Origin: a virus
Length of the DNA: 37,957 nucleotides
Strand: one strand, 5' to 3'
IMG/VR virus record: IMGVR_UViG_3300049830_000126
Coordinates: 1 to 37,957 of that record
The notes beneath the pieces were generated by a model. That model was not told the DNA's origin, ran no database searches, and worked only from the letters and a program-made list of their open reading frames with translations. A program made the translations under genes and the position numbers. Positions within the stretch are counted from its first letter, which is position 1. The number at the start of each line of letters is the position of its first letter. Shown in pieces: positions 1 to 37,957 of the stretch.

Positions 1-101
1 TGGAACTTGGCGACCAGTTCTTCCTCAGCTGTCAGCTTCGGTGCAGCTTCTGGCTCATCGGGGGTAAACGTGGGGGCGAAGCCAGCGATGTATGATTTCA
101 T
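1..101 (-). CDS. Unknown protein downstream of terminase (3' end outside window)
   Basis: Only the first 33 codons are visible, starting MKSYIAGFAPTFTPDEPEAA and followed by an acidic stretch. The ATG at 101-99 overlaps the TGA of the terminase nuclease gene (TGATG), so it belongs to the same leftward operon and is translationally coupled. The portal gene commonly sits in this position, but the visible residues do not show portal features. A small linker gene before the portal is equally possible, so no function is assigned. Confidence 0.6.
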   Translation of the reverse strand, partial: MKSYIAGFAPTFTPDEPEAAPKLTAEEELVAKF

Positions 102-742
102 CAGAAGTACCTTACCTTGGGTGTCTGCGAGCCGTCGTTATGCTCTAGCCATTTGCCGGTGAACGGTACCAGAGACGGCTTGGGTTGTGCAACTGGTACC
201 CGCGCATCCACCATTTGGTCGATTCCTCGGCCCAACAGGCCGCACACGTCAGCCGCGTCATCCCACCGGCCGCCGGGGAACTTGATGAGCTGCTCCATGA
301 CGTGCTCGGACCATTTGCGCTTAATGGGGAAGTGGACCGTACCGGCATGCGCCCGAGCGTGGAACGCTTGCAGTTTCACGGCCTTGTCCTGAATAGACGA
401 CAGTTGCTCGATGACCGTAAACGAACTGTTGGCGCTCATCTCTTTGCGGATGGACGGGCCGATGGCCTTGTCGATAAGACCACCTTCGTTAAACCACTTG
501 ATCGGCTTCCATAGGCGGACCAGCTTAATGAATGCGGCGATGCCGATGTCCGTCTCGCATTGCTTGTACCACCAGTCTACGAACCAGAAGTCGCCGATGC
601 GGTCAATGCCAAGCACGCCATGCTCGGTGAAGTCAGGCTCTTTCTTGCCGCCCTTCGGTTCCATCGTGGCGTAGTCGCTAGCGCCATAGAAGCGCAGCGA
701 GCGCGGCAGCGCGTCGAGCCCTTCGTATGGCTGAATGATCAC
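101..742 (-). CDS. Terminase large subunit, nuclease domain (split gene)
   Basis: This 213-aa protein is the C-terminal RNase H-like nuclease half of a phage large terminase, which cuts concatemeric DNA during packaging. The start is GTG at 742, overlapping the TGA of the upstream 52-aa ORF (GTGA). Near the N-terminus, YGASDYAT carries the first metal-binding Asp (D23), followed by beta strands HGVLGID and DFWFVDWWY. WFNEGG supplies the second acidic residue (E86), and WDDAADV near residue 160 supplies the last Asp cluster. In ordinary phage terminases this segment follows the ATPase in one chain. Here the ATPase is a separate gene and a 52-aa ORF lies between them, each in a different frame. 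Family placement is secure; whether the two halves reassemble into one enzyme is inference. Confidence 0.88.
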   Translation of the reverse strand: MIIQPYEGLDALPRSLRFYGASDYATMEPKGGKKEPDFTEHGVLGIDRIGDFWFVDWWYKQCETDIGIAAFIKLVRLWKPIKWFNEGGLIDKAIGPSIRKEMSANSSFTVIEQLSSIQDKAVKLQAFHARAHAGTVHFPIKRKWSEHVMEQLIKFPGGRWDDAADVCGLLGRGIDQMVDARVPVAQPKPSLVPFTGKWLEHNDGSQTPKVRYF

Positions 743-897
743 TTCGCTTCTTCCTGGGCGAGTAGCAACTCGAACTCGGCCGATTTCAAATCGTCAACCG
801 CGGCGTAGGCCGCAGTCCACTTGCGCTGCGCGATGCAGATGCGCAGTTTGATGTAGGCGGCGAATGTGGCCCATCGCGCTTTCTCGACGGAGTTCAT
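739..897 (-). CDS. 52-aa ORF between the two terminase halves
   Basis: Starting with ATG at 897 (ATGA overlap with the ATPase stop) and ending with TGA overlapped by the GTG of the nuclease gene, this ORF encodes 52 aa beginning MNSVEKARWATFAAYIKLRI. It is rich in Ala, Lys, Arg and Glu and probably all helical. It has no recognised domain and no homing-endonuclease or intein motif. Both ends are coupled to terminase genes, which argues that it is translated rather than being debris from a frameshift. It could be a linker subunit of the packaging motor or an unrelated passenger. No function is assigned. Confidence 0.65.
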   Translation of the reverse strand: MNSVEKARWATFAAYIKLRICIAQRKWTAAYAAVDDLKSAEFELLLAQEEAK

Positions 898-1937
898 GTA
901 TCTACCCTCGCAATGTCAGGATCGTACAGTTTGAACATTTCTCGATTGAAGTGGACTCCCGTGAACGGCGCCGGGCGCTGTTGATACAACGCGGCCCATG
1001 TGCGCGCCGCCCGCGGATTGTCGCGCCATGTCGTCCAATGTTCCCGCGGGAACCATTCCGGCCAGAGGAACTCGCCCGGCTTGCGGCCGAGCGGATCGTC
1101 CGCACGTTCAGCTTCTGCCGGAATACATAGCACTTCCCACGTCTGCCCATCGCGGCAGGCGATGCGCCCACTCTCACCGGAATAGTCGAGCGGCAATATG
1201 CTGCCGGCCAAATCTTCTTCATGCCAACGCGTTTGAATGAGGATGGCCCACATCGTCGGCTTGGCGCGAGTCATCGCCGTGTCAATATACTCGTTGTATA
1301 TTTTTTCGCGGATGGTAGCGGAGTCGGCCTGCTCGCGGTTTGCAACCGGGTCGTCTATGATAAGACCGTCCGCGCGATTGCCGGTGATACCAGCGAGCAG
1401 GCCAGCTGCCATCATGCTCGATCCTGTCGTCAATTGCCAGTCGTCCACTGCGCGCTGGTCGTCTAGCAGCATCGGGCGCTCGGCCCATAGCGAGGAATAT
1501 TCCGGCGTGCGGCAGATGGCGCGCACCTTGCGGCTCTGCTTCGCGGCAATGGAAGTGGCGTATGAACCCAGGATGATCTGCGTGTTCGGCTTGCGGCCCA
1601 TCGCCCACGACGGCGCGACGACAGAGGCGTAGGTAGACTTGGCCGAGCCCGGCGGCATGAACACCATCAAACGCCCGCGCGGCGTTTCTATACAGCGTTG
1701 TATGGCCTGCATCAGCAGTAGATGGTGAAGCGCGACGCGCGATTCGATCGGCAGGTAGACGATCGGCCTGTCCTCGAAGCGATTGACTAGTTTGCCGTGG
1801 TCATCTTCCACATCGCTGACTTCAACCTGCGGCACGCCCGGTATCTCGATCGACTGGCTGTATTCTACCAGCGAGTTGCGGGCGCGCTGGCGACGCAGCA
1901 TCTCCGCTGCGGCGAACTCCGGGGCTAGGGCTTCCAT
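894..1937 (-). CDS. Terminase large subunit, ATPase domain (split gene)
   Basis: This 347-aa protein is the ATPase motor half of a large terminase, which drives DNA into the procapsid. The Walker A-like loop MPPGSAKST lies at about residues 94-102, Walker B GLIIDDPV at about 191-198, and the coupling motif ILIQTRWHEEDL at about 232-243. The chain ends just after WAALYQQRPAPFTG and MFKLYD, which in unsplit homologues is followed directly by the nuclease domain. Here it stops with TGA at 896-894, coupled by ATGA to a 52-aa ORF. The ATG at 1937 is 9 nt from the stop of the small terminase gene. The ATPase assignment is firm; the break after the linker is real in this sequence and unusual. Confidence 0.92.
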   Translation of the reverse strand: MEALAPEFAAAEMLRRQRARNSLVEYSQSIEIPGVPQVEVSDVEDDHGKLVNRFEDRPIVYLPIESRVALHHLLLMQAIQRCIETPRGRLMVFMPPGSAKSTYASVVAPSWAMGRKPNTQIILGSYATSIAAKQSRKVRAICRTPEYSSLWAERPMLLDDQRAVDDWQLTTGSSMMAAGLLAGITGNRADGLIIDDPVANREQADSATIREKIYNEYIDTAMTRAKPTMWAILIQTRWHEEDLAGSILPLDYSGESGRIACRDGQTWEVLCIPAEAERADDPLGRKPGEFLWPEWFPREHWTTWRDNPRAARTWAALYQQRPAPFTGVHFNREMFKLYDPDIARVDT

Positions 1938-1946
1938 GCGCCGAGA

Positions 1947-2300
1947 CTAGCTCAGCAGCGGGTCGCTGTCCAATGCCGGCACTGTGTGGTACTCGGCTTC
2001 GAGCGTGGCGGGCTCGGCTGGGTCCGGCGCGTTCAGCCGCGGCAGCGGCTTGCTGTTGATCGCTGCTACCAGTTCGTCATCGCTCATCGCGGCGAGTATG
2101 CGCGCGGTGCGCTTGTTGCCGGGCACGGCGATAATCGCTTGGGCCGGCTTGCCGAAGCCGCGATCCAGAATTTCCTTTGCTGCATTGAGCCGATCGCGGT
2201 TCTCCGCGAACGGGTCATTCATCACGTTGGTGATCGTGTCGAACGCATCCTGCGTGTGCTCACGCGCGATGCTATCGGCGTTGCGGTATGCGCGGGTCAT
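1947..2300 (-). CDS. Putative terminase small subunit
   Basis: This 117-aa protein lies directly upstream of the terminase ATPase. The segment from about residue 14 to 55 reads as helices with EHTQDAFDTI and AAKEILDRGFGKPAQA. This is the pattern of phage small terminases that bind the packaging start and regulate the large subunit; the phrase L-D-R-G-[FY]-G-K-P is typical. The C-terminal 60 residues are acidic and proline-rich. ATG at 2300 overlaps the TGA of the upstream gene (ATGA). The call rests on local motif plus position; no independent test of DNA binding is visible. Confidence 0.7.
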   Translation of the reverse strand: MTRAYRNADSIAREHTQDAFDTITNVMNDPFAENRDRLNAAKEILDRGFGKPAQAIIAVPGNKRTARILAAMSDDELVAAINSKPLPRLNAPDPAEPATLEAEYHTVPALDSDPLLS

Positions 2301-2503
2301 TGTCCACCATCGTCGATCAGCGCGGCCAGCAAACGGTCGATCTGGTCGTGCGGCAAGTCGATAGTGACCACCTGCCCGGTGCTGCCGTTGTTGCCGCGCC
2401 CGCGCACCGTCATGGTCGTGCGGCCTATCGCATCGCGGTTGATGCTGATGTAGCCTGGGTTTCCTACCAGCTCGGTGAACGCGAAGATATTCTTCTGGCT
2501 CAC
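2297..2503 (-). CDS. Hypothetical 68-aa protein of the packaging operon
   Basis: The GTG at 2503 overlaps the TGA of the upstream gene (GTGA), giving a 68-aa product beginning (M)SQKNIFAFTELVGNPGY. A longer in-frame extension upstream is Arg-rich, lies inside the neighbouring gene and is rejected. The protein looks like a small mixed alpha/beta domain with a charged C-terminus. It is not recognised. Its position just before the small terminase is consistent with a packaging or regulatory role, but this is inference. Confidence 0.6.
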   Translation of the reverse strand: MSQKNIFAFTELVGNPGYISINRDAIGRTTMTVRGRGNNGSTGQVVTIDLPHDQIDRLLAALIDDGGQ

Positions 2504-2799
2504 AGCACGCCTTCTTTCTCGCAGCTGGCGCGCACGTTGCCGAACTCCTGTCGCTCTTTGGGAATCGCTATGGCCGCGGCGACGCACGCCGCGTCCTCGC
2601 GGCATTCCTTGACGCCCACCATCATCTGCTCGCCACGATCATTCGCCATCACCAGCACGGAGGGAATTCGGTTCACGCTGATCAGCTTGATGCTGGTGTC
2701 GCGGGCCGGAGGCGGGAATTTCGGAAACGTGTAGTACCCACCGGCAAAAGCAACTGCTACGGCGAATACTTCGATCGAGAAACGGCGGGCTTTGAACAT
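2500..2799 (-). CDS. Small membrane-anchored protein, first gene of leftward operon
   Basis: The ATG at 2799 is chosen because an AGGAG Shine-Dalgarno element sits about 7 nt upstream; an earlier in-frame start has no such signal. The 99-aa product starts MFKARRFSIEVFAVAV and has one hydrophobic segment (about residues 9-24) after a basic N-terminus, so it is probably an inner-membrane protein with its C-terminus outside. Three cysteines in the C-terminal half (KECREDAACV and ASCEKE) could form disulfides in the periplasm. Spanin-type or superinfection-exclusion roles are possible but unproven. Confidence 0.6.
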   Translation of the reverse strand: MFKARRFSIEVFAVAVAFAGGYYTFPKFPPPARDTSIKLISVNRIPSVLVMANDRGEQMMVGVKECREDAACVAAAIAIPKERQEFGNVRASCEKEGVL

Positions 2800-2857
2800 G
2801 TGGCACTCCTGTAGTGACTTGACCGTACCGGGCCGGGGTGCAAATAGCAAGTCGCTT

Positions 2858-2968
2858 TGGGTCCCTCAAAGGCGGATACCCCTTCGCCCGAGGCCAATCG
2901 CTCAAGGCTGATGGCGTGGGGCGTGCAACATAGCTCCCCCTCGTCGGCTACACGCTGGGTCCCTCAAA
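2858..2968. repeat. 13-nt direct repeat pair, TGGGTCCCTCAAA
   Basis: The 13-mer TGGGTCCCTCAAA occurs exactly at 2858-2870 and 2956-2968, 98 bp apart, just upstream of the leftward operon. The first copy, with its flanks, can fold as CTTTG-loop-CAAAG. It could be a pair of operator sites or short transcript hairpins. Nothing else identifies the binding factor. Confidence 0.5.
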
Positions 2969-3025
2969 AGGGCTCCCCGGCACCCTCCCCCTTCAACCCT
3001 ATGCAATCAGCACTATGGTCCGGGT

Positions 3026-3040
3026 TGGCACGCAATTTGC
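3026..3040 (+). promoter_or_regulatory. Sigma-54-type promoter motif, rightward
   Basis: TGGCACG-CAAT-TTGC matches the -24/-12 consensus for RpoN holoenzyme exactly, with GG (3027-3028) and GC (3039-3040) 10 nt apart. It would start a rightward transcript near 3052, inside the control region, with no gene for about 500 bp. It may serve as a long-leader promoter, an RNA promoter or a binding site only. The match is visible; use by RpoN is inferred. Confidence 0.55.
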
Positions 3041-3064
3041 GCACAGCCTATCGCTAATTGCTGT

Positions 3065-3079
3065 TGGCACGATTCTTGC
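3065..3079 (+). promoter_or_regulatory. Sigma-54-type promoter motif, rightward
   Basis: TGGCACG-ATTC-TTGC is a second exact match to the -24/-12 consensus, 39 bp after the first and on the same strand. Its downstream sequence is also non-coding until 3577. It lies 14 bp from a leftward match, so the two face each other. Confidence 0.55.
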
Positions 3080-3093
3080 GGGGAGGGTATTGC

Positions 3094-3108
3094 GCAATAA
3101 GCGTGCCA
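3094..3108 (-). promoter_or_regulatory. Sigma-54-type promoter motif, leftward
   Basis: On the minus strand this reads TGGCACG-CTTA-TTGC, an exact consensus match. Transcription would begin near 3083 and run into the leftward operon, whose first start codon is at 2799, giving a leader of about 280 nt. No clearer sigma-70 promoter was found for that operon. Confidence 0.55.
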
Positions 3109-3136
3109 ATCACGGCTTGGCCGCCAATTTGCAAAC

Positions 3137-3363
3137 GGGACATTGGGACAGGCAAATGGGACACTGTAAGTTATTGTATTTACTATTATTATTTATTTAT
3201 TTGTCCCATTGTCCCAAAATACCAATAGAGAATGGCAAATAGCTGATAAAAAACGTAATTATAAATGGCGACCAAAATAACGTAGGACAAGTGGGACAAA
3301 GCGTGACAGGTTGTCGAATTCCCCAATGCAATCAGCAACTTGCGAGTGTCCCAATTGTGTCCC
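3137..3363. repeat. Array of TGGGACA/TGTCCCA half-sites around an AT-rich stretch
   Basis: GGGACA occurs at 3137, 3145 and 3158; TGTCCC at 3202 and 3210; GGACA at 3285 followed by GGGACA at 3293; and TGTCCC at 3347 and 3358. Neighbouring half-sites are mostly 8 bp apart, and the first two pairs are inverted with respect to each other across an AT-rich segment. This resembles binding sites for one oligomeric protein, either an origin-binding protein with a DNA-unwinding element or a repressor. Which one cannot be decided from sequence. Confidence 0.55.
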
Positions 3364-3411
3364 GAGTCGATTTAACACTTGGAAAATAATTAATTACCGC
3401 GACAGCCTAGT

Positions 3412-3426
3412 GCAATAAGCGTGCCA
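3412..3426 (-). promoter_or_regulatory. Sigma-54-type promoter motif, leftward
   Basis: The minus strand reads TGGCACG-CTTA-TTGC, exact and identical to the leftward motif at 3094-3108 including the N4 spacer. The two leftward copies share 16 nt, AATAAGCGTGCCA plus flanks on the plus strand, suggesting duplication. It would direct RNA through the half-site array towards 2799. Confidence 0.55.
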
Positions 3427-3440
3427 GCATGACGTAAATT

Positions 3441-3500
3441 GTCACAATGTGACGCGCTACGTCACAATGTGACGCTGCGCGTCACATATATTATTGTCAC
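3441..3500. repeat. Three tandem 20-bp units with GTCACAATGTGAC palindromes
   Basis: Units begin at 3441, 3461 and 3481. The first two carry the perfect inverted repeat GTCACA-A-TGTGAC; the third keeps GTCACA at its start and has another GTCAC at 3496. A 20-bp period places sites on one face of the helix (about two turns). They lie roughly 55-115 bp upstream of the expected start of the first rightward transcript, the normal distance for an enhancer-binding activator of sigma-54, though a repressor operator is also possible. Confidence 0.6.
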
Positions 3501-3528
3501 ATTTCAATAGAATCAATGACTTAGTAGT

Positions 3529-3543
3529 TGGCACGGTAGCTGC
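3529..3543 (+). promoter_or_regulatory. Near-consensus sigma-54-type promoter of the rightward operon
   Basis: TGGCACG-GTAG-CTGC differs from the -24/-12 consensus at one base (C for the first T of TTGC) and keeps GG-N10-GC. The expected start is near 3555, leaving a short leader that contains the AAGGAG element and then ATG at 3577. No convincing sigma-70 -35/-10 pair is seen in this stretch. This is the best placed of the five motifs relative to a gene. Confidence 0.6.
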
Positions 3544-3576
3544 ATGTATTTAGCTAGGCAAGAAGGAGTTCAAACG

Positions 3577-3819
3577 ATGATACCCAAGTCACTACATACC
3601 GTTACGGCATTGGCCAATCTGGGGCGCCATATAGCGTTGGAACAACGCTTTCCGGGCAATTGCGAGCTGGAAGCGGCCGTCAGCATTGCGGCCGCCATCC
3701 TAGGCTATAGCGACGCCGATGACGTGTATGGGCTCAAGGTTAAGGCTACGGCCATTCTTCGCGGTGAGCAATACGCCGCCTACCGCGATGCTGTTGTCGC
3801 GAGCGAGGTGCGGCCATGA
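3577..3819 (+). CDS. Hypothetical protein, first gene of rightward operon
   Basis: The product has 80 aa beginning MIPKSLHTVTALANLGRHIA. The ATG at 3577 is chosen over an earlier in-frame start because AAGGAG precedes it by 9 nt and the earlier start would overlap the promoter. It looks helical, with an Ala-rich middle (AAVSIAAAILGYSDADDV). The family is not recognised. As first gene behind the candidate promoter it is probably made very early, so a host-takeover or regulatory role is plausible but unproven. It ends in an ATGA overlap with the next gene. Confidence 0.7.
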   Translation: MIPKSLHTVTALANLGRHIALEQRFPGNCELEAAVSIAAAILGYSDADDVYGLKVKATAILRGEQYAAYRDAVVASEVRP

Positions 3820-4322
3820 GCACACTCACGCGCGCCGAAGCTTACGAACTGGTAGACAACCACGCTGACGACAGGCGCGCGCTTTTGGCAATTGCCGCAG
3901 CATGGGAGCTAGCAGGCTATTGGAATGCGCACGCGGCCTTTACAGCTGACCAGCTGCGAGAACATATCGACATGTGCGGCATGGATGATGTCCGCTCTAA
4001 TGGGCCGCACGATAGCGACGATACCGGACTGCCCATGCCATTGTTGACCATTGACGGCATGTCGCATTGGGATACCGGCTGTGGCTGCACGGCATTGGGC
4101 ATCACACTGTCTGACGGCCGGCAAGTCATGGTCACGGCGGACGATGATGCGCGCCGCGCGCCAATAGACGCGGTCTATGTGACTGTGGGCTCGTATGACT
4201 CTGACGGCCTGCAGATAGGCGATTGTACTAGCGAGAATGTCGCCGATGCACGCGCCTACGTGGCACGGCAGATTGCGACTGACAACATGCTGCGCATCGC
4301 GCGGCAAATGGCGGGAATATGA
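3816..4322 (+). CDS. Hypothetical 168-aa early protein
   Basis: This protein is coupled to its neighbours by ATGA at both ends. The N-terminal third is helical (TLTRAEAYELVDNHADDRRA), followed by an acidic middle with HDSDDTG and a beta-rich domain around LSDGRQVMVTADDDARR. Two close cysteines (GCGC, about residues 89-91) and several His and Asp residues might bind metal, but there is no clear motif. It is not recognised. Confidence 0.7.
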   Translation: MSTLTRAEAYELVDNHADDRRALLAIAAAWELAGYWNAHAAFTADQLREHIDMCGMDDVRSNGPHDSDDTGLPMPLLTIDGMSHWDTGCGCTALGITLSDGRQVMVTADDDARRAPIDAVYVTVGSYDSDGLQIGDCTSENVADARAYVARQIATDNMLRIARQMAGI

Positions 4323-4525
4323 AACGCAAAACCAAATTGCAGACAGCGGCCAGCAATGCCCGTGCGCTGATGGCGCAATTCTATTCGGCTGACTGGTTCG
4401 ACCACAAAGGCTTTCTGGCCGAAATGGACAGGCGCGCGGCCAGTGTCGGCAAGCCGCTGACTGCCGAACAATACGCGCTACTCGGGCGCATGGCGCAAGC
4501 CTACATACAGGAGCGTGCAACATGA
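4319..4525 (+). CDS. Hypothetical 68-aa early protein
   Basis: This basic, helical protein starts MKRKTKLQTAASNARALMAQ, with ATGA overlaps on both sides. The central phrase YSADWFDHKGFLAEMDRRAA is reminiscent of short phage proteins with a helical bundle, but I do not recognise a family. A nucleic-acid or host-protein binder is possible given its charge; this is inference. Confidence 0.65.
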   Translation: MKRKTKLQTAASNARALMAQFYSADWFDHKGFLAEMDRRAASVGKPLTAEQYALLGRMAQAYIQERAT

Positions 4526-4701
4526 ATTGGGAAACGGATACACTGACAGAAACCCGCGAGGTGCTGGCCGCGCTAGAGCAATTGCGCACGGCCGCAACGC
4601 GTCCGCACGAATCCAAGCGCGCGGCCGAATCAGCCACGGACGCGGCTCTAGCCAGACTTGAATCTATACGCGCGGCTCAAGGCCGCAAGGCGAGAACATG
4701 A
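4522..4701 (+). CDS. Hypothetical 59-aa helical protein
   Basis: The ATG at 4522 overlaps the previous stop and the TGA at 4699 overlaps the next ATG. The 59-aa product begins MNWETDTLTETREVLAALEQ and is a predicted single amphipathic or coiled-coil helix rich in Ala, Arg and Glu. The double overlap is the main support for translation. No family is recognised. Confidence 0.6.
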   Translation: MNWETDTLTETREVLAALEQLRTAATRPHESKRAAESATDAALARLESIRAAQGRKART

Positions 4702-4949
4702 ACATAGATGTGATTGAAGTTACCGCCCCAGAGTGTTGGGCATCCTACCTAATCAATGGCGATGCATCCGGGCTTGACGATAATGAACAAAAAGCTTGCG
4801 ATAGTTGGCTGGCGTCGCTAGCGCCATACACTGATTGCTTGGATTGCTTGGATTGCGTGCCTGCCGGGTTCATGTGGTGGCACGATGCGCGCGGCTACGC
4901 GCTAGCTGCCGACTGCGAGACATACACTTTTGCGAGGGTAGAAGAATGA
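4698..4949 (+). CDS. Hypothetical 83-aa Cys/Trp-rich acidic protein
   Basis: The product begins MNIDVIEVTAPECWASYLIN, followed by GDASGLDDNEQKACDSWLA, a pattern I associate with small proteins common in proteobacterial phages (E/P-C/E-W-A-x-x-L-I-N-G-D-x-S-G-L). A tandem LDCLDCV follows, encoded by an imperfect 12-nt repeat (ttggattgc twice near 4837-4858). It is acidic and probably globular. Its function is unknown even where the family is conserved. Confidence 0.7.
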   Translation: MNIDVIEVTAPECWASYLINGDASGLDDNEQKACDSWLASLAPYTDCLDCLDCVPAGFMWWHDARGYALAADCETYTFARVEE

Positions 4950-5107
4950 CAACCACAACACACACTAACGGCCGCGCATTCATGTACCGCTGGATCATGG
5001 CACGCTTGGCACGCGCCGCAAAGGCGCGAGACATGCGCGACATACTGGCAGCCAAACAGCAACTGCGCGAGTTCTGGCAATCAAACAACGTGAGGCAATC
5101 GACATGA
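4946..5107 (+). CDS. Hypothetical 53-aa basic protein
   Basis: Translation from ATG at 4946 (ATGA overlap) gives MTTTTHTNGRAFMYRWIMAR and so on, strongly basic and helical, ending in ATGA with the next gene. A longer in-frame extension upstream lies entirely in the previous gene and is rejected. No motif beyond Arg/Lys clusters is visible; nucleic-acid binding is a weak guess. Confidence 0.6.
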   Translation: MTTTTHTNGRAFMYRWIMARLARAAKARDMRDILAAKQQLREFWQSNNVRQST

Positions 5108-5655
5108 ATACCTACGCTTTCCATGTTCGCCACAAAGGTGATTGGGGCACGGGTTTCGGGCCGCGTCCTACACACTGCCACAAGTGTAGCGGCGCGCTGC
5201 CGGAACCGGTGGCCGGCGCTATCACTACTGGCTATGGTTGCGGCCCAAGCGAGCCAATCGCGGCGCATGCCGACGCGCCAGCACTCAAACCCGGCGATTC
5301 GCTAGAGCGTTCGCCGGCAGTCTGCTATGCGTGCTGCGCAGCAGACGATAAGGCGAGCATGATAGAGACAGGCAAGTTTACCGGGTACCTGACGCAAAGA
5401 GCCGACGGCCAATGGTACGTAAGCGATTGGCCCGGTGGTCTGGAATTCCGCGTCATGCAAAACCGCGTTAACAAGTCACGCTACGGCGGGGGGTTTGGCG
5501 CACAGCGTACCGATGCATACTTCATCGGGCCAGATAAGTTCATCTGGCATGCCGTCAATCGCGGCGACAACCAGATTGCGCGATGCAAGCGCACGCGCGA
5601 GCAATGGGTACAACTGGCGCATGGCAGTTACGGCATTAGGAAGATACGCAAATGA
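5104..5655 (+). CDS. Hypothetical protein with paired zinc-ribbon-like cysteines
   Basis: This 183-aa protein has THCHKCSGALPE at about residues 23-34 and AVCYACCAADDK at about 72-83, giving two CxxC pairs about 48 residues apart, the layout of a zinc ribbon. The C-terminal half is beta-rich with many aromatic residues (DGQWYVSDWPGGLEF). Such proteins often bind nucleic acid or bridge RNA polymerase. A DNA-binding role is inferred from the cysteine layout only. It is coupled by ATGA at both ends. Confidence 0.7.
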   Translation: MNTYAFHVRHKGDWGTGFGPRPTHCHKCSGALPEPVAGAITTGYGCGPSEPIAAHADAPALKPGDSLERSPAVCYACCAADDKASMIETGKFTGYLTQRADGQWYVSDWPGGLEFRVMQNRVNKSRYGGGFGAQRTDAYFIGPDKFIWHAVNRGDNQIARCKRTREQWVQLAHGSYGIRKIRK

Positions 5656-5750
5656 AAACCGCATACATCAAACTGGCGCTAGCAATTGCTACCGGCGCCG
5701 TGTATCTTTGGTCAGCAATTCTGATTTACTCTGTGGGGTTACTACCATGA
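5652..5750 (+). CDS. 32-aa single-pass membrane peptide
   Basis: ATG at 5652 overlaps the stop before it and TGA at 5748 overlaps the next ATG. The product starts MKTAYIKLALAIATGAVYLW and is almost entirely one hydrophobic helix. It resembles other phage microproteins that modify the membrane or inhibit a membrane enzyme, but the role is unknown. Support is the double ATGA coupling and the clear membrane profile. Confidence 0.55.
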   Translation: MKTAYIKLALAIATGAVYLWSAILIYSVGLLP

Positions 5751-6058
5751 GACTTAACTACGATGAAGTCATGCAGGCGTTGGCGGATGAAAGGCATATT
5801 GAGTGGACCAACGTGCGGGCGGATGTACTCAGGCGCAAGGTTTGGAACATGATGTATAGCGCGCCAGGTTGTCTGCCGGATCACAGCGAAGTGTGCGCTA
5901 CGAAAGCACAAGCGATAGATACCGCCGTGTTCCTGTATGGCGACGATGCGCCGCGCGGCTTCAAAACCCGCTTGCAGCAGCACCACATTGCGGGCACAGA
6001 TGACTGCGGTTTCTATCGCGTTGAAATCTGCCGCATGACTGTTGGCCAATTGCTCTAG
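5747..6058 (+). CDS. Hypothetical 103-aa early protein
   Basis: The ATG at 5747 (ATGA overlap) is preferred over a longer in-frame extension that lies within preceding genes. The product begins MRLNYDEVMQALADERHIEW and is helical N-terminally, with three Cys and several His towards the end (TDDCGFYRVEICRM). It is not recognised. It ends with TAG at 6056-6058. Confidence 0.65.
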   Translation: MRLNYDEVMQALADERHIEWTNVRADVLRRKVWNMMYSAPGCLPDHSEVCATKAQAIDTAVFLYGDDAPRGFKTRLQQHHIAGTDDCGFYRVEICRMTVGQLL

Positions 6059-6060
6059 CC

Positions 6061-6171
6061 ATGCGCATCCGAATAGTTTACAGACTTGCGCGGCCATGGG
6101 CTCTAGTCTGCTATCCGCAGACTGCCGGCCGCGCGCCACAATTCACGACACTGAGGAGTATCACGACATGA
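6061..6171 (+). CDS. Possible 36-aa basic peptide
   Basis: A short frame begins 2 nt after the previous stop and ends in an ATGA overlap with the next gene, encoding MRIRIVYRLARPWALVCYPQ and so on, Arg-rich. Its only support is tight packing and coupling; the stretch may instead be a leader carrying the GAGGAG site of the next gene. Confidence 0.35.
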   Translation: MRIRIVYRLARPWALVCYPQTAGRAPQFTTLRSITT

Positions 6172-7157
6172 GAACCGTATTTTCTAACGATATGTGCGCC
6201 CATGTGTGGGCACAGCAGAATCAGGCGCACGGTCGCAGTACCAACATGCGTTTTGACGGTCCCGTGCTGTACAGCTACGCGACGCCAATCGCCCATATCA
6301 CGCGCGATGCGTACGGCCAGAGTGTCGCGCTATTCAGCAGCAAGACCTACTCGCCAAGTACTGCGCGCCAAATCAGCATCGCGCGTGGCGCATGGTCTGG
6401 TAACGCGTTCACTGTGCCCGATTTGCTGCTGTCTCCCGGCAGTCGCGGCCGGTACCGTGGCGCCGATACGCTGACGACTGCGCACGCGGTAAACCTGGAA
6501 TATCTGACAACGCAGTACAACAAAGAACGCGATGCGCTCGTGCGCTGCCCGGCCGGCAGCTGGCGACTGTCAGTCGATCATGTCAGTGACACGCTACGGA
6601 ATTCGTCGCATAGACAGCTGCTGTACGCTAATGCTTTCAAGCTGGCAATACTTGCCGGCAGTAGCCACGATTTGCAATGGATGGCTGATCGTGACGTGGT
6701 ACTAGCGCGCCGCGACGGGTTGCTGGCTGATCCAAAGCGCGTAGCGAAAGCCGAAAAGGCAAAAGCCGCACGCGATGCGCGTCAGGCGCGTTACGAGGAA
6801 CTGCATCGCGCCGAAGCGAGCGTGCGCATTGCTGCCTGGTTAGCTGGCGAGACCGTGGAATTGCGATACAAAGACGTGCCGCACGACGGCGGGCAGCTGC
6901 TGCGCATCAAAGGCAATCAGATTGAGACAAGCGCCGGCGCGGTCTGCCCGATGGCCGATGCTGTAGCAGCATTGCAATTCTGGCGCTATTGCGTAGACCG
7001 CAATGCGCCTTACGATAAAGCTCACGACTCGCGCGTGCGCAAACTGGGTCACTTCACGCTTGACCGCATTGACACGGACGGCGCCGTGCATGCTGGCTGC
7101 CACAAGTTCACGCGCGCCACGCTTGAGGCGTTAGAACGCTCACTGGCGGGCGCATGA
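6168..7157 (+). CDS. Conserved phage protein of unknown function, 329 aa
   Basis: The ATG at 6168 follows GAGGAG by 9 nt. The N-terminal 90 residues, MRTVFSNDMCAHVWAQQNQA to about SIARGAW, with phrases LYSYATPIAHIT and ALFSSKTYSPSTARQ, match a pattern seen in many phages (I..SYG....IA......R..VLFTTR.YS.TTA..) whose function is not known. The middle has a basic coiled region (RVAKAEKAKAARDARQARYE), and the C-terminus is a mixed domain with GGQLLRIKGNQIETS. It is the largest gene of the early block. I assign no function. Confidence 0.75.
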   Translation: MRTVFSNDMCAHVWAQQNQAHGRSTNMRFDGPVLYSYATPIAHITRDAYGQSVALFSSKTYSPSTARQISIARGAWSGNAFTVPDLLLSPGSRGRYRGADTLTTAHAVNLEYLTTQYNKERDALVRCPAGSWRLSVDHVSDTLRNSSHRQLLYANAFKLAILAGSSHDLQWMADRDVVLARRDGLLADPKRVAKAEKAKAARDARQARYEELHRAEASVRIAAWLAGETVELRYKDVPHDGGQLLRIKGNQIETSAGAVCPMADAVAALQFWRYCVDRNAPYDKAHDSRVRKLGHFTLDRIDTDGAVHAGCHKFTRATLEALERSLAGA

Positions 7158-7402
7158 ACGCGCTTACCCTAGTTGGCATACGAAAGGTCCGCGTTAGCGC
7201 CGCCGGCGTCGCATCGTTCAATCGTAGCTGGCCATGTTCCGAACTGCGCGCAAGCCGCGCGTATTGGTTTGAATTCGATGTCAGCGGCGATTTGATTGAC
7301 AGCGATATACCGTATAGCGATGATGGACCAGCAGCGCTAGCCATGTCACGCGATTGCCAGGAATGGCTGTTTGAAAACATCAACCCGGAGTGGGCACCAT
7401 GA
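7154..7402 (+). CDS. Hypothetical 82-aa early protein
   Basis: This protein starts MNALTLVGIRKVRVSAAGVA, is beta-rich at first, then has an acidic segment (DVSGDLIDSDIPYSDDG) and ends in an aromatic helix (QEWLFENINPEW). ATGA overlaps occur at both ends. It is not recognised. Confidence 0.65.
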   Translation: MNALTLVGIRKVRVSAAGVASFNRSWPCSELRASRAYWFEFDVSGDLIDSDIPYSDDGPAALAMSRDCQEWLFENINPEWAP

Positions 7403-7587
7403 GCGCATTTAAGCGCGACATGCCGCCAGCCGATAGTGTTGCGCGCATGCGGCGCCGGCTGCTATGGTTGGCACATGCCAAGCGCGAAGCGCGCAACTTG
7501 GGGCCGCTACGCGGCCAGCGCAAGGCGCCTACGTACTTCCAGTACCACGAAAGGAATACAGCACTATGGAATGCCACGGTAGCCTAG
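7399..7587 (+). CDS. Hypothetical 62-aa basic protein
   Basis: The ATG at 7399 overlaps the preceding TGA; an alternative ATG 9 nt upstream is in the same frame but less consistent with the coupling pattern. The product begins MSAFKRDMPPADSVARMRRR and is very rich in Arg and Lys. It may bind nucleic acid. No domain is recognised. It ends with TAG 7585-7587. Confidence 0.6.
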   Translation: MSAFKRDMPPADSVARMRRRLLWLAHAKREARNLGPLRGQRKAPTYFQYHERNTALWNATVA

Positions 7588-7760
7588 AGCCATCAGTCAA
7601 ATCTGATCGCCCCACAATGCGCAAGTGTCCGCGATGCGCCCGGCCGTTTCAGCTGTCAGACTTACTGCCAGCCGATACGGCGGCCGGGCGCCGCGTGCCT
7701 CACCATTGGCCTACGGCCGAAACTTGGGCCGCTCACAAGCTGTCAGTGGGGCCGCTGTGA
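7566..7760 (+). CDS. Hypothetical 64-aa protein with a CxxC knuckle
   Basis: The ATG at 7566 has AAAGGAA about 10 nt upstream and overlaps the previous gene by 22 nt. MRKCPRCARPFQLSDLLPAD forms a classical zinc-knuckle half with a CPRC turn. A second His cluster (RVPHHWPTAETW) could complete metal binding. It is probably a small zinc-binding protein; the target is unknown. Confidence 0.6.
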   Translation: MECHGSLEPSVKSDRPTMRKCPRCARPFQLSDLLPADTAAGRRVPHHWPTAETWAAHKLSVGPL

Positions 7761-8065
7761 CGCGCTACGCGTCGCGCAACTACCATCGCATCATGGCCAG
7801 CTATAGACGCGCGGACGCGCGAGACTATGCTGTCATGTTGCGACTCAGCAAGCCGCGCAAGGCGCCCAAGCTGCGCGCGCCAGTGGATCGCGAGCGGATC
7901 AACGCGCGGCGCCGGGAATGGCGCGCGGAGAATCGCGAGTACCTATCGTGGTACAACAAAGCGTACAAACTGCGCGACGCCGAAGCGTATAGGACCGCAC
8001 ACACAATCTACCAACGTGCGTATCGTGCCAAGCGCCGCGCGCTAATGGCAGGCATCACAACGTAA
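7757..8065 (+). CDS. Hypothetical basic, Arg/Tyr-rich protein
   Basis: GTG at 7757 overlaps the previous TGA (GTGA) and gives 102 aa; an internal ATG at 7793 without a Shine-Dalgarno element is the alternative. The C-terminal half repeats aromatic-basic units (REWRAENREYLSWYNKAYKL, AYRTAHTIYQRAYRAKRRAL), a pattern found in small DNA-associated phage proteins and in linkers of HNH/AP2-type proteins. No HNH residues are present. A nucleic-acid binder is likely, not proven. Confidence 0.6.
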   Translation: MTRYASRNYHRIMASYRRADARDYAVMLRLSKPRKAPKLRAPVDRERINARRREWRAENREYLSWYNKAYKLRDAEAYRTAHTIYQRAYRAKRRALMAGITT

Positions 8066-8080
8066 CGAGGAGTACACGAC

Positions 8081-8533
8081 ATGCGTTCGACTTTTCACTG
8101 GCTGCTATTCGCTGGCGCCATGGCAGTACAGACTGTCGCCATGATTGCCGGCTGGTTTGTGCTGATCCCGTTTTGTCTCGCACGCGCCTGGACGCCGTGC
8201 CATAGCGACTTCGTGCCACAACGCGTTATCGACTGTTGGTCATGGGAACCGCTCAACTGGATATATGGGCAACCCGAAGATGGCGTAAGCGGCCTACGCG
8301 CGATCGTGCACGGCGGTGCGTACATGCCCGGCGCCAACGCGGCATGGCGCGCCTACTGCTGGTCCGCATTGCGCAACAGCTGCGACATGCTCAAGTACGT
8401 GTTCGCGTGGCGCGGCGCCGGGCCGGCGCCATTCGTGCAAGTGCGCTATACCATACGCGGGCGGGCGCAAGACTTGCATATGGGCTGGCAGCTAGAAAAC
8501 GGCCATTACGTGCCGGTGCTCGCCCTATGGTAA
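8081..8533 (+). CDS. Membrane protein of unknown function, 150 aa
   Basis: The ATG at 8081 has GAGGAG 10 nt upstream, in a leader almost identical to the one before the gene at 6168. One long hydrophobic segment covers residues about 7-33 (HWLLFAGAMAVQTVAMIAGW onwards). The rest is aromatic-rich, with SALRNSCDMLKYVFAWRG, a phrase I associate with phage inner-membrane proteins found near replication genes. Four Cys are present. Function is unknown. Confidence 0.65.
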   Translation: MRSTFHWLLFAGAMAVQTVAMIAGWFVLIPFCLARAWTPCHSDFVPQRVIDCWSWEPLNWIYGQPEDGVSGLRAIVHGGAYMPGANAAWRAYCWSALRNSCDMLKYVFAWRGAGPAPFVQVRYTIRGRAQDLHMGWQLENGHYVPVLALW

Positions 8534-8673
8534 AGCGCGCCAAGCCGGAACCGACGCCGGATGTTGACTGGCAATTGCAGCACATGCTAGCGTTACGCGA
8601 ACATGACGCACAGATGGCAGCCAGATATCCGGATTACCGGAGTCTGCTACCGATTGATCCACTACTCGAATAG
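8527..8673 (+). CDS. Hypothetical 48-aa protein
   Basis: The ATG at 8527 overlaps the last 7 nt of the previous gene. The product starts MVKRAKPEPTPDVDWQLQHM, with a basic tip followed by an amphipathic helix and an acidic end. It ends with TAG 8671-8673, which lies inside the AGGAG site of the next gene. It is small and unrecognised. Confidence 0.5.
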   Translation: MVKRAKPEPTPDVDWQLQHMLALREHDAQMAARYPDYRSLLPIDPLLE

Positions 8674-8684
8674 GAGCCCATGAC

Positions 8685-9233
8685 ATGCTTGAGATTCTGA
8701 AAGAGCTTCGCGGGGAATATAACCGTGCGCGACGTGCTGTTGGCTTTAGCGGTTCGACTGCGATAGGCGACGCGCTCGACATTGTGATTGCGCGCCATGA
8801 AAAAGCGAGCACCGGGCAGACTATGGCGTGGCATGGCGGCCTAGGTATTCCGCCAGATCAAAAGCCGGTAGCCGATACCGGCGTGTTCAATGAAGCGTTG
8901 TATGACGATGTTCCCACGTCACCGCGCTGCAAGCAACTGTTGGCCAATCTGTACGAAGCAATGATGCGCGCTGTATATAGCCGGCCGCCCACAGATTACG
9001 AAACGTCATTTGCGCGCGACAATCTGGCAAAATACATCAATGAAATGCAGACGGAACGTGACACTGCGCGCAAAGCCACCGAGTCAGTGCGCCAACAGCT
9101 AGAGGCGTCGCTTAATGACTGCCAATCGCTGCGCGAAAAGAACGCGCAACTACGCGCGGAAACCGACTCTGCCGGCCGAGAAATTTTGCGACTGCTCGAT
9201 ATAGTTGACCGTTACCGGAGAGGCGCATTGTGA
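8685..9233 (+). CDS. Hypothetical protein with C-terminal coiled coil, 182 aa
   Basis: AGGAG lies 8 nt before ATG 8685. Residues 1-100 are mixed helical (MLEILKELRGEYNRARRAVG) and residues about 105-175 form a long coiled coil (QTERDTARKATESVRQQLEA and onward, ending LLDIVDRYRRG). Probably dimeric. It could be a scaffold for a host-targeting complex. The family is not recognised. It ends in a GTGA overlap. Confidence 0.65.
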   Translation: MLEILKELRGEYNRARRAVGFSGSTAIGDALDIVIARHEKASTGQTMAWHGGLGIPPDQKPVADTGVFNEALYDDVPTSPRCKQLLANLYEAMMRAVYSRPPTDYETSFARDNLAKYINEMQTERDTARKATESVRQQLEASLNDCQSLREKNAQLRAETDSAGREILRLLDIVDRYRRGAL

Positions 9234-9436
9234 AGCTCAGCAACCCGCTATACGCGCATTGGCCGCTCGAAGTGAGCGTACAGACCGCCATGCTGCCGCA
9301 CGTCGCGGCAGCATTGGCGGCCTACGCCAACACAGCCAGCGACCACAAAGTCGGCGATGCGCTGCTGAACATCGCCAATGCAATCGAAGCCCTGCTACAA
9401 CACCAGGAACCAACTGACGCGGAGTTACTCGCATGA
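9230..9436 (+). CDS. Hypothetical 68-aa helical protein
   Basis: GTG at 9230 overlaps the previous stop. The product reads (M)KLSNPLYAHWPLEVSVQTAM followed by Ala-rich helices (AAALAAYANTASDHKVGDAL). It may pair with the neighbouring coiled-coil protein; this is inference from adjacency only. It ends in ATGA. Confidence 0.55.
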   Translation: MKLSNPLYAHWPLEVSVQTAMLPHVAAALAAYANTASDHKVGDALLNIANAIEALLQHQEPTDAELLA

Positions 9437-9525
9437 AAGTATTTGTGTACGCCATCGCCTATCTCATCTTCACGGTGCTGCTGGCGAGCTTGTTTGGCAA
9501 GTTCCTCAAGCGGATGAAACTGTGA
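9433..9525 (+). CDS. 30-aa single-pass membrane peptide
   Basis: The product starts MKVFVYAIAYLIFTVLLASL and ends with a basic tail (KFLKRMKL), so it is a short transmembrane helix with a cytoplasmic positive end. ATGA and GTGA overlaps at both ends support translation. Role unknown; it is one of three such microproteins in the rightward operon. Confidence 0.5.
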   Translation: MKVFVYAIAYLIFTVLLASLFGKFLKRMKL

Positions 9526-9758
9526 ACCGCAGGCGGTGCATCGGCTACGATGTGCGCCAGATTGACTACTGGCGCAGCCATCGCTATGCTGCCGCCCCTA
9601 AACCCCCGGAGTCCAACAATGACACGCGCGCAGCGAGCAATGACCAAATGGTTGAAAGCCACTCCCCCGGGGACAGCGCGCGCAGTCGCAAAGGCGGCTG
9701 GAACATCAGTGCCGCACTTGCGGCATATTGCCGCTGGCCGCCGTCGCGTCAGTGCTGA
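9522..9758 (+). CDS. Possible 78-aa basic protein overlapping the HTH gene
   Basis: GTG at 9522 is coupled to the stop before it. The first 30 residues ((M)NRRRCIGYDVRQIDYWRSHR) look protein-like, but the last half overlaps the HTH gene by 140 nt in another frame and is low-complexity. The N-terminal part may be real and the long overlap a consequence of late stop loss. Treat as uncertain. Confidence 0.4.
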   Translation: MNRRRCIGYDVRQIDYWRSHRYAAAPKPPESNNDTRAASNDQMVESHSPGDSARSRKGGWNISAALAAYCRWPPSRQC

Positions 9759-9849
9759 ACTGGCGCAGCGATTGGCGCGTGCCGCGGGTTGGCCGATGCT
9801 GAACCAACTCGACTTGTGCGAAGCTTGCCACAAATGCCCATTGGTATAG
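9619..9849 (+). CDS. Cro/YdaS-like helix-turn-helix protein
   Basis: The ATG at 9619 has CGGAG about 8 nt upstream. The 76-aa product has a helix-turn-helix around residues 18-48: GTARAVAKAAGTSVPHLRHI followed by the wing AAGRRRVSAELAQRLARAAG, typical of small XRE/Cro-superfamily DNA binders. A C-terminal CEACHKC may bind zinc. It could act on the control-region palindromes or on the host. It is not by itself evidence for a temperate lifestyle, since no integrase or opposing repressor is seen. Confidence 0.7.
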   Translation: MTRAQRAMTKWLKATPPGTARAVAKAAGTSVPHLRHIAAGRRRVSAELAQRLARAAGWPMLNQLDLCEACHKCPLV

Positions 9850-9856
9850 CCGCTCA

Positions 9857-12046
9857 GTGTTCAGCGACTACGTAAACCATGGATGGCGCATTTGCGCCAT
9901 CACGAAGGGGCTCAAGGCGCCAGACTATCCGGGTTGGAACGTCAACCCTATTCCGGCTGAGGCTGCCGACGGGCTCGACGGCGCCGGCCTGCTGCATGCG
10001 CTCAGTGGCACATGCGCCGTGGACATTGACAACATGGCGACCGCCCGCCCGTGGCTGGCTGAGCGCGGGGTTGACATAGACGCGCTGCTCGACGCGCCGG
10101 ATGCCGTAAGAATCGACTCAGGGCGCCCCGGCCGGGCCAAACTGCTCTACCGCCTTACTCGCCCCTTGCGCACCATCAAGCCCGCCCGTATGGGCCTGGA
10201 ATTGCGCTGCGCCACAGGGGAAGGCAAGTCCATGCAGGACGTGCTCCCGCCTACCATTCACCCCGACACCAAGCGGCCCTACGAATGGGCCTACGGCGAC
10301 TTGGCTGACGGCCACTGGTCTAGGCTGCCTGCCATCCCGGCCGCCCTGCTGGCCGTCTGGCGCGAGCTGGCGGCCGGTCCAGAGGCCAGCCCGATAGCGC
10401 CGTCTACCGGCGCCCCGACCGTCGATCTGGTCAAATTGCGCAAGGCAGCATTCCGGCACAGCCCGGATGCCGAGTACGATGAGTGGCTGAAGGTTGGCAT
10501 GCAGCTGCATGACGGCACCCGAGGCGCTCAGGAAGGTTTCGACATCTGGTGCGACTGGTCGCGCGGGATCAAGCGCAAGCCATATCCAGGCGACGGTGTG
10601 CTCAAGGCCCATTGGATGTCATTCAACAGCAGCGGCGGAAAGCATGTCGCGAAGGGCAGCACGCTGGTCGCCGAGCTGCCGGCCGATGCCGATGAGTTCC
10701 CGCTGATCGAGCCCGATGCGCCGGCCGGCCCGGACACCACAGAAGAATTGCTCAAAGCGGCGACGCGCGAACAGCGCAAGGCCAGCATCGAGACGCTCGA
10801 AAAACGTCTGGTCTACATCATCGGGTCGGAAAAATATTTCGATACCGAGCGGCACAAAGTGATCGGCAGCGACAACGCGCTCGAACACATGTTCACGTAC
10901 ATGATGCCCAGGTCGAAGGGCGGCCGGTTGAGCCCGGTCAAGGTGCTCAAGGCCAGCGCCACCAAGCGCTTTGTAGACAACCTAGGTTTTCATCCGGGCG
11001 AGGGCGCGATATTTGCGGCGGGCGACGACACCTTTGCCAATACTTATCGCAATCGCCTGCCCGCCCCGTTAGCGCCTCGCCCGGATGAACTCGAACGTAT
11101 CGAGTGGTTGTTCAATCGCATTGACGATGAGGCGTATCGCACATGGTTGAAGCAGTTCTTCGCGCACGTCGTACAAAAACCCGGCGTCAAAATCAACTCA
11201 GCGCCGCTGATCTGGTCAGAGACTCAGGGCAACGGCAAGACCACGTTGCTGAAGATGATTCCCGCCCTGCTGGTCGGTGCCAACTATTCCAAAGAAGTTA
11301 CCAGCGGCCTGCTGAACAGCGATTTCACGGATTACTTGCTGAATGCATGGCACGTCAACCTGACGGAGTTTCGTGCCGGTACACGCGGCGAGCGCGAGGC
11401 GATTGCCGAGAAGCTGAAACCGTGGATTTCTGACGCCACGATCAGCGTTCACCCCAAAGGACTGCCGGCGTTCACGATGCCGAATGTCTTTTTCGTCACG
11501 GCAACCAGCAACAAGGATGACGCCGCGGCGATCGACAATAACGATCGCCGTTGGGGAATCCACGAAATGAAGGCGCTTCCGTTTACCGAGGATGAGCAGA
11601 CATGGGTATACGAATTTCTACTCAGTGCCCGCGCTGCCGGGGTACTTCGAGCGTATTTTCTTTCGCAGACGATAGATGGGTTTGCGCCAAGTGCGAAGGC
11701 GCCGGAGACGGCAGCACGCCAGGAGATGGCCGAGGCGTCGATTCCGTCGGATATGGAGCTGCTACTGTCGATGTGGGAGCAGCGGAGCGCGCCTTTCGAT
11801 CGCGATGTGGTTCTGACGAATGAGATTGGCGAGTACGTGCGCAAGCATTGCCTAGCCAAACCGTCGAACCATCGTATCGGCAAGATTCTAGCCAAGCCGC
11901 CATTTAACGGAAAACATATTCAGTTTCGGGCCGGCGAAGGGCGGTATCGCGCTATAGCCCTGCGCAACTTCAAACGCTGGGGTGGCACTTCCGGCAAAGA
12001 AATAATGGCGCATATTTCCGGCGAAGATATTGACATCACTTCGTAG
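9857..12046 (+). CDS. Bifunctional primase-helicase (Prim-Pol + PriCT + SF3-type helicase)
   Basis: This 729-aa protein primes and unwinds DNA at the fork. Residues about 1-180 form an archaeo-eukaryotic-type primase-polymerase domain with the catalytic DxD (VDID, 55-58) and the SGRPGRAKLLYRL strand. Residues about 190-275 match a primase C-terminal domain (YDEWLKVGMQLHDG, FDIWCDWSRG). From about 300 there is a D5/VirE-like SF3-type ATPase with Walker A TQGNGKTTLL (about 455-464), then HVNLTEFRAG and FFVTATSN. The start is GTG 9857, with no ATG earlier in frame. The final codons overlap a sigma-70-type promoter. It heads the replication block. Assignment of the overall class is confident; exact helicase polarity is unknown. 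Confidence 0.9.
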   Translation: MFSDYVNHGWRICAITKGLKAPDYPGWNVNPIPAEAADGLDGAGLLHALSGTCAVDIDNMATARPWLAERGVDIDALLDAPDAVRIDSGRPGRAKLLYRLTRPLRTIKPARMGLELRCATGEGKSMQDVLPPTIHPDTKRPYEWAYGDLADGHWSRLPAIPAALLAVWRELAAGPEASPIAPSTGAPTVDLVKLRKAAFRHSPDAEYDEWLKVGMQLHDGTRGAQEGFDIWCDWSRGIKRKPYPGDGVLKAHWMSFNSSGGKHVAKGSTLVAELPADADEFPLIEPDAPAGPDTTEELLKAATREQRKASIETLEKRLVYIIGSEKYFDTERHKVIGSDNALEHMFTYMMPRSKGGRLSPVKVLKASATKRFVDNLGFHPGEGAIFAAGDDTFANTYRNRLPAPLAPRPDELERIEWLFNRIDDEAYRTWLKQFFAHVVQKPGVKINSAPLIWSETQGNGKTTLLKMIPALLVGANYSKEVTSGLLNSDFTDYLLNAWHVNLTEFRAGTRGEREAIAEKLKPWISDATISVHPKGLPAFTMPNVFFVTATSNKDDAAAIDNNDRRWGIHEMKALPFTEDEQTWVYEFLLSARAAGVLRAYFLSQTIDGFAPSAKAPETAARQEMAEASIPSDMELLLSMWEQRSAPFDRDVVLTNEIGEYVRKHCLAKPSNHRIGKILAKPPFNGKHIQFRAGEGRYRAIALRNFKRWGGTSGKEIMAHISGEDIDITS

Positions 12047-12057
12047 CAGCGTATGCT
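12030..12057 (+). promoter_or_regulatory. Sigma-70-type promoter inside the end of the primase gene
   Basis: TTGACA at 12030-12035 and TATGCT at 12052-12057 are separated by 16 bp. The -35 is perfect and the -10 matches 4 of 6. It would start RNA near 12064, about 30 nt before the AT-hook gene at 12093. It would let the rest of the replication block be transcribed independently of the sigma-54-type start. Confidence 0.55.
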
Positions 12058-12092
12058 ACACTCGTTTTTCAACCACACGTAGGAGCCTACAA

Positions 12093-12596
12093 ATGTCCCA
12101 AGCCACTCGCTGTGTCGCCCTGCAAAATGCAGTTGCGATTGCAGCGCACACCAAGACCAGCGACGTCGCCGCGGTACTCGCGATTGCCGAGCAGATGCAC
12201 ACGTTTCTGAACAGCGACGAAGTGCAGCAGATTGTTCCCGCGGGAACACCAGCCGCTGCGCCGAAGCCGGCAGCTCCCGCCCCGGTCGCCGCGCCGAAGA
12301 ATCCTGTCGGCCGTCCGCCGAAGGCCAAGCCCGCCAAGACCGAGGAACAGCTGGTCGCCGAGGCCACTGCTGCGGCCGCTGCCGAAGCGGAAGCCGATGA
12401 CTCGCCGGTTGCCACGAAGGAAGATGCGGGCAAGGCGCTGAATGCGCTGCTGTCTGCCAATCTGCGCGCGCAAGCTGTCGCACTGCTGAAGAAATTTGGC
12501 GCTGCCAGCCTGTCGCTCATTCCGGCGGATAAATACGGCGAGTTCGTCGCCGAGGCGAATGCGCTGCTGCCGAGCGAAGGGGAACTGACCGACTGA
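12093..12596 (+). CDS. AT-hook-containing replication-block protein
   Basis: TAGGAG lies 8 nt before ATG 12093. The 167-aa chain has a helical N-terminus (MSQATRCVALQNAVAIAAHT), a Pro/Ala linker with an AT-hook-like core KNPVGRPPKAKPAK (about residues 69-82), an Ala/Glu-rich acidic segment, and a C-terminal domain (AVALLKKFGAASLSLIPADK) that I associate with phage proteins lying next to ssDNA-binding proteins. The likely role is binding minor-groove DNA or tethering a replisome part. This is motif-based inference. It ends TGATG. Confidence 0.65.
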   Translation: MSQATRCVALQNAVAIAAHTKTSDVAAVLAIAEQMHTFLNSDEVQQIVPAGTPAAAPKPAAPAPVAAPKNPVGRPPKAKPAKTEEQLVAEATAAAAAEAEADDSPVATKEDAGKALNALLSANLRAQAVALLKKFGAASLSLIPADKYGEFVAEANALLPSEGELTD

Positions 12597-12610
12597 TGAA
12601 CCGAGTCCTA

Positions 12611-12786
12611 CCCAGCACGCCGTCAGCGGACGGCATACGCGGTGCGGCGCTCTGCTCCACGGTAGTTACACCGGGCCGAAAGGCCAAAGGACGGACGGCG
12701 TGCTGGGAAAGGGCCGAGGATGTTTTGCGGGGCGCCCGTGGGTCGTGACCGAACGGTTCCGGGTTACTACCGGGCCGGCGGGCGCC
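12611..12786 (+). ncRNA. Candidate structured RNA in a replication-block gap
   Basis: The 220-bp gap before 12819 holds strong inverted repeats. A perfect 14-bp stem joins 12611-12624 (CCCAGCACGCCGTC) with 12694-12707, enclosing 69 nt. Inside, CGGT/ACCG (12660-12663 with 12670-12673) and GGCC-GAAA-GGCC (12674-12685, a GNRA tetraloop) stack. A second domain is closed by GGCGCCCG (12731-12738) with CGGGCGCC (12779-12786). CGGTAGT (12660-12666) can instead pair with ACTACCG (12766-12772), so two mutually exclusive folds exist. The AGGAG of the next gene lies just downstream, so a cis-acting leader is as likely as a free RNA. A 50-aa frame at 12596-12748 overlaps it. No known RNA family is recognised. 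Confidence 0.45.
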
Positions 12787-12818
12787 GCGTAAAGCATCTT
12801 CTATTACAGGAGTGTACA

Positions 12819-12998
12819 ATGACAGGCATAGAAGCAAGCATGGCATTGGCCATAGTTGGCAGCTTGGTAATTCTTACCAGTGTTTTGACCGACGAAACCC
12901 GTCAACTTCACCTATGGGAAAAGATCGGCGCCGCAGTTGGCGTCGCGTTTGTGCTCCCTTTGGTTGCGCGTTTGTTTTCAGCGGCGATCCTTTTGTGA
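12819..12998 (+). CDS. 59-aa two-helix membrane protein
   Basis: AGGAG lies 8 nt before ATG 12819; a longer frame upstream runs through the structured gap and is rejected. The product MTGIEASMALAIVGSLVILT and so on has two hydrophobic helices (about 7-22 and 37-58) separated by a charged loop (DETRQLHLWEK). It could be a membrane anchor or a host-membrane effector. No family is recognised. Confidence 0.6.
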   Translation: MTGIEASMALAIVGSLVILTSVLTDETRQLHLWEKIGAAVGVAFVLPLVARLFSAAILL

Positions 12999-13234
12999 GC
13001 ACCATTTGCAAAATTGATCCCCGAGTGCGCAAGGCGCGCACCTTCCGCCGCGAGCTGGTAAACGCGCCAATTCCGGCAACCATTCGTCCGCTGCGCCGGG
13101 TCGCCTACGCCGCAGTCAAGGCCGACTTGTGGCGGGTGAAAAACACATCGTGGTGGGCCGGCTGGGAAAAAGACATCGTATTCCGTATCCTGGCGTTGCA
13201 ACTGCGTGCGCTGGAACAGGGGCAACATGTATGA
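12995..13234 (+). CDS. Hypothetical 79-aa basic protein
   Basis: GTG at 12995 overlaps the previous TGA (GTGA); the product reads (M)STICKIDPRVRKARTFRRELV and so on, strongly basic with Trp-rich SWWAGWEKD in the middle. It ends in an ATGA overlap. Placement in the replication block suggests DNA contact; this is a guess from charge. Confidence 0.55.
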   Translation: MSTICKIDPRVRKARTFRRELVNAPIPATIRPLRRVAYAAVKADLWRVKNTSWWAGWEKDIVFRILALQLRALEQGQHV

Positions 13235-13455
13235 GCTGGATCGACGATAATATCGACAGGCTTACAGACGAGGACGATAGTGCGTACACTCGGAGTTGTT
13301 CTCGCTGCGGTGCTTTCGAGCTGCATTGGGAGGAAGCGCGCGGCGACCATAACCGCAAGCGCTGGGTGCTCATGGAAGCGGACGGCAGCATACATTGCTG
13401 CTCCGACACTTGGAGCGCCGCAACCCCATCAGATTTTCCAGTGGTGAACACATGA
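13231..13455 (+). CDS. Hypothetical 74-aa protein with zinc-ribbon-like cysteines
   Basis: ATG at 13231 gives MSWIDDNIDRLTDEDDSAYT, then SCSRCGAFELHW with a CxxC turn and IHCCSDTWSAATPSDFP later, so four cysteines arranged C-x2-C...C-C with a nearby His. The pattern is that of a small treble-clef or ribbon that binds zinc. It is coupled by ATGA to genes on both sides, next to the DUF2800 nuclease. Confidence 0.6.
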   Translation: MSWIDDNIDRLTDEDDSAYTRSCSRCGAFELHWEEARGDHNRKRWVLMEADGSIHCCSDTWSAATPSDFPVVNT

Positions 13456-14699
13456 GCACACACTCAATTCTTTCACCGTCATCCGCCCATCGCTGGATGG
13501 CGTGTCCCGGCAGCATGTCAATGCCAGAGAACCAAGCGACGGGCGGCAGCTCGATATTCGCCGACGACGGCACGGCTAGCCACTCGTGGGCTGCCCGGTG
13601 CCTTGAGAGCAGCGAGAACGCCGACTATTTTCTGAGCGACGTTCAAAAACTGAATGGCGCCGAGTACACGATGGATGAGGAGCGCGCCGGCTACGTGCAG
13701 GCGTATCTCGACGACGTGCGGCACCGCGCTATCGGCGGTCAGCTGTTCGTCGAGTACAAGATCGACTTGTCCGACTATCTCGGCGAAGGGCAGGGCGGTA
13801 CTGGCGACGCGGCCATCTATGTGCCAGACCAGAAGTTGCTCATCAGCCAAGATTTGAAGTACGGCATTGGTGAAAAGGTCTACGCCGGCACGCGCACCGA
13901 GGCCGGCGAGACGGAACCAAATCCTCAGCTCGCGCTGTACGCGCTCGGGCTGCTGAAAGATTTTCAGTTGTTTGGCGACATCGAGAAAGTGCTGCTAGTG
14001 GTGAATCAGCCGCGGCTCGGCCATATTGACGAGTTCGAGATGACCGTCGCCGAGCTATTGGCGTTCGGCGAGAAGGCACGCGCCGCCGGCCAAGAGGCGA
14101 TGCGCGCCGTCGTGTCCCCGGCAGATGCCACGTTCAACCCAGGCGAGAAGCAGTGCCGCTGGTGCCGCGCCAAGGCCGTATGCAAACCGCTGGCAGCCTA
14201 TGTCGCTGCCGCCGTTAAGATGGATTTCGACACGATCGAGATTGACCCGCGCCCGCTGGCGCCGCGCGATACCGTCGGCTTGAGCAAAGCACTTATGGCC
14301 GTGCCGCTCATCGAGGACTGGTGCCGCGCTGTGCGTGGCGAAGTCAACAAACTGGTGGCCGAAGGTGTCGAAGTTATCGGCCCGGACGGCAAGCCCTACA
14401 AGTTCGTCGAGGGCGAGGAAGGCAAACGCGCCTGGACCGATGAGCAAATGGCCGAGGGCTTGCTGCTCGGGCAACTCAGCCAAGACAAAGTCTATGCCCC
14501 GCGCAAAGTCATCACGGCACCACAGGCAGGCAAACTGCTCGACAAGAAAGCCACCAAGGCGCTTTGGGAAGAAATATTCGTGCCGCTCATCAAGCGAGCC
14601 CGCGGCAAACCGATACTGGCGCTCGGCAGCGACACGCGCAAGCCGTACAGCAGCGCGGCCGGCGGCGAGGAATTCGACGAAATCGAGGCGCCAGAATGA
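13452..14699 (+). CDS. DUF2800 family PD-(D/E)XK nuclease with Fe-S cluster (RecB/Cas4-like)
   Basis: The ATG at 13452 is set by ATGA coupling; 415 aa. N-terminal SILSPSSAHRWMACPG and GTASH (His 44) are the opening motifs. GGTGDA (Asp 119) and SQDLKYG (Asp 134, Lys 136) form the metal and catalytic core, and NPQLALYALG gives the Q/Y pair. Cysteines 18, 235, 238 and 244 (C...CRWCRAKAVC) repeat the C-n-C-x2-C-x5-C layout of iron-sulfur nucleases such as AddB and Cas4. It probably processes DNA ends during recombination or replication. Its neighbour is the ssDNA-binding protein, as in other phages with this module. The catalytic set is intact. Confidence 0.88.
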   Translation: MSTHSILSPSSAHRWMACPGSMSMPENQATGGSSIFADDGTASHSWAARCLESSENADYFLSDVQKLNGAEYTMDEERAGYVQAYLDDVRHRAIGGQLFVEYKIDLSDYLGEGQGGTGDAAIYVPDQKLLISQDLKYGIGEKVYAGTRTEAGETEPNPQLALYALGLLKDFQLFGDIEKVLLVVNQPRLGHIDEFEMTVAELLAFGEKARAAGQEAMRAVVSPADATFNPGEKQCRWCRAKAVCKPLAAYVAAAVKMDFDTIEIDPRPLAPRDTVGLSKALMAVPLIEDWCRAVRGEVNKLVAEGVEVIGPDGKPYKFVEGEEGKRAWTDEQMAEGLLLGQLSQDKVYAPRKVITAPQAGKLLDKKATKALWEEIFVPLIKRARGKPILALGSDTRKPYSSAAGGEEFDEIEAPE

Positions 14700-14899
14700 A
14701 GCTGCGCTACGTGCTGTTCCGCGAGAATCCGAACACGCACAAAGAAGTCTACCTGTCGCCGGCAGTGGGCGATGAGCCCGAGGCGACGGTGCCGACGGTG
14801 AACTCGCCGCGCAAGGCGCTGCAGTTCATCAGTGCCAAAGTAGCCTACAATTTTGCAACACGGAAGGGTCTTGAATGGTGGCGAGTCGGACTGCGATGA
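14696..14899 (+). CDS. Hypothetical 67-aa protein
   Basis: ATG at 14696 overlaps the DUF2800 stop. It starts MKLRYVLFRENPNTHKEVYL, followed by an acidic loop and a basic C-terminal helix (LEWWRVGLR). A compact alpha/beta fold is likely. It is not recognised. It ends TGA 14897-14899, overlapped by the next ATG. Confidence 0.6.
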   Translation: MKLRYVLFRENPNTHKEVYLSPAVGDEPEATVPTVNSPRKALQFISAKVAYNFATRKGLEWWRVGLR

Positions 14900-15096
14900 A
14901 AATTTGCTGCAATCACGGTGAGCGCGATCGCTGCAAAAACCCGGCCCCGGCCGGCCATATCATGTGCGACCATTGCCGGGTTGCAACTGGCGGATACCCG
15001 CGCTATATTGCGCACACGCAGATGCCGCAAGCATCGGCGAAAACCGAAACCACAAGTGCAAACCAGGAGCTAGTAAATGCGAATTCTATTGCGTGA
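14896..15096 (+). CDS. Hypothetical 66-aa zinc-finger-like protein
   Basis: ATG at 14896 (ATGA). The N-terminal MKICCNHGERDRCKNPAP and HIMCDHCRVATG carry five Cys and two His, suggesting one zinc-binding finger; the rest is flexible and polar. It overlaps the start of the ssDNA-binding protein gene by 20 nt. It may be a small replication or transcription cofactor. The motif is visible but its role is unknown. Confidence 0.6.
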   Translation: MKICCNHGERDRCKNPAPAGHIMCDHCRVATGGYPRYIAHTQMPQASAKTETTSANQELVNANSIA

Positions 15097-15643
15097 TGTC
15101 CGACTGGCCTTTCCCTCTCTGTGGAAAGCCACCGCCCCCAAGAACGGCGGCGAAGCAGCGTTCAGTGCTTCATTTCTTTTTCCCCCGAATCACAAGCAGA
15201 TGGCCGAAATCAAGGCTATCTTCCTGAAGGTCGCCACTGAGAAGTGGGCTGCGAAAGCTGCGGCGATCTACAAGGCGCTGGAAGCTGCCGACAAGCTGTG
15301 CTTGCACAAAGGCGATCTGAAGGGCGAGTACGAAGGCTTCGAGGGCCAGCTGTACATCAGCGCCCGCTCGAAGATTCGACCATCAATATTCGATGGTCAG
15401 CGTCAAGATTTGTCGGAAGCCGATGGCAAGCCGTACAGCGGCTGCTACGTGAATGCTAGCATCGAGCTGTGGGCACAGGACAACAGCTTCGGGAAGCGCA
15501 TCAACGCGCAGCTCCGCGGCGTGCAGTTCTTGCGCGACGGCGATGCGTTTGCTGGTGGTGCTCGCCCGGCGGATGCTGATGAGTTCCCCGAGGAACTCGG
15601 TGTCGAGGACAATGCCGAAGCTGACGCTGATCTGACTGCGTAA
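15077..15643 (+). CDS. ssDNA-binding protein, DUF2815 family
   Basis: AGGAG stands 8 nt before ATG 15077. The 188-aa chain begins MRILLRDVRLAFPSLWKATA, with FSASFLFPP, then SARSKIRPSIFDGQ, SGCYVNASIELWAQDN and RINAQLRGVQFLRDG, matching DUF2815, whose members have an OB fold and bind single-stranded DNA like T7 gp2.5. The last 40 residues are highly acidic (DADEFPEELGVEDNAEADAD), the usual tail by which these proteins contact polymerase and helicase. It is followed by a hairpin terminator, so it ends one transcription unit. Confidence 0.88.
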   Translation: MRILLRDVRLAFPSLWKATAPKNGGEAAFSASFLFPPNHKQMAEIKAIFLKVATEKWAAKAAAIYKALEAADKLCLHKGDLKGEYEGFEGQLYISARSKIRPSIFDGQRQDLSEADGKPYSGCYVNASIELWAQDNSFGKRINAQLRGVQFLRDGDAFAGGARPADADEFPEELGVEDNAEADADLTA

Positions 15644-15653
15644 CCCCCAAGTT

Positions 15654-15680
15654 GCCGGGGTTGTGAGCCCCGGCTCTTTT
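15654..15680 (+). terminator. Rho-independent terminator after the ssDNA-binding protein gene
   Basis: GCCGGGG (15654-15660), loop TTGTGAG, CCCCGGC (15668-15674), then TCTTTT. A 7-bp GC stem with a short U run lies 11 nt after the stop codon. The U run is short, so it may attenuate rather than fully stop reading into 15692. Confidence 0.7.
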
Positions 15681-15691
15681 CAGGAGCCCGA

Positions 15692-15940
15692 ATGCAAACT
15701 GCAGAAGTCCGCGACGTGATTTCAATATTGCGTCAAGCCATCGCATCCAAACCCGATCCGGTAAAGCAGATACTAGTCTCGCCCGAAGTGCTCGATGCAC
15801 TTGAGGCCGCCGCATACGCCACCGAGCCGCTAGAGTGGCAACTAGTTACGTTTGCCGGCATACCTGTGACAGTCATGCTCGATTGGGGCACTTGGCAATT
15901 CGCTTTGGTGCGGGAGCTACCATGTTCACAGACAGTCTGA
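15692..15940 (+). CDS. Hypothetical 82-aa protein
   Basis: AGGAG lies 7 nt before ATG 15692, immediately after the terminator. It starts MQTAEVRDVISILRQAIASK and has helices followed by a beta segment (LEWQLVTFAGIPVTVMLDWG). A mixed fold reminiscent of small capsid-like or nucleotide-binding proteins is possible. It is not recognised. The next gene starts inside it. Confidence 0.6.
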   Translation: MQTAEVRDVISILRQAIASKPDPVKQILVSPEVLDALEAAAYATEPLEWQLVTFAGIPVTVMLDWGTWQFALVRELPCSQTV

Positions 15941-16179
15941 GCGAGAACATCGAGACGCTGCGCGAGCTGCTCGCCGGCATCCACCCAGAAGGCCGCCGCC
16001 GCGCGCAGAAAGCCGCGGTGTCGATCGAGAACAACTTCACGGCCCTGCAACGTGATTACCCCAAAGACCCCGCCGTTGCGTTAGGCGCAGCGTTTGCGGT
16101 GTTCCTGCTCGCTGAGCGCCTAGTGGAAGCCAAAGAGCAAGGCGGGAGCGACAAAGGGCTGATACAGCTTCTTTCATGA
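15922..16179 (+). CDS. Hypothetical 85-aa helical protein
   Basis: GGGAG stands 6 nt before ATG 15922; an upstream in-frame extension lies in another gene and is rejected. The product MFTDSLSENIETLRELLAGI and so on is entirely helical, with AVALGAAFAVFLLAERLVEA possibly a buried helix rather than a membrane span. It ends in ATGA. Not recognised. Confidence 0.6.
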   Translation: MFTDSLSENIETLRELLAGIHPEGRRRAQKAAVSIENNFTALQRDYPKDPAVALGAAFAVFLLAERLVEAKEQGGSDKGLIQLLS

Positions 16180-16379
16180 GCGGCCGCAAAGATATGCGCA
16201 AAGCGATTCACGCTTGCGAGGCGGCCGGGCTCATCTACGATCCGTCGCACAGGCACCCGCGCGTGGTGCATCCTGACGGCAGGTATGTCACGCACAGCAA
16301 CACGCCCAACTGCCCGCACGCCTACAGGCATCTACTGCGCGACGTGAAGAAATATCTCGGTGTGGACGTAGAGATATGA
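16176..16379 (+). CDS. HicA-like small RNA-binding fold protein
   Basis: The 67-aa product begins MSGRKDMRKAIHACEAAGLI. HPRVVHPDGRYVTHSNTPNC followed by HAYRHLLRDVKKYLG matches the strand-strand-helix pattern of HicA-type dsRBD-fold proteins (HP-x-G-x-x-V...S-T-P-x-x-H-R). Toxin HicA carries a catalytic His in G-S-H; here the corresponding area reads SHRHP, so activity cannot be judged. No HicB partner is adjacent. It may be an RNA-processing protein or a diverged fold only. Confidence 0.55.
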   Translation: MSGRKDMRKAIHACEAAGLIYDPSHRHPRVVHPDGRYVTHSNTPNCPHAYRHLLRDVKKYLGVDVEI

Positions 16380-18424
16380 AACTCTGGATTGACTTAGAAA
16401 CCCGCTCTCCGATACCGATTAAACGCGGTGTCGCGCTCTATTCCACGCAAGTCGAAATCATCATGGCGCAGTGGGCGATCGACGACGGCGAAGTGATCGT
16501 CGAATCTTTGACTGACGGCGTGGTGCCATCCAACAAGCTGCTCGATGCCGTGGTCATGGCCGATGAGCTGTGGGCGCACGGCGCTGAGTTCGAGCAGCAC
16601 GCGCTCGCCACCGTACTGTGGTGGCCGGATACCGACCCAACCAAATGGCGCTGCACGATGGCACTGGCCCGCATGCATGGGCTGCCCGGCGGCCTGGATA
16701 AATTGTCGTCGATATTCAAGCTGGGTGTTGATGAAGCGAAAGACAAACAGGGCCGCGATCTTATAGCCTTGTTCTGCATTCCGAATGCGCTAGGCCACTA
16801 TGCGGATCGCCACTCGCACCCGAAAGAATGGAAAGAGTTCATGCACTACGGCGGCATGGACATCACGGCCATGCGCGCCGTGTACCGCAAGTGCCCGAAG
16901 TGGAACGCTACGCCGCGCATGTGGGCCGCGTGGCATCTCGACCAGCAGATGAACAAACGCGGCGTGGCCGTTGACTTGAAGTTGGCTGCCGGCGCCGTAG
17001 AGGCCACCACGAAGGCCAAACGGCGTCTTGCCTCGCGCACTGTGGAACTCACCGAGGGCGATGTGGACGCCACTACTCAGGTTGCGCGGCTGCGCGCATA
17101 CTGCGAAGCCTACGGCGTCTCGCTGCCCGATCTTACCGCCGACACCGTTGAACGGAGACTGGAAGATGAATCACTACCAACCCACATCAAAGAGCTGCTC
17201 CGAATCCGACAGCAGGCTAGCAAAGCTAGCACCGCGAAGTTTCAACGGGCAATTAATCAACACGTTGACGGGCGAATGCGTAACTTACTCGTCTTTTGCG
17301 GTGCCATGCGAACGGGGCGGTGGGCTGGTCGTACACTACAACCGCAGAATCTCCCACGGCCCAAGCATAAGCAGTGGGCAATCGACCTAGCGATCGAGCT
17401 GTTCCGCTCCGGCGACATTGATATGTATGACCCTGACGACACGTTGGGGCTCGCATCGAGCTGTCTGCGTGGGCTCATCATCGCCGAGAAGGGCCGCAAA
17501 CTGGTCGTGTCGGACTACGCCAACATCGAAGGCCGCGACATGGCCTGGGTTGCTGGCGAGCAGTGGAAACTCAATGCTTTCGCCGCGTTCGACCGCGGCG
17601 AAGGCCCGGACTTGTACAAGGTGTCCTATGCGCGAGCTTTCAATATCGACCCCCACGAAATCGCAGATGAAGGCGATCAGAGACGCCAGATTGGTAAGGT
17701 CATGGAACTCGCTCTCCAATATTACGGCGGGGTCGGAGCCTTTTGCTCTATGGCAGAAACTTATGGTCTGCGCCTTGATGGACTCGCTGAAGCAGCGTGG
17801 CCCGTCTTACCTGCAACGGTTCGAGGCGAAGCGCAAGCTGCGTGGCAGCGCGCAGTAAAGCGTCGTCGCACCTACGGTCTTGCGGAGCGCGTTTGGGTCG
17901 TCTGCCACGCGCTAGTGCTGCTGTGGCGCGCTGCGCATCCGGCGATCGTGAACTTTTGGGCCGGGCTCGAACAGGCGCGCGCAATGGCCGTGCGCAACCC
18001 CGGCAAGCAATATTTAGTTGGCCGTGTGGTCGTCGATCGCGTCGGCGCATGGCTGCGCATTCAGCTGCCGAGCGGCCGATACCTGTCATACCCAGGCCCG
18101 AAGGATGCCGACTTCGAGCACTCGTTTCTCGGCGTCAATCCGTACACGAAGCAGTGGGGGCGTATCACCACCTACTCGGGCAAAGACGCCGAGAACATTG
18201 TGCAGGGCATCGCCGCGGATCACATGATGGACGGCTTGGTGGCCGCCGACGCTGCCGGCTACAACCCGGTGTTGAGCGTACACGATGAGGCCATCACCGA
18301 GCCGCCTGACAGCCCGGAGTTCAACGATAAGGCACTGAGCAAGATTCTTGTCAGTGCGTCGCCGTGGGCTGTCGGCCTGCCGCTGTCTGCGAAAGGTTTC
18401 ACATCACCAAGGTACCGCAAATGA
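16376..18424 (+). CDS. DNA polymerase family A with 3'-5' exonuclease
   Basis: This 682-aa replicative polymerase is of the phage family A type. The exonuclease domain starts at once: IDLETRS gives Asp 6 and Glu 8, HGAEFEQHAL is the second motif (with Glu where Pol I has Asp, as in related phage enzymes) and YGGMDITAM carries the third Asp. Polymerase motif A is VVSDYANIEGRD (Asp 380), motif B is RRQIGKVMELALQYYGG (Arg 437, Lys 441, Tyr 449/450) and motif C is SVHDE (636-638). ATG at 16376 overlaps the previous stop. No 5'-nuclease domain is present. All catalytic residues are intact. Confidence 0.94.
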   Translation: MKLWIDLETRSPIPIKRGVALYSTQVEIIMAQWAIDDGEVIVESLTDGVVPSNKLLDAVVMADELWAHGAEFEQHALATVLWWPDTDPTKWRCTMALARMHGLPGGLDKLSSIFKLGVDEAKDKQGRDLIALFCIPNALGHYADRHSHPKEWKEFMHYGGMDITAMRAVYRKCPKWNATPRMWAAWHLDQQMNKRGVAVDLKLAAGAVEATTKAKRRLASRTVELTEGDVDATTQVARLRAYCEAYGVSLPDLTADTVERRLEDESLPTHIKELLRIRQQASKASTAKFQRAINQHVDGRMRNLLVFCGAMRTGRWAGRTLQPQNLPRPKHKQWAIDLAIELFRSGDIDMYDPDDTLGLASSCLRGLIIAEKGRKLVVSDYANIEGRDMAWVAGEQWKLNAFAAFDRGEGPDLYKVSYARAFNIDPHEIADEGDQRRQIGKVMELALQYYGGVGAFCSMAETYGLRLDGLAEAAWPVLPATVRGEAQAAWQRAVKRRRTYGLAERVWVVCHALVLLWRAAHPAIVNFWAGLEQARAMAVRNPGKQYLVGRVVVDRVGAWLRIQLPSGRYLSYPGPKDADFEHSFLGVNPYTKQWGRITTYSGKDAENIVQGIAADHMMDGLVAADAAGYNPVLSVHDEAITEPPDSPEFNDKALSKILVSASPWAVGLPLSAKGFTSPRYRK

Positions 18425-18483
18425 TTTTGGGCCTCGTATGTCTGTCGATGGGATTAGCCGGCCTGTGGAAATACCGCAAATGA
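18421..18483 (+). CDS. 20-aa membrane microprotein
   Basis: ATG 18421 overlaps the polymerase stop (ATGA) and TGA 18481 overlaps the next ATG. The peptide MILGLVCLSMGLAGLWKYRK is one hydrophobic helix with a basic end. Its last codons (taccgcaaatga) repeat the last codons of the polymerase gene, which hints at local duplication. It is very short, so translation is unproven. Confidence 0.4.
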   Translation: MILGLVCLSMGLAGLWKYRK

Positions 18484-18614
18484 GCCCACGCACAGTGTTC
18501 TGGGTCGTGGTGGGATTTGTAGGCGGCTTTGGGCTCGTATCGTGGGGCGCAATCGCGTTCCTGAAGTGGCTCGATGACAACCGGCCGGCTAACAAAGGAC
18601 CGGGCATATGGTAG
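18480..18614 (+). CDS. 44-aa single-pass membrane protein
   Basis: ATG at 18480 is coupled to the microprotein before it; a longer in-frame start is inside the polymerase gene and is rejected. The product MSPRTVFWVVVGFVGGFGLV and so on has one membrane helix and a polar C-terminal tail. Role unknown; possibly a partner of the preceding 20-aa peptide. Confidence 0.5.
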   Translation: MSPRTVFWVVVGFVGGFGLVSWGAIAFLKWLDDNRPANKGPGIW

Positions 18615-18895
18615 AGATTTACGAAGATACCGCCGGCAATGCGCTCACCGAAGAACTTCTAATTCGCGCGTGGCGCCAAGTGTGCGAAATCACTGCGCAG
18701 CCGGATACGATTCAAGTTCATCCGCATGTGTACTACGGGCCGCCACGCCACCGCTTCAAGCGCGTGAGTGCGGAATGGTGTGTCGAGCACAACGTACCAA
18801 CATTGGCGCTGCATCGGTACCTGTGCGACTGGAACAGCGACTGTTACCGTATCGACAAGCGACGTTGGAAGCGCATCATGCGGAAGGCAAGATGA
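18608..18895 (+). CDS. Hypothetical 95-aa protein
   Basis: ATG 18608 overlaps the previous gene by 7 nt. It begins MVEIYEDTAGNALTEELLIR, helical, then carries several His and Cys residues (VHPHVYYGPPRHR, EWCVEHN) and a very basic end (RIDKRRWKRIMRKAR). It may be a small DNA-binding protein tied to the VRR-NUC nuclease that follows with ATGA coupling. Not recognised. Confidence 0.6.
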   Translation: MVEIYEDTAGNALTEELLIRAWRQVCEITAQPDTIQVHPHVYYGPPRHRFKRVSAEWCVEHNVPTLALHRYLCDWNSDCYRIDKRRWKRIMRKAR

Positions 18896-19218
18896 CCCGC
18901 CCCGTCGTCACCAAAGAACTCGGTCCCGGCGGCGTGCAACGATACCTGATGGATCAGGTTGAGCTGCACGGCGGAATGTCCGAGTTGTTCACGTCGCCCG
19001 GTAAGCGCGGCGTGCCGGACGTAATAAACACCTGGCCGGAGTTCGGTTGGGCGCGCATCCACTTCGTCGAGACAAAGACAATCGACGGTAAAGTCAAACC
19101 GTGGCAACAGCGCGACCACGATCGGCGCCGCATGATGGGCGCACAGGTTTTCGTCATCTGGTCGAAGGCCGGCGTCGATTCCTACATCAAGCGTTTTAGC
19201 CCGAGGTTCCGTGAGTGA
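18892..19218 (+). CDS. VRR-NUC domain nuclease
   Basis: The start is ATG 18892 (ATGA). The 108-aa protein is a stand-alone VRR-NUC of the PD-(D/E)XK superfamily: KRGVPDVINTWP provides the GxPD Asp, IHFVETKTIDGK gives the E-x-K, and WQQRDHDRRRMMGAQVFVIW is the usual closing helix and strand. Phage members are structure-specific nucleases thought to act on replication or recombination intermediates. Its place after the family A polymerase and before a SNF2 helicase is the common order in phage replication modules. Confidence 0.88.
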   Translation: MTRPVVTKELGPGGVQRYLMDQVELHGGMSELFTSPGKRGVPDVINTWPEFGWARIHFVETKTIDGKVKPWQQRDHDRRRMMGAQVFVIWSKAGVDSYIKRFSPRFRE

Positions 19219-19784
19219 AGCCACGAATTCTTATCGGTTGCGAGGAAAGTGCCAAGGTGCGCGATGCGTTCCGCGCGCGCGGCCACGATGCGTATTCGAA
19301 TGACATCATCGGCACTCGCGGCGACAGCGCATGGCACATTACCGGTGATGTGTTCAAGGCGATCAAGCACCGCGGCCCTTGGGACATGGCAATTTTCTTC
19401 CCGCCCTGCACGCATGTGTGTGTATCCGGCGCTCGTTGGTGGCCGCAAAAGTTGGAGCTGCAGCGTGCTGCGCTAGAATTTATGCGCGACTTGCTGGAAG
19501 CCAACATTCCTCGAATCGCCTTGGAAAACCCCATAGGCGCTTTCTCTACTTACTGGCGCAAGCCGGACCAGATCGTGCAACCGTGGATGTTCGGTCACGG
19601 CGAGACGAAAGCCACATGCCTGTGGCTCAAGAACCTGCCACCGCTGCGGCCCACCAATATCGTCTCAGGGCGCGCAGATCGCATTCATAAAATGCCACCG
19701 GGGCCGACCCGAGCACGCGATCGCAGCGAAACCTACCAAGGCATTGCAGATGCAATGGCTGACCAGTGGGGGTTGCTGCTGTGA
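19215..19784 (+). CDS. DNA cytosine methyltransferase-like protein
   Basis: GTG 19215 overlaps the previous TGA. The 189-aa chain has a Rossmann start (ILIGCEESAKVRDAFRARGH), the catalytic-type loop FFPPCTHVCVSGARWW (PPC motif, with Cys 65 as likely nucleophile) and ALENPIGAFSTYWRKPDQIV (ENP in place of the ENV of motif VI). It lacks the large target-recognition region of C5 methyltransferases, as do other short phage members. It may modify phage DNA against host restriction. The fold call is good; methylation target and activity are inferred. Confidence 0.75.
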   Translation: MKPRILIGCEESAKVRDAFRARGHDAYSNDIIGTRGDSAWHITGDVFKAIKHRGPWDMAIFFPPCTHVCVSGARWWPQKLELQRAALEFMRDLLEANIPRIALENPIGAFSTYWRKPDQIVQPWMFGHGETKATCLWLKNLPPLRPTNIVSGRADRIHKMPPGPTRARDRSETYQGIADAMADQWGLLL

Positions 19785-21196
19785 AGCCCCTCATCCTGCG
19801 CCCGCCGCAGCTACCAATGGTCGATTTCGTGACGACTCACAAGCGCTGTGCGCTGTGGGCCGGCATGGGCATCGGCAAGAGTAGCGCACAGCTGTTCGCG
19901 CTCGACTTGCTGCAGCTGCTCGGCGAGATTGGCAACAGTCCTACGTTGGTCGTCGGCCCAATGCGAGTTGCGCGTGACACTTGGCCCGATGAAGTGTCGA
20001 AGTGGGAGCAGTTTCAGCATCTGCGCATCATGCCACTTACCGGCACGCCGAAAGAGCGGCTCGATAAACTAAAGGTGAAAGCCGACATCTACACGATCAG
20101 CTACGAGTTGCTGCCATGGCTGGTTGAGCACTACCTGGCGCGCTGGCCTTTCAAGCAAGTTGTAGCCGACGAAAGTGACCGGCTGAAGGGCTTCCGCGAG
20201 AAGTCGCACGGCACCAATCTGCGCAGCCAGAAGGCCGGCGCCAGCGGGCAGCGCGCGCACCAGATTGCGCGCGTGGCGCACAACCTGGTCGATCGCTGGG
20301 TGAATCTCACCGGCACGCCGAGCCCGAACGGGCTCAAAGATTTGTGGGGTCAGACATGGTATTTGGACCGCGGCAAGCGGCTCGGCACCACGTACACCGC
20401 GTTCAAGAACCGTTGGTTCATGCCGTCGTGGACTGGTAAGGGCATCGTGCCGCAGCAGCATGCTCAGGCGCAAATCCACGCTGCACTGAAAGACATCTGC
20501 CTCACAATCGACCCGAAGGACTATTTCGATCTGGCCGACCCGATCGTGACGCCGGTTATCGTAAAGCTGCCGGAGCGCGCCCGCGCTATTTACAAAAAGT
20601 TGGAGCGCGACTTGTTCGCCGAGCTAGGCGATTTGGGCAATGTCGAAGTGTTCAACGCCGCGGCGCTCACCAACAAGTGCTTGCAGCTAGCAAATGGTGC
20701 GGTTTATACTGACTACCCAACATGGGCACCTATCCATGACGAAAAAATCGAAGCTGTTAAGTCGATACTGGCAGAGTCTGGCGGAACGCCCCTCTTGGTT
20801 GCCTACAGTTTCAAGTCAGATTTGGCTCGACTTAAACATGCCTTCCCGAAGGCTGTCGAGCTGTCTACCAAAGCAGGAATGGCTGCTTTCCGAGCAGGAG
20901 ACGCAGCTGTTGGACTCGCTCATCCCAAAAGCATGGGACACGGGATCGACGGTCTACAGCTTGTTACGAATATACTTGTCCGATTCGGGCATGACTGGAA
21001 TCTCGGTGAGCGCATGCAAATGCTGGAACGAATAGGCCCGATGCGACAGTTGCAAGCCGGGCTCGACCGCAACGTATTTGTGTACGACATCATCGCCGAG
21101 AACACAATTGATGAGGATGTCGTCGCGTCGCATGCCGCGAAACGCAGTGTGCAAGACGCTTTATTGGCAGCGATGAAACGGAGCAAACAGCGGTGA
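19781..21196 (+). CDS. SNF2/DEAD-box-type superfamily 2 helicase
   Basis: This 471-aa SF2 helicase is started at GTG 19781 (GTGA overlap); another GTG 15 nt earlier is possible. Motif I is AGMGIGKSSAQL (about 27-34), motif Ia TLVVGPMRVARDTW, motif II VVADESDRLKG (DESD, about 129-132) and motif III NLTGTPSPNG. The C-terminal lobe includes PLLVAYSFKSDLARL and a degenerate motif VI (MLERIGPMRQ). Phage versions accompany family A polymerase, DUF2800, DUF2815 and VRR-NUC and are thought to remodel replication forks. Identity is confident; direction and substrate are unknown. Confidence 0.9.
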   Translation: MKPLILRPPQLPMVDFVTTHKRCALWAGMGIGKSSAQLFALDLLQLLGEIGNSPTLVVGPMRVARDTWPDEVSKWEQFQHLRIMPLTGTPKERLDKLKVKADIYTISYELLPWLVEHYLARWPFKQVVADESDRLKGFREKSHGTNLRSQKAGASGQRAHQIARVAHNLVDRWVNLTGTPSPNGLKDLWGQTWYLDRGKRLGTTYTAFKNRWFMPSWTGKGIVPQQHAQAQIHAALKDICLTIDPKDYFDLADPIVTPVIVKLPERARAIYKKLERDLFAELGDLGNVEVFNAAALTNKCLQLANGAVYTDYPTWAPIHDEKIEAVKSILAESGGTPLLVAYSFKSDLARLKHAFPKAVELSTKAGMAAFRAGDAAVGLAHPKSMGHGIDGLQLVTNILVRFGHDWNLGERMQMLERIGPMRQLQAGLDRNVFVYDIIAENTIDEDVVASHAAKRSVQDALLAAMKRSKQR

Positions 21197-21621
21197 TGAA
21201 ACGCTATACCATTGACATCGGCGATTGGCGATTCGGCGTCGAGAAATCCACTGTCGTGATCGACGGGCTGCAGTATCTCACGCGCTGGATACTCTATTGC
21301 GGCGGCACACTGCGCCTGCACAAGTTCCACCGTGGCGACGATGATCGTGCCAGCCATACACACCCGTGGTGGTTCATCACGTTCCCGCTGTCGGCCTACG
21401 TCGAAGATGTTTTCCATCGCGGCAAGTGGGCTGGTCGGCGCACAGTGAAGCCGTTCCGCTTCTACTACCGGGAATCCGGCTTCGAGCACATAGTTGCTGG
21501 CCGGTATCCGCGGCGCGATCGCCGACCGTTCTACACCATAGTCATCACCGGACACCGCACAAACCTGTGGGGCTTCTACCCGAAACCCGGAAAATTCATT
21601 TCATACTTGGATTACAAATGA
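21196..21621 (+). CDS. Cupin-like protein of unknown function
   Basis: ATG 21196 (TGATG overlap); a GTG three nucleotides earlier is also possible. The 141-aa protein is beta-rich with metal-binding-like HKFHRGDDDRASHTHPWWF and FEHIVAGRYPRRDRRPFYTI, a His pattern typical of the cupin/double-stranded beta-helix fold. Related phage proteins are annotated only as cupin-like. It may be an enzyme on nucleotides or amino acids; the neighbouring DUF5664 protein would suit nucleotide metabolism. Inference only. Confidence 0.6.
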   Translation: MKRYTIDIGDWRFGVEKSTVVIDGLQYLTRWILYCGGTLRLHKFHRGDDDRASHTHPWWFITFPLSAYVEDVFHRGKWAGRRTVKPFRFYYRESGFEHIVAGRYPRRDRRPFYTIVITGHRTNLWGFYPKPGKFISYLDYK

Positions 21622-21944
21622 GCCTGCCAACCGACTACCATGCCCGCAAGGCGCTGCCGCTCTACTCGTTTCTGACCGGCTACTTCCCCGACGCCATCGT
21701 CGAAATGGTCAAGGTGTCCGTCGCGGGAAATCAGCAGCACAACCCAGGCGAGCCACTCCATTGGGCGCGCGGCAAATCAACCGACCAGCTGAATACGGCA
21801 ATGCGCCACATTTTCGACCACGCGGTGCAACCCGTTGATACAGATGGTACCTATCATCTGGCAAAAGCCGCGTGGCGCCTGCTGGCCGAGCTGCAGTTGA
21901 TTTGCGAGGCCAAACAGGGCAAAGTTCCCGATACCGCTGCTTGA
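21618..21944 (+). CDS. DUF5664 family nucleotide pyrophosphohydrolase-like protein
   Basis: ATG 21618 (ATGA). The 108-aa helical protein contains PLYSFLTGYFPDAIVEMVKV, NPGEPLHWARGKSTDQL and AMRHIFDHAV, then YHLAKAAWRLLAELQLI, which is the signature of DUF5664, related to dATP/dGTP pyrophosphohydrolases of the MazG superfamily. In some phages with base-modified genomes a member of this superfamily shapes the nucleotide pool. No PurZ or DatZ is seen here, so a modified genome is not implied. Probably adjusts dNTP supply. Confidence 0.75.
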   Translation: MSLPTDYHARKALPLYSFLTGYFPDAIVEMVKVSVAGNQQHNPGEPLHWARGKSTDQLNTAMRHIFDHAVQPVDTDGTYHLAKAAWRLLAELQLICEAKQGKVPDTAA

Positions 21945-21954
21945 GGCATATAGC

Positions 21955-22134
21955 ATGGCAAGTTTCAATGTGAAGAAAGGCGCGATGCATCGCGATCTGG
22001 GCAAGGCGCCCGGCGCTCCGATAACGCAGAATGACATCAAGCGTGAGGCTGCTAAAGGTCCGCTTGGGGCGAAGCGCGCCAACTTTGCGCGCATGGCGAA
22101 GCGCCATTTCAAACCGCTCGGCGAGGAATTCTAA
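21955..22134 (+). CDS. 59-aa basic protein with shared C-terminal tail PLGEEF
   Basis: ATG 21955 gives MASFNVKKGAMHRDLGKAPG and so on, basic and probably disordered, ending RHFKPLGEEF. Two following proteins end with the same tail pattern. The next gene starts at the base after the TAA. A DNA-condensing or virion-packaged role would fit the charge, but this is inference. A GAGG element lies about 9 nt upstream. Confidence 0.6.
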   Translation: MASFNVKKGAMHRDLGKAPGAPITQNDIKREAAKGPLGAKRANFARMAKRHFKPLGEEF

Positions 22135-22299
22135 GTGTCGAAAGCCAACAACCTGTTGGGGACATCGCGCGGCCAGTGGGACAACAAGCCGGTGCGCTCC
22201 GAGGCTGAAATACGCGCCGATCTGCGCAAGCAGCTCGAAGCCATCCACGCGCGGTATCGCGCATGGTCAAAGGATACGGTAGATGCCGTTCGTAAGTGA
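22135..22299 (+). CDS. Hypothetical 54-aa basic protein
   Basis: GTG 22135 follows directly after TAA. The product reads (M)[20 protein letters not shown] and then an amphipathic helix ([20 protein letters not shown]) and a Lys/Arg end. It overlaps the next gene by 17 nt in another frame. Unlike its neighbours it lacks the PLGEEF tail. Not recognised. Confidence 0.55.
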
Positions 22300-22459
22300 A
22301 GCGCAGAAACGTGCGATGTATGCCGCGGCTTCCGGCAAGAGCACATTGGGCATACCGAAGAAAGTAGGCGCCGATTTCGTCGCCGCTGGACCGGCCAGCA
22401 AAAAGCTGCCGGAACGTAAGAGTCAGAAACACAGCAAACCCTTGGGTGAGGAATTTTAA
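22283..22459 (+). CDS. Conserved small phage protein ending in PLGEEF
   Basis: ATG 22283 begins [20 protein letters not shown] followed by [15 protein letters not shown], a short sequence pattern (MP.vSE.QrraM.aa..gkstlGIP) shared by many phage proteins of unknown function often lying near head or replication genes. The 58-aa product ends SKPLGEEF, the same C-terminal tail as the gene at 21955. It is basic and likely disordered. Confidence 0.65.
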
Positions 22460-22693
22460 ATGGATCAGCAACCTGTACAACGCGGCACTGTGCTTGGCCC
22501 TGATGGCAAGCCGATGCTTTCGATGAACCATGCGTCGCCCGGCATCAGCGGTGCGATCATGGATGCCATTGCCGCCCTAGCGCACGCATTCGCGCCGCGC
22601 GCAGTCACCCAGCATGTTCCGGCGACGGAGCAGGCAATTGCAGCTCAATCGGAAGGCACGCCGCCACAGCAGCCGCTCGGTAATCAGTTCTAA
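22460..22693 (+). CDS. 77-aa protein with tail PLGNQF
   Basis: ATG 22460 follows directly after the previous TAA and gives MDQQPVQRGTVLGPDGKPML and so on, with an Ala-rich helix in the middle (ISGAIMDAIAALAHAFAPRA) and C-terminal QQPLGNQF. It is the third in a row with this tail type. The family is unknown. Translation start by reinitiation after TAA is likely. Confidence 0.6.
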   Translation: MDQQPVQRGTVLGPDGKPMLSMNHASPGISGAIMDAIAALAHAFAPRAVTQHVPATEQAIAAQSEGTPPQQPLGNQF

Positions 22694-22713
22694 AAACGCA
22701 ATAGGAGCCCCAC

Positions 22714-22998
22714 ATGCCCAAAGCAAAAAACCTTGCCGATTTCAAGAACGTCGCCGATCCTGATGTCATCGTTCCTCGCAAAATGCGCGAGGCGCTTGCT
22801 GCGATGGCCAAAGAAGGCCCGGAAAATTGGGAATACGAAGGCGATTTCATCAAGCGGGCCTGCGTCAGCAATTTCCATTGCGCCAGGTACCGTGAGCAGT
22901 TCATCGAGCACGTCATCGAGATACGCGAGAATGGCAAAGCCAGTCGGCGCGTTTGGTTCGGATCAGCCAAAGTAGCGGCGAAAGCCCGCGGAGAATGA
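22714..22998 (+). CDS. Hypothetical 94-aa protein
   Basis: AGGAG stands 8 nt before ATG 22714. Begins MPKAKNLADFKNVADPDVIV and has a helix-rich body with two Cys (RACVSNFHCARYREQ) and a basic end. The N-terminal part resembles the first residues of the metallophosphoesterase that follows (SLTEFKVSHDPQTIIA), suggesting a shared short N-terminal module of DNA-binding type. No enzyme motif is seen. Unknown role. Confidence 0.65.
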   Translation: MPKAKNLADFKNVADPDVIVPRKMREALAAMAKEGPENWEYEGDFIKRACVSNFHCARYREQFIEHVIEIRENGKASRRVWFGSAKVAAKARGE

Positions 22999-22999
22999 C

Positions 23000-24073
23000 A
23001 TGGCAAAGAGCCTCACAGAATTCAAGGTATCGCACGATCCGCAGACCATCATCGCGCGGCTCACGGCCGAGCTCAGAGATGCGCAGAAGGTGAGCGCCGA
23101 CGCCACAGCGTTGAAAGAGGCGCTTGGCACTGCGGCCCTGCAGCTCGACCGCGCTTACATCCCAGAATGGACGCAACGGTTGGCGAAGGGTGGTGCGCCC
23201 GGTGTTCCGACGCTGTTCCTGTCTGATTTGCATTGGGGCGAAGTCGTGTTCCCCGGCCAAGTCAACGGCATCAACGAGTACAGTCTGTCGATCGCGCACA
23301 AGCGGCTGCGCTACACGATCGAAACGGCCGTGTATCTGCTGAAGATCATCAGCCCGTCTATGGAGTACCCTGGCATCGTGGTGCCGCTCGGCGGCGACAT
23401 GATTTCCGGCGACATCCATGAGGAACTACAGACCACAAACGAGCTGGCCACCATGCCGACCGTGCTCGATCTGTTCGAGCAGCTCGTGGCCACGCTCAAG
23501 TTGTTGATCGAACAGTTTGGTGCGGTGTTCTGCCCCTGCGTCTCGGGCAACCACGGGCGCAACACCAAGAAAATATGGGCGAAGAACCGCAACCACACAT
23601 CGTTTGACTGGATGCTCTATCAGCTGTTGGCGAAGCACTTTGCGGCGATCGGCGAAAAGCGAATCACGTTCTATGTGCCGGATGGTTCTGACGCCTATTA
23701 CAAGGTCTACAACACCCGGTACCTGCTGACGCACGGCGACCAGTTCAAGGCCGGCGACTCGATCATCGGACCTATCGGCCCGCTGACGCGCGGCCAGCAG
23801 AAAAAGCAGGCGCGCAACTCCGCTGTCGATATGCCGTTCGATGTGATGATCGCCGGACACTGGCACCAGTACATCCATCTAGAGCGCCTGATCGTCAATG
23901 GCTCGCTGAAGGGCTACGACGAGTACGCTTACAGTGGCAACTTTGCGTTCGAGCCGCCGCGGCAGGGGCTCTGGCTGACGCATCCGAAATACGGCCTCAC
24001 CTACCGCATGCCAGTGCTGTGCGAACAGCCGCGCGCTACTGGCAAATCGGAATGGGTCAGTGTGCCGAAATGA
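23000..24073 (+). CDS. Calcineurin-like metallophosphoesterase
   Basis: This 357-aa protein has the complete dinuclear metal motif set: SDLHWGE (about 74-80), GGDMISGD (about 131-138), SGNHGR (about 181-186), THGDQF (about 243-248) and GHWHQY (about 284-289). Residues 1-65 form a coiled helical extension (LTAELRDAQKVSADATALKE). Substrate is unknown; phage relatives act on nucleotides, nucleic-acid ends or DNA intermediates. ATG 23000 lies one base after the previous stop. It is next to the HslV-like gene by ATGA. Confidence 0.88.
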   Translation: MAKSLTEFKVSHDPQTIIARLTAELRDAQKVSADATALKEALGTAALQLDRAYIPEWTQRLAKGGAPGVPTLFLSDLHWGEVVFPGQVNGINEYSLSIAHKRLRYTIETAVYLLKIISPSMEYPGIVVPLGGDMISGDIHEELQTTNELATMPTVLDLFEQLVATLKLLIEQFGAVFCPCVSGNHGRNTKKIWAKNRNHTSFDWMLYQLLAKHFAAIGEKRITFYVPDGSDAYYKVYNTRYLLTHGDQFKAGDSIIGPIGPLTRGQQKKQARNSAVDMPFDVMIAGHWHQYIHLERLIVNGSLKGYDEYAYSGNFAFEPPRQGLWLTHPKYGLTYRMPVLCEQPRATGKSEWVSVPK

Positions 24074-24585
24074 CGGTCATCGCATACCGTGACGGCGTCA
24101 TGGCCGCGGACTCGCGTATGACAGTCGAGACTGAGGCCGGCGGAATTCGCATGGCGAGATGCGAGAAAATGTACTGCTACCTTGATGGGCTGGATCGCTA
24201 CGTCGTCATAGGCGTAGCCGGCGAAGGCTTCCCTGCGCTCCGCTTCGTAGAGTGGTACAAAAATGGCCCACTCGATGAGCCACCGGTCGAGCTGTTCACC
24301 AATGGCGACGCCAACTTCAGCGCTATCGTGCTGACGCACGAAGGGTTGTTCGAGTACGACAAGTGGTGCATCGGCGAGAAGATTCTCGATGACTACTATG
24401 CCATCGGCTGCGGCGCGAAGGCGGCACTCGGCGCGATGCATCGAGGCGCCACGGCTGAGGAAGCGGTTGTCGCCGCCTGCGCTCACGATCCGCTGTGCGG
24501 CCTGCCGGGGTTGGCTATTGAGCCAGGAACAAAGACTGTTCGGCAGTTCGACGGCGTAGCAACCCCGCCGAAACCTGCCCGTTGA
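24070..24585 (+). CDS. HslV/proteasome-beta-like Ntn hydrolase
   Basis: Start ATG 24070 by ATGA overlap; 171 aa. The N-terminus MTVIAYRDGVMAADSRMTVE is like HslV and proteasome beta chains: after removal of Met, Thr 1 would be the nucleophile, with Asp 13 (AADSR) and Lys 32 (RCEKMYC), close to the HslV order Thr, Asp, Lys. Downstream are VVIGVAGE and YYAIGCGAKAALGAM typical of that fold. No HslU-like ATPase is seen here. It may be a stand-alone peptidase or a partner for host HslU. Fold assignment is good; activity is inferred. Confidence 0.75.
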   Translation: MTVIAYRDGVMAADSRMTVETEAGGIRMARCEKMYCYLDGLDRYVVIGVAGEGFPALRFVEWYKNGPLDEPPVELFTNGDANFSAIVLTHEGLFEYDKWCIGEKILDDYYAIGCGAKAALGAMHRGATAEEAVVAACAHDPLCGLPGLAIEPGTKTVRQFDGVATPPKPAR

Positions 24586-24949
24586 CGTGACTCCACTTCA
24601 GAAATTCATTCGCCGCTTCGGCCACATGGCCGGCGTTGAGCAGTCGCACCAGAGTCGAGTGCTGCTCGGCGCCGGCCCCGACGTTGTAGGTGAAGGCCAC
24701 CAAGGCGTCAAACTGGTTCTGGGTAAGTGGCGCATGGACCGACTCGTTCACAGCCCGTACCGCCTGCTGAACGTCCGCGGTGAACCATGTATCGGCCTGA
24801 TCGACTGTACACGTCATCCCCTCATGTACTTCGGACCCGGTGTGACCCCAGCCGATCGTCCAGACGCCGCCCGAGTCTTGGTATGAGCGCAGCGCACACT
24901 TCTCGAAGCTCTGGATGAGCCGAGTGCCGGGGCCAGCCAGCTGCATCAC
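24515..24949 (-). CDS. Endolysin, GH24 phage lysozyme
   Basis: The 144-aa product starts at GTG 24949 (or ATG 24946; both overlap the previous TGA). It has Glu 16 (SFEKCALRSY), Asp 25 (QDSGG) and Thr 31 (VWTIGWGHTG) with the same spacing as T4 lysozyme E11/D20/T26, and later QFDALVAFTYNVGAG and LRRRTAEQSLF. It hydrolyses peptidoglycan. No signal peptide or SAR anchor is seen, so it should need a holin; two membrane proteins lie just upstream. Its 3' end overlaps the convergent HslV-like gene by 71 bp. Confidence 0.92.
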   Translation of the reverse strand: MMQLAGPGTRLIQSFEKCALRSYQDSGGVWTIGWGHTGSEVHEGMTCTVDQADTWFTADVQQAVRAVNESVHAPLTQNQFDALVAFTYNVGAGAEQHSTLVRLLNAGHVAEAANEFLKWSHVNGQVSAGLLRRRTAEQSLFLAQ

Positions 24950-25194
24950 TTTATGAATTTCCCGATCAGATGGTCAATCGCGATACCGGCCATCGTCGCG
25001 ATGCCAGTCAGAAGCACCATCCACACAGAGGCACGGCCGCTGGCGCGCGAGTTCTTCACTTCCAACGCTTCGATGCGGACCAGCGCGGCCTGATCTTCCT
25101 GCTCATGCTTCGTGAAAGAAGCAACGTGTGCGGTCAGCAAACCTTTAATTTCGCCGATGTCTTGACTCATGCTGACCAGCAGTTCGGTACTCAT
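24946..25194 (-). CDS. Lysis-cassette membrane protein with coiled coil (XhlA-like)
   Basis: ATG 25194 (ATGA overlap); a longer in-frame extension upstream lies inside the holin gene and is rejected. The 82-aa product MSTELLVSMSQDIGEIKGLL has a heptad-like helix followed by one C-terminal membrane span (WMVLLTGIATMAGIAIDHLI). This layout recalls XhlA-type proteins that work with holins, or the inner-membrane part of a two-component lysis system. The role in lysis is inferred from position between holin and lysozyme. Confidence 0.6.
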   Translation of the reverse strand: MSTELLVSMSQDIGEIKGLLTAHVASFTKHEQEDQAALVRIEALEVKNSRASGRASVWMVLLTGIATMAGIAIDHLIGKFIK

Positions 25195-25607
25195 GCCACA
25201 CCTTTCGACTTCTCGAATGTGCGGTAAGCGCCAAGCCCGAGCAGCGGCACCAGTAGAGACATCAATGTGTTGCTGTCGAGCGCCGGCATCGGTGGCACAT
25301 GGCCGCCGAACGCATTGACGACCCACGGCAGCAGGGGGCAGATCAGAAGGCCATACACTAGGCCAGCGGCGCATACCCAGCCCACGAACGGGCGCCAGCC
25401 GCTTTTGAACAGGCTGGGGCTGGCCGCTTCGACTTTGTTGATGTCGGCTTGCGCCGTCATGGCAGCCAGATCGGCGTCGATCTGCTTGAACTCACCGGCC
25501 TGCTGCGCCTGAAACAGCGCGAGTTGCGCGCTGGCCTTGGCCGCTGGGTCCGGTATAAACGACAGCAGCTTTTGGACAATAGGACCAGCGATGTCGAGAA
25601 TGCTCAC
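25191..25607 (-). CDS. Holin, 3TM type (gene-transfer-release family)
   Basis: The 138-aa protein starts at ATG 25607 (ATGA) and has an amphipathic N-terminal part (MSILDIAGPIVQKLLSFIPD), a charged linker with INKVEAASPSLF and KSGWRPFVGWVCAAGLVYGL, then a further span around SLLVPLLGLGAYRTF. The FIPDP, INK.EA.S and F..GWRPF phrases are the hallmark of the Holin_3TMs family. It would form the lesions that release the lysozyme. Strong motif support. Confidence 0.85.
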   Translation of the reverse strand: MSILDIAGPIVQKLLSFIPDPAAKASAQLALFQAQQAGEFKQIDADLAAMTAQADINKVEAASPSLFKSGWRPFVGWVCAAGLVYGLLICPLLPWVVNAFGGHVPPMPALDSNTLMSLLVPLLGLGAYRTFEKSKGVA

Positions 25608-26164
25608 GTGTTGGTGACTGCCGTAACGTAATCGCCCGGATTCACACGCCGCAGTACACGATCGTTCGCGGCCATGCGCATATTGCTGGTAGTGGCCACC
25701 GCGGCCATGTCAGCTCCGTGCGCCACTGAGCAGATGCTGTCGGATTCCATCTCGACCCACTTGGTCGAAGCTTGGAAAGCGGCAGATCGGATGGTGATTG
25801 AAGTCACCGGGATTGAGAAGCCAGCGCCTGAGCCGCCGAGATTGGTGTTCGACGCCGACAAAGTGTCGGCTGCCGTGTACCCGCTGCCGCGAGCCGTCAG
25901 CGTAACCGCGGTGACGGCGCCGCCGGCCACTGTGATATTCGCTTTGGCGCCGGAGCCCGTGCCGCCAGTGAGCGGCACGTTTGGGTATGTACCGTTGACA
26001 TACGCAGCTCCGGGCGTGATGGCGCCGAGCACGTTGATGGCGCCCGTCGTGGCCGTCGTGTCGATACGCTGATCGACAGTTGACGGAACAGGAACGCCAG
26101 CAACGCTGTCGCTCTGATCTGTCTCGCCCAAACCAGGGAATTCCGAAATGTACAGTTTCGTCAT
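25604..26164 (-). CDS. Probable virion protein with Gly/Thr-rich beta repeats
   Basis: The ATG at 26164 has CGGAG about 9 nt upstream; the longer in-frame version is rejected. The 186-aa product has a central segment (LTGGTGSGAKANITVAGGAV, then TLTARGSGYTAADTLS) that matches the short beta-sandwich repeats common in bacterial and phage surface or fibre proteins. The end is a helix with NMRMAANDRVLRRV. Likely a tail or head-decoration component. It may bind host surface sugar; not proven. Confidence 0.6.
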   Translation of the reverse strand: MTKLYISEFPGLGETDQSDSVAGVPVPSTVDQRIDTTATTGAINVLGAITPGAAYVNGTYPNVPLTGGTGSGAKANITVAGGAVTAVTLTARGSGYTAADTLSASNTNLGGSGAGFSIPVTSITIRSAAFQASTKWVEMESDSICSVAHGADMAAVATTSNMRMAANDRVLRRVNPGDYVTAVTNT

Positions 26165-26180
26165 GTCGAAAACTCCGGGT

Positions 26181-26549
26181 TTACTGGAAGCCGACTTCGC
26201 CTTCAGCGTTGAAGGTGATGGTCGTGTTGGCGTTCGCAAGGCCGGTCAGGAAGTCCGTGGACTCCAACCGCAGCACGCCGTACCAGTCAACGTATGAGTT
26301 GGCCGGGATTGGCACTGCGCTGAACGCAAATTCGGTGCCAGCTGCGCTACCGCCGGTTGCGCCGATAAACAGCGACGCGGTGCCCGCGCTGGCCGTCTTG
26401 TTGACGAGGCGAATGTGCTTCAGGGTGATGACCGGCTGCGTCAGCGTGATGCCGACAGGACCGGCCAACGACGTGACGGTGCCGTTCAGAATGTTGGCAG
26501 CCGCGTTGGTCAGGGCCACCGGGCCGATGCGAACCGATTTATTCAGCAT
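26181..26549 (-). CDS. Probable virion structural protein, 122 aa
   Basis: ATG 26549 has GGAG 9 nt upstream and sits downstream of a sigma-70-type promoter. The chain MLNKSVRIGPVALTNAAANI is all-beta, with ITLKHIRLVNKTASAGTASL and PANSYVDWYGVLRLES, the style of small head-decoration or base-plate beta proteins. It is not assigned to a family. It precedes the lysis cassette. Confidence 0.6.
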   Translation of the reverse strand: MLNKSVRIGPVALTNAAANILNGTVTSLAGPVGITLTQPVITLKHIRLVNKTASAGTASLFIGATGGSAAGTEFAFSAVPIPANSYVDWYGVLRLESTDFLTGLANANTTITFNAEGEVGFQ

Positions 26550-26573
26550 GATCTATCTCCAAAGTTGCCAAAA

Positions 26574-26602
26574 ACTTTAAACTAGGGGCTGGTAATTGTC
26601 TA
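26574..26602 (-). promoter_or_regulatory. Possible sigma-70-type promoter before the 26549 gene
   Basis: On the minus strand TAGACA (26602-26597) and TAAAGT (26579-26574) are 17 bp apart; -35 matches 5 of 6 and -10 matches 4 of 6. The 55-bp gap has no gene and is relatively AT-rich. A hairpin AAAGTT/AACTTT lies at its downstream edge. Moderate support only. Confidence 0.45.
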
Positions 26603-26604
26603 CT

Positions 26605-26847
26605 TTAGGTTACGACCCGGATGTGGTGCGGGTCGCCGAACTCCGGGGTGTAGTATTTGACCGCATTCTCGTCAACACTCCACAGTTGAATCCAGCTACC
26701 AATAAGGCCGCCGTCACAATTGGTGTACATGAAACCTAGCGGATACAAGGCACCGAGATTGTGCTGGATCAACAGATAAGTGCCGCGGGCATCTACCAGA
26801 TGATCAGCCCATGTGTAGGTTTGCTGAAAAGTGTTGGCGTTGCTCAT
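26605..26847 (-). CDS. Virion-associated protein, 80 aa
   Basis: The ATG at 26847 (ATGA) is preferred to an earlier in-frame start that is out of keeping with the coupling. MSNANTFQQTYTWADHLVDA then GTYLLIQHNLGALYPLGFMY, aromatic and beta-rich, resembling a small tail-fibre or receptor-binding domain. No motif is recognised. Confidence 0.55.
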   Translation of the reverse strand: MSNANTFQQTYTWADHLVDARGTYLLIQHNLGALYPLGFMYTNCDGGLIGSWIQLWSVDENAVKYYTPEFGDPHHIRVVT

Positions 26848-27479
26848 ATGTTGAACCCTTCGCCTATCATCACGTTGATAGTGAACAGCTCGGAGGCTGC
26901 AGACGTAACGCACAACCCAACCTGTAGACCGGCTACGGTCGTATCGAATCCGGCGGAAATTGCAGTGAGCACTGACTGCTGTACGGTCAAGTGGCCGGTA
27001 GTCTGCAAATTGTGCGTCATGCTGAATTCGCCGACCATGATGCCGGAAGCACCGACCGACCGCATGACGGCGATAATCTCAATCCAGCCTTCGTCGGCGA
27101 CAGCCGTGCCGGCTGGCTTTGTGAAAGATACGCGCGCCGCATCCGCGGTAGACGCGTTTGTTCCGACTGCAATATCGAACACGCTGGTGCCCGCGCCAGC
27201 GCCGGTTTTCGACAACCCGATTTTCCACTTGAAGCAGGTGTTTGACTGCATCTTGTTGCTCGAAATCGGAATGTTCGACCCGGTGATGTAAGTGCGGGTG
27301 GCGGCGGCCGGCGCCTGCGCACTAGCCTGTGGGGCAGGTACCTGCGCGCGTTGATAGGTTCCGAATATGGCGTTGCTGTTCTTGAAGCAGATATAGCCGT
27401 TTGTGTCGCCGTATATAATGCCCGATCCGTTTGGCGGATTGACCGGCGCACTCTGCACATCAACTTGAATGTCAGACAT
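26844..27479 (-). CDS. Virion protein with fibre-like beta segments, 211 aa
   Basis: ATG 27479 overlaps the TAA of the fibre gene (TAATG). It starts MSDIQVDVQSAPVNPPNGSG, and its body (FDIAVGTNASTADAARVSFT and FSMTHNLQTTGHLTVQQSVL) is beta-rich and Ser/Thr/Gly-rich, typical of fibre tips. It follows the collagen-like shaft, so it may be the tip or head domain, but no family is recognised. Confidence 0.6.
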   Translation of the reverse strand: MSDIQVDVQSAPVNPPNGSGIIYGDTNGYICFKNSNAIFGTYQRAQVPAPQASAQAPAAATRTYITGSNIPISSNKMQSNTCFKWKIGLSKTGAGAGTSVFDIAVGTNASTADAARVSFTKPAGTAVADEGWIEIIAVMRSVGASGIMVGEFSMTHNLQTTGHLTVQQSVLTAISAGFDTTVAGLQVGLCVTSAASELFTINVMIGEGFNI

Positions 27480-28600
27480 TACATCACCCGTAGTCGCGCG
27501 GTACCAGCAAGTGTTGCCCGCTCAATTCTGATAAGTATAAGATGGTTGACCATCGAGGCGTAGTAGCCGTTCGGGATATTGAAAATACCCGGTGCGTACG
27601 GCCGAATGGAAATCGTCTCGGGCGCTTTGGCCGCGGCAGAATCCCAGCCGTCGGTGCCTGGATCGCCGTCGAGCCCGGCAATACCCGGCAAGCCCTGCAA
27701 ACCTTGTGCACCCTGCATGCCCGGCATACCGGGGTTACCGTCCATGCCCATATCGGCTTCTAGATATGTGGCAACCCCGGCCGGGCCTGGAACACCAGAC
27801 AACCCCATCGGGCCGGGCGGCCCAAGGTCGCCATCCGGGCCGGGGTCGGCTTCGAGGTAGACGGGCGGCCCGATCGGGCCTTGAGCGCCTGTGAGCCCCT
27901 GCAACCCCATCGGCCCCATATCACCATCTGCGCCCATGTCCGCTTCTAGATAGACAGCCGGACCCGCCGGCCCCGAGCCGCCGGTAAACCCTTGCGGCCC
28001 CATCGGGCCGGGGTCGCCATCGGTGCCCGGATCGCCGTCCATGCCGGGATTGCCCTGTGGCCCCTGAGCGCCTGTGAGCCCCTGCGGGCCGACCGGGCCG
28101 ATAGGGCCTATATCGCCATCGGCGCCAGGATCGCCGTCCATGCCGGGGTTGCCCTGCGGTCCTTGGGCACCTGTAGCCCCAGCGGCGCCTGCCGCGCCTG
28201 CCGCGCCCGGCGGACCAGGATCGCCGTCGGCCCCTTGCTCGCCATCCATGCCCGGACGGCCAAGCGCACCGTCCGCGCCCGCGCGGCCCGGCGGCCCTAT
28301 CGGACCAGCCTCACCCTCGATCGGATCATCAAATTGGATAGGGATGGGTGCCGTCAGGTAGATCGGTACGCTGCCCACGATCGGGCCGCCGCCCCCGAGG
28401 CCGGGGCCTGGCGCCAGACTGGCCAGTCCGCCAACACCGCCGGCCGGCGTCGTGGTCGAAGTTATGCCGAGCGCGGCTTTGAGCTGCGCCAGCGTGACCG
28501 TCTGGCCGGCGAATTCGGCAATCACCGTCGCCAGAGTTGCATCTGGGATGGTGACTGTTTTCCGAACGCCGCCGATGACGGGAAGCTGAATCTTACGCAT
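27479..28600 (-). CDS. Collagen-like tail fibre protein
   Basis: The 373-aa protein begins MRKIQLPVIGGVRKTVTIPD. From about residue 95 to 320 it is almost entirely Gly-X-Y triplets (GPPGRAGADGALGRPGMDGE style). Three interruptions share the sequence (V/T)YLEAD(M/P)G, dividing the collagen into modules that each restart with DG..GP.G(L/P). The shaft should form a trimeric triple helix in a virion fibre. The last 50 residues form a folded tip (ISIRPYAPGIFNIPNGYYAS). Its G-X-Y repeats are recognisable; attachment site and receptor are unknown. Confidence 0.8.
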   Translation of the reverse strand: MRKIQLPVIGGVRKTVTIPDATLATVIAEFAGQTVTLAQLKAALGITSTTTPAGGVGGLASLAPGPGLGGGGPIVGSVPIYLTAPIPIQFDDPIEGEAGPIGPPGRAGADGALGRPGMDGEQGADGDPGPPGAAGAAGAAGATGAQGPQGNPGMDGDPGADGDIGPIGPVGPQGLTGAQGPQGNPGMDGDPGTDGDPGPMGPQGFTGGSGPAGPAVYLEADMGADGDMGPMGLQGLTGAQGPIGPPVYLEADPGPDGDLGPPGPMGLSGVPGPAGVATYLEADMGMDGNPGMPGMQGAQGLQGLPGIAGLDGDPGTDGWDSAAAKAPETISIRPYAPGIFNIPNGYYASMVNHLILIRIERATLAGTARLRVM

Positions 28601-28602
28601 GG

Positions 28603-30369
28603 CTAGAACTCGTCGCCGAGCGTCTCACGCGGAGTTGGCTTTTTGCCTTTCGCTTTGGGCTCGGGCTTCGGTGCGGGCGCAGCTGGCGGCTTCTCATACG
28701 GCATGTCGCGGCCCGGCACAACACCGCCGTCGAACAACTCACGCTGCCCGGCCTCAAACACATTACCCAGCGGCGGCTCCAAATCGAATTGGCGCGGCGC
28801 CGGCTGCATGACAGCAGCTTTGGTTTCGTCTACCGCAGCTGGCAGCATGTCGTGCTGAACCGGCTCGAACACTTGGCCCGGCGGCGGCTGAAGTTGCAGC
28901 GGGCCGGGCGGCAGCGGCGCGAATTCATCGCCCAATCGACCAGGCAGACGGCCGCGAGCAGCAGCAACTGCGTCAGCGGTGCTGCCGATGAGTATCTTGC
29001 GCGCTCCTGCTTGTCCACCAAACAATCCGGCAAAGTACCGCGGCGACAGAAGATCGGGACTGAGCCCGCGGCCAAGAACATCTTTCGTGTAGCTAGGCGG
29101 CTCATATTGCTTCGAGCCGAGCGTGCTCACCGTCGGATGTTCGTTGGCGAAATCTGCGGTAGCCTGCAGGCCGCCGGTAAGTATCTGCGGGTCTACACGC
29201 TGTATGCGCGCCAGACTCTGCATATCAACATTAGAGCCACGTAGCGCGCTCTGCACCGCGTGATTCTTTGCCAGCGCGGTGCGAGCCGCCTGTAGTTGCT
29301 CCATCGAAATATTGGCATTCGGCGGAATGGTGTCGGCCACATGCTGCTCAAGGGCGCGCGCCATATCGAGTTGCGCGCGGCCGAGCTGCTGGTTGCTAAT
29401 ATCGTCCGAGCCGATGTTGGTGTAACCCTCTTGCCGCAGACCGCGCATTTCGTTGACGACTTGGTCTCCGGTAAATCGTATACCCGGCTGAAGTAGACGC
29501 TCGCGGTTCGCGGCAATCTGCGCTTCGGCATTCGGTGATCCGGCAGTGATGCGTTCAGCCCCGCCGCCAGCGGCGCGCACAAGGTTGGCTGCTTCTGGAC
29601 TCAGCGGCCCGGCCGGCAGCATTGCGGAAACGCGCTCGTATACGGTGTTCGGCGCAGCGCGCGCAGCTTCGAGCGTGTCGTAGTTGAGCGGTTGGCCGTG
29701 CGGCACGCCGGCTTCAGCACTGGCCGCAGTGTTGCCAATCTGCTGGTTGTGCAGGATCAGCGCCTGCTTGCCAGATGAGCCGGCAACAGCTTGCGCTTGC
29801 GGATGTTCCAACCCGCTGCGAAAACCCAGCTGCTGCCAGTTGTTCTGCGACACAGGGCCAGCGGCAGTGCGCGCTGCGGCCGCATCAAGAGCGCCAGCAG
29901 CACCGCGGATCAGGCCGCCGGCCGGCGCCACGTTCAGAATATCGTTGCCGACACTTCCCACCGCGTCTATTGCGCGCGACGCAGTTGGACTGGCGCGTGC
30001 AATCGCCGCGTCAGCATCCGACAACGCGCCATGCACAGCCTGCACCGGAGCGAGATGCGAAATTGTTTCACCCAGCTGCTGCGTTTCCGGCGGCGCTTCA
30101 ACGTGCAACATGTCCTCGAATTTCTGCAGTGGTGCCGGGAGTGCCGGTGCCGGGCCGGGCTCAGCTGCATGCACAGCGCGGTTCGCCAAATCGAACGCGC
30201 CATGAACCAGCGAGTGCGGAATGTTCAGCACAGTGTTGGCGAGGCCGCCGAGCGCGCCGTTCACAACGCCGCCCACAGACGGAGATTCCGGTGCCGCGTT
30301 AACGAGCGGCGCTGCCTCCCACGCGGCTTTGCCAGCCGGCGCGACGATTGGTGCGTCTTGCCAACCCAT
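28603..30369 (-). CDS. Putative internal virion (ejection) protein, 588 aa
   Basis: MGWQDAPIVAPAGKAAWEAA and a very Ala/Pro/Gly-rich chain with alternating helices (GALGGLANTVLNIPHSLVHG, SQNNWQQLGFRSGLEHPQAQ) is typical of large ejection proteins. It ends RETLGDEF and contains GRLGDEF inside, resembling the tail of the small proteins at 21955-22693. The start ATG 30369 overlaps the previous stop (TAATG). It lies among other virion proteins, two genes from the presumed fibre tip. No catalytic motif is seen. Ejection is inferred from composition and position. Confidence 0.6.
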   Translation of the reverse strand: MGWQDAPIVAPAGKAAWEAAPLVNAAPESPSVGGVVNGALGGLANTVLNIPHSLVHGAFDLANRAVHAAEPGPAPALPAPLQKFEDMLHVEAPPETQQLGETISHLAPVQAVHGALSDADAAIARASPTASRAIDAVGSVGNDILNVAPAGGLIRGAAGALDAAAARTAAGPVSQNNWQQLGFRSGLEHPQAQAVAGSSGKQALILHNQQIGNTAASAEAGVPHGQPLNYDTLEAARAAPNTVYERVSAMLPAGPLSPEAANLVRAAGGGAERITAGSPNAEAQIAANRERLLQPGIRFTGDQVVNEMRGLRQEGYTNIGSDDISNQQLGRAQLDMARALEQHVADTIPPNANISMEQLQAARTALAKNHAVQSALRGSNVDMQSLARIQRVDPQILTGGLQATADFANEHPTVSTLGSKQYEPPSYTKDVLGRGLSPDLLSPRYFAGLFGGQAGARKILIGSTADAVAAARGRLPGRLGDEFAPLPPGPLQLQPPPGQVFEPVQHDMLPAAVDETKAAVMQPAPRQFDLEPPLGNVFEAGQRELFDGGVVPGRDMPYEKPPAAPAPKPEPKAKGKKPTPRETLGDEF

Positions 30370-31793
30370 TACGGTTTCCGCCGATGCGAGCCATCCGGTG
30401 CAATGAACTCAGCCCCGGACGGTAGTGCCGCGTAATCAGCATCAGATGCAATCTGCATTGGGCCACCAGCCGGCGGCCCGCCAGCGCCCGGAACCGGATT
30501 GTGGTCGAAGCTGAACGCTGCGCGGGATTCCGGCCCGAGCATCTGCGTGATGTCCACACCGCCACGCGCAGCACGGCGACCCAAGCTGCGCAGCTGGCCG
30601 CCGGCCAACAAACGAAGCGTATCGGCAGCGCCATGCAAGGCTTCTGGCGCCGATGCACCATTGACTGCGAGTTGGCGTTCCTCGCCAGTGCCTGCGCCTG
30701 AGTTCACCGTGGCGCGGATAGCCTCACGGCCGAGGAAGTCACCTGCCAGCTTCAAGTTGCCAGGTACAGCCGAGCCGAATGTCTGCATCCAGTGTTGCTT
30801 GATCCAGTTGGTCGGGACGAAATTCCCGTTTTTCATCTGATCGGCGATTGCATCGAACAGCACAGCGTGCTGCGCCATTGTATCGAGCGCGCCGACGTTG
30901 CGGCTTTCCGGGCCGCTTGCAAACGCTTTGCGGATTGCAGCCTGTTCGTTGAGGCTGACACCGGGCGCCGGGGTAATGCCGTTGGGCGGGGTGTGGGCAA
31001 CAGGCACGGCAGGAGCAGCAGGAGCAGCAGGAGCCGCACCGGGCGCAGCGGGAACAGCGCCGGGCGCAGCGGGAACAGCGCCGGGCTGCGCGCCGCCGAC
31101 AGCCGTAATCAGTTGGTGCGCCACAGCCGCGCCGCCTTTCATCAGCAGTGCGCGAATATTTGCAGCAGATGCCGGGTTGAGGCGAATGAACTCCGCGATG
31201 TCAGAAGCCTGCTCCGGCGTCAAGTCGGTACCACCGAGTGCGCCGTGAAACTTCTCTGGGTGCAGCGCCTGCTGCGTGTGCAGCAATGCGTTGGCGCCGT
31301 GTTCAGACGTTTCAGCCGCTGCGAGCGGCGTCTGCTGCACATTCGGTGGTGCCATGCCCGGCAGCGTCACATATTGACTCGGCGCAGTGACGGGCTCGGC
31401 CACCTTGCCCTGAATGCCCTGCTGTGCAGCCGTCTGCTCCGGGCTATTCAACTTGGTCGGATCGCTGAGGGTCTGTGTGTTCTGCAATTTCTGTGAGGCC
31501 AGCAGCGCGTCCATCGCCTGTTGCGCATTGCCGTATTTCGCCTTCGAGATGGTGGCAGCCGCATGCGCATCCACCGGCCGCATGCCGGTAGCCTGATACG
31601 CCTGTTCCAGCTGATCGCTCGCGTCGGCTTCATCGCGCATACGCTGCGCGTTCTGCATAGCCTCATCCGTCTGCGCTGAGCGCAGCCCGTTCAGTGCTTG
31701 GCCGTTGGCGACGTATGCATTCAGCCCGGCGCGGTTGACCGGATGGCCGAACGCACCAGACAGAGCATCGAACAAACCTTGAGTTTCGGCCAT
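30369..31793 (-). CDS. Putative internal virion (ejection) protein, 474 aa
   Basis: Starts MAETQGLFDALSGAFGHPVN. Gln/Ala/Asn-rich helical N-terminus, then a Pro/Ala repeat (PGAVPAAPGAVPAAPGAAPA) at about 245-265, and a helical C-terminal half (AIADQMKNGNFVPTNWIKQH) with a Gly-rich end. Composition matches the large flexible internal proteins of short-tailed phages that leave the head with DNA. It overlaps the next gene by TAATG. The family is not recognised. Confidence 0.65.
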   Translation of the reverse strand: MAETQGLFDALSGAFGHPVNRAGLNAYVANGQALNGLRSAQTDEAMQNAQRMRDEADASDQLEQAYQATGMRPVDAHAAATISKAKYGNAQQAMDALLASQKLQNTQTLSDPTKLNSPEQTAAQQGIQGKVAEPVTAPSQYVTLPGMAPPNVQQTPLAAAETSEHGANALLHTQQALHPEKFHGALGGTDLTPEQASDIAEFIRLNPASAANIRALLMKGGAAVAHQLITAVGGAQPGAVPAAPGAVPAAPGAAPAAPAAPAVPVAHTPPNGITPAPGVSLNEQAAIRKAFASGPESRNVGALDTMAQHAVLFDAIADQMKNGNFVPTNWIKQHWMQTFGSAVPGNLKLAGDFLGREAIRATVNSGAGTGEERQLAVNGASAPEALHGAADTLRLLAGGQLRSLGRRAARGGVDITQMLGPESRAAFSFDHNPVPGAGGPPAGGPMQIASDADYAALPSGAEFIAPDGSHRRKP

Positions 31794-31801
31794 AAAATCC
31801 T

Positions 31802-32497
31802 CTATGCCAACGCTTTCGCGGCGCTATACACGCCGCCGCCAGAAGTTGCCGGTGCGTTGAACGCCGTTTTCACAGACGCGCCTTTACCGGCTGCACCACC
31901 GAAGCTGCCACCGGCGGCCGCTATGCCGCCGGCCTGCATCGCCTTGCCGAAGATGTCGAGCCACGGGTTCTGTACACCAGCAGCGCGAGCGCGCAGCTGA
32001 TCGACGAAATTCTCCCCTTGGCTCTTGAGGCCAAGGCCGCCAAGCTGCGTGCTGAGCGTCTGCGCATCGAGTGCTTCGTTCTGGCGCTGGCGCACTGCCG
32101 CGTCGATACCACCCATCTGGGTCGCCGTGTCCGTACCGTAGTTCTCCGTGTCGTGCATGGCGTCGGCAACATTCGCATTGTACCGACCGCTGCCACCGGC
32201 AATCGGCGCGAGCGAGGACGAAACCCCAGGCTGCTTGCTGCCCGCATAGTTCGCGCGCAACTGCTTCACGTAGTCGCCGGTCTGCTGCGCCTGAACCTGC
32301 TGCGGCGAACTACCCGCAATCTTCTGCGTGGCATCGCGCACTTTGCTGAGAGCCTCAGACTGCGTGTTGTTCTGACGGCTGATACCCTCGATCAGCGCGT
32401 TGTTTTCTTTGTTCTGCGCGTTGCTCTGGTTCATGTACTGTACGCCGCCGCCAGCGGCAGCGATCGCAGCAGGTATCCAGAATGCCTCACCACCCAT
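31802..32497 (-). CDS. Putative internal virion protein with Gly/Ala-rich end, 231 aa
   Basis: MGGEAFWIPAAIAAAGGGVQ gives a hydrophobic start, followed by Gln/Asn-rich helices (ALIEGISRQNNTQSEALSKV) and a Gly/Ala-rich tail (GGIAAAGGSFGGAAGKGASV). This is a membrane-active or pore-like composition as in ejection proteins of podoviruses. Family not recognised. It lies one base after the preceding small gene. Confidence 0.6.
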   Translation of the reverse strand: MGGEAFWIPAAIAAAGGGVQYMNQSNAQNKENNALIEGISRQNNTQSEALSKVRDATQKIAGSSPQQVQAQQTGDYVKQLRANYAGSKQPGVSSSLAPIAGGSGRYNANVADAMHDTENYGTDTATQMGGIDAAVRQRQNEALDAQTLSTQLGGLGLKSQGENFVDQLRARAAGVQNPWLDIFGKAMQAGGIAAAGGSFGGAAGKGASVKTAFNAPATSGGGVYSAAKALA

Positions 32498-32498
32498 G

Positions 32499-32717
32499 TT
32501 ACACCTTTGGCCCTTTCGGGTATGCCGATGAGCGATCCGCTTTCTTCAATACCGCTTGCGACTTGCCGAGCGCCGAAGCCGCGGCGATGTCCTTCTGCGC
32601 GCCTAACCCGGCCGAGCGGCTAGCATAGCCGAGGGCATTGATGCTGCGCGACTGCAGATTGGAACCGCCGACGCTGATGCCGGGAGCCTTCTGCGCTGTG
32701 AAAAAATGCGTGCCCAT
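32499..32717 (-). CDS. Small virion-region protein, 72 aa
   Basis: MGTHFFTAQKAPGISVGGSN is the likely start at 32717, 4 nt after the previous stop; an earlier in-frame ATG would overlap the preceding gene. The chain is Ala/Ser-rich and basic at the end (KADRSSAYPKGPKV). It may be a small ejection or head protein. No Shine-Dalgarno element is clear, so the start is uncertain. Confidence 0.5.
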   Translation of the reverse strand: MGTHFFTAQKAPGISVGGSNLQSRSINALGYASRSAGLGAQKDIAAASALGKSQAVLKKADRSSAYPKGPKV

Positions 32718-32721
32718 GGTG

Positions 32722-33333
32722 TTACCGTTGAAATGGACTGTTGACTGCTGTGGACCCATACGGCGAACCGATGGGAGTCTGCTGCGCACGGCGGTTCGCC
32801 GCGGCAGTCTGCTCATTCTGATACACGCCGGCCGTCGAGCTGAACAGATTGCCGAGCGAGTTAGCGTTGGCATAGTTGCCGGCAGCGCCGAGCGCAGCCT
32901 GTTGTGCTTGGTCAACCTGCGTTGGCACAGCACCAGTATAGGCGCCCTGTTCGGCCAATGCGATCATCTGGTTTTTGGAGTTTGTGTCGGCCTGCTGCAG
33001 CGCGGCCTTGCCGGCGCCCGCGGCCTGCGATGCCTGTAGGAGACCCTTCGTGTAGTCTTTCTGCAGCTGGCTGTTGGCATCTACAGAAGCCGAACCGCCT
33101 TGCAACCCGCTTCGAGCCATCGCAAATTTCAGGTTGCGCGCATTGACGGCTTCCTGGTCGTTCACTTGGCCGGTGTAGTACTTGGTGAGATTCGTCCCGT
33201 AGTCAGCGTACTGCTGCTGACGCGCGGGCGAATTGTACGCGTTGTTGATCTGCGAAGTGGCAGCCGCAATTTGGGCCTGACGGCCGGCATCGGCTTCGCC
33301 TGCAGCTTTCACGGCTGAATTGTTAGTACCCAT
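32722..33333 (-). CDS. Putative internal virion protein, 203 aa
   Basis: MGTNNSAVKAAGEADAGRQA, mostly helical, Gln/Asn/Ala-rich (SQINNAYNSPARQQQYADYG, AQQAALGAAGNYANANSLGN). It contains AMARSGLQGGSASVDANSQL, a phrase I associate with podovirus internal core proteins. ATG 33333 overlaps the preceding TGA. Function inferred from family style and position. Confidence 0.6.
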   Translation of the reverse strand: MGTNNSAVKAAGEADAGRQAQIAAATSQINNAYNSPARQQQYADYGTNLTKYYTGQVNDQEAVNARNLKFAMARSGLQGGSASVDANSQLQKDYTKGLLQASQAAGAGKAALQQADTNSKNQMIALAEQGAYTGAVPTQVDQAQQAALGAAGNYANANSLGNLFSSTAGVYQNEQTAAANRRAQQTPIGSPYGSTAVNSPFQR

Positions 33334-33815
33334 CAGTGCTTCACTCGCGCAAATGAAATCGCATCTGCGCCATTGGCGCAGTACCCATAGTGGTGCCCCT
33401 CTTGGGTGTACCCAAGTACTTTATACCACTTCACTATCTCGGGGCGACTAGAAAGCCGAGCGGCCGGGGCAACGCACTCCAAACGGTGCGCTTGCCCGCT
33501 TATGAACATGGCGTCCATCACTCGGCGACAAATGCGCGTAAGTGTGAACCAGTGCTGCCATGCTTCGGGCGTCGTCAGCATGAAATCACGCCAGACACCC
33601 GGACGCTGCGGCACAAACCCGCCGATGACGATTGGTTCGTCGTCCGATTTGATAACCCACTTTGGCCCTGGCACCGTGAAGTTGCCGACGGCCGCAGAAT
33701 CTATGTCGTAGGGCTCCCCGGTGAATGCTTCGAGCTGTTCACGCTCATCCTGCGGCATGCGCGAGCAGACGTTCACGAAGTCGAGCAAAAACGGGTTGGT
33801 GTAAACTTGAATCAT
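33333..33815 (-). CDS. GNAT-like internal virion protein (DUF2833/T7 gp13-like)
   Basis: Start ATG 33815 by ATGA overlap; 160 aa. MIQVYTNPFLLDFVNVCSRM, then acidic strand region and KWVIKSDDEPIVIGGFVPQR, a helix ICRRVMDAMFISGQAHRLEC, and a final EIVKWYKVLGYTQEGHHYGY (the A-strand with a long-loop Gly-Tyr seen in GNATs). T7 gp13 and relatives share this arrangement and are needed for morphogenesis, not acetylation. The fold is well supported; function is by analogy. Confidence 0.7.
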   Translation of the reverse strand: MIQVYTNPFLLDFVNVCSRMPQDEREQLEAFTGEPYDIDSAAVGNFTVPGPKWVIKSDDEPIVIGGFVPQRPGVWRDFMLTTPEAWQHWFTLTRICRRVMDAMFISGQAHRLECVAPAARLSSRPEIVKWYKVLGYTQEGHHYGYCANGADAISFARVKH

Positions 33816-36445
33816 CCCGTCGCTCCACCGCCGCCAAACGAGTTGAGATAGAAACTGGCTTCCTGCCACGTCCATGTCTGGTTCGAGGCGAAAGTCATGA
33901 TGAGCGACAGTGACGGCACAGCCAGCATGAAAGGTATCGGCGTTCCCGGCGTGGTGTCGATTGACACAACTGTATACGGCGCCGTAACGCTTGCCGATGT
34001 GCCAAACCCGGCGTTATCGGAATATGAAGTCTGATCGCTTTCGTTGAACCCAATCTGCACGCTGGCTTGACCGTCACCCACAAAGTCAACGCCGACCAAC
34101 GCGTCCGTAAGGTTGCCGCTAGACATATCGAGATACGGCCACTGAATTACGCTGTTGAACACAATGTTCGCACCGCCCGAGTCATCTACCTGCGTGGCTG
34201 CGTCTAGCTGCCACACAAGGTTGCCGGCGGTGCGCAGAAACAGTTTGCCGCCGCTCAGCGCATAGTCCGTGATGCTGTCGGGGAAAATATAGCGGCTCCA
34301 CGTTTTCATGCCGGCGCCGTTCATCATCAGCACGAACGCCTGCGGGCCGAAGATGAGCCAGTACTGGCCGCGGCCAGGGTAGTATAGCGACAGCGGATCG
34401 TAAGTGCCGAGCTGCAGCTGCGCTTTGACCAGTGGATCGACCGGCTGACCAGAGTTGCCAATCTGCATGTTGGCAGTGGCGCCGACAGTGCCCAAGTTGC
34501 GCACGCCAGTCTCGGTGAGGAACAGCAGATCGTTGCCGACCGACTGCGCAGCGCGCGGCCAGATCGAGCCGATCGCCTGCGCATCGAGTAGCGCCATATT
34601 GGCCGGGTCCGGGTCAACCTGCCACATCTGGTAGCCGCCCGCATTGAATACCATCAAGTTCGAGCGGTACAAGGTGAGCATTGCAACCGGATTGTCGCCG
34701 TAGTTGTTCAACCCCGTCGGCAGATACCCGGCGTTATTCGCCGTGATCCAGTCGAGTGGATTCACCGCAGCCGAAAAATCCACAATGTCGTTGTCGCCGT
34801 TGAACACATGCGATGCGGCGATCGCCACGGCCTTGCTGGGATGCGGAGTCGGCACTTGGCGGTTGATGCAGACCCACGACATCGTGTTGTCTTTCACGCT
34901 GATGCCAACGGTCGTCGGCCATGTGGGCTCGGCGCCGCCCGATTTCATGATCGGTATAGCCTGCCATGTGATGATGGACGTGCCGATGGCCTTCCACGTC
35001 ACGGTGTTGTCCACCACCGTATTGCCGCTGATCGTCGGCCATGTGGGCTCGGTTGTGGCAGAAGTGCCAGCAACTGACTGCACGGCTTCGTACAGGAAGT
35101 TGGAGACGGCGGCAGGTTGCTCAAGGCTCCATGTCACCAAATCGACGTAGCCGGTTTTCGACGATGTGCCGTTACCCGCCTGAATCTGCACGCGAACGTG
35201 CGCGGCGTTGGCCGGCGCAACGCCCGTAACGGAAGTCTGGCGATAGCCAGGATTCTGTTGGCCGGTGCTCGCGACGGAGCTGATGAACGCATCGCCCGCG
35301 TCGTAGAAGCGCAGCACCACGTACATCGTAAGATCGGTAGTGGTGTTGTTCGGATTCAGATAGGCGCTGGCCGTGACGCTCTGCCCCGGCGTAACGAGCC
35401 CAAAGTTGTTCATCGTGGCAGTGACGGTATTGTTGTTCGCCGTCAATGCCACACATTCGAGCCCTTGGTACATGTTCACTGCGTTGAACGCAGCGCCGCT
35501 CAGTATCCAGTTTCCGTCGTTGCCGTTCTCGAAGTCGCCATTCGGAATTGCGTTGACGAATGCGCCCTGACCGGTAGTTGGCCGCACCACAGCGCCAGGC
35601 GCATAGAGCGTGCCCGGCGCCCATGTGGTGACGGCAGTAGACGCCGGCACAGTCGTAGTCGCATTGCCGGAGTTCGTGCCGTTGCCGGCTATCGTCTGCG
35701 AGTTGCCGTAGCGATCCGTGATGGTCGAGCCGAGCGCCTGCGGTGTAGAAGTGACAGCAGCGCTGGCGGCAGTTTGCGTGTCGCTGAAGTCGCCGAACTC
35801 TTGAATAGTGCCGTTCTCGACTTTAGGCCACACCGGCTCGACGCTACCGGTGTGTGGATTGGTACCAGCAACAGCGATGGCTTTGTACACAAACCCGGTG
35901 TAGGCAGTCGGCTCGACGATCGCATTCACCGCGGTCGTCGTATCCGCGGCCCACGTCGGTTGCGGCGGCAGATCGCGCACGGCTTTGAACGCCAGACCGT
36001 TCGGCGTGCTCGGCGTGACAATATTGTCGGTGAAGTACACCGTGTTGGCCGCCCACACACCGCCGCTCTGCAGCCAGTAGTGGAAGATGTCGCCGTTGCC
36101 AAACTGGCAAACGACATACAGGAAACCCATCATCGGCTTCGCGTACCAAATCTTGACGGGGTTCTGCGTAGCGTCAGTCGGATGCACCAGCACATTGCAC
36201 TGGTAGCCGCCCGGCACGCCGATAAGGGTTTTCGCGAACACGTTGAGCACGCCGTTGGCGGCGCACAACCCTACCGTGCTGCTATTCAGCGCAGCATTGC
36301 GAATAGTGCCTTCGCGCGCGACGATCGTGCCGGCCGCAGTGATGTATGCATTCGTCAGATCATAGAGTACGTCGGCTTTCGACACCCCTTTGATCTTCAG
36401 GCGGTTGATACCGCCTCTCAGTGTGGTGAGTTCAACTTGACGCAT
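33812..36445 (-). CDS. Tail nozzle-like protein (T7 gp12/P22 gp10 type) with inserted modules
   Basis: The likely start is ATG 36445 (MRQVELTTLRGGINRLKIKG), two bases after the preceding stop; 877 aa. The C-terminal half (AMLTLYRSNLMVFNAGGYQM, GSIWPRAAQSVGNDLLFLTE, YWLIFGPQAFVLMMNGAGMK) is the repeated-blade pattern of podovirus nozzles. Inserted in the middle are two EPTWPT-x-x-G-x-x-V-x-D-N-T segments, seen in several phage tail proteins, and a beta-sandwich like a carbohydrate-binding module (IPNGDFENGNDGNWILSGAA to about GYVDLVTWSLEQ). It probably closes the tail tube and may bind sugar. Confidence 0.75.
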   Translation of the reverse strand: MRQVELTTLRGGINRLKIKGVSKADVLYDLTNAYITAAGTIVAREGTIRNAALNSSTVGLCAANGVLNVFAKTLIGVPGGYQCNVLVHPTDATQNPVKIWYAKPMMGFLYVVCQFGNGDIFHYWLQSGGVWAANTVYFTDNIVTPSTPNGLAFKAVRDLPPQPTWAADTTTAVNAIVEPTAYTGFVYKAIAVAGTNPHTGSVEPVWPKVENGTIQEFGDFSDTQTAASAAVTSTPQALGSTITDRYGNSQTIAGNGTNSGNATTTVPASTAVTTWAPGTLYAPGAVVRPTTGQGAFVNAIPNGDFENGNDGNWILSGAAFNAVNMYQGLECVALTANNNTVTATMNNFGLVTPGQSVTASAYLNPNNTTTDLTMYVVLRFYDAGDAFISSVASTGQQNPGYRQTSVTGVAPANAAHVRVQIQAGNGTSSKTGYVDLVTWSLEQPAAVSNFLYEAVQSVAGTSATTEPTWPTISGNTVVDNTVTWKAIGTSIITWQAIPIMKSGGAEPTWPTTVGISVKDNTMSWVCINRQVPTPHPSKAVAIAASHVFNGDNDIVDFSAAVNPLDWITANNAGYLPTGLNNYGDNPVAMLTLYRSNLMVFNAGGYQMWQVDPDPANMALLDAQAIGSIWPRAAQSVGNDLLFLTETGVRNLGTVGATANMQIGNSGQPVDPLVKAQLQLGTYDPLSLYYPGRGQYWLIFGPQAFVLMMNGAGMKTWSRYIFPDSITDYALSGGKLFLRTAGNLVWQLDAATQVDDSGGANIVFNSVIQWPYLDMSSGNLTDALVGVDFVGDGQASVQIGFNESDQTSYSDNAGFGTSASVTAPYTVVSIDTTPGTPIPFMLAVPSLSLIMTFASNQTWTWQEASFYLNSFGGGGATG

Positions 36446-36447
36446 GG

Positions 36448-37957
36448 CTAGCTGGAAAACTGCGTCAAGACAGGACGAACGGCCGGCGGCACCGCGGCAG
36501 TGGCCGGGATGTAGTGCGCAGTGTGGTGCGTGCCAGCTATGAGTTCTCCCTTGTAAGCATTGGCTTGCGCCGCGATGTTGTTCGCATCCGGCTGAGCGTA
36601 GTGGGCCTTGGCGTTGCCGAGCGCCCACAAGAACACCAATTCGCTATCGAGCGTCGTGGTGTCGCTGTCGTTGACGAAGCTGAGCAGGCCGAAGTGGCCA
36701 CGCATCCACATGTAGTACGTCTGATCGGGCGCCGGGTAAATCTCGATGCCCTGTCGGATGTCGTAGCGCGCCGGACGCCACGGGGTCTGCACCATCGTGA
36801 ACAGCTGCGGGTCTATACCTTGCAGCATCGGGTACCACACGTTACGTGTGTCCTGAATGCCGACCCACTCAATCTTTTTGTTCGGATCGAGATGGTAGTT
36901 CGACAGCACGTCCTCATCGTTGTCGAGCAACGAGTAGAAGCGCTGCCCTGGCACCAGTTCCCACCGGAAGAAACGGCGCGTATGCAGCGACGCGAAGCGG
37001 CGGTACAGGAAGTTCTGCGCGCCGAACAGCTGGTCGTTGCAGAATGCGGCCATACCGGGCGGCGGGTTCATGGCCTGAGCTGCGAAGCCGAGGCGGATCA
37101 GCAGGCGCTGCCGAAGCTGCGCGAGCGTCGCTGAGGGTACGCCCGAGAAGTCGAGACGCTGCGCGTTGTACCCGGTCGGATTGAACGGGATCGGCACGTT
37201 GTAAACGTTCGGCTGTGTCTTGTTGCGCGTGATTGACACCGCGACGTTGGTGAACACAGCACCCGTCGTGATAGTTCCACCAACAAACGAGACGCTAACG
37301 ATGATGCCGGTAGCGCCGGCTAGCGGTACGTTGATGACGCCAGATTGCGGCGATTGCCCGCCGCCGAGCTGCACCGTCGTAACAGTGGCACCGGCGTTGA
37401 TCGAGTACGACAGGAACGGCACGCTACCGTCGGCTGAATACTGCGAAATCTGCCACTCAAGCGCCATCGTGCCGGTGGCCGCGAGCGTCGCGTCGCCTAT
37501 GAACTGAATCGGGTTCGTGAGTGGGCTGCCGAACGGCACCGTCGTCGGCGTGAAGTTCTGCGTGTAGAGCGCAATACCAGTCGTGAAGCGGAAATCGTCG
37601 ATCGCGCCGAGGAAGTCGCCGCCTTGCCCTGCGATGCCGCCGAGAAATTGGTTGATGGCGCCGCTGCGATCGCTGAGCGCGCCGGCATACGTTGCCTGCC
37701 CAACCAGCACGCCGCCGACGAACAGATAGAAATTGCTACCGTAACGCACAGCAGCCACATGCACCCAAGTATTCGCCGGGATGATGCTATTCGCAGTGAT
37801 AGACACAACCGTAGTTGATGTCTGATTCTGACACGTCATGGTCAACGCGCGTGGGAAGGTGCCAGTCGTTAACAGATTGAGCGAGTCATTCGTGCCGCCG
37901 GCGCCGTTCCAGATCGGGCTGTTGCTCGCGCCCGCACCGTCCATGTACAGGAAGCAT
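36448..37957 (-). CDS. Tail adaptor protein fused to a LamG-like lectin domain (5' end outside window)
   Basis: Reading frame is open to the window edge, so the true start lies beyond it. The visible N-terminal part is a laminin-G/concanavalin-A-like sandwich (SIIPANTWVHVAAVRYGSNF, LFVGGVLVGQATYAGALSDR, GAIDDFRFTTGIALYTQNFT). After a beta linker comes an adaptor-type C-terminal half (LAQLRQRLLIRLGFAAQAMN, FNDQ-like FCNDQLFGAQNFLYRRFASL, RRFFRWELVPGQRFYSL, ELVFLWALGNAKAHYAQPDA) like the head-tail connectors of T7 gp11/P22 gp4. A lectin domain on a connector is unusual. Fold calls are by motif style. Confidence 0.7.
   Translation of the reverse strand, partial: CFLYMDGAGASNSPIWNGAGGTNDSLNLLTTGTFPRALTMTCQNQTSTTVVSITANSIIPANTWVHVAAVRYGSNFYLFVGGVLVGQATYAGALSDRSGAINQFLGGIAGQGGDFLGAIDDFRFTTGIALYTQNFTPTTVPFGSPLTNPIQFIGDATLAATGTMALEWQISQYSADGSVPFLSYSINAGATVTTVQLGGGQSPQSGVINVPLAGATGIIVSVSFVGGTITTGAVFTNVAVSITRNKTQPNVYNVPIPFNPTGYNAQRLDFSGVPSATLAQLRQRLLIRLGFAAQAMNPPPGMAAFCNDQLFGAQNFLYRRFASLHTRRFFRWELVPGQRFYSLLDNDEDVLSNYHLDPNKKIEWVGIQDTRNVWYPMLQGIDPQLFTMVQTPWRPARYDIRQGIEIYPAPDQTYYMWMRGHFGLLSFVNDSDTTTLDSELVFLWALGNAKAHYAQPDANNIAAQANAYKGELIAGTHHTAHYIPATAAVPPAVRPVLTQFSS

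Follow-up and report, generated by a model that had tools for sequence, protein, structure and literature searches.

What starts transcription in the gap that separates the early arm of this soil phage genome from the late arm, and does the phage or its host hold the switch? The window (the whole 37,957-base stretch analysed, an IMG/VR virus record) had been described in a first-pass annotation as carrying, in this gap, four exact copies of TGGCACG-N4-TTGC and one near copy, taken for sigma-54 promoter motifs. All five were found at the positions reported:

3026 to 3040, plus strand: exact sigma-54 site, without an upstream palindrome (UAS) nearby
3065 to 3079, plus strand: exact sigma-54 site, convergent with the site at 3094 (14 nt apart), without a UAS nearby
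3094 to 3108, minus strand: exact sigma-54 site facing the late arm, without a UAS nearby
3412 to 3426, minus strand: exact sigma-54 site facing the late (terminase) arm, with UAS 1 lying 43 bp behind it
3529 to 3543, plus strand: near copy TGGCACGGTAGCTGC, the putative early sigma-54 promoter (-24 GG at 3530-3531, -12 GC at 3542-3543)

The record contains no further exact copy elsewhere, and, as had been argued, the repetition is real and not due to chance: dinucleotide shuffles gave a mean of 0.12 copies and none of 100 reached four. The sole change in the near copy is at the first T of TTGC, with GG and GC kept, and GG-N10-GC (-24 GG and -12 GC at fixed spacing) is retained in all five copies. 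The early copy is preceded by T and followed by A, several TTGC copies are followed by G, and the 593 exact sigma-54 sites of other viral contigs show Y on the 5' side of the core and W on the 3' side.

The sigma-54 consensus, with its known tolerance, is YTGGCAYR-N4-TTGCW, and a sigma-54-dependent promoter needs RpoN together with an ATP-driven activator. Conservation was assessed in a comparison anchored on the terminase large subunit (TerL), for which 80 relatives were fetched:

894 to 1937, minus strand: terminase large subunit (phrog_38, E 2e-60)

Matches to a sigma-54 matrix were 6.5 times denser in the region 0.9–2.6 kb upstream of TerL (0.99 per kb) than elsewhere (0.15 per kb). So that the matrix did not build in the answer, TGGCACG-Nk-TTGC was tested in 55 non-redundant zones; this search of the same gap in related phages, which the annotation had proposed, returned 37 copies with k = 4 and 0–2 with any other k. 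Single-mismatch copies were also in excess in the relatives' zones (51 vs 9.2 expected), with mismatches mostly at T0 (replaced by C), C5 (replaced by T) and T11 (any replacement), rarely at G13 or C14 and never at G1, G2 or C3. Because substitutions avoid the -24 GG, this tolerance is as expected for sigma-54. Conservation, spacer length and tolerance together bear out the proposed sigma-54 reading, and on these patterns we regard the use of sigma-54 as well supported and very probable. The trait has a scattered distribution over the TerL tree, being absent from the nearest relative by TerL (L022), and TerL matches in genomes and phages were distant only, with no close relative in a named host.

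The copy nearest the early arm is suitably placed to serve the first early gene, as had been suggested, and transcription from it would start at about 3554-3556. The start codon at 3577 lies 34 nt after the -12 GC and is preceded by a Shine-Dalgarno element:

3563 to 3568, plus strand: Shine-Dalgarno element AAGGAG
3577 to 3819, plus strand: first early gene (80 aa, MIPKSLHTV...), no family assigned

Among the relatives compared, the copy in this position forms a subtype of its own, TGGCACG-N4-VTGCAW, which in many of them is followed after 33–58 nt by a Shine-Dalgarno element and a start codon (subtype before a gene start in L010, L011, L023, L029, L030, L052 and L054). Look-alikes of the first early protein were found behind the same promoter type at three loci (L350, L385, L418).

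The most informative feature of the gap, which the first-pass annotation left out, is an array of three 15-bp palindromes (TGAC-N7-GTCA) at 3430-3484, spaced 20 bp apart and directly upstream of the early promoter:

3430 to 3444: UAS 3, TGACGTAAATTGTCA, 84 bp to the early promoter
3450 to 3464: UAS 2, TGACGCGCTACGTCA, 64 bp to the early promoter
3470 to 3484: UAS 1, TGACGCTGCGCGTCA, a putative PilR-type box, 44 bp to the early promoter and 43 bp to the leftward promoter at 3412

Given the two distances of UAS 1, the array sits between divergent promoters, and one array could serve both directions. The box was present in 14/14 relatives with the early promoter (24 copies in the 200 bp before the promoter, vs 0.075 expected from shuffles at N7), whereas spacers other than N7 gave 0–4 copies at the same 14 loci. 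Gaps lacking sigma-54 sites yielded no TGAC-N7-GTCA, and one relative (L046) has the boxes but only a variant sigma-54 site. The NtrC box is GCAC-N7-GTGC. The boxes of the array are TGAC-N7-GTCA and not of this NtrC type, and because of that difference we reject coupling to nitrogen through NtrC as the default. The annotation had linked infection to host nitrogen or general stress; this is not supported, since the box found here is in bacteria a marker of pilA.

That association emerged from a scan of 398 genomes from a single phylum and 195 from a single order for the box plus a sigma-54 site. Six of the 17 genome matches directly precede a gene for a type IV pilin bearing the FTLIELMIVVAIIGILAA signature, nine fall by chance inside long ORFs, and the other two are L461 and L463; pilA therefore accounts for 6/8 matches once the chance ones inside genes are removed. 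Every match that combines a good intergenic palindrome with a gene close behind (six cases) is pilA. In a pattern-independent test on 60 pilA genes, from two orders both picked for holding a match, 43 had a sigma-54 site, and 25 of these 43 promoters had a box within 110 bp (1.6 expected), exact at 21 (0.06 expected). At its free positions, too, the box reads alike in phages and at pilA (S-TGACA-W...TTGTCA-C). Gaps between box and promoter are 42–44, 51–54 and 61–64 bp in phages and mostly 38–39 and 61–63 bp in the sampled pilA promoters, from most of which the phage gaps differ by a shift of about 4 bp; the boxes of the window stand at 44, 64 and 84 bp, and pilA loci with gaps of 44, 53 and 63 bp exist (L469, L399 and L355, respectively). 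L399 and L355 are on contigs classed as viral, where this combination of box and promoter precedes a pilin gene; the pilin there may be either host DNA or phage-borne.

PilR is the known sigma-54 activator of pilA, and it has been proposed to become active when attachment of the pilus lowers the pool of pilin (PMC6058289). Because the box marks pilA and PilR activates pilA with sigma-54, we assign PilR to the array as the probable bound protein. We infer this strongly, from the pilA position of the box only, and the box could also be one recognised by a paralogous activator. The early promoter might instead depend on sigma-54 with another host activator that has a PilR-like box (a relative of the FleQ/NtrC family), in which case the signal would not be pilus state. 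Palindromes of this geometry are bound by many such activators, the NtrC box likewise having an N7 spacer (established knowledge); we nevertheless consider this unlikely, given that the six good intergenic genome matches with a gene close behind are all pilA and that the free positions agree with pilA boxes while the half-sites differ from those of NtrC.

The combined box and promoter pattern is widespread, occurring in at least 119 viral stretches. Control patterns matched too (scrambled half-sites 44 times, reversed order 76 times), hence part of this number is chance, and phasing was analysed on intergenic, deduplicated loci only. Among the matches listed, 40% lay inside long frames (97% for scrambled and 70% for reversed controls), 55% had a second box nearby (5% and 30%) and 39% had a start with a Shine-Dalgarno element behind (5% and 5%). 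The gap between UAS and promoter at the intergenic loci (at least 61) peaks at about 42, 52 and 63 bp and is phased with a period of 10.5 (Rayleigh R 0.53, p about 4e-8), whereas it was not phased in the scrambled and reversed controls. Such helical phasing fits the need of an activator to contact the polymerase. By shared proteins, the viral loci with the pattern among the matches listed form 39 groups (the largest of 54), a number that may be inflated by fragments. DMS3, F116 and phiKMV are pilus-dependent phages; no intergenic site was found in ten isolated phages that included these three.

Phasing and placement also bear on two readings in which the early copy is not an activated promoter. 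The array could be an operator for a phage repressor or replication protein, with early genes read from a sigma-70 promoter, an idea to which further repeats in the gap and a weak sigma-70-like match (3439-3468, 9/12 positions) overlapping the array lend something. However, sigma-70-like matches are about as frequent as in shuffles, a phage-specific operator leaves the same box and promoter at host pilA unexplained, and it is against the sigma-54 site that the boxes are phased; we think this highly improbable. Hardly more credible is the suggestion that the sigma-54 sites are not promoters but decoys, or parking places, by which host RpoN or polymerase is titrated. In its favour, no gene follows closely on the sites at 3026 and 3065, and many viral contigs carry paired sites, convergent or in tandem; yet a decoy would need neither a constant spacing to the first gene nor a phased UAS, and the early copy has both. 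For the sites at 3026, 3065 and 3094 individually, a role as secondary promoters fed by looping, or as polymerase parking sites, may apply.

Paired sites were recorded at IMG/VR loci L119-L198 and L239-L309. Tandem exact pairs (gap often 9–13 bp) and convergent pairs (gap 3–8 bp) are both common in varied viral contigs, far above chance. Hairpin formation by the palindromes was discarded as an explanation, the spacers of convergent viral pairs being complementary no more than expected by chance.

The record has no end repeat, and both of its ends lie within minus-strand late genes; it is a fragment, missing about 8–9 kb relative to near-full-length relatives (46–48 kb), and the earlier remark that no activator is encoded in the window is consequently weak when taken alone. 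The remark holds more widely: PF00158, the domain that marks a sigma-54 activator, is absent from the window and from 18 relatives, near-full-length ones included, and from 22/23 further viral records (two also among the relatives tested before). The one further viral record with a match (G593, the contig of L346; E 2.8e-6) could carry a phage-borne activator or an ATPase. RpoN domains were not found in the window or 11 relatives. The phage may be lytic, as the annotation implied: no integrase was seen, in a record that is short of about 8–9 kb.

The sequence shows the motifs, their conservation, spacing and phasing, their placement ahead of the first gene and how they match the pilA promoters of hosts; from these, our preferred account is that the gap is probably a bidirectional, host-driven promoter region of the PilR/sigma-54 pilA type that gates first transcription of the phage. 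Host PilR, phosphorylated by PilS, would bind the array at 3430-3484 and open host sigma-54 RNA polymerase at 3529, rightward into the early genes, and probably also at 3412, in the leftward direction of the packaging genes. Neither sigma factor nor activator would come from the phage, so first transcription would depend on an active host pilus regulator. More speculatively, the pilin-pool signal may extend to infection: pilus attachment would lower the free pilin pool, PilS would activate PilR, and the injected genome would be turned on, thereby confining early expression to cells that carry and use pili. That the host kinase which senses the pilus controls the early programme of many unrelated phages in this way is conceivable but rather doubtful.

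The closest known system is the pilA promoter under PilS-PilR and sigma-54 in Pseudomonas aeruginosa and others, which likewise has a -24/-12 site, TGAC-N7-GTCA boxes upstream and a gene start shortly behind (PMC6058289). It drives pilin, whereas the phage copy would drive early genes and has three boxes 20 bp apart between divergent promoters. Promoters of the NtrC/NifA type share the layout of palindromic UAS 70–130 bp upstream of the start (established knowledge), and NtrC boxes have the same half-site spacing as the phage boxes but other half-sites; no link to a nitrogen gene was found for the phage-type box. The phage shock response is a sigma-54 response connected with phage infection, but there a host gene responds, whereas here the phage's own early genes would carry the promoter. 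That response (PspF, sigma-54) is mentioned in PMC3844500, where operons of the Salmonella Fels-2 prophage are altered in an rpoN mutant. Fels-2 resembles the present case in that RpoN is linked to phage gene expression; those operons are, however, expressed more strongly in the rpoN mutant than in the wild type, and the portion of that paper dealing with Fels-2 describes no early sigma-54 promoter (PMC3844500). Searches of the open-access literature turned up no account of phage early promoters dependent on PilR or sigma-54.

An uncultured phage clade and many other viral contigs seem to use an enhancer-dependent, pilA-type early promoter. Phage early genes are normally expected at promoters that are on in every cell. 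The arrangement would predict a host property (PilR and type IV pili) for phages without a known host, and it suggests a way to make infection conditional on pilus activity.

The gap holds a second set of repeats, and the late arm begins beyond it:

2500 to 2799, minus strand: first gene of the late arm (MFKARRFSIEV...), with Shine-Dalgarno element AGGAGT
3137 to 3363: GGGACA/TGTCCC repeats (starts at 3137, 3145, 3158, 3202, 3210, 3293, 3347 and 3358)

These repeats, some of them 8–9 bp apart, flank an A+T-rich stretch, and an analogous layout with other repeat words (TGTCTTAC, TGTTCCTAT) occurs in relatives (L037, L067, L068, L078). Region 3137-3363 thus resembles a replication origin whose iterons would have diverged between phages. 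A structured RNA in the late leader was considered and dismissed (fold z-score 0.18; no Rfam family at gathering score). The leader contains TGGGTCCCTCAAA (AGGGACCC on the late strand) twice, at 2858-2870 and 2956-2968, about 98 bp apart; most relatives have kept this element, whether they carry sigma-54 sites or not. At 27479-28600 (minus strand), a tail-region protein carries many collagen-like repeats (PF01391).

Follow-up and report, generated by a model that had tools for sequence, protein, structure and literature searches.

A strongly structured, apparently non-coding RNA element between two genes in the replication block of an uncultured phage

The gap and its genomic setting

The window analysed here is the whole of IMG/VR virus record IMGVR_UViG_3300049830_000126, a stretch of 37,957 bases from an uncultured phage. 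The region of interest is a 222-base gap (12597–12818) inside the replication block, which is transcribed rightward. Upstream lie a Prim-Pol primase gene (9857–12046, rightward) and a gene for an Ala/Pro/Lys-rich protein of 167 amino acids (12093–12596, + strand), related to phrog_18562 and phrog_408 (unknown function). An earlier note on this DNA had put an independent promoter at 12030, ahead of the gap; a sigma-70-type promoter-like site is indeed present there (TTGACA-16-TATGCT, 12030–12057, + strand), but it directly precedes the 12093–12596 gene, not the gap. Downstream, an AGGAG Shine-Dalgarno sequence (12808–12812), also claimed previously, is found ahead of the ATG (12819) of a 59-amino-acid predicted small membrane protein (12819–12998, + strand; no family match). 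This gene is followed by a 78-amino-acid gene, a DUF2800 exonuclease, an Enc34-type single-stranded DNA-binding protein (SSB), and a DNA polymerase A-like gene. Scans with the 59-amino-acid protein and with the DUF2800 protein found no relatives.

Several other features of the record were observed. The primase reading frame holds a perfect 15-bp inverted repeat (10989–11003/11075–11089), where the − strand is strongly folded. An AT-rich, apparently non-coding region lies between the leftward late genes and the rightward early genes (3000–3590); it carries the repeated motifs GTGACG/GTCACA, GGCACG/CGTGCC, and TGGGACA/TGTCCCA, and is a candidate replication origin or operator region. In the tail region, a protein encoded on the − strand (27479–28600) contains collagen-like repeats (Pfam Collagen, E 1e-30).

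Two reading frames overlap the gap. The first, a 50-amino-acid frame (12596–12748, + strand), has a codon score of −0.18, where real genes cut into 50-codon pieces score 0.34 ± 0.16, and is probably not coding. The second, a 92-amino-acid in-frame extension of the membrane protein, scores −0.31; both resemble wrong frames. The RNA of the gap is apparently non-coding, in line with the gene-free gap first described.

Fold and strand bias of the gap

On the + strand, the gap folds at −123 kcal/mol, compared with −92.8 ± 4.9 kcal/mol for dinucleotide shuffles (z −6.2; none of 200 shuffles was as stable). The − strand fold is far weaker (−94.8 kcal/mol, z −2.2). Of 510 equally long segments taken along the record, the gap ranks first in + strand stability once G+C content is corrected for (z −4.3); its − strand does not stand out (z −0.4). 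The structure is real, with a stability above chance, and the strongly structured RNA proposed earlier is borne out for the + strand.

The fold consists of two closed domains. Domain 1 (12605–12714, + strand) has a 5-pair base (12605–12609/12710–12714), a perfect 14-bp stem, present as an inverted repeat (12611–12624/12694–12707), and three arms (12625–12656, 12660–12673, and 12674–12685), the last of which is the GNRA-capped hairpin expected from the earlier description (GAAA cap). Pair probabilities are near 1 for the 14-bp stem and about 0.7–0.77 for the small arms. Domain 2 (12716–12801, + strand), likewise anticipated as a second closed domain, is a rod whose arms (12716–12738/12779–12801) provide 24 paired positions in register with one mismatch: 19 Watson-Crick pairs, four G-U pairs, no A-C, and one G-G (12730/12787). 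The tip of the rod is uncertain in the predicted fold.

The two domains differ in strand bias. Domain 1 has practically none (z −4.2 on +, −4.1 on −), while domain 2 is far more stable on the + strand (z −6.3 vs −1.9); the lower − strand stability of the gap arises mainly because domain 2 uses G·U pairs. Random decay of a DNA palindrome gives G-U and A-C mismatches at equal frequency, so the four-to-none bias in domain 2 is suggestive (1 in 16), and it agrees with the energy asymmetry between the strands. Together, the strand asymmetry and the presence of G-U without A-C point to a constraint acting on the + strand transcript.

These observations bear on the possibility that the gap is a DNA-level element, either what is left of a mobile palindrome or a signal used in single-strand replication or packaging, of which the RNA fold is a by-product. 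The extra length compared with the closest relative (see below) resembles an insertion, and domain 1 alone has equal stability on both strands. Against this stand the strong strand bias of domain 2, the failure to find a second copy in the record or a convincing match elsewhere, and the more origin-like repeats at 3000–3590. We regard a DNA-level element as very improbable.

A 7-bp match between 12660–12666 and 12766–12772 had been proposed as an alternative pairing that rearranges domain 1. The two sequences are indeed complementary, but the predicted probability of their pairing is 0, and forcing it gives a fold of −97 vs −123 kcal/mol, 26 kcal/mol worse. As a pseudoknot that spares both stems, the pairing gains about as much as it loses before the pseudoknot penalty is counted (−8.9 gained, 8.2 lost). 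Moreover, such 7-mer matches are no more frequent than chance (2 observed vs 3.2 expected). The proposed switch is not supported: the pairing does not come near the main fold in stability, as a conformational switch would require.

The same results weigh on a second reading, in which the gap is a cis-acting leader controlling translation of the 59-amino-acid membrane protein, for instance by refolding as it is transcribed or through a protein ligand. The position directly 5' of the AGGAG of that gene favours a leader, as does the observation that small membrane-like proteins also precede the DUF2800 gene in three related phages (L007, L010, and L012, introduced below) and in Acinetobacter phage 4316. 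However, the AGGAG lies outside both domains and is not buried in any stable stem, the alternative pairing is costly and at chance frequency, and no motif is conserved across the relatives. A leader role is, we think, rather unlikely.

The same position in related phages

Searches of viral contigs with the primase yielded twelve relatives (51–64% primase identity); a primase scan of genome contigs yielded none. A phrog_18562/408-like gene lies near the primase in all twelve, and directly after it in all except L003, where two genes intervene. A −35-like TTGACA or TTGACT is kept at the 3' end of the primase gene in most relatives, and promoter-like sites 5' of the phrog_18562/408-like gene are found in this phage and several relatives.

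Hairpins in the relatives were surveyed by eye on the sequence, and some gaps were also folded. A hairpin directly follows the stop codon of the phrog_18562/408-like gene in nine of the twelve: five are terminator-like, with a U-run (L003, L012, L025, L026, and L032), and four lack the U-run (L002, L004, L007, and L023). The remaining three have no simple hairpin directly after the stop. In L029 the genes overlap at this position, and L005 has no hairpin. L010 has a reading frame (8626–8815, about 60 codons) that overlaps the upstream stop codon (GTGA) and encodes a basic protein; a hairpin follows further downstream. In phage BPP-1, bbp35 matches phrog_18562, and the next gene starts only a few bases downstream. 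The closest relative, L002, has a gap of 54 nt; the 222-base element is four times longer.

The hairpins of L004 (9662–9716) and L023 (4174–4227) can be compared base by base, once the L023 loop is padded with one N so that the alignment stays in register. Their 14 pairs include eight compensatory double changes and no broken pair, and the sequences GGGAAAG and ACAGC are conserved; there is no Rfam match at the gathering threshold. Although two sequences are a small sample, the changes show that at least one further lineage keeps structure at the gap position.

No homologue of the element itself was found. Rfam gave no match at the gathering threshold over the window, in agreement with the earlier statement that no family is recognised, and the best sub-threshold matches near the gap at relaxed thresholds were weak and unrelated. 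DNA searches of phages and plasmids, and exact-motif searches of viral and genome contigs, returned a few matches of 17–22 shared bases without extension. No copy was found in the whole records of seven relatives, either by DNA search or with a single-sequence covariance model (R1), and no second copy within the phage's own record. A covariance model of the L004/L023 hairpin (R2) scored at best 5.5 bits in the gap, with stems missing, compared with 71–78 bits for its founders. Kinship through the common GGGAAAG was rejected, R2 finding no extension beyond the motif; a scan for the motif returned the two founders and three unrelated matches only. Two other candidates were set aside. Domain 1 had seemed to resemble the L007 hairpin, but the alignment score was no better than that of shuffles (69 of 200 as high). 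For a hammerhead, suggested by CUGAUGA at 12593–12599, inspection found no stem II/GAAA arrangement and Rfam no match.

These searches bear on a third reading: that both domains form a mature small RNA, cut from the read-through transcript or standing alone, with trans-acting effects on targets in the host or the phage. In its favour are the compactness, high stability, and clear ends of the two closed domains, and the lack of a coding signal in the gap. Yet no homologue was found in phages, plasmids, or the seven relatives' records, no Rfam family matches, and a promoter scan found no promoter-like site inside the gap; we consider a small RNA unlikely. It is decidedly doubtful that the gap encodes a hitherto undescribed phage non-coding RNA, roughly 200 nt long and of no known family, that is released from the replication transcript by excision to act in trans or as part of an RNA machine.

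A gene-boundary element and its known counterparts

Most probably, the gap holds a gene-boundary element that has become enlarged, and not a new switch. In its specific form, this reading has the 3' end of a one-gene cassette in the replication operon marked by an intercistronic RNA structure that is oversized and particular to this lineage; it has, in our judgement, about an even chance of being right. The cassette would comprise the promoter, the phrog_18562/408-like gene, and a hairpin, with the boundary hairpin replaced or enlarged in this phage by the two-domain RNA. An element of the 3' end or intercistronic type is indicated because five of the twelve relatives carry terminator-like hairpins at this position. 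The SSB gene of the same phage also ends in a terminator-like hairpin (GCCGGGGTTGTGAGCCCCGGC, 15654–15674, then TCTTTTC, just 3' of the gene), which supports the boundary reading, as does the near-equal score of the U-rich tail of domain 2 (2.6 vs 2.59 for the SSB terminator). Further support comes from the high stability seen on the transcribed strand only, the G-U pairs without A-C in domain 2, the hairpins after the stop codon in nine of the twelve relatives, the promoter-like sites ahead of the same gene, and the structure kept in L004 and L023.

Three points count against it. Firstly, domain 2 does not look like a classical terminator: it has a long stem, but its base is AU/GU-rich, a large structured loop of about 40 nt separates the arms, and the U-rich tail (UUCUAUUA, 12799–12806, + strand), which overlaps the base, is weak. 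The tail scores 2.6, compared with 4.1 for L026; it is also below L032. A terminator scan with a loop limit of 3–8 left domain 2 unflagged. Secondly, 222 bases exceed what a boundary hairpin needs (the whole gap of L002 is 54 nt). Thirdly, L005, L010, and L029 manage without a simple hairpin after the stop, and BPP-1 with a few bases.

We infer the following mechanism for the boundary element. Read-through transcripts would fold into both domains. Exonucleases attacking the upstream message would be blocked at its 3' end by domain 1. The domain 2 rod, about two helical turns long, may be a target for an RNase III-type enzyme and/or slow RNA polymerase down or make it terminate in part; a hairpin would then be left immediately before the ribosome-binding site of the next gene. 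The net outcome would be unequal dosage of the upstream protein and the downstream membrane-protein and exonuclease genes. Given the weak U-tail, clean termination is the less favoured option, behind processing or a barrier.

If the boundary reading is correct, a gene of unknown function that is kept beside the primase in a group of phages has its own expression cassette, the 3' boundary of which changes fast: a terminator, a covarying hairpin, or a large two-domain RNA. Such boundaries would offer a natural series for testing how RNA structure sets dosage inside dense phage operons.

Four known structures invite comparison. The phi29-type packaging RNA is a two-domain phage RNA of roughly similar length. 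The gap element differs in that it is not at a genome end and matches no Rfam family; with no other sign of such a role, the packaging RNA suggested earlier is not upheld. The L004/L023 hairpin shares its position, a two-domain layout, and GGGAAAG at the domain junction with the gap element, but its stems and internal loop differ, and R2 finds no match in the gap. Intrinsic (rho-independent) terminators and 3' mRNA hairpins resemble the gap element in lying directly after a stop codon, as the terminator-like hairpins of the five relatives do; they differ in that the gap element has two large domains, branched or large loops, and a weaker U-tail than L026. Finally, T7-type RNase III intercistronic sites are long duplexes between phage operon genes, the cutting of which leaves hairpins at message ends. 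While no sequence relation to the gap element is known, domain 2 likewise is a long, near-continuous duplex between operon genes, pairing at 23 of 24 positions in register where such sites have about 20 bp or more. By its stem length, and on what is generally known of such sites, domain 2 is a candidate RNase III site.
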